NCBI GenBank assembly: GCA_005879535.1
Contig: VBKI01000098.1
Span: 1-52,802 of the forward strand
From: Deltaproteobacteria bacterium
GTDB taxonomy: Bacteria; Myxococcota; Myxococcia; Myxococcales; 40CM-4-68-19
Reading direction: 5' to 3'
Length of the DNA stretch: 52,802 nt
Shown here: positions 1-52,802 of the stretch, one piece after another
How the letters are laid out: every line of letters begins with the position of its first letter
How positions within the stretch are numbered: position 1 is the stretch's first letter
The notes under the pieces: model-generated
What the model was told of the DNA's origin: nothing
Database searches by the model: none
What the model saw: only the letters and a program-made list of their open reading frames with translations
Program-made: the position numbers and the translations under genes

Positions 1-174
1 CAGCTGGCGGGCACGATCGCGGCGGCGGCGGGACTCGGCCTCGCGAACAAGTTCCTGGAACCGGTCGCGGGCGCGGTGCTGGCGAAGATCGTCGTACTTG
101 TGTTCATCATCCTCTTCATCCAGCGGCGTCCGCAGGGACTGTTCGCGCTGCGCGGGCGGGCGGCGGACGACTGA
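1..174 (+). CDS. urtB: Urea ABC transporter permease UrtB, C-terminal end (partial)
   Basis: The window opens inside this gene; 57 codons remain before TGA at 172-174. The tail holds one hydrophobic segment ([11 protein letters not shown]) followed by [13 protein letters not shown]. The R-P-Q/K-G-L-F ending is typical of LivH/UrtB-type branched-chain/urea permeases. The stop overlaps the urtC start (ATGA), as expected for translational coupling in urtABCDE. The assignment rests on this ending and on the urtC-D-E genes that follow; the solute-binding protein UrtA should lie upstream of the window. Confidence 0.85.
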
Positions 175-1325
175 TGGCCACCATGACGCGGAGGCTGCTC
201 AGCCTGGGCGCGAACTTCTCCTGGCCGCAGTGGCCCCTGCCGGGGGCAGGACTGCGAACTCTCTTTCCACGCCGGACGTGGACCATCGTGCTCGGTGGAT
301 ACGCGCTGCTCGCCGTCGTCGTGCCGGTGCTGCACCTCGCCGTGCCTGCCTCGAGCGCCTGGCACGTCGGAGACTACGCAGTCACGCTGGGCGGCAAGAT
401 CCTCTGCTACGCCACCGTGGCGCTCGCCATGGATCTGGTCTGGGGATACGCGGGCATCCTCAGCCTGGGCCACGGGCTCTTCTTCGCGCTCGGCGGCTAC
501 GCGATGGGCATGTACCTGATGCGCGCCATCGGCAGCGAGGGCGTATATGGCGACCCGATCCTGCCCGACTTCATGGTGTTCCTCGACTGGAAGCAGCTGC
601 CTTGGTACTGGCAGGGCTCGGAGCATTTTCTCCAGCAGGCGCTGCTGGTGGTCGTCGCACCCTCGCTGATCGCCTTCGTCTTCGGCTGGTTCGCGTTCCG
701 TTCCCGCATCCGGGGCGTCTACTTCTCCATCATCACGCAGGCCCTCACGTTCGCCTTCATGCTCCTGTTCTTCCGGAACCAGACCGGATTCGGCGGGAAC
801 AACGGCTTCACCGACTTCAAGCGCATCCTCGGGTTCCACCTCGCCAGCCCCCGCACGCGCGTGGCGTTGTTCGCGCTCTCTGCCACCTGGCTCCTGGTCG
901 CGCTGATCGGCTGCCGCCTGCTGGTGCGCTCGAAGTTCGGACGCGTGCTCACCGCCATCCGCGATGCGGAGGACCGGGTCCGTTTCTGCGGCTACGACCC
1001 GGTGGGGTTCAAGCTCTTCGTCTGGACGCTCTCCGCGGCCATCTGCGGCGTCGCCGGCGCCCTCTATGTGCCGCAGGTCGGAATCATCAATCCGTCGGAA
1101 ATGTCGCCGGCGAACTCCGTGGAGATCGCCATCTGGGTGGCGGTCGGCGGCCGTGGCACCCTGCTCGGCCCGATCCTGGGAGCGGCGCTGATCAATGGCG
1201 CCAAGAGCTGGCTGACGGTCGCCGCGCCCGAGATGTGGCTCTACGCGCTGGGGCTCCTCTTCATCGTGGTCACGCGCTGGCTGCCCGACGGCGTGCTCGG
1301 CCTTTTGCGTCGGGAGAGCAAGTGA
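174..1325 (+). CDS. urtC: Urea ABC transporter permease UrtC
   Basis: A 383-residue inner-membrane permease of the LivM/UrtC family, the second permease of a high-affinity urea importer. Many hydrophobic helices are visible, along with the family loop near residues 205-215 ([17 protein letters not shown]) and the late segment [16 protein letters not shown]. The NNG-TDF and GGRGTL-GP motifs are characteristic of UrtC and help separate it from amino-acid LivM proteins. It overlaps urtB by one base and the urtD GTG by four. Urease genes downstream support urea as the substrate. Confidence 0.9.
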
Positions 1326-2058
1326 ACCTCGACACGGCGCAGGGACCGATCCTCTACCTCGACGGCGTGACCGTCAGCTTCGACGGGTTCAAGGCCCTCG
1401 ACAGCCTGAGCCTGATCGTCGACCCGGGCGAGCTGCGCTGCATCATCGGGCCCAACGGCGCCGGCAAGACCACCATGATGGACGTCATCACCGGCAAGAC
1501 CCGCCCCGACGCTGGCGAGGCGCACTTCGGCAATGCGCACGACCTCACGCGCATGTCGGAGCCCGAAATCGCGCGGGCGGGGATCGGACGCAAGTTCCAG
1601 AAGCCGACCATCTTCAGGAACCACACCGTGTTCGAGAACCTGGAGGTGGCGCTGAAGACCGACAAGCGCGTCTTTCCCACCCTGGGCGCGCAACGCACCC
1701 CGGAGCAGGACGCGCGCATCGACGAGGTCCTCGAGGTGATCGGCCTGCGACGGAAGGCGGACCAGAAGGCCGATCTCCTCTCGCACGGCGAGAAACAGTG
1801 GCTGGAGATCGGCATGCTGCTCGTGCAGGACCCGCGGCTGCTCCTCCTCGACGAGCCGGTGGCCGGAATGAGCGACGACGACACGGCGCGCACCGGGGAG
1901 CTCTTGCGCTCCTGGTGGTGGTGGAGCACGACATGCACTTCGTCGAGAGCATCGGCCAGAAGATCACGGTGCTTCACGAAGGGCGGCTTCTGGCGGAGGG
2001 GACGCTCGAGGTGGTGCGCGAAGATCCGCGCGTCGTCGAAGTCTACCTGGGGCGCTGA
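1322..2058 (+). pseudogene. urtD: Urea ABC transporter ATPase UrtD, frameshifted
   Basis: An ABC ATPase of the LivG/UrtD type that would power urea import. The GTG start at 1322 overlaps urtC. Walker A (GPNGAGKTT), the signature-like [15 protein letters not shown] and Walker B ([12 protein letters not shown]) are intact. After ...TGELL near 1906 the frame breaks: the expected tail [15 protein letters not shown]...VYLGR continues only in the +2 frame and ends at 2058, one base into urtE. About seven codons usually found between ELL and VVVEHD are also missing. The simplest reading is a deletion of about 20-23 bases inside short repeats (gctcttgcgctcctgg). As written the protein loses its H-loop region. 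A real mutation or an assembly error are both possible. Confidence 0.8.
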
Positions 2059-2750
2059 TGCTGAACGTGCGCGGGCTCAACCAGTATTACGGTGGAAGCC
2101 ACATCCTGCGGGGAATCGATCTGGAGATCCCCACCGGCGCCTGCACCGCCCTGCTCGGCCGGAACGGCGTGGGCAAGACCACGCTCTTGCGGTGCCTGAT
2201 GGGCGAGCTGCCGGTGCGCTCAGGGACAGTGGTCCTGGACGGCGAGGACGTCACCGCGATGCCGGTCTACGAGCGCGCCCGCCGCGGAATCGGGTACGTT
2301 CCACAAGGGCGGGAGATTTTCTCGCGCCTGACGGTGGCCGAGAACCTCGTCGTCGCCGAGGCGGCGGCACGCCGTGGCGAGGTCACGCCCCGCGAAGAGC
2401 TGGAGCAGCTCTTTCCCATCCTGCGCACCATGCAAAGGCGCCGGGGCGGCGATCTTTCCGGTGGCCAGCAGCAGCAGCTCGCCATTGCCCGGGCGCTGGT
2501 CCCCCGCCCGCGGGTACTGCTGCTGGACGAGCCCACGGAGGGAATCCAGCCCTCGACAATCAAGGAGATTGGACGCGTCCTGCGAAAGCTGCTCGAGCGG
2601 CAGATGACGATCCTCCTCGTCGAGCAGTACCTCGACTTCGCCCTCGAGCTCGCCGAGCACTGCGTGGTTCTCTCGCGCGGCGAGATCGTCATGCGCGGGC
2701 GCGCGGCGGAGCTGGATCCCGCGCAGGTCGGAAAACACCTTTCCGTCTGA
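2058..2750 (+). CDS. urtE: Urea ABC transporter ATPase UrtE
   Basis: A 230-residue ABC ATPase of the LivF/UrtE type. Walker A is [18 protein letters not shown], the signature [15 protein letters not shown], Walker [15 protein letters not shown], and the H-loop lies in [11 protein letters not shown]. The motif LMG-LPV-SG and the TEGIQPS box are typical of UrtE. Its ATG overlaps the urtD stop (TGATG). It is the last transporter gene; the GTG of ureD follows after 13 bases, so transport and hydrolysis are probably co-transcribed. Confidence 0.9.
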
Positions 2751-2763
2751 TAGAACGCGGGCC

Positions 2764-3510
2764 GTGCCGCAGATCGCGCACGGCGTGTTGTCGTTCGAGC
2801 GCGCGGGCGCCGCCACGGTGGTCGGCGCCGCCTACGCCACCCTGGGTGGCGGCTTCGTGGACGGGGATCGGGTGCGGCTGCGGATCTCCGTCGCCGAGGG
2901 AGCGCGCGCGTTCGTCTCCTCTCAGGGACCCACGCGCATCTACCGATCGCCGCGGGGCTGCGAGAGCGAGACCGCGGTCGAGATCGCTCCTGGCGGGGCG
3001 CTGGTCCTGGCGCCGGATCCGACGGCTTGTTTCGCGGGCGCTCGCTTCCGGCAGCGCATCGACGTGGCGCTCGCGGACGGCGCTTCCGTCGCGCTCTGGG
3101 ACGTCCTTTCGGCGGGCCGCATCGCCCGCGGAGAGCGTTGGGCGCTCGATCGCTGCTCGCTCGCCCTCACGGCGCGGCGAGATGGGCGGACGTTCCTCGA
3201 CGAGTGCTGGCTCCTCGATCCCTCGCATGGCGCGCTGCGCTCGCGTCTGGGCCGCTTCGAAGCCCTCGCCACGGCGCTACTCGTCGGGCCGTTGTTCGCG
3301 ACGGTGGCCGAGAAGTGGCGCGCGGCGCTCGACTCGCAGCCACCCGCGGCACGCGCGCCGGTGCTCGAGTCCGCGAGCGCGCTCGCAGGCGGCGGGCTCG
3401 TCGTCCGTCTCGCCGCCGAATCGGTCGAGGAGCTGGTCCGCTCCCTGCGCTCCCGTCTCGCCGGAATTCCCGCGCTGCTCGGAGACGATCCCTGGGCGCG
3501 CCGCGCCTGA
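2764..3510 (+). CDS. ureD: Urease accessory protein UreD
   Basis: A 248-residue UreD/UreH family scaffold that binds apo-urease and, with UreF and UreG, delivers nickel. Family features are visible: [12 protein letters not shown] near residues 44-55, the [11 protein letters not shown] segment near 81-95, and [14 protein letters not shown] near 112-126. It is slightly shorter than the usual 270 or so residues. The GTG start at 2764 is chosen because conserved residues begin almost at once and the upstream gap is only 13 bases. Confidence 0.88.
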
Positions 3511-3523
3511 AAGGAGTGCTCGC

Positions 3524-4288
3524 ATGCACCTGACGCCCCGCGAAGTGGACAAGCTGGTGTTGCACGGCGCCGGCGTCCTGGCGCAGAAGCGGCTCGCGCG
3601 CGGGCTGCGCCTGAACCAGCCGGAGGCGGTCGCGCTGATCTCGACGCAACTTCTGGAGTTGATTCGGGACGGCCGCAGCGTGGCCGAGCTGATGGATCTC
3701 GGGCGCCGCATGCTCGGGCGCGCCCAGGTGCTGTCCGGCGTGCCGGAGATGATCCTGGAAGTGCAGGTGGAAGGGACATTCCCGGACGGGACGAAGCTGG
3801 TCACCGTCCACCATCCCGTCGCGCTCGAGCAGGGAGATCTCGCGCTGGCCCTTTACGGCAGTTTCCTGCCTCCGCCGGACGCGTCGAAGTTCGCCGCCGC
3901 GCGCGAGGAGCCGGTGGCCGGAGAGGTGCTGGCTACTTCCGGTGAGATCGAGCTGAACGCCGGGCGGGAGGCGGTGGCGCTCAAGGTGGTGAATCGCGGC
4001 GACCGGCCCATCCAGGTGGGCAGTCACTATCCATTTGCGGAAACGAACCGGGCCCTGGTGTTCGACCGCGGGCGCGCCTACGGAAAGCGGCTCGACATTC
4101 CTGCGGGGACGGCGGTCCGGTTCGAACCCGGCGAGAGCCGCACCGTGCAGCTCGTCGCGTTTGCCGGCGCGCGCATCGTGCGCGGCGGAAACTCGCTTGG
4201 CGACGGTCCGACCACCCGGGAGAACCAGGCGCGCTTCCTCGACGCCGTCGCCTCCCGCGGATTCGGGCACGCGGAGGAGAAGCCGTGA
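3524..4288 (+). CDS. ureAB: Urease gamma-beta fusion subunit (UreA-UreB)
   Basis: A 254-residue fusion of the two small urease subunits. Residues 1-100 are the gamma subunit ([13 protein letters not shown] start; [23 protein letters not shown] end). About 20 linker residues follow, then the beta subunit from roughly 125 ([31 protein letters not shown]). Such gamma-beta fusions are known, for example in Helicobacter. The usual beta motif HYHFFE reads HYPFAE here, an unusual change. The ribosome-binding site AAGGAG lies upstream of ATG 3524. The last four bases overlap the GTG of ureC. Confidence 0.9.
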
Positions 4289-5994
4289 GCCGGCGGATCG
4301 AGCGACGCCATTACGCGGACCTGTACGGACCAACCACGGGCGATCGCGTACGGCTCGGAGACACGGCGCTGATCGCCGAGGTCGAGCGGGATCTGACGTC
4401 GTATGGGGACGAGTGCAAGTTCGGCGGCGGGAAGGTCCTGCGCGACGGCCAGGGGCAGAAGGCGGGTGCCACCGACCCCGAGGCGCTCGACTGCGTGATC
4501 ACCAACGCGCTGATCCTCGACTGGACGGGAATCTACAAGGCGGACGTCGGGATCAAGGACGGCCGCATCGCCGGCATCGGGAAGGCGGGCAACCCCGACA
4601 CCATGGCGGACGTGACGCCCGGGATGGTGGTCGGCGTCACGACGGAAGCGATCGCCGGCGAAGGCCTGATCCTCACCGCCGGGGGGATCGATACGCACAT
4701 CCACTTCATCAGTCCACAGCAGGCGCCGGACGCGATCGCGAGCGGCATCACCAGCTGGGTCGGCGGAGGGACGGGGCCGGCGACGGGAACCAACGCGACG
4801 ACCTGCACTCCCGGAGCGTGGAACCTTGCCCGCATGCTGCAGGCGGTGGACGACCTGCCGTTGAACGTCGGGTTCACCGGCAAGGGGAACACCTCGCGGC
4901 CCGAAGGATTGCTCGATCAGATTCGCGCTGGCGCCATCGGGCTGAAGCTGCACGAGGACTGGGGCACGACCCCCGCGGCCATCGACTGCTGCCTCTCCGT
5001 CGCCGAAGGCGAGGACGTGCAGGTGACCATCCACACCGACACGCTCAACGAGTCGGGATTCGTCGACGACTCGATCGCCGCCTTCAAGGGGCGCACCATC
5101 CACACCTATCACTCGGAGGGCGCAGGTGGAGGGCATGCGCCGGACATCCTCCGCGTTTGCGGCGTCGCCTCGGTGCTCCCGTCCTCGACGAACCCGACCC
5201 GGCCCTTCACCGTGAACACGCTCGACGAGCACCTCGACATGCTGATGGTCTGTCACCATCTCGATCGCGAGATCGTCGAGGACGTCGCCTTCGCGGAGAG
5301 CCGCATCCGCGGGGAGACCATCGCCGCCGAGGACATCCTCCACGATCTGGGCGCCATCAGCATGATGTCGAGCGACAGCCAGGCGATGGGCCGCGTCGGC
5401 GAAGTGATCACGCGCACCTGGCAGACCGGCCACAAGATGCGCGAGCAGCGCGGGCGGCTGGCCGGGGAGCACGGAGAGAACGACAACCTGCGCATCCGCC
5501 GGTACGTGGCGAAGTACACGATCAATCCGGCCATCGCGCATGGATTCGCCGACGCGGTCGGCTCGGTGGAGATCGGGAAGCTTGCCGACCTGGTGCTCTG
5601 GAAGCCGGCGTTCTTCGGGATCAAGCCGGAGCTGGTGATCAAGGGAGGATTCATCGCCTGGGCGCAGATGGGGGATGCGGGAGCGTCGATCCCCACGCCC
5701 CAACCGCTGCTGATGCGCCCGATGTTCGGGGCGCGGGCGCCGGGAGCGATCAGCCTCGCGTTCGTTTCGCGGCGGGCGCTCGACGACGGCACGGTGACGC
5801 CGCTCGGGTTGCGCAAGCGGCTGCACGCGGTGCGCGGCTGCAGGTCGCTCGGCAAGCGCGACATGAAGCTGAACGACGCGCTGCCGAAGCTGGAGGTGGA
5901 TCCGGAGAGCTACGAGGTGCGGGCCGACGGCGAGGTGTTGCGGTGCGAGCCCGCCACGCGGCTGCCCCTGTCGCAGAGGTACTCGCTGTTCTGA
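4285..5994 (+). CDS. ureC: Urease alpha subunit UreC
   Basis: The catalytic subunit, hydrolysing urea to ammonia and CO2 at a di-nickel site. All expected residues are present: His138/His140 (DTHIH), the carbamylated Lys221 (GLKLHEDWG), His250 (TIHTD), His276 ([11 protein letters not shown]), the mobile-flap Cys323-His324 (MVCHHLD) and Asp364 (SSDSQAMGR). Each is four residues later than in the Klebsiella numbering. The length of 569 residues is normal. The GTG start overlaps ureAB (GTGA). Nothing suggests loss of activity. Confidence 0.97.
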
Positions 5995-6003
5995 GGAGCG
6001 CGC

Positions 6004-6651
6004 ATGTGGACAGTGCTCCAGCTGGCGGATTCCGCGTTTCCAACCGGGGGCTTCGCGCACTCGGCAGGCCTGGAAGCGGCGGCCCAGGCGCGTGAGGTCG
6101 AAGGCCCCGAAGGCGTCGCGCGGTTCGTCCGCGATGCGATCTGGCAAGCCGGGTGGGGCGCGTTGCCGCTGGTGCGCGCGGCGTTCGAGGATCCCTCGGC
6201 ATTGCCTCGGCTCGACCGGCGCGCCGAGACGTTTCTCGTGAACCACGTCGCGAACCGCGCGAGCCGGACGCAGGGACGCGCGTTTGTTTCGACGGCGGCG
6301 CGGGTGTTTCCGCAGCGGGTTGGCCCGGTGCACGCGCGGGCGACGGGTCTGAAGCAGCACTTCGCCCCGCTCTGGGGCGCGGTCTGGCATGCGCTCGGTC
6401 TCGGGCTGGACGATGCGCAGCGCGTCCTCCTCTGGAGCACCGCGCGCAACGTGTTGTCCGCCGCGGTGCGGCTCGGGCTGGTGGGGACGCACGAAGCGCA
6501 GGCGCTGCTCGCGCAGCTCGGGCACGTGCTCGACGAGGTTCACCGGGCCTGCGGCGGCCTGGGCGTCGAAGACCTGGCGCAAGCCGCGCCGTTGGCCGAT
6601 CTGCTGCAGGGAACTCACGACCGGCTCTATTCACGGCTCTTCCAGTCCTGA
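6004..6651 (+). CDS. ureF: Urease accessory protein UreF
   Basis: A 215-residue UreF, which bridges UreD and the GTPase UreG during nickel insertion. The family opening LQLADSAFPTGGFAHSAGLE at residues 5-24 is a clear match; the rest is helical and ends with TH-RLYSRLFQS. It follows ureC by nine bases with a GAGG ribosome-binding site. No ureE is found between ureC and ureF, or elsewhere in the window. Confidence 0.92.
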   Translation: MWTVLQLADSAFPTGGFAHSAGLEAAAQAREVEGPEGVARFVRDAIWQAGWGALPLVRAAFEDPSALPRLDRRAETFLVNHVANRASRTQGRAFVSTAARVFPQRVGPVHARATGLKQHFAPLWGAVWHALGLGLDDAQRVLLWSTARNVLSAAVRLGLVGTHEAQALLAQLGHVLDEVHRACGGLGVEDLAQAAPLADLLQGTHDRLYSRLFQS

Positions 6652-6663
6652 CGGAGGTCACCG

Positions 6664-7353
6664 ATGGCGCACGAGGGCGAGCACGAGCATGCGGATCATC
6701 CCGGCCACTTCCACGAGCGCGAGACGCCGAGGCGGCGCGACTATAGCGCGCGCGCCTTCACGGTTGGGGTCGGAGGCCCCGTCGGCAGCGGGAAGACGGC
6801 GCTGGTGCTGGCCCTCTGCCGTGCGCTGCGCGACCGCGTCAGCCTCGGAGTGGTGACCAACGACATCTTCACCCGGGAGGACGCCGAGTTCCTGGTGCGC
6901 AACGAGGCGCTGCCGCGGGAGCGGATCCGCGCGGTGGAGACGGGCGGCTGCCCGCACGCGGCGATCCGGGAGGACATCAGCCACAACCTGCTCGCGCTCG
7001 AGCAGTTGATGGAGGAGGTGCATCCCGATCTGCTGTTCGTGGAGAGCGGTGGGGACAATCTGGCGGCGCAGTACAGCCGCGAGCTCGCGGACTACACCAT
7101 CTACGTCATCGACGTAGCGGGCGGAGACAAGGTCCCGCGCAAAGGCGGCCCGGGGATTACGCAGTCGGATCTGCTGGTGATCAACAAGACGGATCTGGCG
7201 CCCCACGTCGGTGCGGATCTGTCAGTCATGGACCGGGACGCGCGCCGGATGCGCGGCGACGGCCCTACCGTGTTTGCTGAGGTGACGAAAGGCGTCGGTG
7301 TCGACGAGATCGTATCGAACCTGCTCGCCGCCTGGCGGCGCAGGACTCAGTGA
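6664..7353 (+). CDS. ureG: Urease accessory GTPase UreG
   Basis: A 229-residue SIMIBI-class GTPase that drives nickel delivery to urease. It has the P-loop GGPVGSGKT (about 37-45), the nickel-binding CPH motif ([11 protein letters not shown]), ESGGDNL, and the guanine-specificity [13 protein letters not shown]. The N-terminus is histidine-rich, with six His in the first 17 residues. This could bind nickel and partly replace the absent UreE (inference). Its last seven bases overlap the stop of the convergent lipoprotein gene. Confidence 0.95.
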
Positions 7354-9296
7354 CGGACGAACATCGCACCGCGGCCGGTGAGAAAATACGATCGCCCATC
7401 CGGCAGCGGGAAGTATTGCGCGCTGGCGCCACCGGTGAACAGTCGCTCCATCGTCCACGACTTGCCGTCGAAGTGATGGACCGAGACATCCTGGTCCATG
7501 CGATCGACCGTCGTGACATCGTCGTCCGAGCGAGCCACGACCGCAAGCGTAGGAAACTCCCCCGCTTCCTGAAAAGCGATGCCGTCCCAGCGCAGGACCC
7601 GGGCGGTGAACGGCAACTGACTCTCGACGCGTTCGACGGCCCAGGCGACGCCTCGCATCGGCGAAGACACGGAGTAGATGGTTCTCGACGGCATCGGGCT
7701 TTCGTACAGTTTCTTCCACGCCGACCCGTCCCAATGCCAGATGACCCCGCGTCGGTTGGAACCCTGGCCGGTCTCCCCACTAGCCCAGAGATCATTCGCC
7801 GTCCCAGAGAGGGAATACATCCAGTCGCCGCCACATCCGCCCAGGTCATGCCAGGCCGTGCCGTCGTACGACTTCACGTGGACCACCTGCTCGGGCATCT
7901 GATCGACGAGAAAGGCCGCCTTGGCGGGGCCGAGCGAGATGCCGGATCCGACCATTCCGCCAAGGTCCAACTTCGTCCACGCGGAACCATCCCAATGCCA
8001 GAGGTCGCCGTACACGAACCACACGTCGCGTGAGCCGCTGCCCAGGGCCGCTCCGGAAAATCCTGCGAAGTACGCGGCGGGCGCGACAAATGACCACCGC
8101 CTTCCGTCGAATCGGTAGATGTCGTTGTTCGTAGCCATTCCCCACAAGTCGCTCGCGCGCTCGCCGCCCATCGCGATGATGCCCGCCGTGGTCGTTGCGA
8201 CGGCTGCGGTCGCGGAGAGACTGATCCGTGAAATGGTCTCGTGCGTGATGCCGACGAGGTCGTGGCCGAGAGCCGCCATCTCCGACTGCTCCGGATGATC
8301 AGGCAGGAGCGTCGTCCATTTCGCGCCGTCATAATGCGACCTGCCATTCGTCCAGACGTCGTTGGCGCCAAAAGTCCAGATGGCCCCGACGCCCCCCTCA
8401 AAATGGACCGGACAAAGGCCGTCGCAATTGTCGGCCTGGACGAACCCCTCCGACGTCCACCGCGTTCCGTCGAAGTGCGCGCGTGTCCCGTTCGGGTTCA
8501 TGCCTCCGCTGCGACCGGTCGTCCAGATGTCGTCCGGGCCGCTCGCGGCGAGGTGGACGGTCCAGCCACCCCCCAATCCTTCCTTGAGCCAGGTGCTCCC
8601 GTTCCAGCGCTGCGTTCCGTCGCTGCTGACGGCGAAGGCGTTGTCGCGGGAAAATGCGACGACTCGGGCCCCGGGAACGTTATGGTAGTACGGATCGGAC
8701 ACCGCCGGCGTCCACCCTGGTGATGTCGTAAAAGCGCTGCCGTCCCAATGCAGCACGACGGCCGCTCCCACGGCCCAGACGTCATCCGCGCCGACGCCAG
8801 CGACGCTGGTCAGATTGTCGGAGACGCCGCTCGGGACCTGCGTCCATTGCTTGCCATCCCAATGCAGGGCGACGCCACCATTTCCCACCGCCCACGCTTC
8901 GTCGGAACCGTGCGTCCAGACGGCGCGCAGCGTCGCCCGCGTCGGCGTGCGAGTGACGTTCCATCGCGCGCCGTCCCAGTGAAGCGCCATGCCGCTGGTT
9001 CCGACCGCCCAACCATTGCGAGCGTCGGATCCCGAGATCCCCGTGAGGTCGTTTCCAATCGGCGCGTTCAGCTGGCAGAACCCCGACGTGTCGCAGCCCG
9101 CGTACACGCCGGCAAGGTTGCCGCGCAAAGACGGCGGCAACTCGTCGCTGGACGCGGCGCCGGGTACCGGATCGTCAAGTTGCCCCGCATCGGTGATGTC
9201 TGGGATCCCGCCGTCACCCTGCTGATAACCAGCAAAGCGAGACGTATTGCAGCCCCCAACAAGACACGCCGCAGCCGCGAGCCACGCAATGCGCAC
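7347..9296 (-). CDS. Large lipoprotein with about 12 W-D-G repeats (likely beta-propeller)
   Basis: About 650 residues, transcribed towards ureG. The GTG at 9296 is preferred because it puts a compact lipoprotein signal at the start ([16 protein letters not shown], lipobox LVGGC); a longer start at 9332 also exists. After an acidic linker the protein is built from roughly 12 copies of a short motif of the form H-W/F-D-G-x-x-W ([40 protein letters not shown] and others). These alternate with D-D-V-W-A-V-G-like stretches, a pattern of propeller-like outer-membrane or surface lipoproteins common in myxobacteria. The function is unknown. Base use looks ordinary for the window. Confidence 0.8.
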
Positions 9297-9376
9297 GCGT
9301 TCCCCCCCCCCGATGCGCGCGAATCTAGCCATCGAGGGAAGCGAAGGGGTGTCGAAGATCAGACGAATTTCGCGGC

Positions 9377-11128
<1,752 letters not shown>

Positions 11129-11227
11129 ACCGACACTTTTGTCTCAATCTTGGTCATTTCCGACGAAATCGTGCGCCGATCCTGTAGGGCGGGATTTCCA
11201 CTGCAGCGGCGCGCGTGGCGGCTAAAG

Positions 11228-11243
11228 TGGTCCTGCGTTTGCA
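11228..11243 (+). promoter_or_regulatory. Sigma-54 (-24/-12) promoter of amtB-glnK
   Basis: TGGTCCTGCGTTTGCA matches the RpoN promoter frame TGG-N8-TTGCA: GG at -24 and GC at -12 are separated by exactly ten bases, and the -12 half is perfect (TTGCA). The predicted transcript would start near 11254-11256, about 40 bases before the amtB ATG at 11293. A NifA-type activator gene lies divergently next door. I did not find a clear TGT-N10-ACA upstream activator site. Confidence 0.65.
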
Positions 11244-11292
11244 CGCTTTGCGCTCAGCACCAGCGGCGGACTCCCCGCCGCAAGGAGGAAGA

Positions 11293-12973
<1,681 letters not shown>

Positions 12974-13048
12974 CCGTTTCACGGACGGGCTCGATTCTGA
13001 TCGTCGCCGTCGCTCCCCGGCCCCGGCCGAGTCGCCCGGGCCGAAGGC

Positions 13049-13081
13049 ATGTCCGCCCTTTCAAGATGATTGGGCGGACAT
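13049..13081. repeat. REP-like palindrome upstream of the Y1 transposase
   Basis: A perfect 10-base inverted repeat, ATGTCCGCCC (13049-13058) and GGGCGGACAT (13072-13081), around a 13-base spacer that begins TTTCAAG. The left half plus TTTCAAG recurs at 14218-14234, beyond the transposase. A related GCCCTTTTCAA sits in the palindrome at 52208. Palindromes of this kind beside a RAYT-type gene are the expected substrate of such enzymes. It could also act as a terminator for glnK, though no T-run follows. Confidence 0.65.
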
Positions 13082-13167
13082 TCATTCTCTGGCGGCGCGG
13101 CCAACGTAGCCGCGACCGGCGTCATGCGGTGACGGGCGTGTCAGACCCCACCCGTACGCTGCGGATC

Positions 13168-13821
13168 ATGAAGGCGATCCAACAGGAGCTCCCGCTTCCG
13201 CGCTGGGGAGGCGCCCGCAAAGGCGCGGGCCGGAAGCGGAAATCTCCGCGCAAGAACGTTCAGCACCGGCCGCGAAAGAAGTTCCGCCAAGGCGCGCTAC
13301 ACGTCACCGTTCGCGTGCGCCGCGAAGTCTGGAATCTGCGCACGCATCGATGCTTCCGTGCACTGAAGCGCGCATTCGCCGCCGGATGCGAAAAGTTCGG
13401 CTATCGGCTCGTCCAATTCTCCGTGCAGGGCAACCACATCCACATGATCGTCGAGGCTCCCGACGTGGTCGCGCTTGGCCGGGCAATGAAGGGACTCGAG
13501 GTGCGGATGGCGAGGTCGCTGAACAAAGTGATGTCGCGCCGCGGCCCCGTCTTTGCCGATCGCTACCACGTGCACCTGCTTCGCTCTCCGCGCGAGGCGT
13601 TCCACGCCATCCGGTACGTGCTCGACAACTGGGCCATCCACGGAGCTCGCGAAAAGCAGATCCCGCCCGAAGGGCCGGATCCGCGGTGCTCCGCCTGGCC
13701 GGACGACCAGGGCCCACGGCTCGTCGCCAAAGCGCAGTGGTGGCTCCTTTGCGTGGGTGCCCATCGCGCGGCGTGCCGACTCGGGACTCCCAAGTTCGCG
13801 GCGCGCGCTCTCGCCATTTAG
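13168..13821 (+). CDS. REP-associated tyrosine transposase (Y1/HUH, IS200-like)
   Basis: About 217 residues from ATG 13168, chosen because the conserved basic opening PRWGGARKGAGRKRK follows and upstream sequence is not protein-like. The HUH metal site is His90-Ile-His92 (VQGNHIHMIVEA). The likely catalytic tyrosine is Tyr150 in IRYVLDNW, matching the Y-I/V-x-x-N helix of the family. Single-strand HUH transposases of this type act on REP palindromes and are usually single-copy, domesticated genes. Palindromes lie on both sides. A decayed relative is at 52346. Confidence 0.85.
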   Translation: MKAIQQELPLPRWGGARKGAGRKRKSPRKNVQHRPRKKFRQGALHVTVRVRREVWNLRTHRCFRALKRAFAAGCEKFGYRLVQFSVQGNHIHMIVEAPDVVALGRAMKGLEVRMARSLNKVMSRRGPVFADRYHVHLLRSPREAFHAIRYVLDNWAIHGAREKQIPPEGPDPRCSAWPDDQGPRLVAKAQWWLLCVGAHRAACRLGTPKFAARALAI

Positions 13822-13906
13822 CGGGAAGGTGCCAAGGCACGTGCGACGCGTGGACGCTGAGTAAAAGGAACGGCAGCGCCCGGCCTTGCTGCTACTGTTC
13901 GCAGCC

Positions 13907-14161
13907 ATGGCGACGATTCTCGAGTTGATTTCTATTGCGACGGGGTTCGCCGGGGCGTTGTTCTGGTTCCTCTCGGCCAGCGGCAAGGTCCCTCTAATGC
14001 TGCAGTACTGGGATCGCGCGCCAGCAACTGACCCTTTCTATCAGTCGTTTTTCTACAGCGTGCAGATGAACAAGATTGCCGCCGCATTGACGGGAGTCTC
14101 CGTCCTTGCTGCGGCTGCAGCAAAGTTGCTCGAAAGGCGCACCCGCGTCGGAACCGTGTGA
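13907..14161 (+). CDS. Small membrane protein of unknown function
   Basis: 84 residues from ATG 13907. Two hydrophobic segments are visible: ISIATGFAGALFWFLSA near the start and IAAALTGVSVLAAAAAKLL near the end, separated by a polar loop rich in Y/F/Q. An in-frame start lies seven codons upstream at 13886. I do not recognise the family. It sits between the transposase and the second copy of the CCCTTTCAAG repeat, so it could be carried with that unit or simply be native. Confidence 0.55.
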   Translation: MATILELISIATGFAGALFWFLSASGKVPLMLQYWDRAPATDPFYQSFFYSVQMNKIAAALTGVSVLAAAAAKLLERRTRVGTV

Positions 14162-14217
14162 GGCTTGATAGCGGAATGAACTCCGGCTCCTTACGGAGAG
14201 GGTCGGACGGCGATAGG

Positions 14218-14256
14218 TGTCCCGCCCTTTCAAGTCGCCAATGCCGGCGATTGGCG
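14218..14256. repeat. Second REP-like sequence downstream of the transposase
   Basis: TGTCCCGCCCTTTCAAG (14218-14234) repeats, with one extra C, the left arm and spacer start of the palindrome at 13050-13065, in direct orientation about 1.17 kb away. It is followed at once by a separate 7-base inverted repeat, CGCCAAT (14236-14242) and ATTGGCG (14250-14256), around GCCGGCG. The pair frames the transposase and the small membrane protein gene. Confidence 0.55.
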
Positions 14257-14299
14257 TAAACATGTTGCGTGCACGCTGCATCCTCGTCCCGGGAGGCTG

Positions 14300-15379
14300 A
14301 TGCTGCTGGCGCTCGTCCTCGCCGAAGTTGTAGCCGCCGAGGCGGCGCTGCCGCGGCCACGCATCCGGGAGTGGGGCGTGCGGGTCGGAATCCTCGAGAG
14401 CGGCCCGCTGAATTCGATCACCGACGTGGCCGGGGTTCGGGTCGGGCATGCGACCGTGGTGCGCGGCGAGCCGCTTCCGTCCGTCAACACCGGAGTCACG
14501 GTCGTGCTGCCGCACGCCGGAAACATCTTCCGCGAGAAGGTGGCTGCCGCGGTCGTGGTTGGAAATGCCTTCGGCAAGCTCGCTGGCGCGCTTCAAGTCA
14601 ACGAACTGGGCGAGCTGGAGTCCCCGGTCGTGCTCACGTGTACGCTCTGTGTCGGCAAAGCCTGGGACGCGACCGCCGCCTGGCTTCTCTCCCTGCCCGG
14701 GAACGAGGAGGTCCGCTCGGTGAACCCGCTGATTGCGGAGACCAACGATGGCACCCTCAACGACATCCGGCAGCGCCCGATTGCCGCGAGCGACATATTG
14801 GAGGCACTGCGCAGCGCGAAGGAGGGCCCCGTCGAGGAAGGCAGCGTGGGCGCGGGGCGCGGGACCGTGGCCTTCGGCTGGAAGGGCGGAATCGGGACGT
14901 CGAGCCGCAGGCTGACGAAGAAGCTGGGAGGCTGGACGCTCGGCGCTCTCGTCCAAAGCAATTTCGGAGGCATCCTGACCATCGCGGGTGCGCCGGTGGG
15001 CCTGGAGCTGGGGAGGTATTTTCTCGAGGGGGAAACCGGGAGCATCGTCGTGGTGATCGCCACCGACGCACCGCTGGACCACCGCGAGCTCGAGCGGGTG
15101 GGCCGGCGCGCACTGCTTGGGGTGGGTCGCACGGGAAGTCCGATGACCAATGGCTCCGGAGACTTCGTGATCGCCTTTTCCACCGCTCGAGGCTCGGCGC
15201 CGCTGCCCAACGATGCGCTTTCACCGCTCTTCGAGGCGACCGTCGAAGCCACTGAGGAGGCGATCTACAATTCCCTCTTCCGCGCCACTACCGTGCGCAG
15301 CGCCCGCCGGACCGTCGAGGCGTTACCGCTGGAACGCGTTCGCGAGATCCTGCAGCGCCACGGTATTGCGGTCCGGTAA
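14300..15379 (+). CDS. P1 family peptidase (DmpA-like aminopeptidase)
   Basis: A 359-residue S58/P1 family enzyme (L-aminopeptidase D-Ala-esterase/amidase group). The motifs ITDVAGVRVGHATV (residues 41-54), PLIAETNDGTLNDIR and the self-processing site ALVQSNFGG fit. In DmpA the peptide bond before the corresponding Ser is cleaved to expose the nucleophile; here that is the Ser of LVQSNFGG. The first 16 residues are hydrophobic (LLALVLAEVVAAEA), so export is likely. GGGAGG lies just upstream of the ATG. Its natural substrate cannot be read from context. Confidence 0.87.
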   Translation: MLLALVLAEVVAAEAALPRPRIREWGVRVGILESGPLNSITDVAGVRVGHATVVRGEPLPSVNTGVTVVLPHAGNIFREKVAAAVVVGNAFGKLAGALQVNELGELESPVVLTCTLCVGKAWDATAAWLLSLPGNEEVRSVNPLIAETNDGTLNDIRQRPIAASDILEALRSAKEGPVEEGSVGAGRGTVAFGWKGGIGTSSRRLTKKLGGWTLGALVQSNFGGILTIAGAPVGLELGRYFLEGETGSIVVVIATDAPLDHRELERVGRRALLGVGRTGSPMTNGSGDFVIAFSTARGSAPLPNDALSPLFEATVEATEEAIYNSLFRATTVRSARRTVEALPLERVREILQRHGIAVR

Positions 15380-15391
15380 GCTCATCGACCC

Positions 15392-16228
15392 ATGGCGAAC
15401 GAAGAGCAGAACCGGATCTGGAACGAAGTCAACGCGCCGCGCTTCCTCGCCCTCCGCGGCGAGTTGGAGAAGGCCTTGGCGCCGTTCGGTCGGGCAGCCA
15501 TCGACGCGCTCGCGCCGGCCAGAGGCGATTCCGCGCTGGACGTCGGATGTGGCTTCGGCGCGACGACCACCGATCTGGCCTTCCGGGTCGGCCCTTCCGG
15601 ACGCGTCCTCGGCGTCGACGTCTGCGAGCCCTTTCTCGCCGCGGCGCGCGCCGAAGCGCCCGCCAACGTCCGATACCTGAGCGCCGATGCGCAGACCCAG
15701 GCCTTCGACACGGCCTTCGATCTCTGCTTCTCCCGCTTCGGCGTGATGTTCTTCGACGACCCGCCCGCCGCCTTCGCCAACCTGCGCCGCGCCCTGCGCC
15801 CTGGCGGCCGATTTGCCGCCGTGGTCTGGGCACCAGCGCGGCAGAACGCATGGGTGGAAGTGCCGCTCCGCGTTGTCACCGCTTACCTGCCGCCCCCGCC
15901 ACCCACGTCGGGGCCGGGACCGTTCTCGCTCTCCGATCCCGCTCTCCTGGAGCAGCTGCTCGCGGGAGCCGGATTCTCGCGACCGCGCGTCACACCCTTG
16001 AGCTTGCCGTACCCCTCGGGCGCGACGGTCGAAGCCGCCGCGCGCCTGCTCCTCCAACTCGGCCCTTCGGCGGCAATCCTCCGCGACGCCGGCGAAGCGA
16101 CCGAACGCCTCCGCCCGGTGATCGAAGCCGATCTGCGCGCCGCGCTCGTACCCTTCGCGACACCGCGCGGCATCGAGCTCCCGGCGATGGCGCTGGTCGC
16201 GACCGCGTCACGAGACGCCTCGGCATAG
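15392..16228 (+). CDS. Class I SAM-dependent methyltransferase
   Basis: 278 residues. The SAM-binding motif I is ALDVGCGFGATTTDLA, motif II the acidic GVDVCEPF, and a later LRRALRPGGRFAAVVW strand-turn matches the Methyltransf_11/25 fold. There is no hint of the acceptor; the C-terminal half carries a proline-rich loop (PPPPPTSGPGP). It lies 12 bases after the P1 peptidase on the same strand and may be co-transcribed. Small-molecule methylation is the likeliest role. Confidence 0.83.
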   Translation: MANEEQNRIWNEVNAPRFLALRGELEKALAPFGRAAIDALAPARGDSALDVGCGFGATTTDLAFRVGPSGRVLGVDVCEPFLAAARAEAPANVRYLSADAQTQAFDTAFDLCFSRFGVMFFDDPPAAFANLRRALRPGGRFAAVVWAPARQNAWVEVPLRVVTAYLPPPPPTSGPGPFSLSDPALLEQLLAGAGFSRPRVTPLSLPYPSGATVEAAARLLLQLGPSAAILRDAGEATERLRPVIEADLRAALVPFATPRGIELPAMALVATASRDASA

Positions 16229-16269
16229 GCGCCCTTCCCGGCGGGCCCCGAATTTTGTACTCAGCAGGT

Positions 16270-17658
16270 ATGACCGCCGCGATTGCCGCCCTTCTGGTGG
16301 CCGCCGGTACGCCGGCGACCGATGCCTATCTCGATCAGACCCGCACGCGCTGGGAGCAAGTCGCGAGACAGATCTGGGAGTTCTCCGAGCCCGCCCTGCA
16401 GGAGACGAAGTCCGCGGGAATGATGGCGGACCTGCTCGAGAAGGAGGACTTCAAGATCGCGCGCAACGTCGGCGGGATGCCGACGGCATTCGTGGCCACC
16501 GCCGGTTCCGGCTCGCCCGTCGTCGGCATCCTCGCCGAGTACGACGCGCTCCCCGGCCTCTCGCAGCAGGCCGGCGAGGCGAAAAAGGATCCGCGCACGC
16601 CCGATGCGCCGGGGCACGGCTGCGGGCACAACCTGCTCGGAACCTCCGCTGTCGCCGCCGCTGTCGCCGCGAACCAAGCGCGCATCTCGCAGAAGCTGCC
16701 CGGCACCATCAAGGTCTTCGGAACGCCCGCCGAGGAGATCCTGATCGGCAAGACCTTCATGATCATGGCCGGCGCTTTCAAGGACACCGATGTCGTCCTG
16801 TCCTGGCACCCCGACGACAAGAACCAGATCTCCAACGGGACCCGGCTGGCGCTGACCGCCACGGAAGTAGAGTTCTTCGGCAAGACAGCGCACGCCGCTG
16901 CGTCGCCGTGGCTCGGCCGCAGCGCCCTCGATGCGCTGGAATTGTTCGAGCACGGGATGTCGCTGATGCGCGAGCACATCCAGCCCACGGCGCGGATCCA
17001 CCGCGTGATCAAGGACGGCGGCAAGGTGGCGAACGTGATCCCCGACTACTCCAAGGTGCAGGTCTGGCTGCGCGACAAGAACATTGCCAGCGTGGAGGAG
17101 ATGATCGGACGCATGCGCAAGGCGGCCGACGGCGCGGCGCTCGGGACGGAGACCCGGGCCAAGGTCAGCGTGCTCGCCTCGGTCCGGGATCCCTTCAGCA
17201 ACGCAGTCCTGGGAAAGGTGATGCAGACCGAGCTCGATCGAGTGGGGCCACCGCGCTTCGACGACAAGGACCAGACCTTCGCGAAGGCACTGCAGAAGGA
17301 AATCGGCGTACCGCAGGCGGGCCTCGCGACGGAAGTGATCCCGTTCGGTCCCGGCCACGGCAGCACTGCGTCCTCGGACATCGGCGAAGTCAGCGCCGTG
17401 GTCCCGCTCGCGGAGCTGAACGTCGCCGCCCGTCCGCTCGGCACCGCTTCGCACCACTGGTCGCAGACTTCCTGCGCCGCGCACCCGCTCGGATTCAAGG
17501 GGATGCACGTAGCAGCGAAGGTGCTGGGCGCGTCGCTCGTCGATCTCCTCACCGGTCCGCAGGCGGTCGCGCAGGCAAAGCAGGAGTTCGCCAGGTCGAC
17601 GCAGGGAAAACCCTACGTCAGCCCGCTCGCCGCAGATGCCAAACCGCAGGTCTTCTGA
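16270..17658 (+). CDS. M20 family amidohydrolase (AbgB-like), probably exported
   Basis: 462 residues. A hydrophobic N-terminus (MTAAIAALLVAAGTPATDA) looks like a signal peptide. The metal-binding M20D motif GHGCGHNLLGTSA is present, followed by GTPAEE with the catalytic Glu, and FFGKTAHAAASPW in the dimerisation domain. Overall it resembles p-aminobenzoyl-glutamate hydrolase subunit B and IAA-amino-acid hydrolases. The stop overlaps the ATG of the acyl-CoA synthetase (TGATG), which suggests co-expression. A substrate cannot be assigned. Confidence 0.85.
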   Translation: MTAAIAALLVAAGTPATDAYLDQTRTRWEQVARQIWEFSEPALQETKSAGMMADLLEKEDFKIARNVGGMPTAFVATAGSGSPVVGILAEYDALPGLSQQAGEAKKDPRTPDAPGHGCGHNLLGTSAVAAAVAANQARISQKLPGTIKVFGTPAEEILIGKTFMIMAGAFKDTDVVLSWHPDDKNQISNGTRLALTATEVEFFGKTAHAAASPWLGRSALDALELFEHGMSLMREHIQPTARIHRVIKDGGKVANVIPDYSKVQVWLRDKNIASVEEMIGRMRKAADGAALGTETRAKVSVLASVRDPFSNAVLGKVMQTELDRVGPPRFDDKDQTFAKALQKEIGVPQAGLATEVIPFGPGHGSTASSDIGEVSAVVPLAELNVAARPLGTASHHWSQTSCAAHPLGFKGMHVAAKVLGASLVDLLTGPQAVAQAKQEFARSTQGKPYVSPLAADAKPQVF

Positions 17659-19229
17659 TGGTCGACTTCCGCTGGCTGATTCCCGAACGCTTCAACATGG
17701 GCGCCGACGTCGCCGATCGCCATCGAGGCGCGCTGGCGCTCGTCGAGATCGAGCCGTCCGGCAAGACGCGCGAGCTGACCTTCGACGCCATCTCCGCCCT
17801 CTCCAACCGGCTGGCGAACGTACTGGTCGCGCGCGGACTTCGGCGGGGCGATCGCATCGCCATCCTGCTCCCGCAGCGTCACGAGACCGCCGTCGCACAC
17901 GCCGCGGCCTGGAAGGCGGGAATGATCTCCGTCCCCCTCTTCACGCTTTTCGGCGAGGAGGCGCTCGAGTTCAGGCTGCAGAACAGCGGCGCCCGCGCCA
18001 TCGTCACCGACCGGGAGCAACTTCCCAAGCTCACGCGGCTGCGCCATGCGTTGCCCGACTTGAAGACGGTGCTCTGCGTCGACGGAGAAGCGGAAGGCGC
18101 CCTCGATCTGCACGCTCTGGCTGCGCAGGCGTCGGATCGATTCCAGATCGTCGACACCAGCGCTGAAGATCCGGCGCTGATCATCTACACCAGCGGCACC
18201 ACCGGCCAGCCGAAGGGCGCGCTCCACGCCCACCGCACCCTGCTCGGTCACCTCCCGGGCGTCGAGTACCCGCACGACGGTTTCCCCAAACCCGGCGACC
18301 GCTTCTGGACGCCTGCGGACTGGGCCTGGATCGGCGGGCTGTTCGACGTGGTGATGCCCGCCTGGCATCACGGGATCACCGTCGTCGCTCACCGGCCGCG
18401 CAAGTTCGATCCCGGCGAAGCCATGCGGCTGATGGCGCGTCACGAGGTTCGCAACGTCTTCATGCCGCCGACGGCGCTGAAGCTGCTCCGCGCCTCCGGC
18501 GCCCGCGATCCCGGCGTTCGCCTCCGCAGCCTCGCCTCTGGCGGCGAGAGCCTCGGCGAGGAGCTGATCGAGTGGGGACGCAGCACGCTGGGTCTGACCA
18601 TCAACGAATTCTACGGACAGACCGAATGCAACCTGGTGGTGGGAAACGGCGCCGAGCTTCCACCGGTACGGCCCGGTTGGACCGGCACCGCCATTCCGGG
18701 GCACACCGTGGCGATCGTGGACGAGCAGGGTCGCGAGCTGCCCGCGGGCGAGTTGGGGAGCATCGCGTACAAGCGACCCGACCCGGTGATGTTCCTCGAG
18801 TACTGGCGCAACGAGAGCGCTACGCGCGCCAAGTTCCGCGGCGACTGGCTGGTCAGCGGCGACCTCGGCTTGCGCGACGAAGCCGGATACTTCCGCTTCG
18901 TCGGACGCGACGACGACCTGATCACCAGCGGCGGCTACCGCATCGGCCCGGGCGAGATCGAGGCCTGCCTCACCCGCCATCCCGCCGTGGCGCTCGCTGC
19001 AGTGGTCGGTGAGCCCGATCCCGTCCGCACCGAAGTGGTGAAGGCCGTCATCGTCCTCAAGCAAGGGTTCACGCCGGGCGACGCGCTCAAGGCGGAGCTC
19101 CAGGAGCACGTGCGCTCCCGGCTCGCCGCGCACGAATATCCCCGCATCGTCGAGTTCGTGAAGGAGCTGCCGCTCACGGCGACGGGCAAGATCATCCGGC
19201 GGGCGCTGCGCTCGCCGAAGAAGGCCTGA
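17658..19229 (+). CDS. AMP-dependent acyl-CoA synthetase
   Basis: 523 residues of the ANL superfamily, activating a carboxylic acid to its CoA thioester via an acyl-adenylate. The P-loop-like AMP motif is IIYTSGTTGQPKGALH, the second motif EFYGQTECN, the hinge region GRDDDLITSGGYRIGPGEIE, and the catalytic lysine lies in LTATGKIIRRAL. It is closest in style to medium-chain acyl-CoA or acetyl-CoA synthetase-like enzymes. The substrate is not readable. The start is fixed by overlap with the M20 gene. Confidence 0.9.
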   Translation: MVDFRWLIPERFNMGADVADRHRGALALVEIEPSGKTRELTFDAISALSNRLANVLVARGLRRGDRIAILLPQRHETAVAHAAAWKAGMISVPLFTLFGEEALEFRLQNSGARAIVTDREQLPKLTRLRHALPDLKTVLCVDGEAEGALDLHALAAQASDRFQIVDTSAEDPALIIYTSGTTGQPKGALHAHRTLLGHLPGVEYPHDGFPKPGDRFWTPADWAWIGGLFDVVMPAWHHGITVVAHRPRKFDPGEAMRLMARHEVRNVFMPPTALKLLRASGARDPGVRLRSLASGGESLGEELIEWGRSTLGLTINEFYGQTECNLVVGNGAELPPVRPGWTGTAIPGHTVAIVDEQGRELPAGELGSIAYKRPDPVMFLEYWRNESATRAKFRGDWLVSGDLGLRDEAGYFRFVGRDDDLITSGGYRIGPGEIEACLTRHPAVALAAVVGEPDPVRTEVVKAVIVLKQGFTPGDALKAELQEHVRSRLAAHEYPRIVEFVKELPLTATGKIIRRALRSPKKA

Positions 19230-19239
19230 GGGTGCTGCC

Positions 19240-19644
19240 ATGCCGCATCTGCAGTTCGACCTGAGCTTCACGCCGAGCCCGGAACAGAAGACCCGCTTCG
19301 CCTCCGCTATCGTGGAGCACTTCGCGCGAGTGATGGATACCGGGAGCGATCACATCGCAGTTTCCCTTCGCTGTGGGGCTCGCGGGGACCTGACCTTCGG
19401 CCGCGCGGAGGACCCCACCCAGGGGATCGCGTTCCTCAATGCCGACCTCCGGCGTGGTCGGACGCCCGACCAGAAACGCCTGTTCGCGCTGGCCGCCATA
19501 GAGGAGCTGGAGCGCACGCTCGGCGTTCCGCGCGCCGCCGTGTACGTCATCTTCACCGAGCACGACGGTCCCGACTTCCAGATGCACGACGGCGTTCTGC
19601 CCTCCTGGTCAGCGGGAGAGAATCCGTTGGAGAATTTGCGTTAG
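19240..19644 (+). CDS. Tautomerase superfamily protein
   Basis: 134 residues. It starts M-P-H-L-Q-F, placing Pro2 as the catalytic N-terminal proline after Met removal, as in the MIF/4-oxalocrotonate tautomerase fold. The repeated beta-alpha-beta pattern (SPEQKTRFASAIVEHF, then TPDQKRLFALAAIEELERTLGVP, then VYVIFTEHDG) fits a MIF-like subunit. It follows the acyl-CoA synthetase by 10 bases, suggesting a role in the same catabolic unit. Its TAG overlaps the TAA of the convergent hyi gene. Confidence 0.7.
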   Translation: MPHLQFDLSFTPSPEQKTRFASAIVEHFARVMDTGSDHIAVSLRCGARGDLTFGRAEDPTQGIAFLNADLRRGRTPDQKRLFALAAIEELERTLGVPRAAVYVIFTEHDGPDFQMHDGVLPSWSAGENPLENLR

Positions 19645-20423
19645 CCGCGTTGCGCCCGAGGCAGCCACGCCAGCGCCTCGTCCATGTCGCCGCGCGGGCG
19701 GTACTCGAGCCCGACGCTGCCGCGATAGCCGAGCTCGTCGAGATCACGGAGGAGCTCAGGAATCGGCTGCTTTCCGGTGCCGGGCTGATTCCGTCCGGGC
19801 ACGTCTGCAACCTGCACGTGCGCGACGAGCGATGAATACCGCCGCAGCGCCGCGCGCGCGTCCGCCCCCGCCATTCCCACGTGGTACTGGTCGAGCTGAA
19901 GCCGCACCGACGGCGTTCCCGCCGCTTCCACCAGCGCCGCGGCGCGATCGACCGTGTCGGCGAAGTAGCCAGGCATGTCGACGGAGTTGATCGCTTCCAC
20001 CAGCAGTGTCGCCCCGATCTCCTGCGCCAGCGGCACCGCCGCGCGCAGGTTGGCGACCGCCGTCCGCTCCGCGTCGCCCCGCGATACACCTGGCGGCGGA
20101 ATTCCCGCGAGCGCATTGAGCAGCCGCGTTCCGAAGCGCGGCGCGGACGTCACGGCATCGCGCACCGTCCGCAGGAAGTCCTCCTCGCGTCCCGGCAGGG
20201 AGAGGAGGCCGCGCTCTCCGCCCGCCCAATTGCCCGGCGCGGGATCGAACAGCACGAGCTCGAGACCATGCTCCTTCAGCGCCCGCTCGACCCGCGCAGG
20301 ATCGAGCTCATGGACGAAGAGGATCTCGACACGCCGGAACCCCGCCTCCGCGGCGGCGCGAAAGCGGTCGTACACGTCCAGCTCCGGCCAGAGCATGGTG
20401 AGATTGGCGGCGAATCGCGGCAT
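19641..20423 (-). CDS. hyi: Hydroxypyruvate isomerase-like TIM-barrel protein
   Basis: 260 residues from ATG 20423, chosen for its GGAG site. It has the Hyi pattern: PRFAANLTMLWPE opening, AAAEAGFRRVEILF, LFDPAPGNWAGGERGL, LLVEAINSVDMPGYF, LQLDQYHVGM, HVQVADVPGRNQPGTG and GSVGLEYRP. The sugar-isomerase metal ligands (E in LVEAIN, D in LDQYH, H in HVQVAD, E in LEYRP) are visible. It should interconvert hydroxypyruvate and tartronate semialdehyde. The reductase gene just upstream (10-base gap) would use that product. Confidence 0.87.
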   Translation of the reverse strand: MPRFAANLTMLWPELDVYDRFRAAAEAGFRRVEILFVHELDPARVERALKEHGLELVLFDPAPGNWAGGERGLLSLPGREEDFLRTVRDAVTSAPRFGTRLLNALAGIPPPGVSRGDAERTAVANLRAAVPLAQEIGATLLVEAINSVDMPGYFADTVDRAAALVEAAGTPSVRLQLDQYHVGMAGADARAALRRYSSLVAHVQVADVPGRNQPGTGKQPIPELLRDLDELGYRGSVGLEYRPRGDMDEALAWLPRAQRG

Positions 20424-20433
20424 GGCCACTCCC

Positions 20434-21321
20434 TCATCGCACCGGCCGATCGACCGTGACGCCGGCCGCGTCTTCCCAGAGCCGTACCAGCGCGGCCATG
20501 TCCTGATCCGACATGCCGCGCGCCGCCGCCTCGAGGAACCGTTGCTCCGCGACCGCTCCGAGCAACAGCGGCACCTGCGCCGCCTTGGCCTCGTCGTGGA
20601 TGATCCCGAGATCCTTGAGCAGGAGGCGAATGGACGTCGCCTCGCTGAAGTCGCGCGAGATGAACCGCGGGAGATTGCGCGTCATCATCGTCGATCCGCC
20701 GAAGGAAGTGCCGATCACTTCCAGGACGGTCTTCGGATCGGCGCCCATCTTCGCGCCCAGCACGGCTGCTTCCGCGATGGCAGCGGTGTGCACGCCGACG
20801 AGCAGCTGGTTGACGAGCTTCACCGCCTGCCCTGCACCGGTCGGCCCGCAGAGGCGGATGTTCTTGCCGAAGGCCTGGAACACCGGCAACGCGGCTTCGA
20901 ACGCCTCCTTCTCGCCACCGACCATCACCGTCAGCGTCCCCGCCTGCGCGCCCGCCGGACCGCCGGAGACGGGCGCGTCGAGGAACTGCGCGCCTCGCTG
21001 GCGCAGTTTCGCCGCGCAGCGCCGGTTCTGCTCCAGGCTGACGGTGGAATGATCCACGAAGATCTGCCCGGGACGGGCCACCGACGCGAGCTCTTCGTAC
21101 ACGGCGTCGACGGAAGCCGGAGTCGGCAGGGCGGTCAGGACGAAATCGGCGTGGGCCGCTGCCTCGGCAGCCGAGTTGGCGGGCGTCGCGCCGAGGGCTG
21201 CGAGCTGGTCGGTGGGACCGCGTGAACGATTGAACGCTTGGACCTGATGCCGCGCCTCCAGCAAGCGCGCGGCCATCGGCCGTCCCATCTTTCCCAGACC
21301 GATGAAGGCGACCTTTGCCAT
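20434..21321 (-). CDS. garR: 2-hydroxy-3-oxopropionate reductase-like (GarR/3-HIBDH family)
   Basis: 295 residues. The Rossmann motif FIGLGKMGRPMAARL opens the protein. The substrate motif DAPVSGGPAGAQAGTLTVMVGG and the catalytic lysine region GAGQAVKLVNQLL (Lys in VKLVNQ) are typical of beta-hydroxyacid dehydrogenases. Beside hyi the likeliest reaction is tartronate semialdehyde to D-glycerate, although 3-hydroxyisobutyrate dehydrogenase cannot be excluded. Its ATG and that of the divergent lipoprotein share the same CATG. A TATAGC -10-like box lies six bases upstream, which suggests a leaderless mRNA. Confidence 0.83.
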   Translation of the reverse strand: MAKVAFIGLGKMGRPMAARLLEARHQVQAFNRSRGPTDQLAALGATPANSAAEAAAHADFVLTALPTPASVDAVYEELASVARPGQIFVDHSTVSLEQNRRCAAKLRQRGAQFLDAPVSGGPAGAQAGTLTVMVGGEKEAFEAALPVFQAFGKNIRLCGPTGAGQAVKLVNQLLVGVHTAAIAEAAVLGAKMGADPKTVLEVIGTSFGGSTMMTRNLPRFISRDFSEATSIRLLLKDLGIIHDEAKAAQVPLLLGAVAEQRFLEAAARGMSDQDMAALVRLWEDAAGVTVDRPVR

Positions 21322-22528
21322 GGCGGCGCTATACCACGCGGCTCGCGCCGCTGCGTCCGTCGGAGTCGTCCTCGGCTGCGCATGCGCCAGCGGCCACGTC
21401 GGGCCCCCGGGCGACGGCGGCGGCTCTGGGGGGCCGGGCGACGCAGGAACGCAGCCCGGCTGGGTTGTCGCCTCTCGCGAAGATTTCCAGCAGACCTCAA
21501 TCCCGGATGCGGCGTGGGAACGCGATCCCGTCCCGGACGACGGCCCGTTTGCGGATGACGGAGCTTTCTTCCGTGCGCGGGGAGTGGTGCCGCCTGTGGC
21601 ATATCGAACCTCGGCGCCGCTCGGGGCGGATGGCTGGCTCCGCATCGAGTCGTACACGCGCTCCGCCTCACGCGCCTTCCACGACCTCGCGCAAGTGACG
21701 GCGGACCCGGCCGACCCCTCGAACCGCGTCCTGCGAATCACATCGCCAGCACATACCGATGCGACGGTGATCCGCTCCGCGACTCCTTTGCCGGACAGAT
21801 ACCGGATCTCGCTCCGCGTCGGGTTCGCGGATTTCGGCGACGGCAGACCCGGCTCGAACGGCTACGCGGGCGGCGAGCGCGCCGAACCGTGGTGGAACGA
21901 CGACGCGACCACGCAGAACGGCTTCTACTGGCTCACCATCCTCGACGCGCAGCCGCGACCGCACAACAACACCTGGATCCACCATCACCGGAAGGTCGTC
22001 GTCGACTCGGACAACAATTACCCGCCCTGGATGGAGATGTTCGACGGAAGCAGATTCTCGCTGAACGGAGAGCACCCGATCATGATGTTCGCCCTCGACG
22101 GCCGGGGCGCGGGGACGGAGATGACCGGCAAGCCGTTCCTCTCGTACTCCGCAGGCGCGTGGCAGCCTTCCGGCGCGATCCGGGGCGTCGACGCATACCT
22201 TCCCGGCGAGTGGTATCGCGTGTCGATCGAGCGGTCCGACAACGTGTACACGCTGGAGATCGCCGGACGGTTCCGCTACGGCGGGCAGCGCACGTATCGC
22301 GCATCCATCGATGCGCAGGCGAACTGCGTCTGGCATTTCAACCGCACGCCGGCCGAGGATGCTTCAGGATGCCTGGACGAGACCGGCTGGCCTTCTCTCG
22401 GCGCCGCGTACCCGCGTTGGCCGGCGGGGCAGACCTGGCCCGACTGGTTCATGTTCGGCGACCCGCACAACAACTATTACCGCGGCCAGGTGCTCTACGA
22501 CGACGTGCAGCTCGAGGTGTGGCGCTGA
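21320..22528 (+). CDS. Putative lipoprotein, unrecognised (jelly-roll-like)
   Basis: About 402 residues from ATG 21320; another ATG lies at 21302 but would overlap the divergent gene more. The N-terminus is hydrophobic and ends in VVLGCAC, a plausible lipobox, followed by a Gly/Pro/Asp-rich linker. The body is rich in aromatic and beta-strand segments (GFYWLTILD, HNNTWIHHHRKVVVD, GEWYRVSIERSDNVYTLEI, GQVLYDDVQLEVWR). The ending resembles concanavalin-like or carbohydrate-binding folds. I cannot name a family; a role in polysaccharide binding is only a guess. Confidence 0.6.
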   Translation: MAALYHAARAAASVGVVLGCACASGHVGPPGDGGGSGGPGDAGTQPGWVVASREDFQQTSIPDAAWERDPVPDDGPFADDGAFFRARGVVPPVAYRTSAPLGADGWLRIESYTRSASRAFHDLAQVTADPADPSNRVLRITSPAHTDATVIRSATPLPDRYRISLRVGFADFGDGRPGSNGYAGGERAEPWWNDDATTQNGFYWLTILDAQPRPHNNTWIHHHRKVVVDSDNNYPPWMEMFDGSRFSLNGEHPIMMFALDGRGAGTEMTGKPFLSYSAGAWQPSGAIRGVDAYLPGEWYRVSIERSDNVYTLEIAGRFRYGGQRTYRASIDAQANCVWHFNRTPAEDASGCLDETGWPSLGAAYPRWPAGQTWPDWFMFGDPHNNYYRGQVLYDDVQLEVWR

Positions 22529-22570
22529 AGAGCGGCAGGTGCGTACTATCCCGCGCCTTCGGAGGTCGCC

Positions 22571-24163
22571 ATGTTCATGTCCTCAGCCGATTACCGCGAA
22601 TCGCTCCGGCGCTACCGGCCGCACGTGTACGTCGACGGCGACGCCGTCGAGTCCGTCGCTGACGAACCGCGGCTCGCGCCCGGCATCAACGCCGTCGGCT
22701 TGACGTACGACTTCGCGCTGCGCACGGTGCTCGCGCCGGTGATGACGGCGACGCAGAAGACCTCCGGGCAGCCCGTGAACCGGATGCTGCACGTCCCCAC
22801 CACCAGCTCCGACCTGCTCAACAAGCTCGAGGCCGTCCGGGTCATCTGCCAGGAGACGGGCTGCGCGATGCGCTATCTCGGCGGCGACGCCTTCAGCGCC
22901 ATCCTTCAGGCCACGCACCGCATCGACGAGGACAAAGGCACCGATTACAAGGCACGGTTCCTCGCGTACATGCACCGCGCGCAGGCGGACGATCTCGCTC
23001 TCGCCGTCGCCATGACCGACGGCAAGGGCGATCGGTCGCGGCGGCCACACCAGCAGGAGAACCCGGACAGCTACGTGCACATCGCCGAGCGGCGCAAGGA
23101 CGGCATCGTGCTCTCCGGCGTGAAGGCGATCATCACCGGCGCTCCGTACGTGCACGAGATCCTGGTGATGCCGTGCCGGAACATGACCGAGGCCGACGCG
23201 GACTTCGCGGTCTGCTGCGCGGTGCCGGTCGATGCGGAGGGACTCACCCTGGTCGCCCGCCCGGCCGGACGACCCGGAGAGCCCGCGGCCACCTTCAGCG
23301 GCAGATATGGACAGTCGACCGGCGTCGCGCTCTTCGAGCGCGTGTTCGTCCCTTGGGAGCGAGTGTTCCTCGCCGGCGAATGGGAGCATTCGGGCTTTCT
23401 CACTTACAGCTACGCGACGCACCATCGGCACACGTGCATCGGCGCGCGCGCCGGGTTCGGAGACCTGCTCATCGGCGCCGGCGCATTGATGACGGAAGCG
23501 AACGGCCTCGACCTCGACCAGACGCCATACCTCCGGGAGGCGATGGTCGAGCTGATCAAGATCGTCGAGGGCTTCTACGCCTGCGGCGTGGCCGCCTCGG
23601 TCTACGCGAAGGAGGATCCTGCCGGTGACGTCGTACCCGAGCCGGTCTTCGCGAACATCGGCAAGCTGTTGCTCGCGACGCAGATCTACGACATGCACCG
23701 CCTCGCCCATCACGTTTCCGGCGGGCTGATCGTGACGTTGCCGGGCCCCCACGAGGACCACAACCCGGCGACGGCCGGCAGGCTCTCGGAAGTGCTCGGC
23801 GCGCGCTCCGACGTGCCGTATGAGAAGCGGATCGAGGTCGCGCGACTGATCGAGGATCTCACCGCTTCCTACCAGGGCGGCTGGTATTCGGTGATCAGCC
23901 TGCACGGCGGCGGATCGCCCGAGGCGATGAAGCAGGAGATTTGGCGCCACTATCCCGTGGGAAACAAGGTCGAGCTGGTCGAGCGGCTGCTCGAGCGCGG
24001 CGTCCTCGACGACGAGACGCGCAAGATCACGCGCAACCGGCAGCCCGGCCGCTGCTGTGCGGCGGGATGCGTCGTGCCGGACGCACCGCACATGTTGCCG
24101 CTTTCGGAGGCGCGTGAGCCGGAGGTCGTGCCGCTAACCCTGGCGAAGAAGTCCGGCTCCTGA
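22571..24163 (+). CDS. 4-hydroxyphenylacetate 3-monooxygenase/AbfD-family flavoprotein
   Basis: 530 residues of the HpaB/4-hydroxybutyryl-CoA dehydratase superfamily. Visible are VNRMLHVPTTSSDLLNKLEAVR, AVAMTDGKGDRSRRP near residues 136-150, HIAERRKDGIVLSGVKAIITGAP with a flavin-binding pattern, and GARAGFGDLLIGA. As I recall the AbfD alignment, its cluster ligands are Cys99, Cys103, His292 and Cys299. Here the first Cys (ETGCAMRY) and the His (THHRH) remain, while Tyr and Ala replace the other two. A pure flavin role or a different chemistry is therefore possible. A Cys-rich tail (GRCCAAGC) is odd. GGAGG and a TACTAT -10-like box precede it. Confidence 0.78.
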   Translation: MFMSSADYRESLRRYRPHVYVDGDAVESVADEPRLAPGINAVGLTYDFALRTVLAPVMTATQKTSGQPVNRMLHVPTTSSDLLNKLEAVRVICQETGCAMRYLGGDAFSAILQATHRIDEDKGTDYKARFLAYMHRAQADDLALAVAMTDGKGDRSRRPHQQENPDSYVHIAERRKDGIVLSGVKAIITGAPYVHEILVMPCRNMTEADADFAVCCAVPVDAEGLTLVARPAGRPGEPAATFSGRYGQSTGVALFERVFVPWERVFLAGEWEHSGFLTYSYATHHRHTCIGARAGFGDLLIGAGALMTEANGLDLDQTPYLREAMVELIKIVEGFYACGVAASVYAKEDPAGDVVPEPVFANIGKLLLATQIYDMHRLAHHVSGGLIVTLPGPHEDHNPATAGRLSEVLGARSDVPYEKRIEVARLIEDLTASYQGGWYSVISLHGGGSPEAMKQEIWRHYPVGNKVELVERLLERGVLDDETRKITRNRQPGRCCAAGCVVPDAPHMLPLSEAREPEVVPLTLAKKSGS

Positions 24164-24243
24164 GGTTGGTGCGCGCCGGGCTCGAGGACCGCGAAACGGG
24201 ATGCGGTACCGACGTGAGGTCCTGGAGCCCGCCGCGAATTGAG

Positions 24244-24459
24244 CTAGTCGAGTTGCTGGAACTCGCCGATCTCGTTGCTGGGCGGCGGCGGCTGGTGCGA
24301 AGTCGAAGCTTCGTCGAGCGAGGGGATCGGCGGGGTCATGGTCTCCACCTGGTTCTGGACGGCTGCTTCCACGTCGAAGCGGAAGGTCGCTAGCATTCCG
24401 ATGACGAGGCAGAGCGCGACGAGGCTGACCGCGACGGTCGACCATCTGAGCCATTTCAT
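24244..24459 (-). CDS. Small single-span membrane protein with proline-rich tail
   Basis: 71 residues. A good ribosome-binding site (GGAGGTG, six bases before ATG 24459) supports a real gene. Residues 5-27 (RWSTVAVSLVALCLVIGMLATF) form one membrane helix or uncleaved signal. The remainder is a short extracytoplasmic tail with PPIP and QPPPPS. I do not recognise a family. It stands alone between the HpaB-family gene and the exported protein at 24704. The roughly 240 bases upstream hold no other feature I can support. Confidence 0.6.
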   Translation of the reverse strand: MKWLRWSTVAVSLVALCLVIGMLATFRFDVEAAVQNQVETMTPPIPSLDEASTSHQPPPPSNEIGEFQQLD

Positions 24460-24703
24460 GTTGACACCTCCGCGAAGGTGCATACGCAGAAGTGGTGCCA
24501 GCGGCGAACGGCGCGAACCAGCCGAATCCGTCCTCTTCGGGCGCGATCGATGTGTAGCGCTACAGCGGCGCCACAAAAAGCGGGGTGCAGCGCGCCCTCT
24601 TGCCGACTCGCGACCCACGTCGGCGCACATCGCGCGCTCGATTGGCGCGATGGTACCGTCCCTCTGAAGGCTACCGTTTAACCGTTTCCCCGGAGGGATT
24701 TCG

Positions 24704-25219
24704 ATGCGACTTTTCAGCAAGCTGGCGTTTTGCTTCCTGCTCGCCGCGAACGTCGCGCGCGCGCAGTCAACCACGAACGATGCGGCGCCGAAGGCCGACG
24801 CGCCCAAGCCCGCGGCGGACACCGCGACCGCGGCTCCGGCCGAGCCGAAGACCGAGGCTGCCCCGGCGCGGCCGTATGTCGATTCCGCGATCACGTTCCT
24901 CACCTCGCTCAGCCACACGAATCGGTCGGGCGACGCCGGCACGAAGGCGTGGGCCGACCTGCGGTCCGTGTCCGTCGACAAGGTGCCGGTGAAGTGGGCC
25001 GGCAAGGAACTGGTGATCGACGCCCAGGCCGGCCACAGCGACGCGATGCTGGTCCGCTTCTCCAAGGTGAGCACCTGGCGCGAGGCGTTCGACGTCCAGG
25101 GCGTCACCATCGAGAAGGCGCAGATCAAGGTCGGCGACCAGGACTACACCGGCAAGGCGCGGCTGAAGCTGGCGGAGAAGAACGGGAAGTGGGTCGTGGA
25201 GTCGCTCGAGGTCGAGTAG
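24704..25219 (+). CDS. Exported protein of unknown function
   Basis: 171 residues with a clear signal peptide (MRLFSKLAFCFLLAANVARAQ, likely cut after ARA). An Ala/Pro/Lys/Asp-rich low-complexity linker follows (about 22-55), then a compact domain of about 110 residues with alternating strands (VPVKWAGKELVIDAQ, GVTIEKAQIKVGDQDYTGKARLKL, GKWVVESLEVE). GGAGGG lies before the ATG. I do not recognise the fold. The strong hairpin at 25268 ends the unit. Confidence 0.65.
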   Translation: MRLFSKLAFCFLLAANVARAQSTTNDAAPKADAPKPAADTATAAPAEPKTEAAPARPYVDSAITFLTSLSHTNRSGDAGTKAWADLRSVSVDKVPVKWAGKELVIDAQAGHSDAMLVRFSKVSTWREAFDVQGVTIEKAQIKVGDQDYTGKARLKLAEKNGKWVVESLEVE

Positions 25220-25267
25220 CGGGACTGCCGAAGGCAGCCCAGCTATTGCAGTTAGACTATCCATTCT

Positions 25268-25300
25268 CGGCGCGCCAGCCACATGTGGGCTGGCGCGCCG
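25268..25300 (+). terminator. Strong GC hairpin, possible terminator
   Basis: A perfect 13-base inverted repeat, CGGCGCGCCAGCC (25268-25280) and GGCTGGCGCGCCG (25288-25300), with a 7-base loop ACATGTG. It lies 49 bases after the exported-protein gene and 85 before the form II CO dehydrogenase operon. No T-run follows (CGTGTTG), so it may be a weak or Rho-assisted terminator, or protect mRNA ends. Confidence 0.5.
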
Positions 25301-25384
25301 CGTGTTGACCGCCTGACCGCCGGGTGGTAACGCCCACGGCCCTCCGGGGCACGGTCGCTCACACGACCCCGAAGGGGGTCCGCC

Positions 25385-25846
<462 letters not shown>

Positions 25847-25849
25847 CCC

Positions 25850-28195
25850 ATGCCCGAGCGACTCTTCGGAGCCAGCATCAAGCGCCGCGAGGACCCGCGC
25901 CTGATCACCGGCAAGGGGCAGTTCGTGGACGACGTGCGCGTCCCCGGGACGACGTACGCGGCGTTCGTTCGCAGCCCTCACGCCCACGCCCGCATCGCGC
26001 GCATCGACGCGTCGGCGGCGAAGCGGCTCCAGGGCGTCGTCGCCGTGTACACCGGCAAGGACCTGGTCGACGGCGGGGTGAAACCGATCCCGACTGGCTG
26101 GCTGATCCCGAACATCAAGATCCCGGCCCACTACCCGCTCGCAACCGATCGCGCCCGCTACATGGGAGACGCCGTCGCGGTGGTGATCGCGGAGTCGCCT
26201 TACGTCGCCCGCGACGCCGCCGAGCTGATCGACGTCGAATACGAGCCGCTGCCCGCCGTCGCCGATCCGGCCAAAGCGGTTCAACGCGGCGCTCCGGCGG
26301 TGCACGACGAGGCCGCCGACAACGTCTGCTTCCGCTGGCAGCTCGGCGACAAGGCGGCGACCGACAAGGCCTTTGCCGGCGCGGCGAAGGTGGTGAAGGA
26401 GAGCTTCCGCAACCACCGGCTGATCCCCAACGCCATCGAGCCGCGCTCCGCGCTCGCCAGCGTCAATCCGGGCACTGGCGAGGTGACGCTCTGGCTGACG
26501 ACGCAGAACCCGCACGTGCACCGGCTGATCATGTCGGCGTTCGTCCTCGGGCTGCCGGAGCACAAGCTGCGCGTGATCTCGCCCGACGTGGGCGGCGGAT
26601 TCGGATCGAAGATCTTCGTCTATCCGGAGGAGTGCGTCGTCACCTGGGCATCGCGCGCGCTCTCGCGTCCGGTCAAGTGGACCGCCGATCGGCGCGAGGC
26701 GTTCCTCAGCGACGCGCACGGCCGCGATCACTACAGTGACGCCGAGATGGCGCTCTCCGAGGATGGACGGATCCTCGCGCTGCGGGTGAAGACCATCGCC
26801 AACATGGGCGCGTACCTGTCGCTCTTCGCCCCCGCCATCCCGACCTATCTCTACGGAACGCTGCTCGCGGGCGCCTACCAGACGCCGGCGATCCATGTCG
26901 ACGTCACTGCGGTCTTCACCCACACCACGCCGGTCGACGCCTATCGCGGCGCGGGCCGGCCCGAGGCCTGCTACCTCCTCGAGCGCATGGTGGATCTGTC
27001 GGCGCGCGAGCTGGGGATGGATCCGCTGGAGATCCGCCGCAAGAACTTCATCCCCAAGGAGAAGTTCCCCTACCAGACGCCGGTCGCGGTCCTCTACGAC
27101 AGCGGGAACTATGCGGCCGCGCTCGACAAGGCGCTGGAGAGCTTCGACTACGCCGCGTTCCGCAAGGAGCAGGAGCAGGCGCGCAAGCGCGGCCGCTATC
27201 TCGGCGTCGGGTTCTCCACCTATGTCGAGGCATGTGGTCTGGCCCCTTCGCAGGTCGCGGGGGCGCTGGGGGCGCAGGCAGGTCTCTACGAGAGCGCTAC
27301 CGTGCGCGTGCATCCCACCGGCAAGGTGACGGTCTTTACCGGCTCGCACAGCCACGGGCAGGGACACGAGACGACGTTCGCCCAGGTGGCCGCGGACGAG
27401 CTGCAGCTGCCGCTCGAAGACGTAGAGATCGTCCACGGCGATACCGGCCAGGTACCGTTCGGGATGGGCTCGTACGGCAGCCGCAGCGGACCCGTCGGCA
27501 CGGCCGCCGTCTACATGGGCACGCAGAAGATCAAGGAGAAGGCGAAGAAGATCGCCGCGCACCTGCTGGAGGCGAACGAAGCCGACGTCGTCTACGAAGG
27601 CGGCAAGTTCTCGGTGAAGGGCTCGCCGGGACGCTTCAAGACCTTCGGCGACATCGCGCTGATGGCCTATCTCGCGCACAACATGCCGAAGAACCTGGAG
27701 CCCGGCCTCGAGGCGATCAGCTTCTTCGATCCGGGCAACTTCGTGTTCCCGTTCGGGACGCACATCTGCGTGGTGGAAGTAATGCGCGACACCGGGCAGG
27801 TGAAGGTGCTTCGCTACCTGGCGGTCGACGATCTCGGACGCGTCATCAACCCCATGATCGTCGACGGCATGGTGCACGGCGGCGTTGCGCAGGGCGTCTC
27901 GCAAGCCCTGTGGGAGCACGCGGAGTACGACGAGAACGGCCAGCTGATCACCGGATCGTTCATGAACTACGCGCTGCCGCACGCCGACGACCTGCCTTCG
28001 GTACAGGTGGGCCGGACGGAGACGCCGAGCCCCGTGAACCCGCTCGGCATCAAGGGGGCGGGCGAGACCGGCACCATCGCCTCCACTGCCGCCGTTTCCA
28101 ATGCGGTCATGGATGCGCTCGCGCCGTTCGAGGTCCGCCACATCGACATGCCGCTCACTCCAGGCCGGATCTGGGAAGCCCTGCAGGGCCGCTGA
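25850..28195 (+). CDS. coxL: CO-dehydrogenase-like large subunit, form II (molybdopterin)
   Basis: 781 residues, the catalytic molybdenum-cofactor subunit. The active-site loop at residues 364-370 reads AYRGAGR, the form II motif, not the form I AYxCSFR. The copper-ligating cysteine of true CO dehydrogenase is therefore missing. Other landmarks are DVGGGFGSK near 246-254, [27 protein letters not shown] and the C-terminal catalytic Glu in [13 protein letters not shown]. Form II enzymes have uncertain substrates: slow CO oxidation has been suggested, and other aromatic or purine-like hydroxylations are possible. Confidence 0.92.
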
Positions 28196-28206
28196 GGGAG
28201 GACATC

Positions 28207-29079
28207 ATGTACTCCGCTCCGTTCGAGTACCACGCTCCCGCGACGCTCTCGGAAGCCATCGCCCTGCTCGGCCGCTACGGCGACGAGGCGAAAGTCCTCG
28301 CCGGCAGCCAGAGCCTCATCCCGCTGATGAAGCTGCGGCTCGCGCAGCCAGCCCACGTCGTCGATCTGCGCAAGGTGGACGGCCTCACTGGCGTGCGCGA
28401 GGCGCAGGGTGCGCTGCTCGTCGGCGCGCTGACCACGCACGCGGCGATGGCCGCCTCCGAGTTGGTGCGCGCGAAGCTGCCGATGGCGGCGGAGGCGGCG
28501 AGCCAGATCGGCGATCCGCAGGTGCGCAATCTCGGCACCATCGGCGGCAGCCTCGCGCACGCGGATCCGTCGGCGGACTGGCCCGCGGTGCTTACGGCGC
28601 TGGACGCCACGGTGGTTCTCGCCGGCCCACGGGGAGAGCGGACCCTGAAAGTGCAGGACCTGATCACGGGCCCGCTCAGCACGGTCCTCGAGAACGGGGA
28701 GCTGCTGACGCAAGTCAAGATTCCGCTACCGCCCGCGCGGACCGCAGGAGCGTACGAGAAGCTGCCCAACCCGGCGTCGCGATTCGCGATCGTCGGCGTC
28801 GCGGCCGAAGTGTCGCTGGATGCGCGAAACACGGTGCAGTGGTCGCGCATTGCCATCACCGGCCTTGCCCCGAAGGTGACGCGCGCGACGGCGGTCGAGC
28901 AGGCCTTGCAGGGCAAGACTGCAGATGCCGCCACGGTCAAGGCGGCCTCCGCCCGCGCAGCCGCGGGGATGGAGCTCCGCCCCGACCTGACCGGGTCGGC
29001 TGCGTACAAGGCGCAGCTCGCGGCCGTGTACACGGAGCGCGCCGTGCTCCGCGCCGTCTCGCGCGCCCGCGAGCGCTGA
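28207..29079 (+). CDS. coxM: CO-dehydrogenase-like medium subunit, form II (FAD)
   Basis: 290 residues, the FAD subunit passing electrons to quinone or another acceptor. The two flavin motifs are VLAGSQSLIPLMKLRL (residues 33-48) and TIGGSLAHADPSADWPA; AYEKLPNPASRFAIVGVAAEV in the C-terminal domain also fits. The start is ATG 28207, after GAGGGAGGAC. Third gene of the S-L-M operon, 11 bases after coxL. No maturation genes sit in this operon; those for the form I enzyme 5 kb away may serve both. Confidence 0.92.
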   Translation: MYSAPFEYHAPATLSEAIALLGRYGDEAKVLAGSQSLIPLMKLRLAQPAHVVDLRKVDGLTGVREAQGALLVGALTTHAAMAASELVRAKLPMAAEAASQIGDPQVRNLGTIGGSLAHADPSADWPAVLTALDATVVLAGPRGERTLKVQDLITGPLSTVLENGELLTQVKIPLPPARTAGAYEKLPNPASRFAIVGVAAEVSLDARNTVQWSRIAITGLAPKVTRATAVEQALQGKTADAATVKAASARAAAGMELRPDLTGSAAYKAQLAAVYTERAVLRAVSRARER

Positions 29080-29196
29080 CATCACGATTTCGTACGTGGC
29101 GAGGATTCGAGCGCCTGCCCGCACGCTGGGGAGGGGCGGTTCACCATTGCGGCCAACCGTCCGAGTGCGAAGGGTTCATTCGGTATCGGGGGTTAC

Positions 29197-30915
29197 ATGC
29201 GCGGCGGAATGTCGGCGTTCGCTCTCGCGCTCTTTGCAGCGGCCTGCGGCGTCAGCTCGAACGAGACAGATCAAAACCGGAACCCGCAGCAGGTGACGCT
29301 CCGCGTGACCACCTCCGGCAGCGGCCTGGTGCGGGGCGCTGGCTCGGACTGCCGGTCCAGCTGCAGCGCGCAGTATGTCAAAGGCTCGCAGGTCCATCTC
29401 GTTGCCGTGCCGGATGCCGACTCCAGCTTCAGCGGCTGGTCAGGAGCGTGCAGCGGCACCGCCGCCTGCGATTTGACTTTGGATGCGGATCGCGACCTGG
29501 CGGCGACGTTTGCGGGCTCGCCGCCGCCTCCCCCCGGTCAGCGCCGGCTCACCGTGATCGTGCAGGGCCACGGCCGCGTCACCTCGCGGCCGGCCGGGCT
29601 CGATTGCGACTCATCGACCTGCAGCGCGGACTTCGCGGACGGGATTTCGATCTCGCTGGACGCGGCGCCGGCGAGCGGCTTCAACTTCGACGGCTGGGGC
29701 GCCGGCTGCAGCGGGCCTGGAGGCTGCACGTTGACGTTGCGCAGCGACCGCACGGTGTATGCGAACTTCACCGCGCAGCAGCCGCCACCCCCTCCACCGC
29801 CGTCGCAAGCGCACCTCGTCGCTTCCGTCACCGGCCCGGGAACGGTCACCGGCGGCGGCCTGAACTGCGGCGAATCGACCGCGACGTGTGACGTCACTCT
29901 CGCCGGGGGAAGCACGGTCACCCTCACCGCGTCGCCGGCAGGCCGGACGCGGTTCATGGGCTGGGGCGGCGCGTGCTCCGGCACGACCACCACCTGCGAG
30001 CTGACGGTGAACGCGGACACCAAGGTCACCGCGGAGTTCCAGTCGGAGGTGATGGCGCTCGCCCCCAGCGACGGGACGAACATCTATCCGGTGATGGCGC
30101 TGAACTCGACGCGCCTTTTCTGGCCGCGCTGGACGAACGGCAGCGCGATCTGGTCGATGCCGAAAAAGGGCGGGGAAGCCGTGCGCGTCGTCGCCGCGAG
30201 CGTCACGGCGATGGCGGCGGACGACGCCTACCTGTACTGGACGGATCAGCACAGCCTGTACTCGGTTCCGGTGGGCGGAGGGGAGGTCGCACAGCTCGCT
30301 TCGGCGTGGCCGATCGAAAAGCTCGCGCTCGACGAGGTGGGCGCGCTCTATTGGACGGTCGGCCCGGGAATCGGCACGAACGGCTCGGTGCACCGGATGC
30401 AGAACCGGGCGGATTCGGTGATCGCCAGCGACCAGTACCCCGCGGGCGCCGTTGCCGTCGACGCGGATTACGTGTACTTCGCCACCTCCACCGCGAGCGG
30501 CGCCGTGCGCCGCGTTCCGCGCAAGGGAGGCACGGTCGAGTCGCTGTTGGACTGCGCCGCGACCTGCTCCGTCTATGGCGTGCGGGTCGACGCAGAGAAC
30601 GTTTACTGGCGCGAAGCCTACAGCGGAAGGGTGTTCGCCCGCGACAAGAAGACCGGCGCAGTGCGCACGCTCGATGGCGGCAATGGGTCGGACGGGTCAA
30701 CCGTCTATGCAGACCTCCAGGTCAATGCTGGAGTCGTGTATTGGAACAGGATCGGAGGCCTCGGGCCGGTCTACGGAATCTTCCGCGTCAATGGCGACGG
30801 AACCGGCTTCGGCGCCGTCGCCAGCAGCAACGACGCGGCCTGGTATGGGCTGGCCGTCGACGACGACGCCGTGTACTACTTCCATGCCAGCTCGATCATC
30901 CGCCGGCTGAAGTAG
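29197..30915 (+). CDS. Lipoprotein with three Cys-bounded GW repeats and a beta-propeller
   Basis: 572 residues. A lipoprotein signal (MRGGMSAFALALFAAACG, lipobox AAAC) opens it. Three repeats of about 80 residues follow (roughly 30-280), each ending in a pattern like F-x-G-W-x-G-A-C-S-G...C-x-L-T-x-x-x-D; Pro-rich linkers divide them. Such repeats resemble the bacterial InlB-like B-repeat group. The C-terminal half has propeller-like blades with tyrosine/tryptophan strands (AYLYWTDQHSLYSVPVGGG, YVYFATSTASGAVRRVP, VYWREAYSGRVFARD). It is probably surface-exposed; the function is unknown. It overlaps the convergent gene at 30896 by 20 bases. Confidence 0.72.
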   Translation: MRGGMSAFALALFAAACGVSSNETDQNRNPQQVTLRVTTSGSGLVRGAGSDCRSSCSAQYVKGSQVHLVAVPDADSSFSGWSGACSGTAACDLTLDADRDLAATFAGSPPPPPGQRRLTVIVQGHGRVTSRPAGLDCDSSTCSADFADGISISLDAAPASGFNFDGWGAGCSGPGGCTLTLRSDRTVYANFTAQQPPPPPPPSQAHLVASVTGPGTVTGGGLNCGESTATCDVTLAGGSTVTLTASPAGRTRFMGWGGACSGTTTTCELTVNADTKVTAEFQSEVMALAPSDGTNIYPVMALNSTRLFWPRWTNGSAIWSMPKKGGEAVRVVAASVTAMAADDAYLYWTDQHSLYSVPVGGGEVAQLASAWPIEKLALDEVGALYWTVGPGIGTNGSVHRMQNRADSVIASDQYPAGAVAVDADYVYFATSTASGAVRRVPRKGGTVESLLDCAATCSVYGVRVDAENVYWREAYSGRVFARDKKTGAVRTLDGGNGSDGSTVYADLQVNAGVVYWNRIGGLGPVYGIFRVNGDGTGFGAVASSNDAAWYGLAVDDDAVYYFHASSIIRRLK

Positions 30916-31291
30916 CCACATCCGCCACGGCCTCCAGCGCCGACCGCAGAATCTGGAGAGGCAACAGCGCACAGCTGACCCGCGAAGGGCGCAGCTCCGT
31001 CCGCAGCGCTGCGAGCAGCTCCGCGTCGGCGAGCTTGCGCGCGGCTTCGACCGGAACCCCGTTCAAGAGGTCGCCGAGGATCGATGCCGCGGCGATCGAG
31101 ACCATGCACGCTTCCGCCTGGAAGCGCAGCGCGGCCAAGCGCCGATCGCGGATGCGCAGCTCGATGCGCACGCGGTCGCCGCAGAGCGGATTGACCCCTT
31201 CGTGCGCGGCATCGGGCGATTCCAGGGCGCCGCGGTTGCGGGGATTGCGCGCATGGTCCGCGATCACTTCGCCATACAGCGGCGCGCTCAA
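30896..31291 (-). CDS. NifU/IscU-like iron-sulfur scaffold in the CO dehydrogenase island
   Basis: 131 residues. The three scaffold cysteines are in place: NPLCGDRV (Cys37), EACMVSIAAASIL (Cys63) and RVSCALLPLQIL (near Cys107), and the opening LYGEVIADHARNPRNRGAL is typical of IscU/SufU. The aspartate after the first Cys is present. It probably assembles or donates [2Fe-2S] clusters, plausibly for the CoxS subunits (inference from context). Start is TTG 31291, overlapping the upstream gene's stop (TTGA). Last gene of the minus-strand cox accessory operon. Confidence 0.8.
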   Translation of the reverse strand: MSAPLYGEVIADHARNPRNRGALESPDAAHEGVNPLCGDRVRIELRIRDRRLAALRFQAEACMVSIAAASILGDLLNGVPVEAARKLADAELLAALRTELRPSRVSCALLPLQILRSALEAVADVATSAGG

Positions 31292-32295
31292 TCGAGTTGT
31301 CCCCTGGGCACGCCTTGCCGGTACGGCGCGAGCCGGTACGAGGTCTCGGGCGCGATGATTCCGCCCGCCGAGAGCGCCGCGATCTCGGCGGCCCCCATCC
31401 GGTCGCCTGCCATCACACGCGGCAGCACCACGTCGAGCGAAGTGGCGCGGGAGAAGATCCCGCAGGAAGGCGCGCCGAGAATCGGAACGTCGCCGAGATA
31501 GGCGATCCAGAGCAGCGTTCCCGGGTAGGCCGGAACTCCGTGCCGCTCCATTCGCGCGCCCGCCACCTCCAGCGCCTGGAGCACCGGATCCTGCGGATCC
31601 ATCGACCGGCTACCGGCGAGGACGATGAGCTGCGCTCCGGCGCGCTGCTCGCCGGCCAGCGCCTCGGCCAGGGCCCGCGGATTTCCCGGCACCGATCGCG
31701 CCGTCTCCAGCCTGGAACCGAAGAAGGAGAGCTTTTCGTGAAAGGAGCGGCGCGCCTTCTCCAACGCGACCTCGGCGATCTGCTCGTGGACGAGCAACGA
31801 GCCACGCGCGGGCACGAAAGGGCGCACGCGAACCAGGCCGCCCGACGCGATCTCCTCCGCCTGCCGCACGCGCTGCTCGCGGGTGACGAAGGGCACCACC
31901 TTCGCGCGCCCGATGACGTCGCCTTCGACGGCGACGTAATCCTGCGGGTGCGCATACGCGGCCAGGTCGGGCACCAGATTGACGTCGCGGAGCCGCGTGG
32001 CGTCGATCGCGACCAGCCCCCGCCGCCGGGCCACCAACGGGAAGGACCCGCCGTCGACCTCGCCGACGCCGACTCCGTCGCCTGCGACGGCGGAGGCGAG
32101 CCTGCGGCCCGCGACGTCCTCGTGGACGTCGCCCGCCTCCAGCTCGAGGACGTCCAGCTCCTTCCATGCCGCCGCGTCGATCGCGCGCACGTCCGCTTCC
32201 GAGAGCACGCGGCCCTTCTTCAGGCTGCCGAGATCACGCGTCAGGACCAGGCCCGGCGCAACCTTCTCTCCCCGCACGATTCGCCGCTGGTTCAT
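31288..32295 (-). CDS. Molybdopterin-binding (MoCF domain) protein
   Basis: 335 residues. The C-terminal half resembles the MoeA/MogA-type molybdopterin-binding fold (AQLIVLAGSRSMDPQDPVLQALEVAGARMERHGVPAYPGTLLWIAYLGDVPILGAPS). The start EKVAPGLVLTRDLGSLKKGRVLSEADV is like proteins found in xanthine dehydrogenase and CO dehydrogenase maturation clusters. A role in binding or handling the molybdopterin cofactor before insertion is likely. It lies nine bases after coxE and overlaps the NifU-like gene, so all four minus-strand genes form one operon. Confidence 0.78.
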   Translation of the reverse strand: MNQRRIVRGEKVAPGLVLTRDLGSLKKGRVLSEADVRAIDAAAWKELDVLELEAGDVHEDVAGRRLASAVAGDGVGVGEVDGGSFPLVARRRGLVAIDATRLRDVNLVPDLAAYAHPQDYVAVEGDVIGRAKVVPFVTREQRVRQAEEIASGGLVRVRPFVPARGSLLVHEQIAEVALEKARRSFHEKLSFFGSRLETARSVPGNPRALAEALAGEQRAGAQLIVLAGSRSMDPQDPVLQALEVAGARMERHGVPAYPGTLLWIAYLGDVPILGAPSCGIFSRATSLDVVLPRVMAGDRMGAAEIAALSAGGIIAPETSYRLAPYRQGVPRGQLD

Positions 32296-32304
32296 CGTTC
32301 TCTC

Positions 32305-33411
32305 CTAGGCGAGTAGATGCCGCTCCAGAGCGCGCAGTGCCGCCAGGTTATGCGCGGGCGCAAACACGCTCACGTGCGGCAGCGCTGCCTGCATGCCTTG
32401 GGTGAGCGGCTCGTAGTCAGCACTCCCGAGCAGCGGATTCAGCCAGATCAACCGCCGGCTGCGCCTGCGCAGGATCTCCATCTCCGCTCCGAGCAACGTC
32501 GGCTCCCCGGTGTCCCAGCCGTCGCTGAGGATGACCACCACGGTCCGGCCGTCGATCAGCTTGCCCCAGTCCTGGTTGAACGCCGCAAGGCATTCGCCGA
32601 TCCGCGTCCCACCCGACCAGTCGTGGACTTCAGACGCGAGCCCGCGCAGCACCTGCGCGTAGTCGGGCTGCTGCAAGACGCCGGTGACGCGCCGCAGGAC
32701 GGTGGAGAAGACGAAGCTCTCCACCCGCGCCACCGTCCCCTGCAGCGCGTAGAGGAACTGCAGGAGGAAGCGGCTGTACAGGTCCATCGAGCCGGAGACG
32801 TCGCAGATGGCAACGATGCGCGTCTTGCGCGGCTTGCGGCGGCGGAAGCGCAAGTCGATCGGCTCGATCAGGGCCCGGCGCATCGTGCGGCGCAGGTCGA
32901 TGCGGCGACCGCGATTCGCGGCCGCCCAACGCCGGCTGGGCCGCGCTGCGAGTCGCCGGGCGATGCCGGCGGCGAGGCGCTGGATCTCCGCGAGCTCGTC
33001 AGCGCCGAACGTACTGAAGTCCTTCTGCGCGACCGCGGGCATGTCGCTCGCCGCCGGAACGGGCTCGGGCTCCTCGCCGTCCGTTCCGCCGCCTTCCTCT
33101 CCCCAGGAGCTCAACGATGGCACGGCGGGGTCGCGCGGGGGAGGTCGCTTGTGCACGCGGACCACACCGTCGCGAGCCGAAGCCACCGGCGCGGAAAAGA
33201 ACGCTTCGAATGCCTCGTCGAAGACGTCCGCCTCCTCCGGGCGGGCCATCAGCACGCAGCGCAGCGAGAGATATGCGCGTTGCCGGGATTCCATTCCGGC
33301 GCAGCGCAGGGCGCGAACCGCGTCGATGGCATGTCCGGTCGTCACCGTCATGCCGCGGCCGCGCAGCTCGCGGCAGAACGCCACGGTCCGCTGCACGAGG
33401 TCGGCGCTCAT
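32305..33411 (-). CDS. coxE: CoxE-like von Willebrand factor A protein
   Basis: 368 residues. The C-terminal vWA domain has a MIDAS motif, DVSGSMDLYSRF, plus WSGGTRIGECL and ILSDGWDTGEP. The central part is basic and Pro/Glu-rich, and LRRTMRRALIEPIDLRFRRRKPRKTRIV precedes the MIDAS as in CoxE. It pairs with the AAA+ ATPase CoxD, which together mature the molybdenum-copper active site (sulfuration and copper insertion) in carboxidotrophs. ATG 33411 overlaps the coxD stop (ATGA). Confidence 0.9.
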   Translation of the reverse strand: MSADLVQRTVAFCRELRGRGMTVTTGHAIDAVRALRCAGMESRQRAYLSLRCVLMARPEEADVFDEAFEAFFSAPVASARDGVVRVHKRPPPRDPAVPSLSSWGEEGGGTDGEEPEPVPAASDMPAVAQKDFSTFGADELAEIQRLAAGIARRLAARPSRRWAAANRGRRIDLRRTMRRALIEPIDLRFRRRKPRKTRIVAICDVSGSMDLYSRFLLQFLYALQGTVARVESFVFSTVLRRVTGVLQQPDYAQVLRGLASEVHDWSGGTRIGECLAAFNQDWGKLIDGRTVVVILSDGWDTGEPTLLGAEMEILRRRSRRLIWLNPLLGSADYEPLTQGMQAALPHVSVFAPAHNLAALRALERHLLA

Positions 33412-34286
33412 GCAGCTCCCGCGGGGAGCCGGCCCGCCTCCAGCTCCGCCCTGACCCTCCGCAGATCCGACTCGTCCTTCACCACGCACCCGAGCGTCGA
33501 AGCGACGACCTCCGGCGTCAGATGCGCGGCGTGCAGAATGACCAGCGCCTGCGCCCAGTCCAGGGTCTCGGAGACGCCGGGAACTTTGGCGAGCTTCGCG
33601 CGCCGCAGCTTCTGCACGAGCCCGACGATCTGCGCGGCCAGGTCCTCGCTGGCGCCCGGCACCTTCCGGCGGACGATCGACAGCTCCTTCTCGAACGGCG
33701 GGTGATCGATGAACAGATAGAGGCATCGCCGCCGGAGCGCGTCGGACAGCTCCCGCGTGCGGTTCGAGGTGAGAACGACATGCGGGCGCTCCCGCGCGCG
33801 GAGCGTCCCGAGCTCCGGGACCGTGACCTGGAAGTCGGAGAGCACCTCGAGGAGGAAGGCCTCGAACTCCTCGTCGCTGCGGTCGATCTCGTCCACCAGC
33901 AGGACCGGCGCGCGCCCCTCGTGCGCGATGGCCTGGAGCAGCGGCCGCTTGAGCAGGAACGGCTCGCTGAAGATCTTCGCTTCCGCCTCCGGAGCCCCGT
34001 GACCGTCGCGCTCCTGGAGGCGGATGTGCAGAAGCTGGCGCGCGTAATTCCATTCGTAGAGCGCGCTCGCCGCGTCGAGGCCTTCGTAGCACTGGAGGCG
34101 GATCAGCTCGGTGTCGAGGACGCGGGCGAGGACCTTCGCGATCTCCGTCTTCCCCACCCCCGCGTGGCCTTCGATCAAGAGCGGCTTGCGCAGCTCCAGC
34201 GCGAGGTGCAGCGAGGTCGCGATGGCCTGGTCGGCCACGTAAGCCTCGTGATCGAGCTGCTCGAGGAGCTGTGCGATGCGATCCAC
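33408..34286 (-). CDS. coxD: CoxD-like MoxR family AAA+ ATPase
   Basis: About 292 residues from GTG 34286, where conserved sequence begins (VDRIAQLLEQLDHEAYVADQA); a longer frame extends to 34358. Walker A is LLIEGHAGVGKTEIAK, Walker B VLLVDEIDRSDEEF, sensor 1 VVLTSNRTRELSDALRRRCLYLFIDHP. MoxR-type ATPases act with vWA partners as chaperones; CoxD is needed to build the [CuSMoO2] centre of form I CO dehydrogenase. It is first in the minus-strand operon and divergent from xdhC. Confidence 0.92.
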   Translation of the reverse strand: MDRIAQLLEQLDHEAYVADQAIATSLHLALELRKPLLIEGHAGVGKTEIAKVLARVLDTELIRLQCYEGLDAASALYEWNYARQLLHIRLQERDGHGAPEAEAKIFSEPFLLKRPLLQAIAHEGRAPVLLVDEIDRSDEEFEAFLLEVLSDFQVTVPELGTLRARERPHVVLTSNRTRELSDALRRRCLYLFIDHPPFEKELSIVRRKVPGASEDLAAQIVGLVQKLRRAKLAKVPGVSETLDWAQALVILHAAHLTPEVVASTLGCVVKDESDLRRVRAELEAGRLPAGAA

Positions 34287-34362
34287 GAGCGCACCCCTGC
34301 GAAAGGGGCAGTCAAAGCACGCGTGCGGGCGAGGCGTCAAACGGGCGCGAGGGCCCACCTGG

Positions 34363-34392
34363 TTGGAAACGACAGCGCCCGGCCGTTAGAAT
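34363..34392 (+). promoter_or_regulatory. Possible sigma-70-type promoter of the plus-strand cox operon
   Basis: TTGGAA (34363-34368) and TAGAAT (34387-34392) are 18 bases apart and lie upstream of GGGAGGT and the GTG at 34415. The transcript would start about 16 bases before that GTG. The 128-base gap between coxD and xdhC must also hold the divergent promoter, which I could not pick out. No regulator site is evident. Confidence 0.45.
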
Positions 34393-34414
34393 CCGCCGCC
34401 CCCGGGAGGTGCCG

Positions 34415-35503
34415 GTGAAGCACTGGGTCGAAACCACCGCGATCCTCGATCGACTCTCGAAGCTGATCGGTGCCGGTCACAGCGCTGCGCTGGCCACCGT
34501 GGTGCGGATTTCCGGCTCGGCGTATCGCCGTCCCGGCGCGAAGCTCCTCGTCGAAGAAGACGGAACGATGCAGGGCGGCGTCAGCGGGGGGTGCCTGGAG
34601 AACGACGTCCGCGCCCTCGCCCTCGAAGTGCTGCGCGGCGGTGCCAGCCGGATGCTGCATTACGACACGGGCTCCGACGAAGAGACGCTGTGGGGTCTGG
34701 GTCTCGGCTGCGAGGGCGCCGTCGACGTGTACCTCCAGCGCATCGGCACCGGCTGGGTCGATGCAGCCGGCAAGCAGATGCGCGAGCTCGCCGCAGCCGG
34801 CATGCCGTTCGCCGCGATCACCATCGTTCGCGGTCCGTTCGAGGGCAAGACCCTGATGCTGGCCCGCGGTTCCCTGATCGGAAGCTCGGGAGCGCCGGAG
34901 CTCGATCGCGACCTGGCGCAACGCGCCGGGCCGCTGCTGGAAGGCGACGGCGGCTCCGCCCTTCTCGAGATCGGCGACCATGCCGCGTTCGTCGACGTCC
35001 TCCGGCCGCCACCGCGCCTGCTCATCTTCGGCGCGGGCGACGACGCGCGTCCGCTCGCGGCGATCGCGGCCGATGCCGGCTTCGAGGTCACCGTCGTCGA
35101 CCACCGACCTGCGTATCTGAACGCCGAGCGGTTCCCGCCCCCGTTGCGGCTGGCGCTGCGGCGCCCGTCCGACGGTGTCTCCGGGTTGCCACTGACCATC
35201 ACGCGCAAGAACTTCGCCGTGGTGCAAACGCATACGCTGGCGCACGATCGCGACTGGTTGCGGGCGCTCGCGGGGCAGCCGCTCGCCTACCTCGGTCTGC
35301 TCGGGCCGCGCACGCGCAAGGAGCAAGTCCTTCAGGCGCTCCGCTGGGAAGATCAGGAGCTGTTTGGGCCCGTCGGTCTCGACATCGGCGCGGATGGCCC
35401 CGAGCAGGTGGCAATCAGCATCGTCGCCGAGCTCCTGGCGGTGAACGCGCGGCGTCCGGGAAGCCATCTGCGCGGGCGAGAGGGCGGTATCCATGACCGG
35501 TGA
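34415..35503 (+). CDS. coxF: XdhC/CoxF family molybdenum-hydroxylase maturation factor
   Basis: 362 residues from GTG 34415 (GGGAGGT four bases before). The XdhC N-terminal domain has ALATVVRISGSAYRRPGAKLLV, VSGGCLENDV and LGLGCEGAVDVYL; the C-terminal XdhC_C Rossmann domain has LLIFGAGDDARPLAAIAADAGFEVTVVDHR and AYLGLLGPRTRKEQVL. XdhC proteins bind and sulfurate or protect the molybdenum cofactor before its insertion. First gene of the plus-strand cox operon; overlaps mocA by 11 bases. Confidence 0.9.
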   Translation: MKHWVETTAILDRLSKLIGAGHSAALATVVRISGSAYRRPGAKLLVEEDGTMQGGVSGGCLENDVRALALEVLRGGASRMLHYDTGSDEETLWGLGLGCEGAVDVYLQRIGTGWVDAAGKQMRELAAAGMPFAAITIVRGPFEGKTLMLARGSLIGSSGAPELDRDLAQRAGPLLEGDGGSALLEIGDHAAFVDVLRPPPRLLIFGAGDDARPLAAIAADAGFEVTVVDHRPAYLNAERFPPPLRLALRRPSDGVSGLPLTITRKNFAVVQTHTLAHDRDWLRALAGQPLAYLGLLGPRTRKEQVLQALRWEDQELFGPVGLDIGADGPEQVAISIVAELLAVNARRPGSHLRGREGGIHDR

Positions 35504-36095
35504 GCGCGTTGCCGGCGTGGTGCTCGCGGCGGGCCTGTCCACCCGGATGGGGCGCAACAAGATGCTCCTCCGAATCGGTAGCCGCAGCCTCGTCCGCCGG
35601 GCCGTGGAGACCGCGCTCTCGGCACGGCTCGATCCGGTGCTCGTGGTCGTCGGCCATGAGCGCGAGCGGGTGGAAGCCGAGTTGCACGGCCTCTCTTGCA
35701 CGGCCGTGCACAACCCGGAGTACGCGGCGGGCATGAACACATCGTTGCGGGCGGGAGTCCGCGCGCTGGCGGAGGACGTGCAGGGCGCCGTGGTCCTGCT
35801 CGGCGACATGCCGCTCGTCGACGCGACGATGGTGCGGACGTTGGTCGACTCCTTCCGTCGCGAGCAGCCTCCCCTCGTGATCTCGACGTATGATGGCGTC
35901 GTCGCACCGCCCATCCTCTATGGCCGCGCGCTCTTCGAAGAGCTGCGTGCCCTCGACGCCGAAGCGTGCGGAAAGAGCGTCGTGCGGCGGCATCGCGCCG
36001 AAGCCGCCGAGCTTCGCTGGCCGAAGGAAGCCCTCAGCGACCTCGATGCGCCCGAGGATCTCGAGCGCGTCCGGGCGCGGCTCGAGGCGGCGTGA
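35493..36095 (+). CDS. mocA: Molybdenum cofactor cytidylyltransferase (MocA-like)
   Basis: 200 residues of the MobA-like NTP transferase family. The signature GVVLAAGLSTRMGRNKMLL (nucleotide-binding, LAAG-S-RMG-NK) is clear; AVVLLGDMPLVDATMV holds the metal-binding aspartate, and ELRWPKEALSDLDAPEDLE ends the fold. CO dehydrogenases carry molybdopterin cytosine dinucleotide, so a CTP-using MocA is expected here. It overlaps xdhC before it and the xdhC-YHS gene after it. Confidence 0.9.
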   Translation: MTGERVAGVVLAAGLSTRMGRNKMLLRIGSRSLVRRAVETALSARLDPVLVVVGHERERVEAELHGLSCTAVHNPEYAAGMNTSLRAGVRALAEDVQGAVVLLGDMPLVDATMVRTLVDSFRREQPPLVISTYDGVVAPPILYGRALFEELRALDAEACGKSVVRRHRAEAAELRWPKEALSDLDAPEDLERVRARLEAA

Positions 36096-36988
36096 TGCGC
36101 GCCGAGCTGCTCCAGCTCGCGGCAGACCTTTCGAGGCGGCGCGAGCCGTTCGTCCTGGCGATGGTCGTCCGGCGCGAGCCCTATACCTCGGCGCAGCCGG
36201 GCGACATGGCGATCATCACGGCCGACGGCTCCTACCATGGCTGGCTGGGAGGCAACTGCACGCAGCCTACCGTGAAACGCGAAGCGCGGCTGGCGCTGGC
36301 GGACGGCAGGCCTCGCTTCGTCTCGCTGTCGCCGGATCCGAAGTCGCAAGAACGTCCTGGCGTGACGGCGCTACCGATGACGTGTCACAGCGGAGGCAGC
36401 GTGGACATCTACCTGGAGCCGATGCTGCCGCCGCCGCAGCTTCTGATCTTCGGTGAATCGCCCTGTGCACGCGCGCTTGCCCGCCTCGGAGAGGTCATGG
36501 GCTACGGAATCGCTCGTGGACTCGACGGTGGCGCAGGCCAGGGACCCACGTTCGCTGTCGTCGCCACGATGGGCGAAAACGACGAGGACAGCATCGCCGC
36601 AGCCATTTCCGCCCGCTGCGAGTACGTCGCCGTCGTCGCCAGCCGCAACCGGTTCGCGGAGATGCGCGATGCGTTGCTCGAGCGCGGCGTCCCGCGGGAG
36701 GCGCTGTCGCAGGTGCGAAACCCCGCCGGACTGGACCTCGGCGCGCGCCTCCCCGAGGAGGTGGCGGTGAGCATCCTCGCCGAAATCGTCCAGCTTCGCC
36801 GGGCAAGGCAACCGCGGCCGGCGCCGCAGGACCAGCCCGCCTCCGAGATCGATCCGGTGTGCGGAATGACCGTGGAAGTGGCGACGGCGCGGCACCGCGC
36901 CACGCACCAGGGGCACGACTACTTCTTCTGCAACCCGCGCTGCCGCGAGAAGTTCCTCGCCGACCCCGTCCGTTTCCTCGCGGCCTGA
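36095..36988 (+). CDS. XdhC-like protein fused to a C-terminal YHS domain
   Basis: 297 residues. Residues 1-245 or so are XdhC/CoxI-like (MAIITADGSYHGWLGGNCTQPTV, LPMTCHSGGSVDIYLEP, LLIFGESPCARALARLGEVMGY, RLPEEVAVSILAEIVQLRR). After a Pro/Ala linker, residues 250-297 form a YHS domain with DPVCGMTVEV, YFFCNPRCREKFLADPVRFL: three cysteines placed as in YHS/TRASH-type metal-binding modules, which occur in copper-handling proteins. A second XdhC-type protein is usual in cox clusters (CoxF and CoxI); the YHS tail suggests copper or another metal is handled here (inference). ATG overlaps the mocA stop. Confidence 0.85.
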   Translation: MRAELLQLAADLSRRREPFVLAMVVRREPYTSAQPGDMAIITADGSYHGWLGGNCTQPTVKREARLALADGRPRFVSLSPDPKSQERPGVTALPMTCHSGGSVDIYLEPMLPPPQLLIFGESPCARALARLGEVMGYGIARGLDGGAGQGPTFAVVATMGENDEDSIAAAISARCEYVAVVASRNRFAEMRDALLERGVPREALSQVRNPAGLDLGARLPEEVAVSILAEIVQLRRARQPRPAPQDQPASEIDPVCGMTVEVATARHRATHQGHDYFFCNPRCREKFLADPVRFLAA

Positions 36989-36996
36989 GGCAGAGA

Positions 36997-37572
36997 ATGG
37001 CGTTCGAAATCGTGAAGACGTTCGTGGTGCGTTCCCCGCCGGATCGGGTCTGGAGCTTCCTGACGGATCCGGAGAAGGTCGCGAGCTGCCTGCCCGGGGC
37101 CGCAATCACCGGCAAACTGGACGAGAAGACGTGGCAAGGCACGATGACGGTCAAGGTCGGACCGGTTTCCTCGAGCTACAAGGGGAAGGTGGCATTCGAG
37201 AAGCTGGACGCCGGTTCGCGCACCGCCGAGATCGTCGCCACCGGCCAGGACGTCCGCGGCCGCGGCGGCGCCGACCTGCGCTTGACCAGCACGCTGCTCC
37301 CGAAGGCGCCCGGAGAGCTGGCGCAGATGGGCCGCGGGATGGTGCAGGACGTGGGCGACCAGATGTTCCAGATCTTCTCGCAGCGGCTCCGCGCGGTGCT
37401 GGAAACCGCACCGCAGGCGCAAACCGCCGCTCCCGCTGCCGCGCCTGAGCCGCGAGCAAAGCCCGAGGCGCTGGACGTCGGCACGCTCGGCGCTCGCGCC
37501 GCGGTTCGATCTCCGATCTTCTGGATTGCCGTCGCGCTCGCCGCCGGACTGCTCTACATGCTGTTCCGATGA
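36997..37572 (+). CDS. coxG: CoxG family protein with membrane anchor
   Basis: 191 residues. The SRPBCC/CoxG domain spans about 1-145 (FVVRSPPDRVWSFLTDPEKVASCLPGA, GTMTVKVGPVSSSYKGKVAFEKLD, TGQDVRGRGGADLRLTSTL). An Ala/Pro linker and a C-terminal hydrophobic helix (PIFWIAVALAAGLLYMLF) follow. CoxG recruits CO dehydrogenase to the membrane and a role in handing electrons to quinone has been proposed. The tail anchor seen here fits that. It lies 15 bases before coxM. Confidence 0.9.
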   Translation: MAFEIVKTFVVRSPPDRVWSFLTDPEKVASCLPGAAITGKLDEKTWQGTMTVKVGPVSSSYKGKVAFEKLDAGSRTAEIVATGQDVRGRGGADLRLTSTLLPKAPGELAQMGRGMVQDVGDQMFQIFSQRLRAVLETAPQAQTAAPAAAPEPRAKPEALDVGTLGARAAVRSPIFWIAVALAAGLLYMLFR

Positions 37573-37587
37573 ACCCAGGAGGGAGAG

Positions 37588-38460
37588 ATGATCCCGTCCG
37601 CGTTCGACTATCACGCACCAACCTCGGTGCCCGAGGCGATCGCCCTGCTCACGCGGTTCGGCGACTCGGCGAAGGTGATCTCCGGAGGACAGAGCCTGTT
37701 GCCGCTGCTCAAGCTGCGGCTGGGGACCGCGGAGCATCTGGTCGACATCGGCCGCATCGCGGGCCTCGAGTACGTCCGCGAGGAAGGAGGCTTCCTGCGC
37801 ATCGGCGGGCGCACGCGCGAAGCCGTGCTGGAGCGCTCCGCCGTCGTCCAGGAGCGATATCCCATCCTCGCCGACACGGCGCGCGTCATCGCCGACCCGC
37901 TCGTCCGCAACCGCGCCACCGTCGGCGGCAACCTGGCGCACGGCGATCCCGCCAACGACCATCCCGCGACCATGCTCGCGCTGCGGGCGACGGTCGTCGC
38001 GCAGGGCCCCGGCGGCGAGCGGACGGTTCCCATCGACCGGTTCTTCACCGGCCTGTTCGCGACCGCGCTGGCGTCGGACGAGATCCTCACGGAGATCCGA
38101 ATTCCCGTCCCGCCCAACCGGACCGGAGGAGCGTACGTCAAGCTGGAGCGGAAGGTCGGCGACTACGCCACCGCGGCAGCCGCCGCGCAGGTGACGCTCG
38201 ACGGCGGCGGGGACTTCGTCCAGGTCGGGCTGGCACTGACGAATGCGGGCCCGGTGCCCGTGCGCTCTACCGCCGCCGAGGACTTCCTGGTGGGAAAGAG
38301 GGCCGCCGATACCAACATCGCAGAGGCCGCCCGGCGCGCCGCCGAGGCCGCGTCGCCCACCGCCGATCGGCGCGGGTCCGTCGAATACAAGCGCGAGATG
38401 GCGCGGGTGCTCGCCGCGCGCGCGCTGAAGAAGGCCGTCGAGCGCGCGGGAGGTCGGTAG
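37588..38460 (+). CDS. coxM: Aerobic CO dehydrogenase medium subunit, form I (FAD)
   Basis: 290 residues. Flavin-binding motifs are VISGGQSLLPLLKLRL (31-46) and TVGGNLAHGDPANDHPA; the C-terminal domain has GGAYVKLERKVGDYATAAAAAQV. The K-R/L-x-x-GD-(F/Y)A stretch is characteristic of CoxM. First of M-S-L, the order of true form I operons. It passes electrons from the Fe-S clusters into the respiratory chain. GGGAGAG precedes the ATG. Confidence 0.93.
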   Translation: MIPSAFDYHAPTSVPEAIALLTRFGDSAKVISGGQSLLPLLKLRLGTAEHLVDIGRIAGLEYVREEGGFLRIGGRTREAVLERSAVVQERYPILADTARVIADPLVRNRATVGGNLAHGDPANDHPATMLALRATVVAQGPGGERTVPIDRFFTGLFATALASDEILTEIRIPVPPNRTGGAYVKLERKVGDYATAAAAAQVTLDGGGDFVQVGLALTNAGPVPVRSTAAEDFLVGKRAADTNIAEAARRAAEAASPTADRRGSVEYKREMARVLAARALKKAVERAGGR

Positions 38461-38462
38461 CC

Positions 38463-38939
38463 ATGTCCAGGCATGACGTCCAGTTGACCGTCAACGGCGT
38501 TTCCCACCGCGTCCAGGTCGAGTCCCGGCTGCTCCTCGTCCACCTCCTGCGCGAGAACCTCCGCCTGACCGGCACGCACATCGGCTGCGACACCACGCAT
38601 TGCGGCGCCTGCACCGTGTTGATCGATGGCGAACCCGTGAAGTCCTGCACCGTCCTCGCCGTGCAGGCCGAGGGCGCGGAGATCACCACCGTCGAGGGGC
38701 TGGAGCAGAACGGCAAGCTCCATCCGGTCCAGGAGGCGTTCTGGGAGAAGCACGGGCTCCAGTGCGGCTATTGCACGCCGGGGATGATCCTGACCAGCTG
38801 CGCCCTGCTCGCCCGGGACAAGGATCCGTCCGAGGCGCAGATCCGCGAAGCCATCAGCGGCAACCTCTGCCGCTGCACCGGATATTCGAACATCGTCAAG
38901 GCCATCCAGTCCGCAGCCGAGCGGCTGCGGCAGCAGTAG
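38463..38939 (+). CDS. coxS: Aerobic CO dehydrogenase small subunit, form I ([2Fe-2S])
   Basis: 158 residues. Distal [2Fe-2S] cluster: GCDTTHCGACTV and the Cys in VKSCTV; proximal cluster: QCGYCTPGM and CRCTGYSNI. LHPVQEAFWEKHGLQCGYC is a very close match to CoxS. It starts two bases after the coxM stop and ends nine bases before coxL. It is about 65 percent alike to the form II CoxS at 25385 by eye, so the two systems are ancient relatives rather than a recent duplication. Confidence 0.94.
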   Translation: MSRHDVQLTVNGVSHRVQVESRLLLVHLLRENLRLTGTHIGCDTTHCGACTVLIDGEPVKSCTVLAVQAEGAEITTVEGLEQNGKLHPVQEAFWEKHGLQCGYCTPGMILTSCALLARDKDPSEAQIREAISGNLCRCTGYSNIVKAIQSAAERLRQQ

Positions 38940-38948
38940 GAGGATCCT

Positions 38949-41318
38949 ATGAGCGAGCCCAGGACGAGCCCGGAAGTTTGCGGCATGGGTCACTCGATGA
39001 AGCGCAAGGAGGACCCGCGCTTCATCCGCGGCAGGGGCAACTACGTTGACGACATCCAGCTTCCCGGGATGCTGCACATGGACATCGTGCGCAGCCCTTT
39101 CGCGCACGCGAAGATCAAGTCGATCAACGCGGAGAAGGCGCTGAAGATCCCCGGCGTGCTCGCGGTGATCACCGGCGAGACGCTGGCCAAGTACAACCTG
39201 CACTGGATGCCGACCTTGATGTCGGACACGCAGATGGTGCTGCCGACGGAGAAGGTGATGTACCAGGCGCAGGAGGTCGCGGCGGTCATCGCCACCGACC
39301 GGTACGTCGCCGCGGACGGCGTCGAGGCCGTCGAGGTGGACTACGAGCCGCTTCCCGTCGTCGTCGATCCGTTCAAGGCGCTTGCTCCTTCCGCGCCGGT
39401 GCTCCGCACGGACAAGAAGGACAAGAAGGACAACCGCATCTTCCACTGGGAGGCCGGCGATCGGGCCGCGACCGACAAGGCATTCGCGGACGCGGACGTG
39501 GTGGTGGCGCAGGACATGTACCTGCCGCGGATCCATGTGGCCTCGATCGAGACGTGCGGCTGCGTCGCCGACTTCGATCGCGTCACCGGCAAATTGACGG
39601 TCTACATGACCACGCAGGCACCGCACGCCGTCCGGACCGTCTTCGCCCTGGTCGCCGGCCACGTCGGTCTCTCGGAGGAGAAGATCCGCATCGTCTCGCC
39701 GGACATCGGCGGCGGCTTCGGCGGCAAGGTCCCCATCTATCCCGGGTACGTCATCGCGGTCGCCGCCTCGGTGGTGATCGGAAAGCCGGTGAAGTGGGTC
39801 GAGGACCGGATGGAGAACCTACAGGCCGACTCCTTCGCCCGCGACTACTGGATCCACGCGGAGCTGGCGGCAAAGAAGGACGGCACGATGACGGCGTTGC
39901 GGATCAAGACGGTGGCCGACCATGGCTACGCGGATGCGGCGGCGAACCCGTCGAAGTTCCCCGCCGGCCTGTTCTCCATCTGCACCGGATCGTACGCCCT
40001 GCAGCATGCGTTCGCGGAGGTGGACGGCGTCTACACCAACAAGCCGCCCGGCGGCATCGCGTACCGCTGCTCGTTCCGCGTCACCGAGGCAGTGCACTGC
40101 ATCGAGCGCATCACCGACGTGCTGGCCCAGGAGCTGAAGATGGACCCGGCGGAGCTGCGAATGAAGAACTTCATTCCGCCTGCAAGCTTCCCTTACAAGT
40201 CCGCGCTGGGCTGGGAGTACGACAGCGGCAACTATCCCGCGGCGCTGCGAAAGGCCATGGACATGGTCGGCTACGAAGCGCTCCGCAAGGAACAGGCCGA
40301 GAAGCGCGCTCGAGGCGAGCTGATGGGCATCGGCATCTCCAGCTTCACGGAGATCGTCGGCGCGGGTCCCAGCAAGCAGTTCGACATCCTCGGTCTGAAG
40401 ATGTTCGACTCCTGCGAGATCCGCGTCCATCCCACCGGCAAGGCGCTGGCGCGCTTCGGAACCAAATCGCAAGGCCAGGGGCACGAGACGACGTACGCGC
40501 AGATCGTCGCGGAGGAACTGGGGATCCCGGCGGCGCACGTGCAGGTCGAGGAAGGCGACACCGACACCGCTCCGTACGGGCTCGGCACCTACGCCAGCCG
40601 GTCCACGCCGACTGCGGGAGCGGCGGGCGCGCTCGCCGCGCGCAAGGTGCGGGAGAAGGCGAAGAAAATCGCCGCGCACCTCCTGGAGTGCTCGCCGGAC
40701 GACCTGGTCTGGGAGCCGGGGAAGTTCTCGGTGAAGGGTGCGCCCTCGCGGAGCAAGACCATCCAGGAGATCGCGCTGGCCGCCTATACCAACCATCCGC
40801 AGGGGATGGAGGCAGGACTGGAGGCAACCTCGTACTACGATCCGCCCAATCTGACGTTCCCCTTCGGGTCGTATATCGCCGTCGTCGACATCGACCGCGG
40901 CACCGGCCAGGTGAAGGTGCGCAGGTTCGTCGCGGTCGACGACTGCGGCAACATCATCAACCCGATGATCGTCGACGGACAGATCCACGGCGGGCTGGCC
41001 ATGGGTTTGGCGCCCGCGTTGCTCGAGGAGATCAGCTACGACGACGACGGAAACATCACCGGCGGCAGCTTCATGGATTACCTCGTGCCCACGGCGATGG
41101 AGACGCCGAACTGGGAGACGGGCAAGACCGTGACTCCGTCTCCACATCACCCGTTCGGGGCAAAGGGCGTCGGCGAATCCGCGACCGTCGGTGCTCCGCC
41201 GGCCATCGTCAACGCGGTGGTCGACGCGCTCGCGCACGTGGGCGTCCGGCACGTCGAGATCCCCGTGACGCCCGAGAGGGTCTGGCGGCTCCTGAAGGAG
41301 AAAGGGTTGGCCGAGTGA
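38949..41318 (+). CDS. coxL: Aerobic CO dehydrogenase large subunit, form I (MoCu active site)
   Basis: 789 residues. The active-site loop at 371-377 reads AYRCSFR, the form I signature; Cys374 corresponds to the copper-ligating Cys388 of the Oligotropha enzyme. The catalytic Glu lies near the C-terminus in AKGVGESATVGAPP. Other landmarks are PDIGGGFGGK (251-260), GTKSQGQGHETTYAQ and YGLGTYASRSTPTAG. It should oxidise CO to CO2 at a [CuSMoO2] centre with a cytosine-dinucleotide cofactor. Length and motifs are complete. GGAGGATCCT precedes the ATG. Confidence 0.96.
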   Translation: MSEPRTSPEVCGMGHSMKRKEDPRFIRGRGNYVDDIQLPGMLHMDIVRSPFAHAKIKSINAEKALKIPGVLAVITGETLAKYNLHWMPTLMSDTQMVLPTEKVMYQAQEVAAVIATDRYVAADGVEAVEVDYEPLPVVVDPFKALAPSAPVLRTDKKDKKDNRIFHWEAGDRAATDKAFADADVVVAQDMYLPRIHVASIETCGCVADFDRVTGKLTVYMTTQAPHAVRTVFALVAGHVGLSEEKIRIVSPDIGGGFGGKVPIYPGYVIAVAASVVIGKPVKWVEDRMENLQADSFARDYWIHAELAAKKDGTMTALRIKTVADHGYADAAANPSKFPAGLFSICTGSYALQHAFAEVDGVYTNKPPGGIAYRCSFRVTEAVHCIERITDVLAQELKMDPAELRMKNFIPPASFPYKSALGWEYDSGNYPAALRKAMDMVGYEALRKEQAEKRARGELMGIGISSFTEIVGAGPSKQFDILGLKMFDSCEIRVHPTGKALARFGTKSQGQGHETTYAQIVAEELGIPAAHVQVEEGDTDTAPYGLGTYASRSTPTAGAAGALAARKVREKAKKIAAHLLECSPDDLVWEPGKFSVKGAPSRSKTIQEIALAAYTNHPQGMEAGLEATSYYDPPNLTFPFGSYIAVVDIDRGTGQVKVRRFVAVDDCGNIINPMIVDGQIHGGLAMGLAPALLEEISYDDDGNITGGSFMDYLVPTAMETPNWETGKTVTPSPHHPFGAKGVGESATVGAPPAIVNAVVDALAHVGVRHVEIPVTPERVWRLLKEKGLAE

Positions 41319-41467
41319 GCGCGCAGGCGTTCTTGCGGGTTTCGCGCGAGCAACTCGCGCTCGGGACCGCGGGAATTGCCGTTTCCGCGCTTTGCTGGGC
41401 CTGGTCGCTGCGGGCGGCGGCGCATTCGTCCCACGGCGCCGCCGTCGGATGGCGGGTAATCGCTTAG
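41315..41467 (+). CDS. Possible small hydrophobic protein after coxL
   Basis: 50 residues from GTG 41315, overlapping the coxL stop (GTGA). It contains a hydrophobic stretch (LALGTAGIAVSALCWAWSL) flanked by basic residues, enough for one membrane helix. It ends eight bases before the stop of the convergent regulator. The tight coupling is what argues for it; the composition could also arise by chance in GC-rich DNA. Confidence 0.35.
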   Translation: MSAQAFLRVSREQLALGTAGIAVSALCWAWSLRAAAHSSHGAAVGWRVIA

Positions 41468-41474
41468 AGCGAGG

Positions 41475-42680
41475 TCATCCCTGTTGGCCGCGCAGCCACG
41501 CCGCGACGGCTTCGGTGCGGCTGCGCAGGCCGTGCTCGCGGAGCATGCGATCGACGTGCGTGCGCACGGTGCGGTGCGCGAGACCGAGCCGCGACGCGAC
41601 CTCCTTGTCCGAGAGGCCGGAAGCGATCAGCGCCAGCACCTGTGACTGACGGGGGCTCAGGCGCAGCTGGTGCAGCGAAGCCTCGAGCCGGCGGTACGCT
41701 CCGGAGGCGTGCGTCGCCATCGAGGCAAGCACGCGCGCGTCATCGTCGGTGAATGCCCCTTCCCGCAGCGAACCCAGATAGGTCAGGCCGACCACCACCC
41801 CGCCGGTAGCGAGCGGAGAGTACAGGCAGGACCGCACCGGCGGAGGCGTCTCTTGACCCGCGGCGCGTTGGACTTCCTCTCGCGCGCCACCCCGCACGAT
41901 CTCGTAAAGCTCCAAGGCGCGCCGGCGCACCCACTCCACCGTCTCGGCTGCGCAGCCGGAGGGAGCGTAAGCGTCGACGATGGCATCCGAGCCGGGCTTG
42001 GCGATCACCGACGCGCCGACATCGAACGCGATGGTCCGCTCCAGCGCCCGCGGGAGGAGGCCGGCGAGGTGCCCGTACGAGCGCGGATCGATCTGTGGAT
42101 GGGATGGCGCCTGGTGGACGCCCGGGACGTGCGATCTCCGAAGCGCCGCCAGCGCGCGGACCGCGAGGGGTAGATCCGAGCGCGCCGACGAGCGAAGGAC
42201 GACGATCGGGTCCGACGCGAACGTCTCGATGGTGCGCGAGGCGAGCTCGTCCTCCGCGACGAGGATCGCCGGCAATCCGGGCTGCAACTCGCGCAGTCGC
42301 GAAATCCACGCGGCACCTGATTCGCCGGCCGCGACGACCAGCGCCGGGTGCTTCTCGAGAGCCGACGCCAGGCTGGACGGTTCCGCCGCCCCCTGCAGCA
42401 CCGAGACCTCGCATCCCGCGCCTTCGATCTCCTCGGCGAGCAGCGCGGAAACGAGGACGAGCGGCAACCGGGGTTGCTCGGGAGGATCGGAACGGCCCAG
42501 GCCGTCGGCGGCGGCACCGAGGTCGTCGAGGGCGCGGAGAAAGCGCTCGAGCGCTCGCCGCTTCGGGCTGCCGCCCGGCGCTCCCGCGGCAGCTTCGAAG
42601 CTCGCGGCAATGGCGTCGACGTAGCTGCGCAGGTAGTGCCGCAGCGGAGATGCCCCTGTCCGTGTGCCGTCCGATGTCAT
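41475..42680 (-). CDS. LuxR-type transcriptional regulator with GAF-like sensor region
   Basis: 401 residues from ATG 42680; an upstream extension would run into the divergent kinase gene. The C-terminal HTH is complete (LSPRQSQVLALIASGLSDKEVASRLGLAHRTVRTHVDRML). A GAF-like domain precedes it (about 195-330, with SCLYSPLATGGVVVGLTYLGSLREGAFTDDDARVLASMA). The N-terminal third has response-regulator-like strands (PLVLVSALLAEEIEGAGCEVSVLQG, PAILVAED) but no clear phosphorylatable Asp. It sits next to coxL and divergent from a hybrid kinase; either could be its partner. Confidence 0.82.
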   Translation of the reverse strand: MTSDGTRTGASPLRHYLRSYVDAIAASFEAAAGAPGGSPKRRALERFLRALDDLGAAADGLGRSDPPEQPRLPLVLVSALLAEEIEGAGCEVSVLQGAAEPSSLASALEKHPALVVAAGESGAAWISRLRELQPGLPAILVAEDELASRTIETFASDPIVVLRSSARSDLPLAVRALAALRRSHVPGVHQAPSHPQIDPRSYGHLAGLLPRALERTIAFDVGASVIAKPGSDAIVDAYAPSGCAAETVEWVRRRALELYEIVRGGAREEVQRAAGQETPPPVRSCLYSPLATGGVVVGLTYLGSLREGAFTDDDARVLASMATHASGAYRRLEASLHQLRLSPRQSQVLALIASGLSDKEVASRLGLAHRTVRTHVDRMLREHGLRSRTEAVAAWLRGQQG

Positions 42681-42726
42681 CGGTACCAGACTATACCGCG
42701 ACGTGAGGAATCCGCCGGAGGATCCT

Positions 42727-46232
<3,506 letters not shown>

Positions 46233-46236
<4 letters not shown>

Positions 46237-46949
46237 TCGATGCCTGCCATCCGGCGGGCGAGGGCGCCCATCTGCGCCTCCTCGACGTCGCCGACCAGCA
46301 GGTACCGCAGCCCTGCCGAGGTCCAGCGCCAGCAGCCGAACCCGCGCAGGGTGTCGCGTTTCGGCGGGGCATCCCGGTCGCCTTCCGCGTCGACCACGAA
46401 GAGGTTCAGCAAGTGCTTGCCGTGGCGGTAGACGAGCGCCGCCGCGGGCCGTCCCTCGAGATAGTCCAACCGGCCGCCGGCGAGCGCGTACCCCTCCGAA
46501 CCGTAGTCTCGAGCCGGCACCGCAAAGCCCACCTTTCCTTCGAACCAAGGCTTGACTACGTGCTGATCGCTGGCTTCGACGTCGAGGGCGTGATCGATCT
46601 GCAGCGAGCGCGCGTGCGCTGCCACGGCTTCCTCGACCAGCGCATTGCGACGGGGCATCGCGACCAGCACCACGGCGGCGGCAGCAGCGGCGGCAATCGC
46701 GGTCCCGGTCCACGCGCGGCTGATCCGGCGCGGACGTACGGACCGCAGCAGCCGATCCTCGAACCCGGCGGGGGGCTCGAATCTGCGGAGATGTTCCCGC
46801 GCCGCATCGCTGAGCGCGCGCAGCGACGCAGCGTGGCGGGTGCAGGAGGGACAGCGCGAGACGTGCTCGCGCAGCTCGAGGACGGAGCGCGCGTCCAGCT
46901 CGCCGTCCAGCTCCAGCTCGACGAGAGGAGTGGCTTCGGCGCAGGTCAT
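46233..46949 (-). CDS. Anti-sigma factor with zinc-finger (ZAS) domain
   Basis: 238 residues. The N-terminal anti-sigma zinc motif is His29-x3-Cys33-x2-Cys36 (REHVSRCPSC), with Cys3 as a likely fourth ligand. One membrane helix lies near 80-98 (GTAIAAAAAAAVVLVAM). The C-terminal part (about 110-238) is extracytoplasmic, with YALAGGRLDYLEGRPAAALVYRHGKHLLNLFVVDAE, a form found in several transmembrane anti-sigma proteins. It overlaps the sigma gene by four bases (ATGA) and should hold that sigma factor inactive until a signal at the envelope. It overlaps the convergent kinase by four bases. Confidence 0.87.
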
Positions 46950-47485
46950 GACCCGCCCGCCTTTCTCGCTTCGCCGCCGAGCCTCGCCTGCAGCTCGCGG
47001 CGCGCGCGCGAGAGTCGCGACATCACCGTGCCGATCGGTGCTCCGGTGACGTCCGCGATCTCCTTGTAGGACATGCCTTCCACCTCGCGGAGGACGAAGG
47101 CCTCGCGGAACTCGGGCCGCAGCGCCGCGACCTCCTCCTGGATTCGCTTTGCCTGATCCGTGCGCAGGAGCTGGGCCTCGGGCTCGGGCACGAGTTGCAA
47201 CGGGACCAGTCCCGGAGAGTCGCGTTCCTCGTCGAAGACTTCCTCCGCTTCGCCCCGCCGCGCGATGAACGACCAGCAGCTGTTCCGCACGATAGTCAAA
47301 AGCCAGCTGCGCGCTCTCTCGCCGCGAAACGTCTGGAAGTGCCGGAATGCGCGCATGACAGCCTCCTGCAGCACGTCCTCCGCATCGGCGGGCTCGCGCA
47401 CCAGCCAGCGCGCGAGGTTGTAGGCGGCGCGGAAGTGCGGCCTCATCGTGCGCTCGAACTCGCCGGGTTTCGCGGCATCGGTCAA
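46946..47485 (-). CDS. ECF RNA polymerase sigma factor
   Basis: 179 residues from TTG 47485 (GAGG nearby, normal ECF length). Region 2 runs FERTMRPHFRAAYNLARWLVREPADAEDVLQEAVMRAF; region 4 runs LRPEFREAFVLREVEGMSYKEIADVTGAPIGTVMSRLSRAR. Regions 1.1 and 3 are absent, as in ECF proteins. Its own promoter (47507-47533) matches the one before the metallophosphoesterase operon, so it is probably self-activating and controls that operon. Confidence 0.9.
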   Translation of the reverse strand: MTDAAKPGEFERTMRPHFRAAYNLARWLVREPADAEDVLQEAVMRAFRHFQTFRGERARSWLLTIVRNSCWSFIARRGEAEEVFDEERDSPGLVPLQLVPEPEAQLLRTDQAKRIQEEVAALRPEFREAFVLREVEGMSYKEIADVTGAPIGTVMSRLSRARRELQARLGGEARKAGGS

Positions 47486-47506
47486 TTCGGGTCCCTCGTC
47501 TCCCGT

Positions 47507-47533
47507 GACTCGAATGCGCCTTTGGTTATTCCC
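47507..47533 (-). promoter_or_regulatory. ECF-type promoter of the sigma/anti-sigma operon
   Basis: On the minus strand GGGAATAACC (47524-47533) and TTCGAGTC (47507-47514) are in the same spacing as at 49234-49260. GGAAT-like -35 and CGAGTC -10 elements are the expected ECF form. The -10 box ends about 21 bases before the TTG start at 47485. Confidence 0.7.
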
Positions 47534-47546
47534 GCGCCTCCGCCCT

Positions 47547-47972
47547 TCATCGGATGCCGCGATCGCGGCCGGCGCAGACGAGAAATCCGAGGAGCCCGAG
47601 CCCCGAAAAGGCCAGCGGAGCGAGAACGGGAGGAGCGGCGCCGGGCTTTTCTCCTCCGTTCTGGCCAGGCGACAGGGCCCAGGCGGACACGACGCGCGCA
47701 ACGGCGCGGTCGGGGCGGCCGTCGGAATGAAACCAGGCCCCCAGCAGGCCGACGGCGGCGGTGATTCCGAAGAGGGCGGTGAGGAGCTTGCGCCCCCCAC
47801 GTGCCCAGGCAAGCCACGCCGGGACGCCCGCGGCGATCACCAGCGCCGCCCAGGCGAGCGGGATCCAGCCGCGCCACGTCTCGCCCAGGACCTCGCGATG
47901 CTCGAAGCGCACCTCGACCAGGAGAAACGCAGCCCCGGAGAGCAGCACGCCGGCGATTCGCTTCTCGATCAT
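47547..47972 (-). CDS. Small multi-pass membrane protein, unknown
   Basis: 141 residues with about four hydrophobic segments: RIAGVLLSGAAFLLVEV, WIPLAWAALVIAAGVPAWLAW, LLTALFGITAAVGLLGAWF and VLAPLAFSGLGLLGFLVC. I do not recognise a family. Its ATG overlaps the stop of the cupredoxin gene (ATGA), so the two are translationally coupled. A membrane partner for the CuA-type protein is a natural guess, not shown by sequence. Confidence 0.7.
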   Translation of the reverse strand: MIEKRIAGVLLSGAAFLLVEVRFEHREVLGETWRGWIPLAWAALVIAAGVPAWLAWARGGRKLLTALFGITAAVGLLGAWFHSDGRPDRAVARVVSAWALSPGQNGGEKPGAAPPVLAPLAFSGLGLLGFLVCAGRDRGIR

Positions 47973-48292
47973 GGCTTCACCACGATGGTGCCGCCCATGT
48001 CTTCGTGTCCGCTGCCGCAGAAGACGCTGCAGTGGAAGGCGAAGCTGCCTGCGCGATCCGGAACGAAGCGGATCCGCGTCACGCCGCCGGCTTCGATTTG
48101 CTCGTCGATCTTGAAGTCGGGCAAGGCGAAGCCGTGCTTGCGATCGAGCGAGCTGACCTCGAGCACCACCGGAACGCCGACTCTCAGCTCGATCACGGCG
48201 GGCGAGAACTCGAACTTCTTCGCTGTGAGCTGGATGACCTGCGCGCCGTCGTTCGGGACGAGGATGGCTGCCGCGAGAAGGAGCGAGATCAT
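47969..48292 (-). CDS. Small exported cupredoxin with a CuA-type motif
   Basis: 107 residues. A short signal peptide (MISLLLAAAILVPNDGAQ) is followed by one cupredoxin domain like the C-terminal domain of cytochrome oxidase subunit II: LTAKKFEFSPAVIELRVGVPVVLEV, KHGFALPDF, then FHCSVFCGSGHEDMGG. The last contains C-x3-C-x3-H-x2-M, the CuA binuclear copper motif, and the His of KHGF supplies the remaining usual ligand. No oxidase catalytic subunit is nearby, so it may be an electron carrier or a copper sensor/carrier. Start overlaps the phosphoesterase stop by one base. Confidence 0.83.
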   Translation of the reverse strand: MISLLLAAAILVPNDGAQVIQLTAKKFEFSPAVIELRVGVPVVLEVSSLDRKHGFALPDFKIDEQIEAGGVTRIRFVPDRAGSFAFHCSVFCGSGHEDMGGTIVVKP

Positions 48293-49206
48293 CAGCCGGC
48301 CCTCGCCGCAGCCGGCACGGCCAGGCCTTCCATCGAGTATTCGGTCAGGCGCCAGGAGCGCGCGCGGTCGGCATCGACGGCGTCGCGGAAGCCGAGGCCA
48401 CGGCCCGGATGAGCGGCGTCCCACGGCACCGGCGCGCGCTTCGGCTGCGAACCCGCCGGCGGCAGCGGGAAGATGAGCGACTTCGCCGCGTGGTGGGCAA
48501 TCTGCCCGGTCATGAAGTGGTGCTCCTGGTGGATGTGGCCGTAGAAAACGGTGACGTTCTTCCAGTGCTGCAGCAGATCGATCGCGCGGCCGCCGTCCTT
48601 CGCGGACCAGTCCCACTGCGGGTAGAGATCGAAGAGCGGGCGGTGGGTGAAGATGACGATCGGAGCATCCGCGGCGAGCGGCTTGAGGTCCGAGCGCAGC
48701 CAGTCGATCTGCGCGTCGCCGATCACCGCGGCGGGATCGGAGACGTTGTCGAGCACGGCGAAATGAACGCCCTTGTGGTCGAACGAATAGTGCATGCGTC
48801 CGAAGCTCTCCTCGTAGGCCTTGCCCCGATCGAGCGAGGCGTCGTGCTCGCCCGGCATGAACCAGCGGGTCTGCACGCGCAGGCCGGAGACGATCGACTG
48901 GAACTCGCGCATCCGCCGCCGTCTCTCTGAGTCGTCATCGGTGGTGTGCGTCAGATCTCCGGTGAAGACGACGAAGTCGGGATCGCGCGGCAGCGCGTTG
49001 ACCGCTGCGACCGCTTTTCGCAGCGTGTTTTCCGCATCGGGGTTCGGAGGACCCTGAAAGCCCCAGTGGGTATCGCTGAGCTGGACGAAGAAGAAGTCGT
49101 CGGCCTCGGTGCGTTTGAGAATCCGCGTGCAAGCTCCGGCGAGGCCGGAAGCGAAAACGGCTCCGCCCACTCCCAACAGCTGGATGAACTCACGCCTCGT
49201 TTTCAT
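48292..49206 (-). CDS. Tat-exported metallophosphoesterase
   Basis: 304 residues from ATG 49206. The Tat signal has RREFIQLLGVGGAVFASGLAGAC, and the ending LAGAC could also be a lipobox. Calcineurin-like motifs appear in order: QLSDTHWG, VFTGDLTH, PGEHD (usually GNHD/E), FTHRPLF and YGHIHQEHH. The substrate is not evident; the family hydrolyses phosphoesters of nucleotides, lipids or sugars. First gene of a three-gene operon driven by the ECF-type promoter at 49234. Confidence 0.87.
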   Translation of the reverse strand: MKTRREFIQLLGVGGAVFASGLAGACTRILKRTEADDFFFVQLSDTHWGFQGPPNPDAENTLRKAVAAVNALPRDPDFVVFTGDLTHTTDDDSERRRRMREFQSIVSGLRVQTRWFMPGEHDASLDRGKAYEESFGRMHYSFDHKGVHFAVLDNVSDPAAVIGDAQIDWLRSDLKPLAADAPIVIFTHRPLFDLYPQWDWSAKDGGRAIDLLQHWKNVTVFYGHIHQEHHFMTGQIAHHAAKSLIFPLPPAGSQPKRAPVPWDAAHPGRGLGFRDAVDADRARSWRLTEYSMEGLAVPAAARAG

Positions 49207-49233
49207 GAAGCCCTCCGGTTGGTCCACCGCGGG

Positions 49234-49260
49234 GACTCGAAGCGCTGTCTGGTTATTCCC
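49234..49260 (-). promoter_or_regulatory. ECF-type promoter of the metallophosphoesterase-cupredoxin operon
   Basis: On the minus strand GGGAATAACC (49251-49260) and TTCGAGTC (49234-49241), total 27 bases. Both boxes and their spacing are identical to the motif upstream of the sigma gene (47507-47533), whereas most of the spacer differs, which is how a shared promoter should look. Confidence 0.7.
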
Positions 49261-49273
49261 GGGCGCCGTGCGC

Positions 49274-49300
49274 GGGAATTTGTCCGAGACTTTCGCAATC
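49274..49300 (+). promoter_or_regulatory. Possible divergent ECF-like promoter for the gene at 49336
   Basis: GGGAATTT (49274-49281) and TTCGCAATC (49292-49300) resemble the two ECF boxes nearby, but the second is imperfect and the spacing is about one base shorter. The GGGAAT also forms a hairpin with the ATTCCC of the divergent promoter, around GCGC-CGT-GCGC. It would place the small exported protein at 49336 in the same regulon. Confidence 0.3.
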
Positions 49301-49335
49301 GCTCCGCCGACGGCTTTTTGCCGAAGGAGGATGTG

Positions 49336-49719
49336 ATGAAGAAGCAGATGCTGATTGCCCTGCTGTCGGTGTGCGCCTGCGCGACCCTTTCCCGTTCATC
49401 TGGAGACGACGCGCTGAGCGGGACATGGCGCGGCGTGGTCCGCAAGGGCCTGGTCGAGAGCGTCGTGTGGTTCGACTTCACGCGGACGGATGCCGGCTAT
49501 CGCGGGAACTACTGGGGGATGGCTCCGCCTGGCGAGCGGGTGGCGCTGGCCGGAGTGGAGCTCGGCCATTCGGTGCGCTTCGAGGTGCCGCGAATGGGCG
49601 TGTTCGAAGGCGAGATCGCAGGAGAGACGATGGAAGGTACGTTCGTGGATGCCCAGGGCGCCGGCTCGTTCCAGCTGGCGAAGCAGCTCGACTGGGACGC
49701 GCTGCAGGCCGGTCCCTGA
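49336..49719 (+). CDS. Small exported or lipoprotein, unknown function
   Basis: 127 residues from ATG 49336, set by AAGGAGG. The N-terminus MKKQMLIALLSVCACATLSRS is a signal peptide, with a Cys in a possible lipobox. The rest is beta-rich (GTWRGVVRKGLVESVVWFDFTRTDAGYRG, VPRMGVFEGEIAGETMEGTFVDAQGAGSF), a pattern like a small barrel or lipocalin-type domain. I do not recognise a family. It is divergent from the ECF-controlled operon and may share its control region. Confidence 0.65.
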   Translation: MKKQMLIALLSVCACATLSRSSGDDALSGTWRGVVRKGLVESVVWFDFTRTDAGYRGNYWGMAPPGERVALAGVELGHSVRFEVPRMGVFEGEIAGETMEGTFVDAQGAGSFQLAKQLDWDALQAGP

Positions 49720-49727
49720 CCGCAGCG

Positions 49728-50783
49728 TCAGCGCGCGGAACGTCGCGCGCGGACGGCCGTCGCCAGCTCCTGCAGCACGGGCACCGTCCGCTGCCAGCCG
49801 ATGCACGCATCGGTGATCGACTGGCCGTAGGCGAGCTGCTTCGGGTCCTTCAGGTCCTGGCGGCCGTCGGCGATGAACGACTCGATCATCACCCCGACGA
49901 TGCCGCGCTCGCCCTCCGCGACCTGGGCAGCGATCTCGCCGGCGACAGCGGGCTGCCGCTGATAGTCCTTGCCGCTGTTGCCGTGGCTCGCGTCGATCAG
50001 CAGGCATTGCGCGACACGCGCGTCGCGCAATGCGTCGAGCGCCTTGCGCACGCTGGCGCGGTCGTGGTTGGGCCCCGCGGTGCCACCGCGGAGGATGATG
50101 TGGCAGTCGGGATTGCCACGGGTGGAGACGATGCCCGCCAACCCCTCCTCGGTGACGCCGATGAAGTGATGCGGGTGGGCAGCGGCGCGCACCGCGTCGA
50201 TGGCAATCTGGATGCCGCCCTCGGTGCCGTTCTTGAATCCCACCGGCATGGAGAGGCCGGAGGCGAGCTCGCGGTGCACCTGGCTCTCGGTGGTGCGGGC
50301 GCCGATGGCTCCCCAGGAGACCAGGTCGGAGATGAACTGCGGCGTGATCGGGTCGAGGAATTCGCAACCGGAAGGCAGGCCAAGGTCGACCAGATCGAGC
50401 AGGAGCTTCCGCGCCAAGCGGAGCCCTTCGTTGACGGCGAACGAGTTGTCGAGATGCGGGTCGTTGATCAAGCCCTTCCATCCGACCGTCGTGCGCGGCT
50501 TCTCGAAGTAGACGCGCATGACGATGCGCAGGTCGGCCTCGAGCTCAGACGCCTGCGCCTGCAGCCTCCGCGCATACTCGAGCGCCGCTTTCGGATCGTG
50601 GACCGAGCAGGGCCCGACGACGACCAGCAGACGGTCGTCGTCGCTCTTGAGGATGCGGCTGATCTCGTCGCGGGCGCGGGCCACCACCTGCGACCCGCTC
50701 TCCGTCAGCGGAAGCTCCTCCAGGAGGATCGCAGGCGGAAGCAGGGGACGGTTGCTCTCGACGTGCAGGTCGCGGGTTTTCAT
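49728..50783 (-). CDS. aroG: 3-deoxy-7-phosphoheptulonate (DAHP) synthase, class I
   Basis: 351 residues from ATG 50783, the usual AroF/G/H length. It has VVVGPCSVHDPKAALEYA, RVYFEKPRTTVGWKGLINDP, GLPSGCEFLDPITPQFISDLVSWGAIGARTTESQ, PVGFKNGTEGGIQIAIDA, ILRGGTAGPNHD and IDASHGNSGKDY, covering the PEP, metal and erythrose-4-phosphate sites. It begins aromatic amino-acid synthesis. Which amino acid inhibits it cannot be told by eye. A TACAAT -10 box ten bases before the ATG suggests a very short or absent leader. Confidence 0.95.
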   Translation of the reverse strand: MKTRDLHVESNRPLLPPAILLEELPLTESGSQVVARARDEISRILKSDDDRLLVVVGPCSVHDPKAALEYARRLQAQASELEADLRIVMRVYFEKPRTTVGWKGLINDPHLDNSFAVNEGLRLARKLLLDLVDLGLPSGCEFLDPITPQFISDLVSWGAIGARTTESQVHRELASGLSMPVGFKNGTEGGIQIAIDAVRAAAHPHHFIGVTEEGLAGIVSTRGNPDCHIILRGGTAGPNHDRASVRKALDALRDARVAQCLLIDASHGNSGKDYQRQPAVAGEIAAQVAEGERGIVGVMIESFIADGRQDLKDPKQLAYGQSITDACIGWQRTVPVLQELATAVRARRSAR

Positions 50784-50793
50784 CGCCGCGGTG

Positions 50794-50825
50794 ATTGTAT
50801 CCCGACGCTCCAGATCACGTAGGAT
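50794..50825. promoter_or_regulatory. Compact divergent promoters for aroG and the MoaD-like gene
   Basis: The 49-base gap holds two -10-like boxes facing apart: TACAAT on the minus strand (50794-50799), ten bases before the aroG ATG, and TAGGAT on the plus strand (50820-50825), seven bases before GTG 50833. Neither gene has a clear ribosome-binding site. Both mRNAs could be leaderless. Confidence 0.4.
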
Positions 50826-50832
50826 AGCCGCC

Positions 50833-51102
50833 GTGCCCCGCGTGACGTTCACCGCGAACCTGAGACGGCTCGTCGACTGCCCGGCAGCAGAGGTGGCGGG
50901 CGCAACGGTGGGCGAGGCGCTGGAGGCGGTGTTCACGCGGACCCCGCAACTGCGCGGCTACATCGTCGACGACCAAGGGGCGTTGCGGCGGCACGTAGTG
51001 GTCTTCGTCGGCGGCGAGGCGGTGCGCGATCGCGTGCGGCTGACGGACGCCGTCGCGCCGGACGCAGAGATCGCAGTGATGCAGGCGCTCTCGGGAGGAT
51101 GA
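50833..51102 (+). CDS. MoaD/ThiS-like ubiquitin-fold protein
   Basis: 89 residues from GTG 50833. The beta-grasp pattern VTFTANLRRLVDCPAAEVAGATVGEALEAVF...LRGYIVDDQGALRRHVVVFVGGEAV...LTDAVAPDAEIAVMQALSGG ends in Gly-Gly at the very C-terminus, as needed for activation as a sulfur carrier or modifier. No MoaE, ThiG or E1-like partner gene is next to it. Its stop overlaps the ATG of the propeller protein (ATGA), so the two are produced together. Confidence 0.82.
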   Translation: MPRVTFTANLRRLVDCPAAEVAGATVGEALEAVFTRTPQLRGYIVDDQGALRRHVVVFVGGEAVRDRVRLTDAVAPDAEIAVMQALSGG

Positions 51103-52196
51103 ACATGGATACGCTGCTCGTCGGCACCCGCAAGGGCCTCTTCACGCTGCGCGGCAACGAGGTCGCCCGCGTCTCGTTTCTCGGCACGGCAGTGACCGCG
51201 GTACTGCAGCGGAACGGAGCCATCTACGCCGCGGTGGGGCACGGTCACTTCGGAGCCAAGCTGCATCGGTCGATGGATGAGGGCGAAACCTGGCAGGAGG
51301 TGGCGGCGCCGAAGTGGCCGGAGAAGCCCGCCGACATCGACGATCGGAGCCCCACCACGGGCGCGCCGGTGCCGTGGAGCCTCAATCAGATGTGGGTATT
51401 CGAGGCGGACCCACGCGAGCCCCAGGCGCTCTGGTGCGGAACCATTCCGGGCGGGCTTTTCCACTCGACGAACGGCGGCGATTCGTGGCGGCTGTTGCGT
51501 CCGCTCTGGGACAAGCCGGAACGCCGGCAGTGGTTCGGCGGCGGATATGATTTCCCCGGCATCCATTCGATCTGCGTCGATCCTCGCGATCCTCGGCGTG
51601 TTCTCGTCGGCGTCTCGTGCGGTGGGGCTTGGCAGACGGACAATGGCGGCGAGTCGTGGTCGGTCGCGTCCCGCGGGATGTTCGCGGCGTACATGCCGCC
51701 GGAGAAGGCAGAAGATCCGGTGATCCAGGACCCACACCGGATCGTGCGCTGCGCCGGCGCGCCCGACGTGTTCTGGGCGCAGCACCACAACGGGGTGTTC
51801 CGGTCGATCGACGGGGCGCAGTCGTGGCAAGAGGTGAAGATCAATCCGTCGTCGTTCGGGTTCGCCGTGGCAGTGCATCCCCGCGACCCGGACACCGCGT
51901 GGTTCGTCCCGGCGATCAAGGATGAGCTGCGGGTGCCGGTGGAGGGAGCACTGGTCGTGACGCGGACGCGGAACGGCGGGAAGTCATTCGAGACGCTGCG
52001 GTCGGGGCTGCCACAGCGGCACGCGTATCACCTCATCTACAGGCACGGCCTCGAGGTTGCGCCGGACGGGCAGACGCTGGCGATGGGATCGACCACAGGC
52101 ACGCTCTGGCTGTCCCGCGACGCGGGAGAATCCTGGACGGCCCTGTCACGCGATTTGCCGCCGGTGTACTGCGTACGGTTCGGCGGCGCCGCCTAG
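51099..52196 (+). CDS. Asp-box (BNR) beta-propeller protein, sialidase-like fold
   Basis: 365 residues. At least five Asp-box motifs are visible: SMDEGETW, STNGGDSW, TDNGGESW, SIDGAQSW and SRDAGESW, plus RNGGKSF. These occur in sialidase and photosystem-assembly type propellers. No signal peptide is seen (MNMDTLLVGTRKGLFTL), so it is probably cytoplasmic, and a sialidase function is unlikely. It is coupled to the MoaD-like gene. Function unknown. Confidence 0.82.
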   Translation: MNMDTLLVGTRKGLFTLRGNEVARVSFLGTAVTAVLQRNGAIYAAVGHGHFGAKLHRSMDEGETWQEVAAPKWPEKPADIDDRSPTTGAPVPWSLNQMWVFEADPREPQALWCGTIPGGLFHSTNGGDSWRLLRPLWDKPERRQWFGGGYDFPGIHSICVDPRDPRRVLVGVSCGGAWQTDNGGESWSVASRGMFAAYMPPEKAEDPVIQDPHRIVRCAGAPDVFWAQHHNGVFRSIDGAQSWQEVKINPSSFGFAVAVHPRDPDTAWFVPAIKDELRVPVEGALVVTRTRNGGKSFETLRSGLPQRHAYHLIYRHGLEVAPDGQTLAMGSTTGTLWLSRDAGESWTALSRDLPPVYCVRFGGAA

Positions 52197-52207
52197 CCGC
52201 CCTTTGG

Positions 52208-52309
52208 GCGATCTCTGCCCTTTTCAATCCGCGTATGACGGCGGTGCGCTTGGAAGCGACGCGCCTGTCGGGATGTCGCCATCAAACAATTGAATTGGGC
52301 AGAGATCGC
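52208..52309. repeat. Large palindrome beside the transposase remnant
   Basis: GCGATCTCTGCCC (52208-52220) and GGGCAGAGATCGC (52297-52309) are perfectly inverted; extending to CAAT/ATTG gives 21-base arms with 19 matches around a loop of about 60 bases. The left arm runs GCCCTTTTCAA, similar to the GCCCTTTCAAG of the palindrome at 13049. The position just before the remnant repeats the arrangement at the intact transposase. Confidence 0.65.
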
Positions 52310-52345
52310 TTTCGACGTCGCGGCATGACCTCGACGTGACTCGCC

Positions 52346-52744
52346 GTGAGAGCGTTGGCATCGATCTCGGTGCAGAGCAACCACGTCCACGCCGTGGCCG
52401 AAGGCGACGACGTCCAATCGCTCTCCCGCGGGCTGCAGGGGCTCGGCGCCTCGATTTCGAAACGGATCAATCGGGTCAGCGGCCGCCGCGGGCGCGTGTT
52501 CGACGACCGCTTCTTCGCGCGCGTCTTGCGGACCCCACGCGAGGTTGCAAACGCCCTTGGCTAAGTCCTGCGCAATGACCAGATCCACGAACGGCGCATG
52601 GGAGTCATCGTCGATCGCGGCGACGAGCTGGATGCGTTCTCCTCGGCCGCGCTCCCGGAAGACCCGCCGTTGACATCGCCACCGACGACCTGGCTACTCG
52701 CGACCGGTTGGCGCCGCGCGAAACCGATTCGTGCCGTCGGGTAG
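52346..52744 (+). pseudogene. Decayed REP-associated tyrosine transposase
   Basis: Aligns with residues about 83 onwards of the transposase at 13168. VQSNHVHAVAEGDDVQSLSRGLQGL matches VQGNHIHMIVEAPDVVALGRAMKGL, with the HUH histidines kept; RRGRVFDDRFFARVLRTPREVANAL matches RRGPVFADRYHVHLLRSPREAFHAI. The N-terminal third is missing (stop at 52337 in frame). At 52562 a TAA stands exactly where the catalytic tyrosine codon should be, and the same frame then continues VLRNDQIHERR to a stop at 52744. Beyond it, a TACTAT box and ATG 52796 may start another gene that leaves the window. Confidence 0.75.
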
Positions 52745-52802
52745 CATTGATGCCCGGAACGTCGCGGACAGCGCGACGGTACTATCTCCGATTCGATGCC
52801 TG

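Follow-up and report, generated by a model that had tools for sequence, protein, structure and literature searches.

A RAYT-like transposase gene with a companion hairpin and a PafBC-type promoter in a Myxococcales genome

Results

A RAYT-like transposase gene next to a hairpin

The window analysed here is a contig of 52,802 nucleotides (C98; VBKI01000098.1) from the 5.16-Mb genome of an uncultured Deltaproteobacteria bacterium placed in the Myxococcales (GCA_005879535.1; hereafter the host genome). Between a P-II gene on one side and a peptidase S58 gene on the other, it carries a gene for a RAYT-like Y1 HUH transposase (Table 1). The product matched PF01797 (Y1_Tnp) with 35.3 bits in a profile search of the genome and 34.2 bits by hmmscan (cut-off 23), and in an alignment of 23 sequences residues N89, H92 and Y150 were invariant and H90 nearly so. 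Because an alignment profile of four RAYTs matched no PDB sequence, we used a fold search, in which the best PDB match of the AlphaFold2 model (mean pLDDT only 69.6) was 4er8, the structure of a RAYT in complex with a REP hairpin (E 6.8e-5). These results bear out the preliminary description of this DNA, made from its letters alone, which had called the gene a RAYT of the HUH type. The NCBIfam RAYT model NF047646 scored 37.1 bits, below its cut-off of 80, and the tyrosine motif reads YVLDNW. In class 2 RAYTs this motif is Y---NP (PMC6006769). A proline after the asparagine is absent in four host RAYTs and forms no conserved column in the 23-sequence alignment, and the motif thus matches none of the RAYT subclasses tabulated in the excerpted text of PMC6006769.

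Table 1. Features of the window, by position on the forward strand
Feature	Position	Strand	Remarks
REP-like hairpin upstream of the gene	13049..13081	.	arms ATGTCCGCCC / GGGCGGACAT; inner TT/TT mismatch; short inner stem
PafBC/RecA-NDp-type promoter, TGTCAG-N10-TACGCT	13139..13160	+	-10 ends 7 nt before ATG
RAYT-like Y1 HUH transposase, 217 aa	13168..13821	+	Pfam, NCBIfam, alignment, model, fold search
NHIH motif codons	13432-13443	+	
Tyr150 codon	13615-13617	+	
Lone downstream arm TGTCCCGCCCTTTCAAG (one extra C)	14218..14234	+	~397 nt past stop; no partner arm
Clade-2-type hairpin, GCGATCTCTGCCC..TTTTCAAT / ATTGAATT..GGGCAGAGATCGC	52208..52309	.	adjoins RAYT remnant
Dead RAYT remnant	52355..52726	+	first ~80 residues missing; one in-frame TAA

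Three other full-length RAYTs of the host genome are 40-64% identical to that of the window, and two further fragments lie at G000:C80:54154-54402 (L251, at a contig end) and G000:C106:3044-3223 (L252). Between the window RAYT and the downstream arm is a membrane-type ORF of 91 aa (13886-14161), for which tblastn over the extracted loci gave matches only in loci overlapping the same place.

The hairpin upstream of the gene has 10-bp arms (13049-13058 and 13072-13081) separated by 13 nt. Folded as single-stranded DNA, the sequence from 13040 to 13092 reached -14.7 kcal/mol (z -4.65), whereas its shuffles averaged -5.81 and 0 of 200 were as stable. Between the arms the fold continues through a 2x2 TT/TT mismatch to an inner stem of 3 bp; the palindrome first noted before the gene is real and its arms pair, although the word "perfect" was slightly too strong for it. 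The copy with an extra C that had been placed about 1.17 kb further on is likewise present, but as one arm and not as a palindrome, and the neighbouring 7-bp hairpin (14236-14256) has no relation to it (fold z -1.21; 29 of 200 shuffles as stable). The related palindrome at 52208, next to a dead homologue, was found as described. Its 21-nt arms (52208-52228 and 52289-52309) are 90% complementary, it can also be described as a hairpin with 13-bp arms, and the surrounding single strand (52200-52315) folds with a z of -5.09. These arms, GCGATCTCTGCCC and GGGCAGAGATCGC, differ from those at the window gene, and here too TT stands opposite TT. In the adjoining remnant the match starts only at about residue 82 of the profile.

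The arm repeat as a companion of one RAYT group

The search motif proposed for this element, GCCCTTTYCAA, misses both copies at the gene itself, which read GCCCTTTCAA with one T fewer, and genome-wide it was no commoner than chance: the host genome held 4 matches against 3 in a reversed control, and relaxing the motif to GCCCTTTN{0,1}CAA gave 13 against 14. The full repeat arm is longer than this motif, about GATGTCYGCCCWWTCAAG. Searched with up to one mismatch, TGTCCGCCNTTTCAAG had 56 matches in 12 genomes of the family against 5 in reversed controls, and TGTCYGCCCWWTCAAG had 82 against 5 in the seven genomes of the genus, host included. Thirteen of 30 exact arms lay within 2 kb of a RAYT match, fragments counted, where 0.4 would be expected. 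The host genome has six exact arms, five of which have a RAYT or remnant within 2 kb, and its six congeners have between 1 and 11 each.

By codon-position G+C, 13 of 27 distinct exact arms lie in flat, non-coding-like sequence, 3 are intermediate and 11 fall in the range of known genes. Eleven of the 13 non-coding-like arms sit at a RAYT or remnant and 10 of the 11 coding-like ones lie away from RAYTs. Of the 13 GCCCTTT[N]CAA sites in the host genome, 4 lie within inverted repeats of at least 9 bp, all at a RAYT or remnant; 2 more are unpaired arms on the downstream side of RAYTs, and the other 7 have no such repeat or arm. Since the arms cluster at RAYTs and solitary ones are often coding-like, the element appears to accompany chiefly this RAYT group, with few solitary copies.

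We considered and rejected a high-copy, genome-wide intergenic REP family; the copies are few and those away from RAYTs are mostly coding-like. At eight loci far from RAYTs (L108, L109, L121, L122, L126, L255, L262 and L263) the arm matches read LE[RK]AD in one frame, in coding-like sequence with CTT codons and often AGG, and L108 and L121 appear to share one protein family.

The arms also vary with the transposase. Inverted arms (up to three mismatches) stand upstream of all six clade-1 RAYTs; GATGTCCGCCC arms occur at RAYTs of the window gene's clade, and arms of the second kind, that at 52208, at RAYTs of another clade (G011:C3 and G005:C142). In the clade-specific arms GATGTCCGCCC and GATCTCTGCCC both sides stay complementary: the two kinds differ at two positions, and at each of these the other arm carries the complementary change, which would be expected were the paired form important. 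Because the palindrome is tied to the kind of transposase and changes with its lineage, a cognate recognition element, as the preliminary description had put forward, is a fair reading. The further statement that the element frames the gene applies better to the C87 paralogue, which has an inverted arm pair upstream and an inverted arm downstream, than to the window RAYT, with its upstream hairpin and one downstream arm in the same orientation. In another clade, eight closely related RAYTs of one genome (G003: L187 and L194-L200) have neither these arms nor the promoter described below upstream, and their closeness suggests a recent expansion.

Compared with published systems, as represented in excerpts of the cited papers, the locus resembles the REPtrons formed by RAYT/TnpA-REP in E. 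coli and Stenotrophomonas (PMC2817692, PMC6006769) and would presumably work as a RAYT with cognate REPs does. Both have a Y1 HUH transposase of about 200 aa, and imperfect palindromes next to the gene that change with the transposase lineage and occur as inverted pairs. The window locus differs in its Y---NW motif, its PafBC-type promoter, the few dispersed copies and an NCBIfam RAYT score of 37 of the 80 bits required, and the GT[AG]G foot of REPtron hairpins was absent from both strands within about 20 nt of the window hairpin. With no such foot, no Y---NP, few copies and a low NCBIfam score, we classify the gene as RAYT-like and not as part of a canonical REPtron. TIRtrons (TIRYT; PMC3733652) share with it a RAYT-like gene and low-copy inverted repeats without GTAG; their arms are different, and the TIRtron motif GGGGWSAS had no match on either strand between 12600 and 14700. 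To REP oligonucleotides with double T-T mismatches (PMC7709200) there is a resemblance only, as both the sequence and the position of the mismatch differ.

A PafBC-type promoter between hairpin and gene

The most informative feature of the locus, absent from the preliminary description, is a promoter of DNA-damage type between the hairpin and the gene. It fits the pattern TGTCAGACC-N7-TANNNT and the published PafBC DNA-damage motif, which in mycobacteria is TGTCGG or TGTCAG, ten N, TA, three N and T, with direction mattering (PMC8151990), and which has also been given as tTGTCRgtg, 8 nt and TannnT (PMC5656591); the window promoter has these words, and its spacing is the same. Three host RAYTs (contigs C98, C87 and C53) carry TGTCAGACCCC-N5-TACGCT 28-29 nt before the ATG. 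The pattern TGTCAGACN8TANNNT matched five times in the host genome and not at all in the reversed control, and TGTCAGACC-N7-TANNNT matched at 77 sites in the 12 family genomes against 1 in reversed controls. A search for TGTCAGACC in the open-licence PMC literature gave nothing related among the matches listed, judged by title and start of abstract.

Y1 transposases are the commonest recognisable kind of gene behind this promoter in the 12 genomes (16 of 77 sites, two with broken genes). They belong to two lineages, the RAYT group with 14 sites, one of them broken, and a second with 2. At least 13 of the 77 sites precede repair or recombination genes: recA (2), recN (2, the second named by likeness and an SMC_N match), uvrA (2), rmuC (4), ssb, radA and an imuA-like gene (1 each). 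Further sites precede ftsK (2), DNA methylases (3) and Phd-type antitoxins (4; two called by Pfam, one of these below cut-off, and two by resemblance), as well as genes with no obvious tie to repair (among them galU-like, surE, peptide deformylase, tilS and tetR), and the gene calls at L156, L157, L324, L333, L334 and L339 are weak. Some sites are imperfect: at the host uvrA (on C28, a gene identified by likeness) TGTCAGACCCC is followed by TAGACC as the -10 box, and the host recA has CATCTT. Upstream of one recA copy, TGTCRG-N10-[TC]A was present in all eight orthologues seen, with a complete TANNNT in only two, and the strict pattern had no match in G008 although a recA orthologue is present there.

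The distance from promoter to gene is often fixed. Using a script without preference for position, we found an ATG at an offset of 28 or 29 nt, counted from the first base of the box, at 22 of 65 sites, compared with about one per offset further downstream; the remaining 12 of the 77 were RAYT, recA, contig-edge and short-contig sites. Gene calling by codon-position G+C put 26 of 65 starts at 28-29 nt, a figure biased by a script that favoured start codons at 26-32 nt. An ATG at this distance lies 6-7 nt after the -10 box, which suggests leaderless transcripts.

The host genome also encodes a PafBC homologue in which PafB-like and PafC-like halves are fused (L305:1039-3087). It has two WYL matches, aligns by phmmer to the fused PafBC 6sj9 over query residues 6-675 (E 5.8e-33) and also to chains of 7p5x and 9fnd; no NCBIfam family scored above cut-off. 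This homologue would presumably read the TGTCAG boxes of the host genome. M. xanthus has pafB and pafC, and PafBC-binding sequences are found at 24 of 51 of its genes indirectly affected by LexA (PMC9705874). The promoter sites described here resemble the PafBC regulon and RecA-NDp promoters of mycobacteria and Myxococcus xanthus (PMC8151990, PMC5656591, PMC9705874) in their words, in the 10-nt spacing of the mycobacterial motif, in the repair genes downstream and in the presence of a PafBC homologue. They differ in including transposases of the RAYT kind, which we did not find reported as members of that regulon among the entries listed and excerpts seen from the open-licence PMC literature; nine transposases, their kind not given in the excerpt, were overexpressed in a recA-deficient Mycobacterium tuberculosis strain after mitomycin C (PMC8151990).

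Co-occurrence of hairpin and promoter

We collected 91 RAYT entries, 78 of which could be tested in that they included the 5' end of the gene with 100 nt or more of upstream sequence. The promoter is intact in 14 of these, in 8 genomes. An arm of one of the three kinds lay within 500 nt upstream of 12 of the 14 RAYTs with the promoter and of none of the 64 without it, and arm core 1 alone gave 8 of 14 against 0 of 64. The p value for the former comparison (2e-12) overstates the case, as the entries share ancestry and promoter-bearing ones were the source of two of the three cores; the counts are description more than independent test. In all 12 arm-bearing RAYTs the distance from the end of the nearest arm core to the promoter is 26-58 nt (about 57 nt at the window gene). 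When RAYTs without the promoter were examined more widely, 1 of 16 had an arm with three mismatches, downstream.

For 10 promoter-bearing genes out of 14, the offset between the box and an ATG in the RAYT frame is 28-29 nt. In the other four, all from G010, this ATG lies at 52-56 nt, and two of these have a further ATG in frame at 23 nt (in one also at 20). On a tree of the 76 of 91 entries that were long enough, which left out L226 (promoter-bearing, broken by a stop), the 13 entries with the promoter need only 2 label changes, compared with a mean of 12.2 after shuffling (0 of 500 shuffles as low).

The promoter recurs in the second, distant Y1 lineage. Its intact member (L336:1-770; G005:C190) matches PF01797 above cut-off and the NCBIfam RAYT model with E 3.5e-20, below that model's cut-off, and has the same promoter with an ATG at 28 nt; a seemingly broken relative, L321 (G002:C605), also has it. 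Neither was matched by the RAYT profile search. Five tandem GGGGACACTCGTT-like repeats upstream of L336 resemble the TIRYT consensus GGGGWSAS, and with its GGGGACAC repeats this lineage looks closer to TIRYTs than the window locus does.

Discussion

Taking together the HUH protein with its tyrosine, the hairpin that co-varies with lineage, the promoter words shared with repair genes, the host's own PafBC homologue and the tendency of hairpin and promoter to occur at the same RAYTs, all of them properties of sequence, we consider it probable that the locus is a RAYT/REPtron-like unit with a lineage-specific hairpin and a PafBC-type damage promoter, and we predict that it is induced by DNA damage.

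The main alternative is an ordinary RAYT or TIRtron, whose hairpins represent the ends used in transposition or are left over from REPs, and whose promoter was captured by an ancestor and has no functional meaning. That hairpin arms cluster at RAYTs and that 64 of the 78 testable RAYTs do without the promoter would agree with this, and the two label changes fit a single origin of the promoter in the RAYT group, so chance early capture followed by inheritance could account for its distribution. Set against it are a promoter kept intact in 14 RAYTs of 8 genomes, with the ATG at 28-29 nt in 10, despite a protein divergence that leaves the host RAYTs 40-64% identical to that of the window, and the same promoter in a further Y1 lineage, whose flanking repeats are different. 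We regard this explanation as rather unlikely, though it is the strongest competitor.

Much less probable is that the hairpin is a regulatory site, either an operator or the end of the upstream P-II gene, and no substrate of the transposase. Its position would suit such a role, 57 nt upstream of the promoter in the window and with arm cores 26-50 nt upstream in 11 other RAYTs, but the hairpin gave no terminator match, the kinds of arm track RAYT lineage, the four host GCCCTTT[N]CAA sites within inverted repeats are all at a RAYT or remnant, and the 500 nt upstream of the 64 promoterless RAYTs hold no arm in any case. An insertion sequence of IS200/IS605 type, with a subterminal hairpin at each end, would have the same Y1 fold and could explain the same-orientation arm on each side of the window copy, but none of the other three full-length host RAYTs is a near-identical copy and the downstream arm has no partner, and we think it highly improbable.

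For the damage-induced unit that we favour, the following course of events is proposed. DNA damage would expose single-stranded DNA, which would activate the fused PafBC, single-stranded DNA being an activator of PafBC (PMC11804915). Activated PafBC would then recruit RNA polymerase to TGTCAG-N10-TANNNT, probably giving a leaderless transcript that starts at or next to the ATG, and the transposase would be made. The enzyme might bind its own hairpin where this is single-stranded, perhaps nicking it through Tyr150 and rejoining the ends, with some possible benefit to the cell. Such a chain is coherent because enzymes of this kind act on hairpins in single-stranded DNA, which is established for those of IS200/IS605 and proposed for RAYTs (PMC6006769).

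More tentatively, it is possible, though we would not wager on it, that two distant lineages of single-strand transposases were each recruited into the LexA-independent PafBC response of this family to DNA damage. Single-stranded DNA would in that case both trigger production of the enzyme and serve as its substrate, and the RAYT might be an enzyme that is induced by damage and processes DNA, not just a mobile element. The role of RAYTs in their hosts is not known to have been settled. The excerpted text of PMC6006769 leaves it open as well, and among the papers listed from the open-licence PMC literature, one of which names both RAYTs and DNA damage and another of which, on Moraxella, names RAYTs and the SOS response, we saw none that appears to link RAYTs with PafBC or with the response to DNA damage. 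Were they responsive to damage through PafBC, RAYTs would belong to the genes with which at least one bacterial family answers DNA damage. The hairpins described here, whose arms are specific to lineage, are also candidate cognate elements for RAYTs with a tyrosine motif outside those tabulated in PMC6006769, within the part excerpted.

Three further groups of sites behind the promoter deserve mention. Near-identical promoter-like boxes, TGTCAGACCCG[CG]GTGATATG[AC]T, occur at L324, L333, L334, L339 and L156 (G002 and G005), with no convincing gene behind them. A conserved protein of 87-96 aa (W.CP.C...L.E.) is encoded behind the promoter in five genomes, host included (L360:131-418, L343, L353, L356 and L155); scans of L360 and L356 gave no Pfam match, and the host copy had no NCBIfam match. 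Phd/YefM-like antitoxin genes begin 28-29 nt behind the promoter at L142, L159, L342 and L355, three of them in G006.
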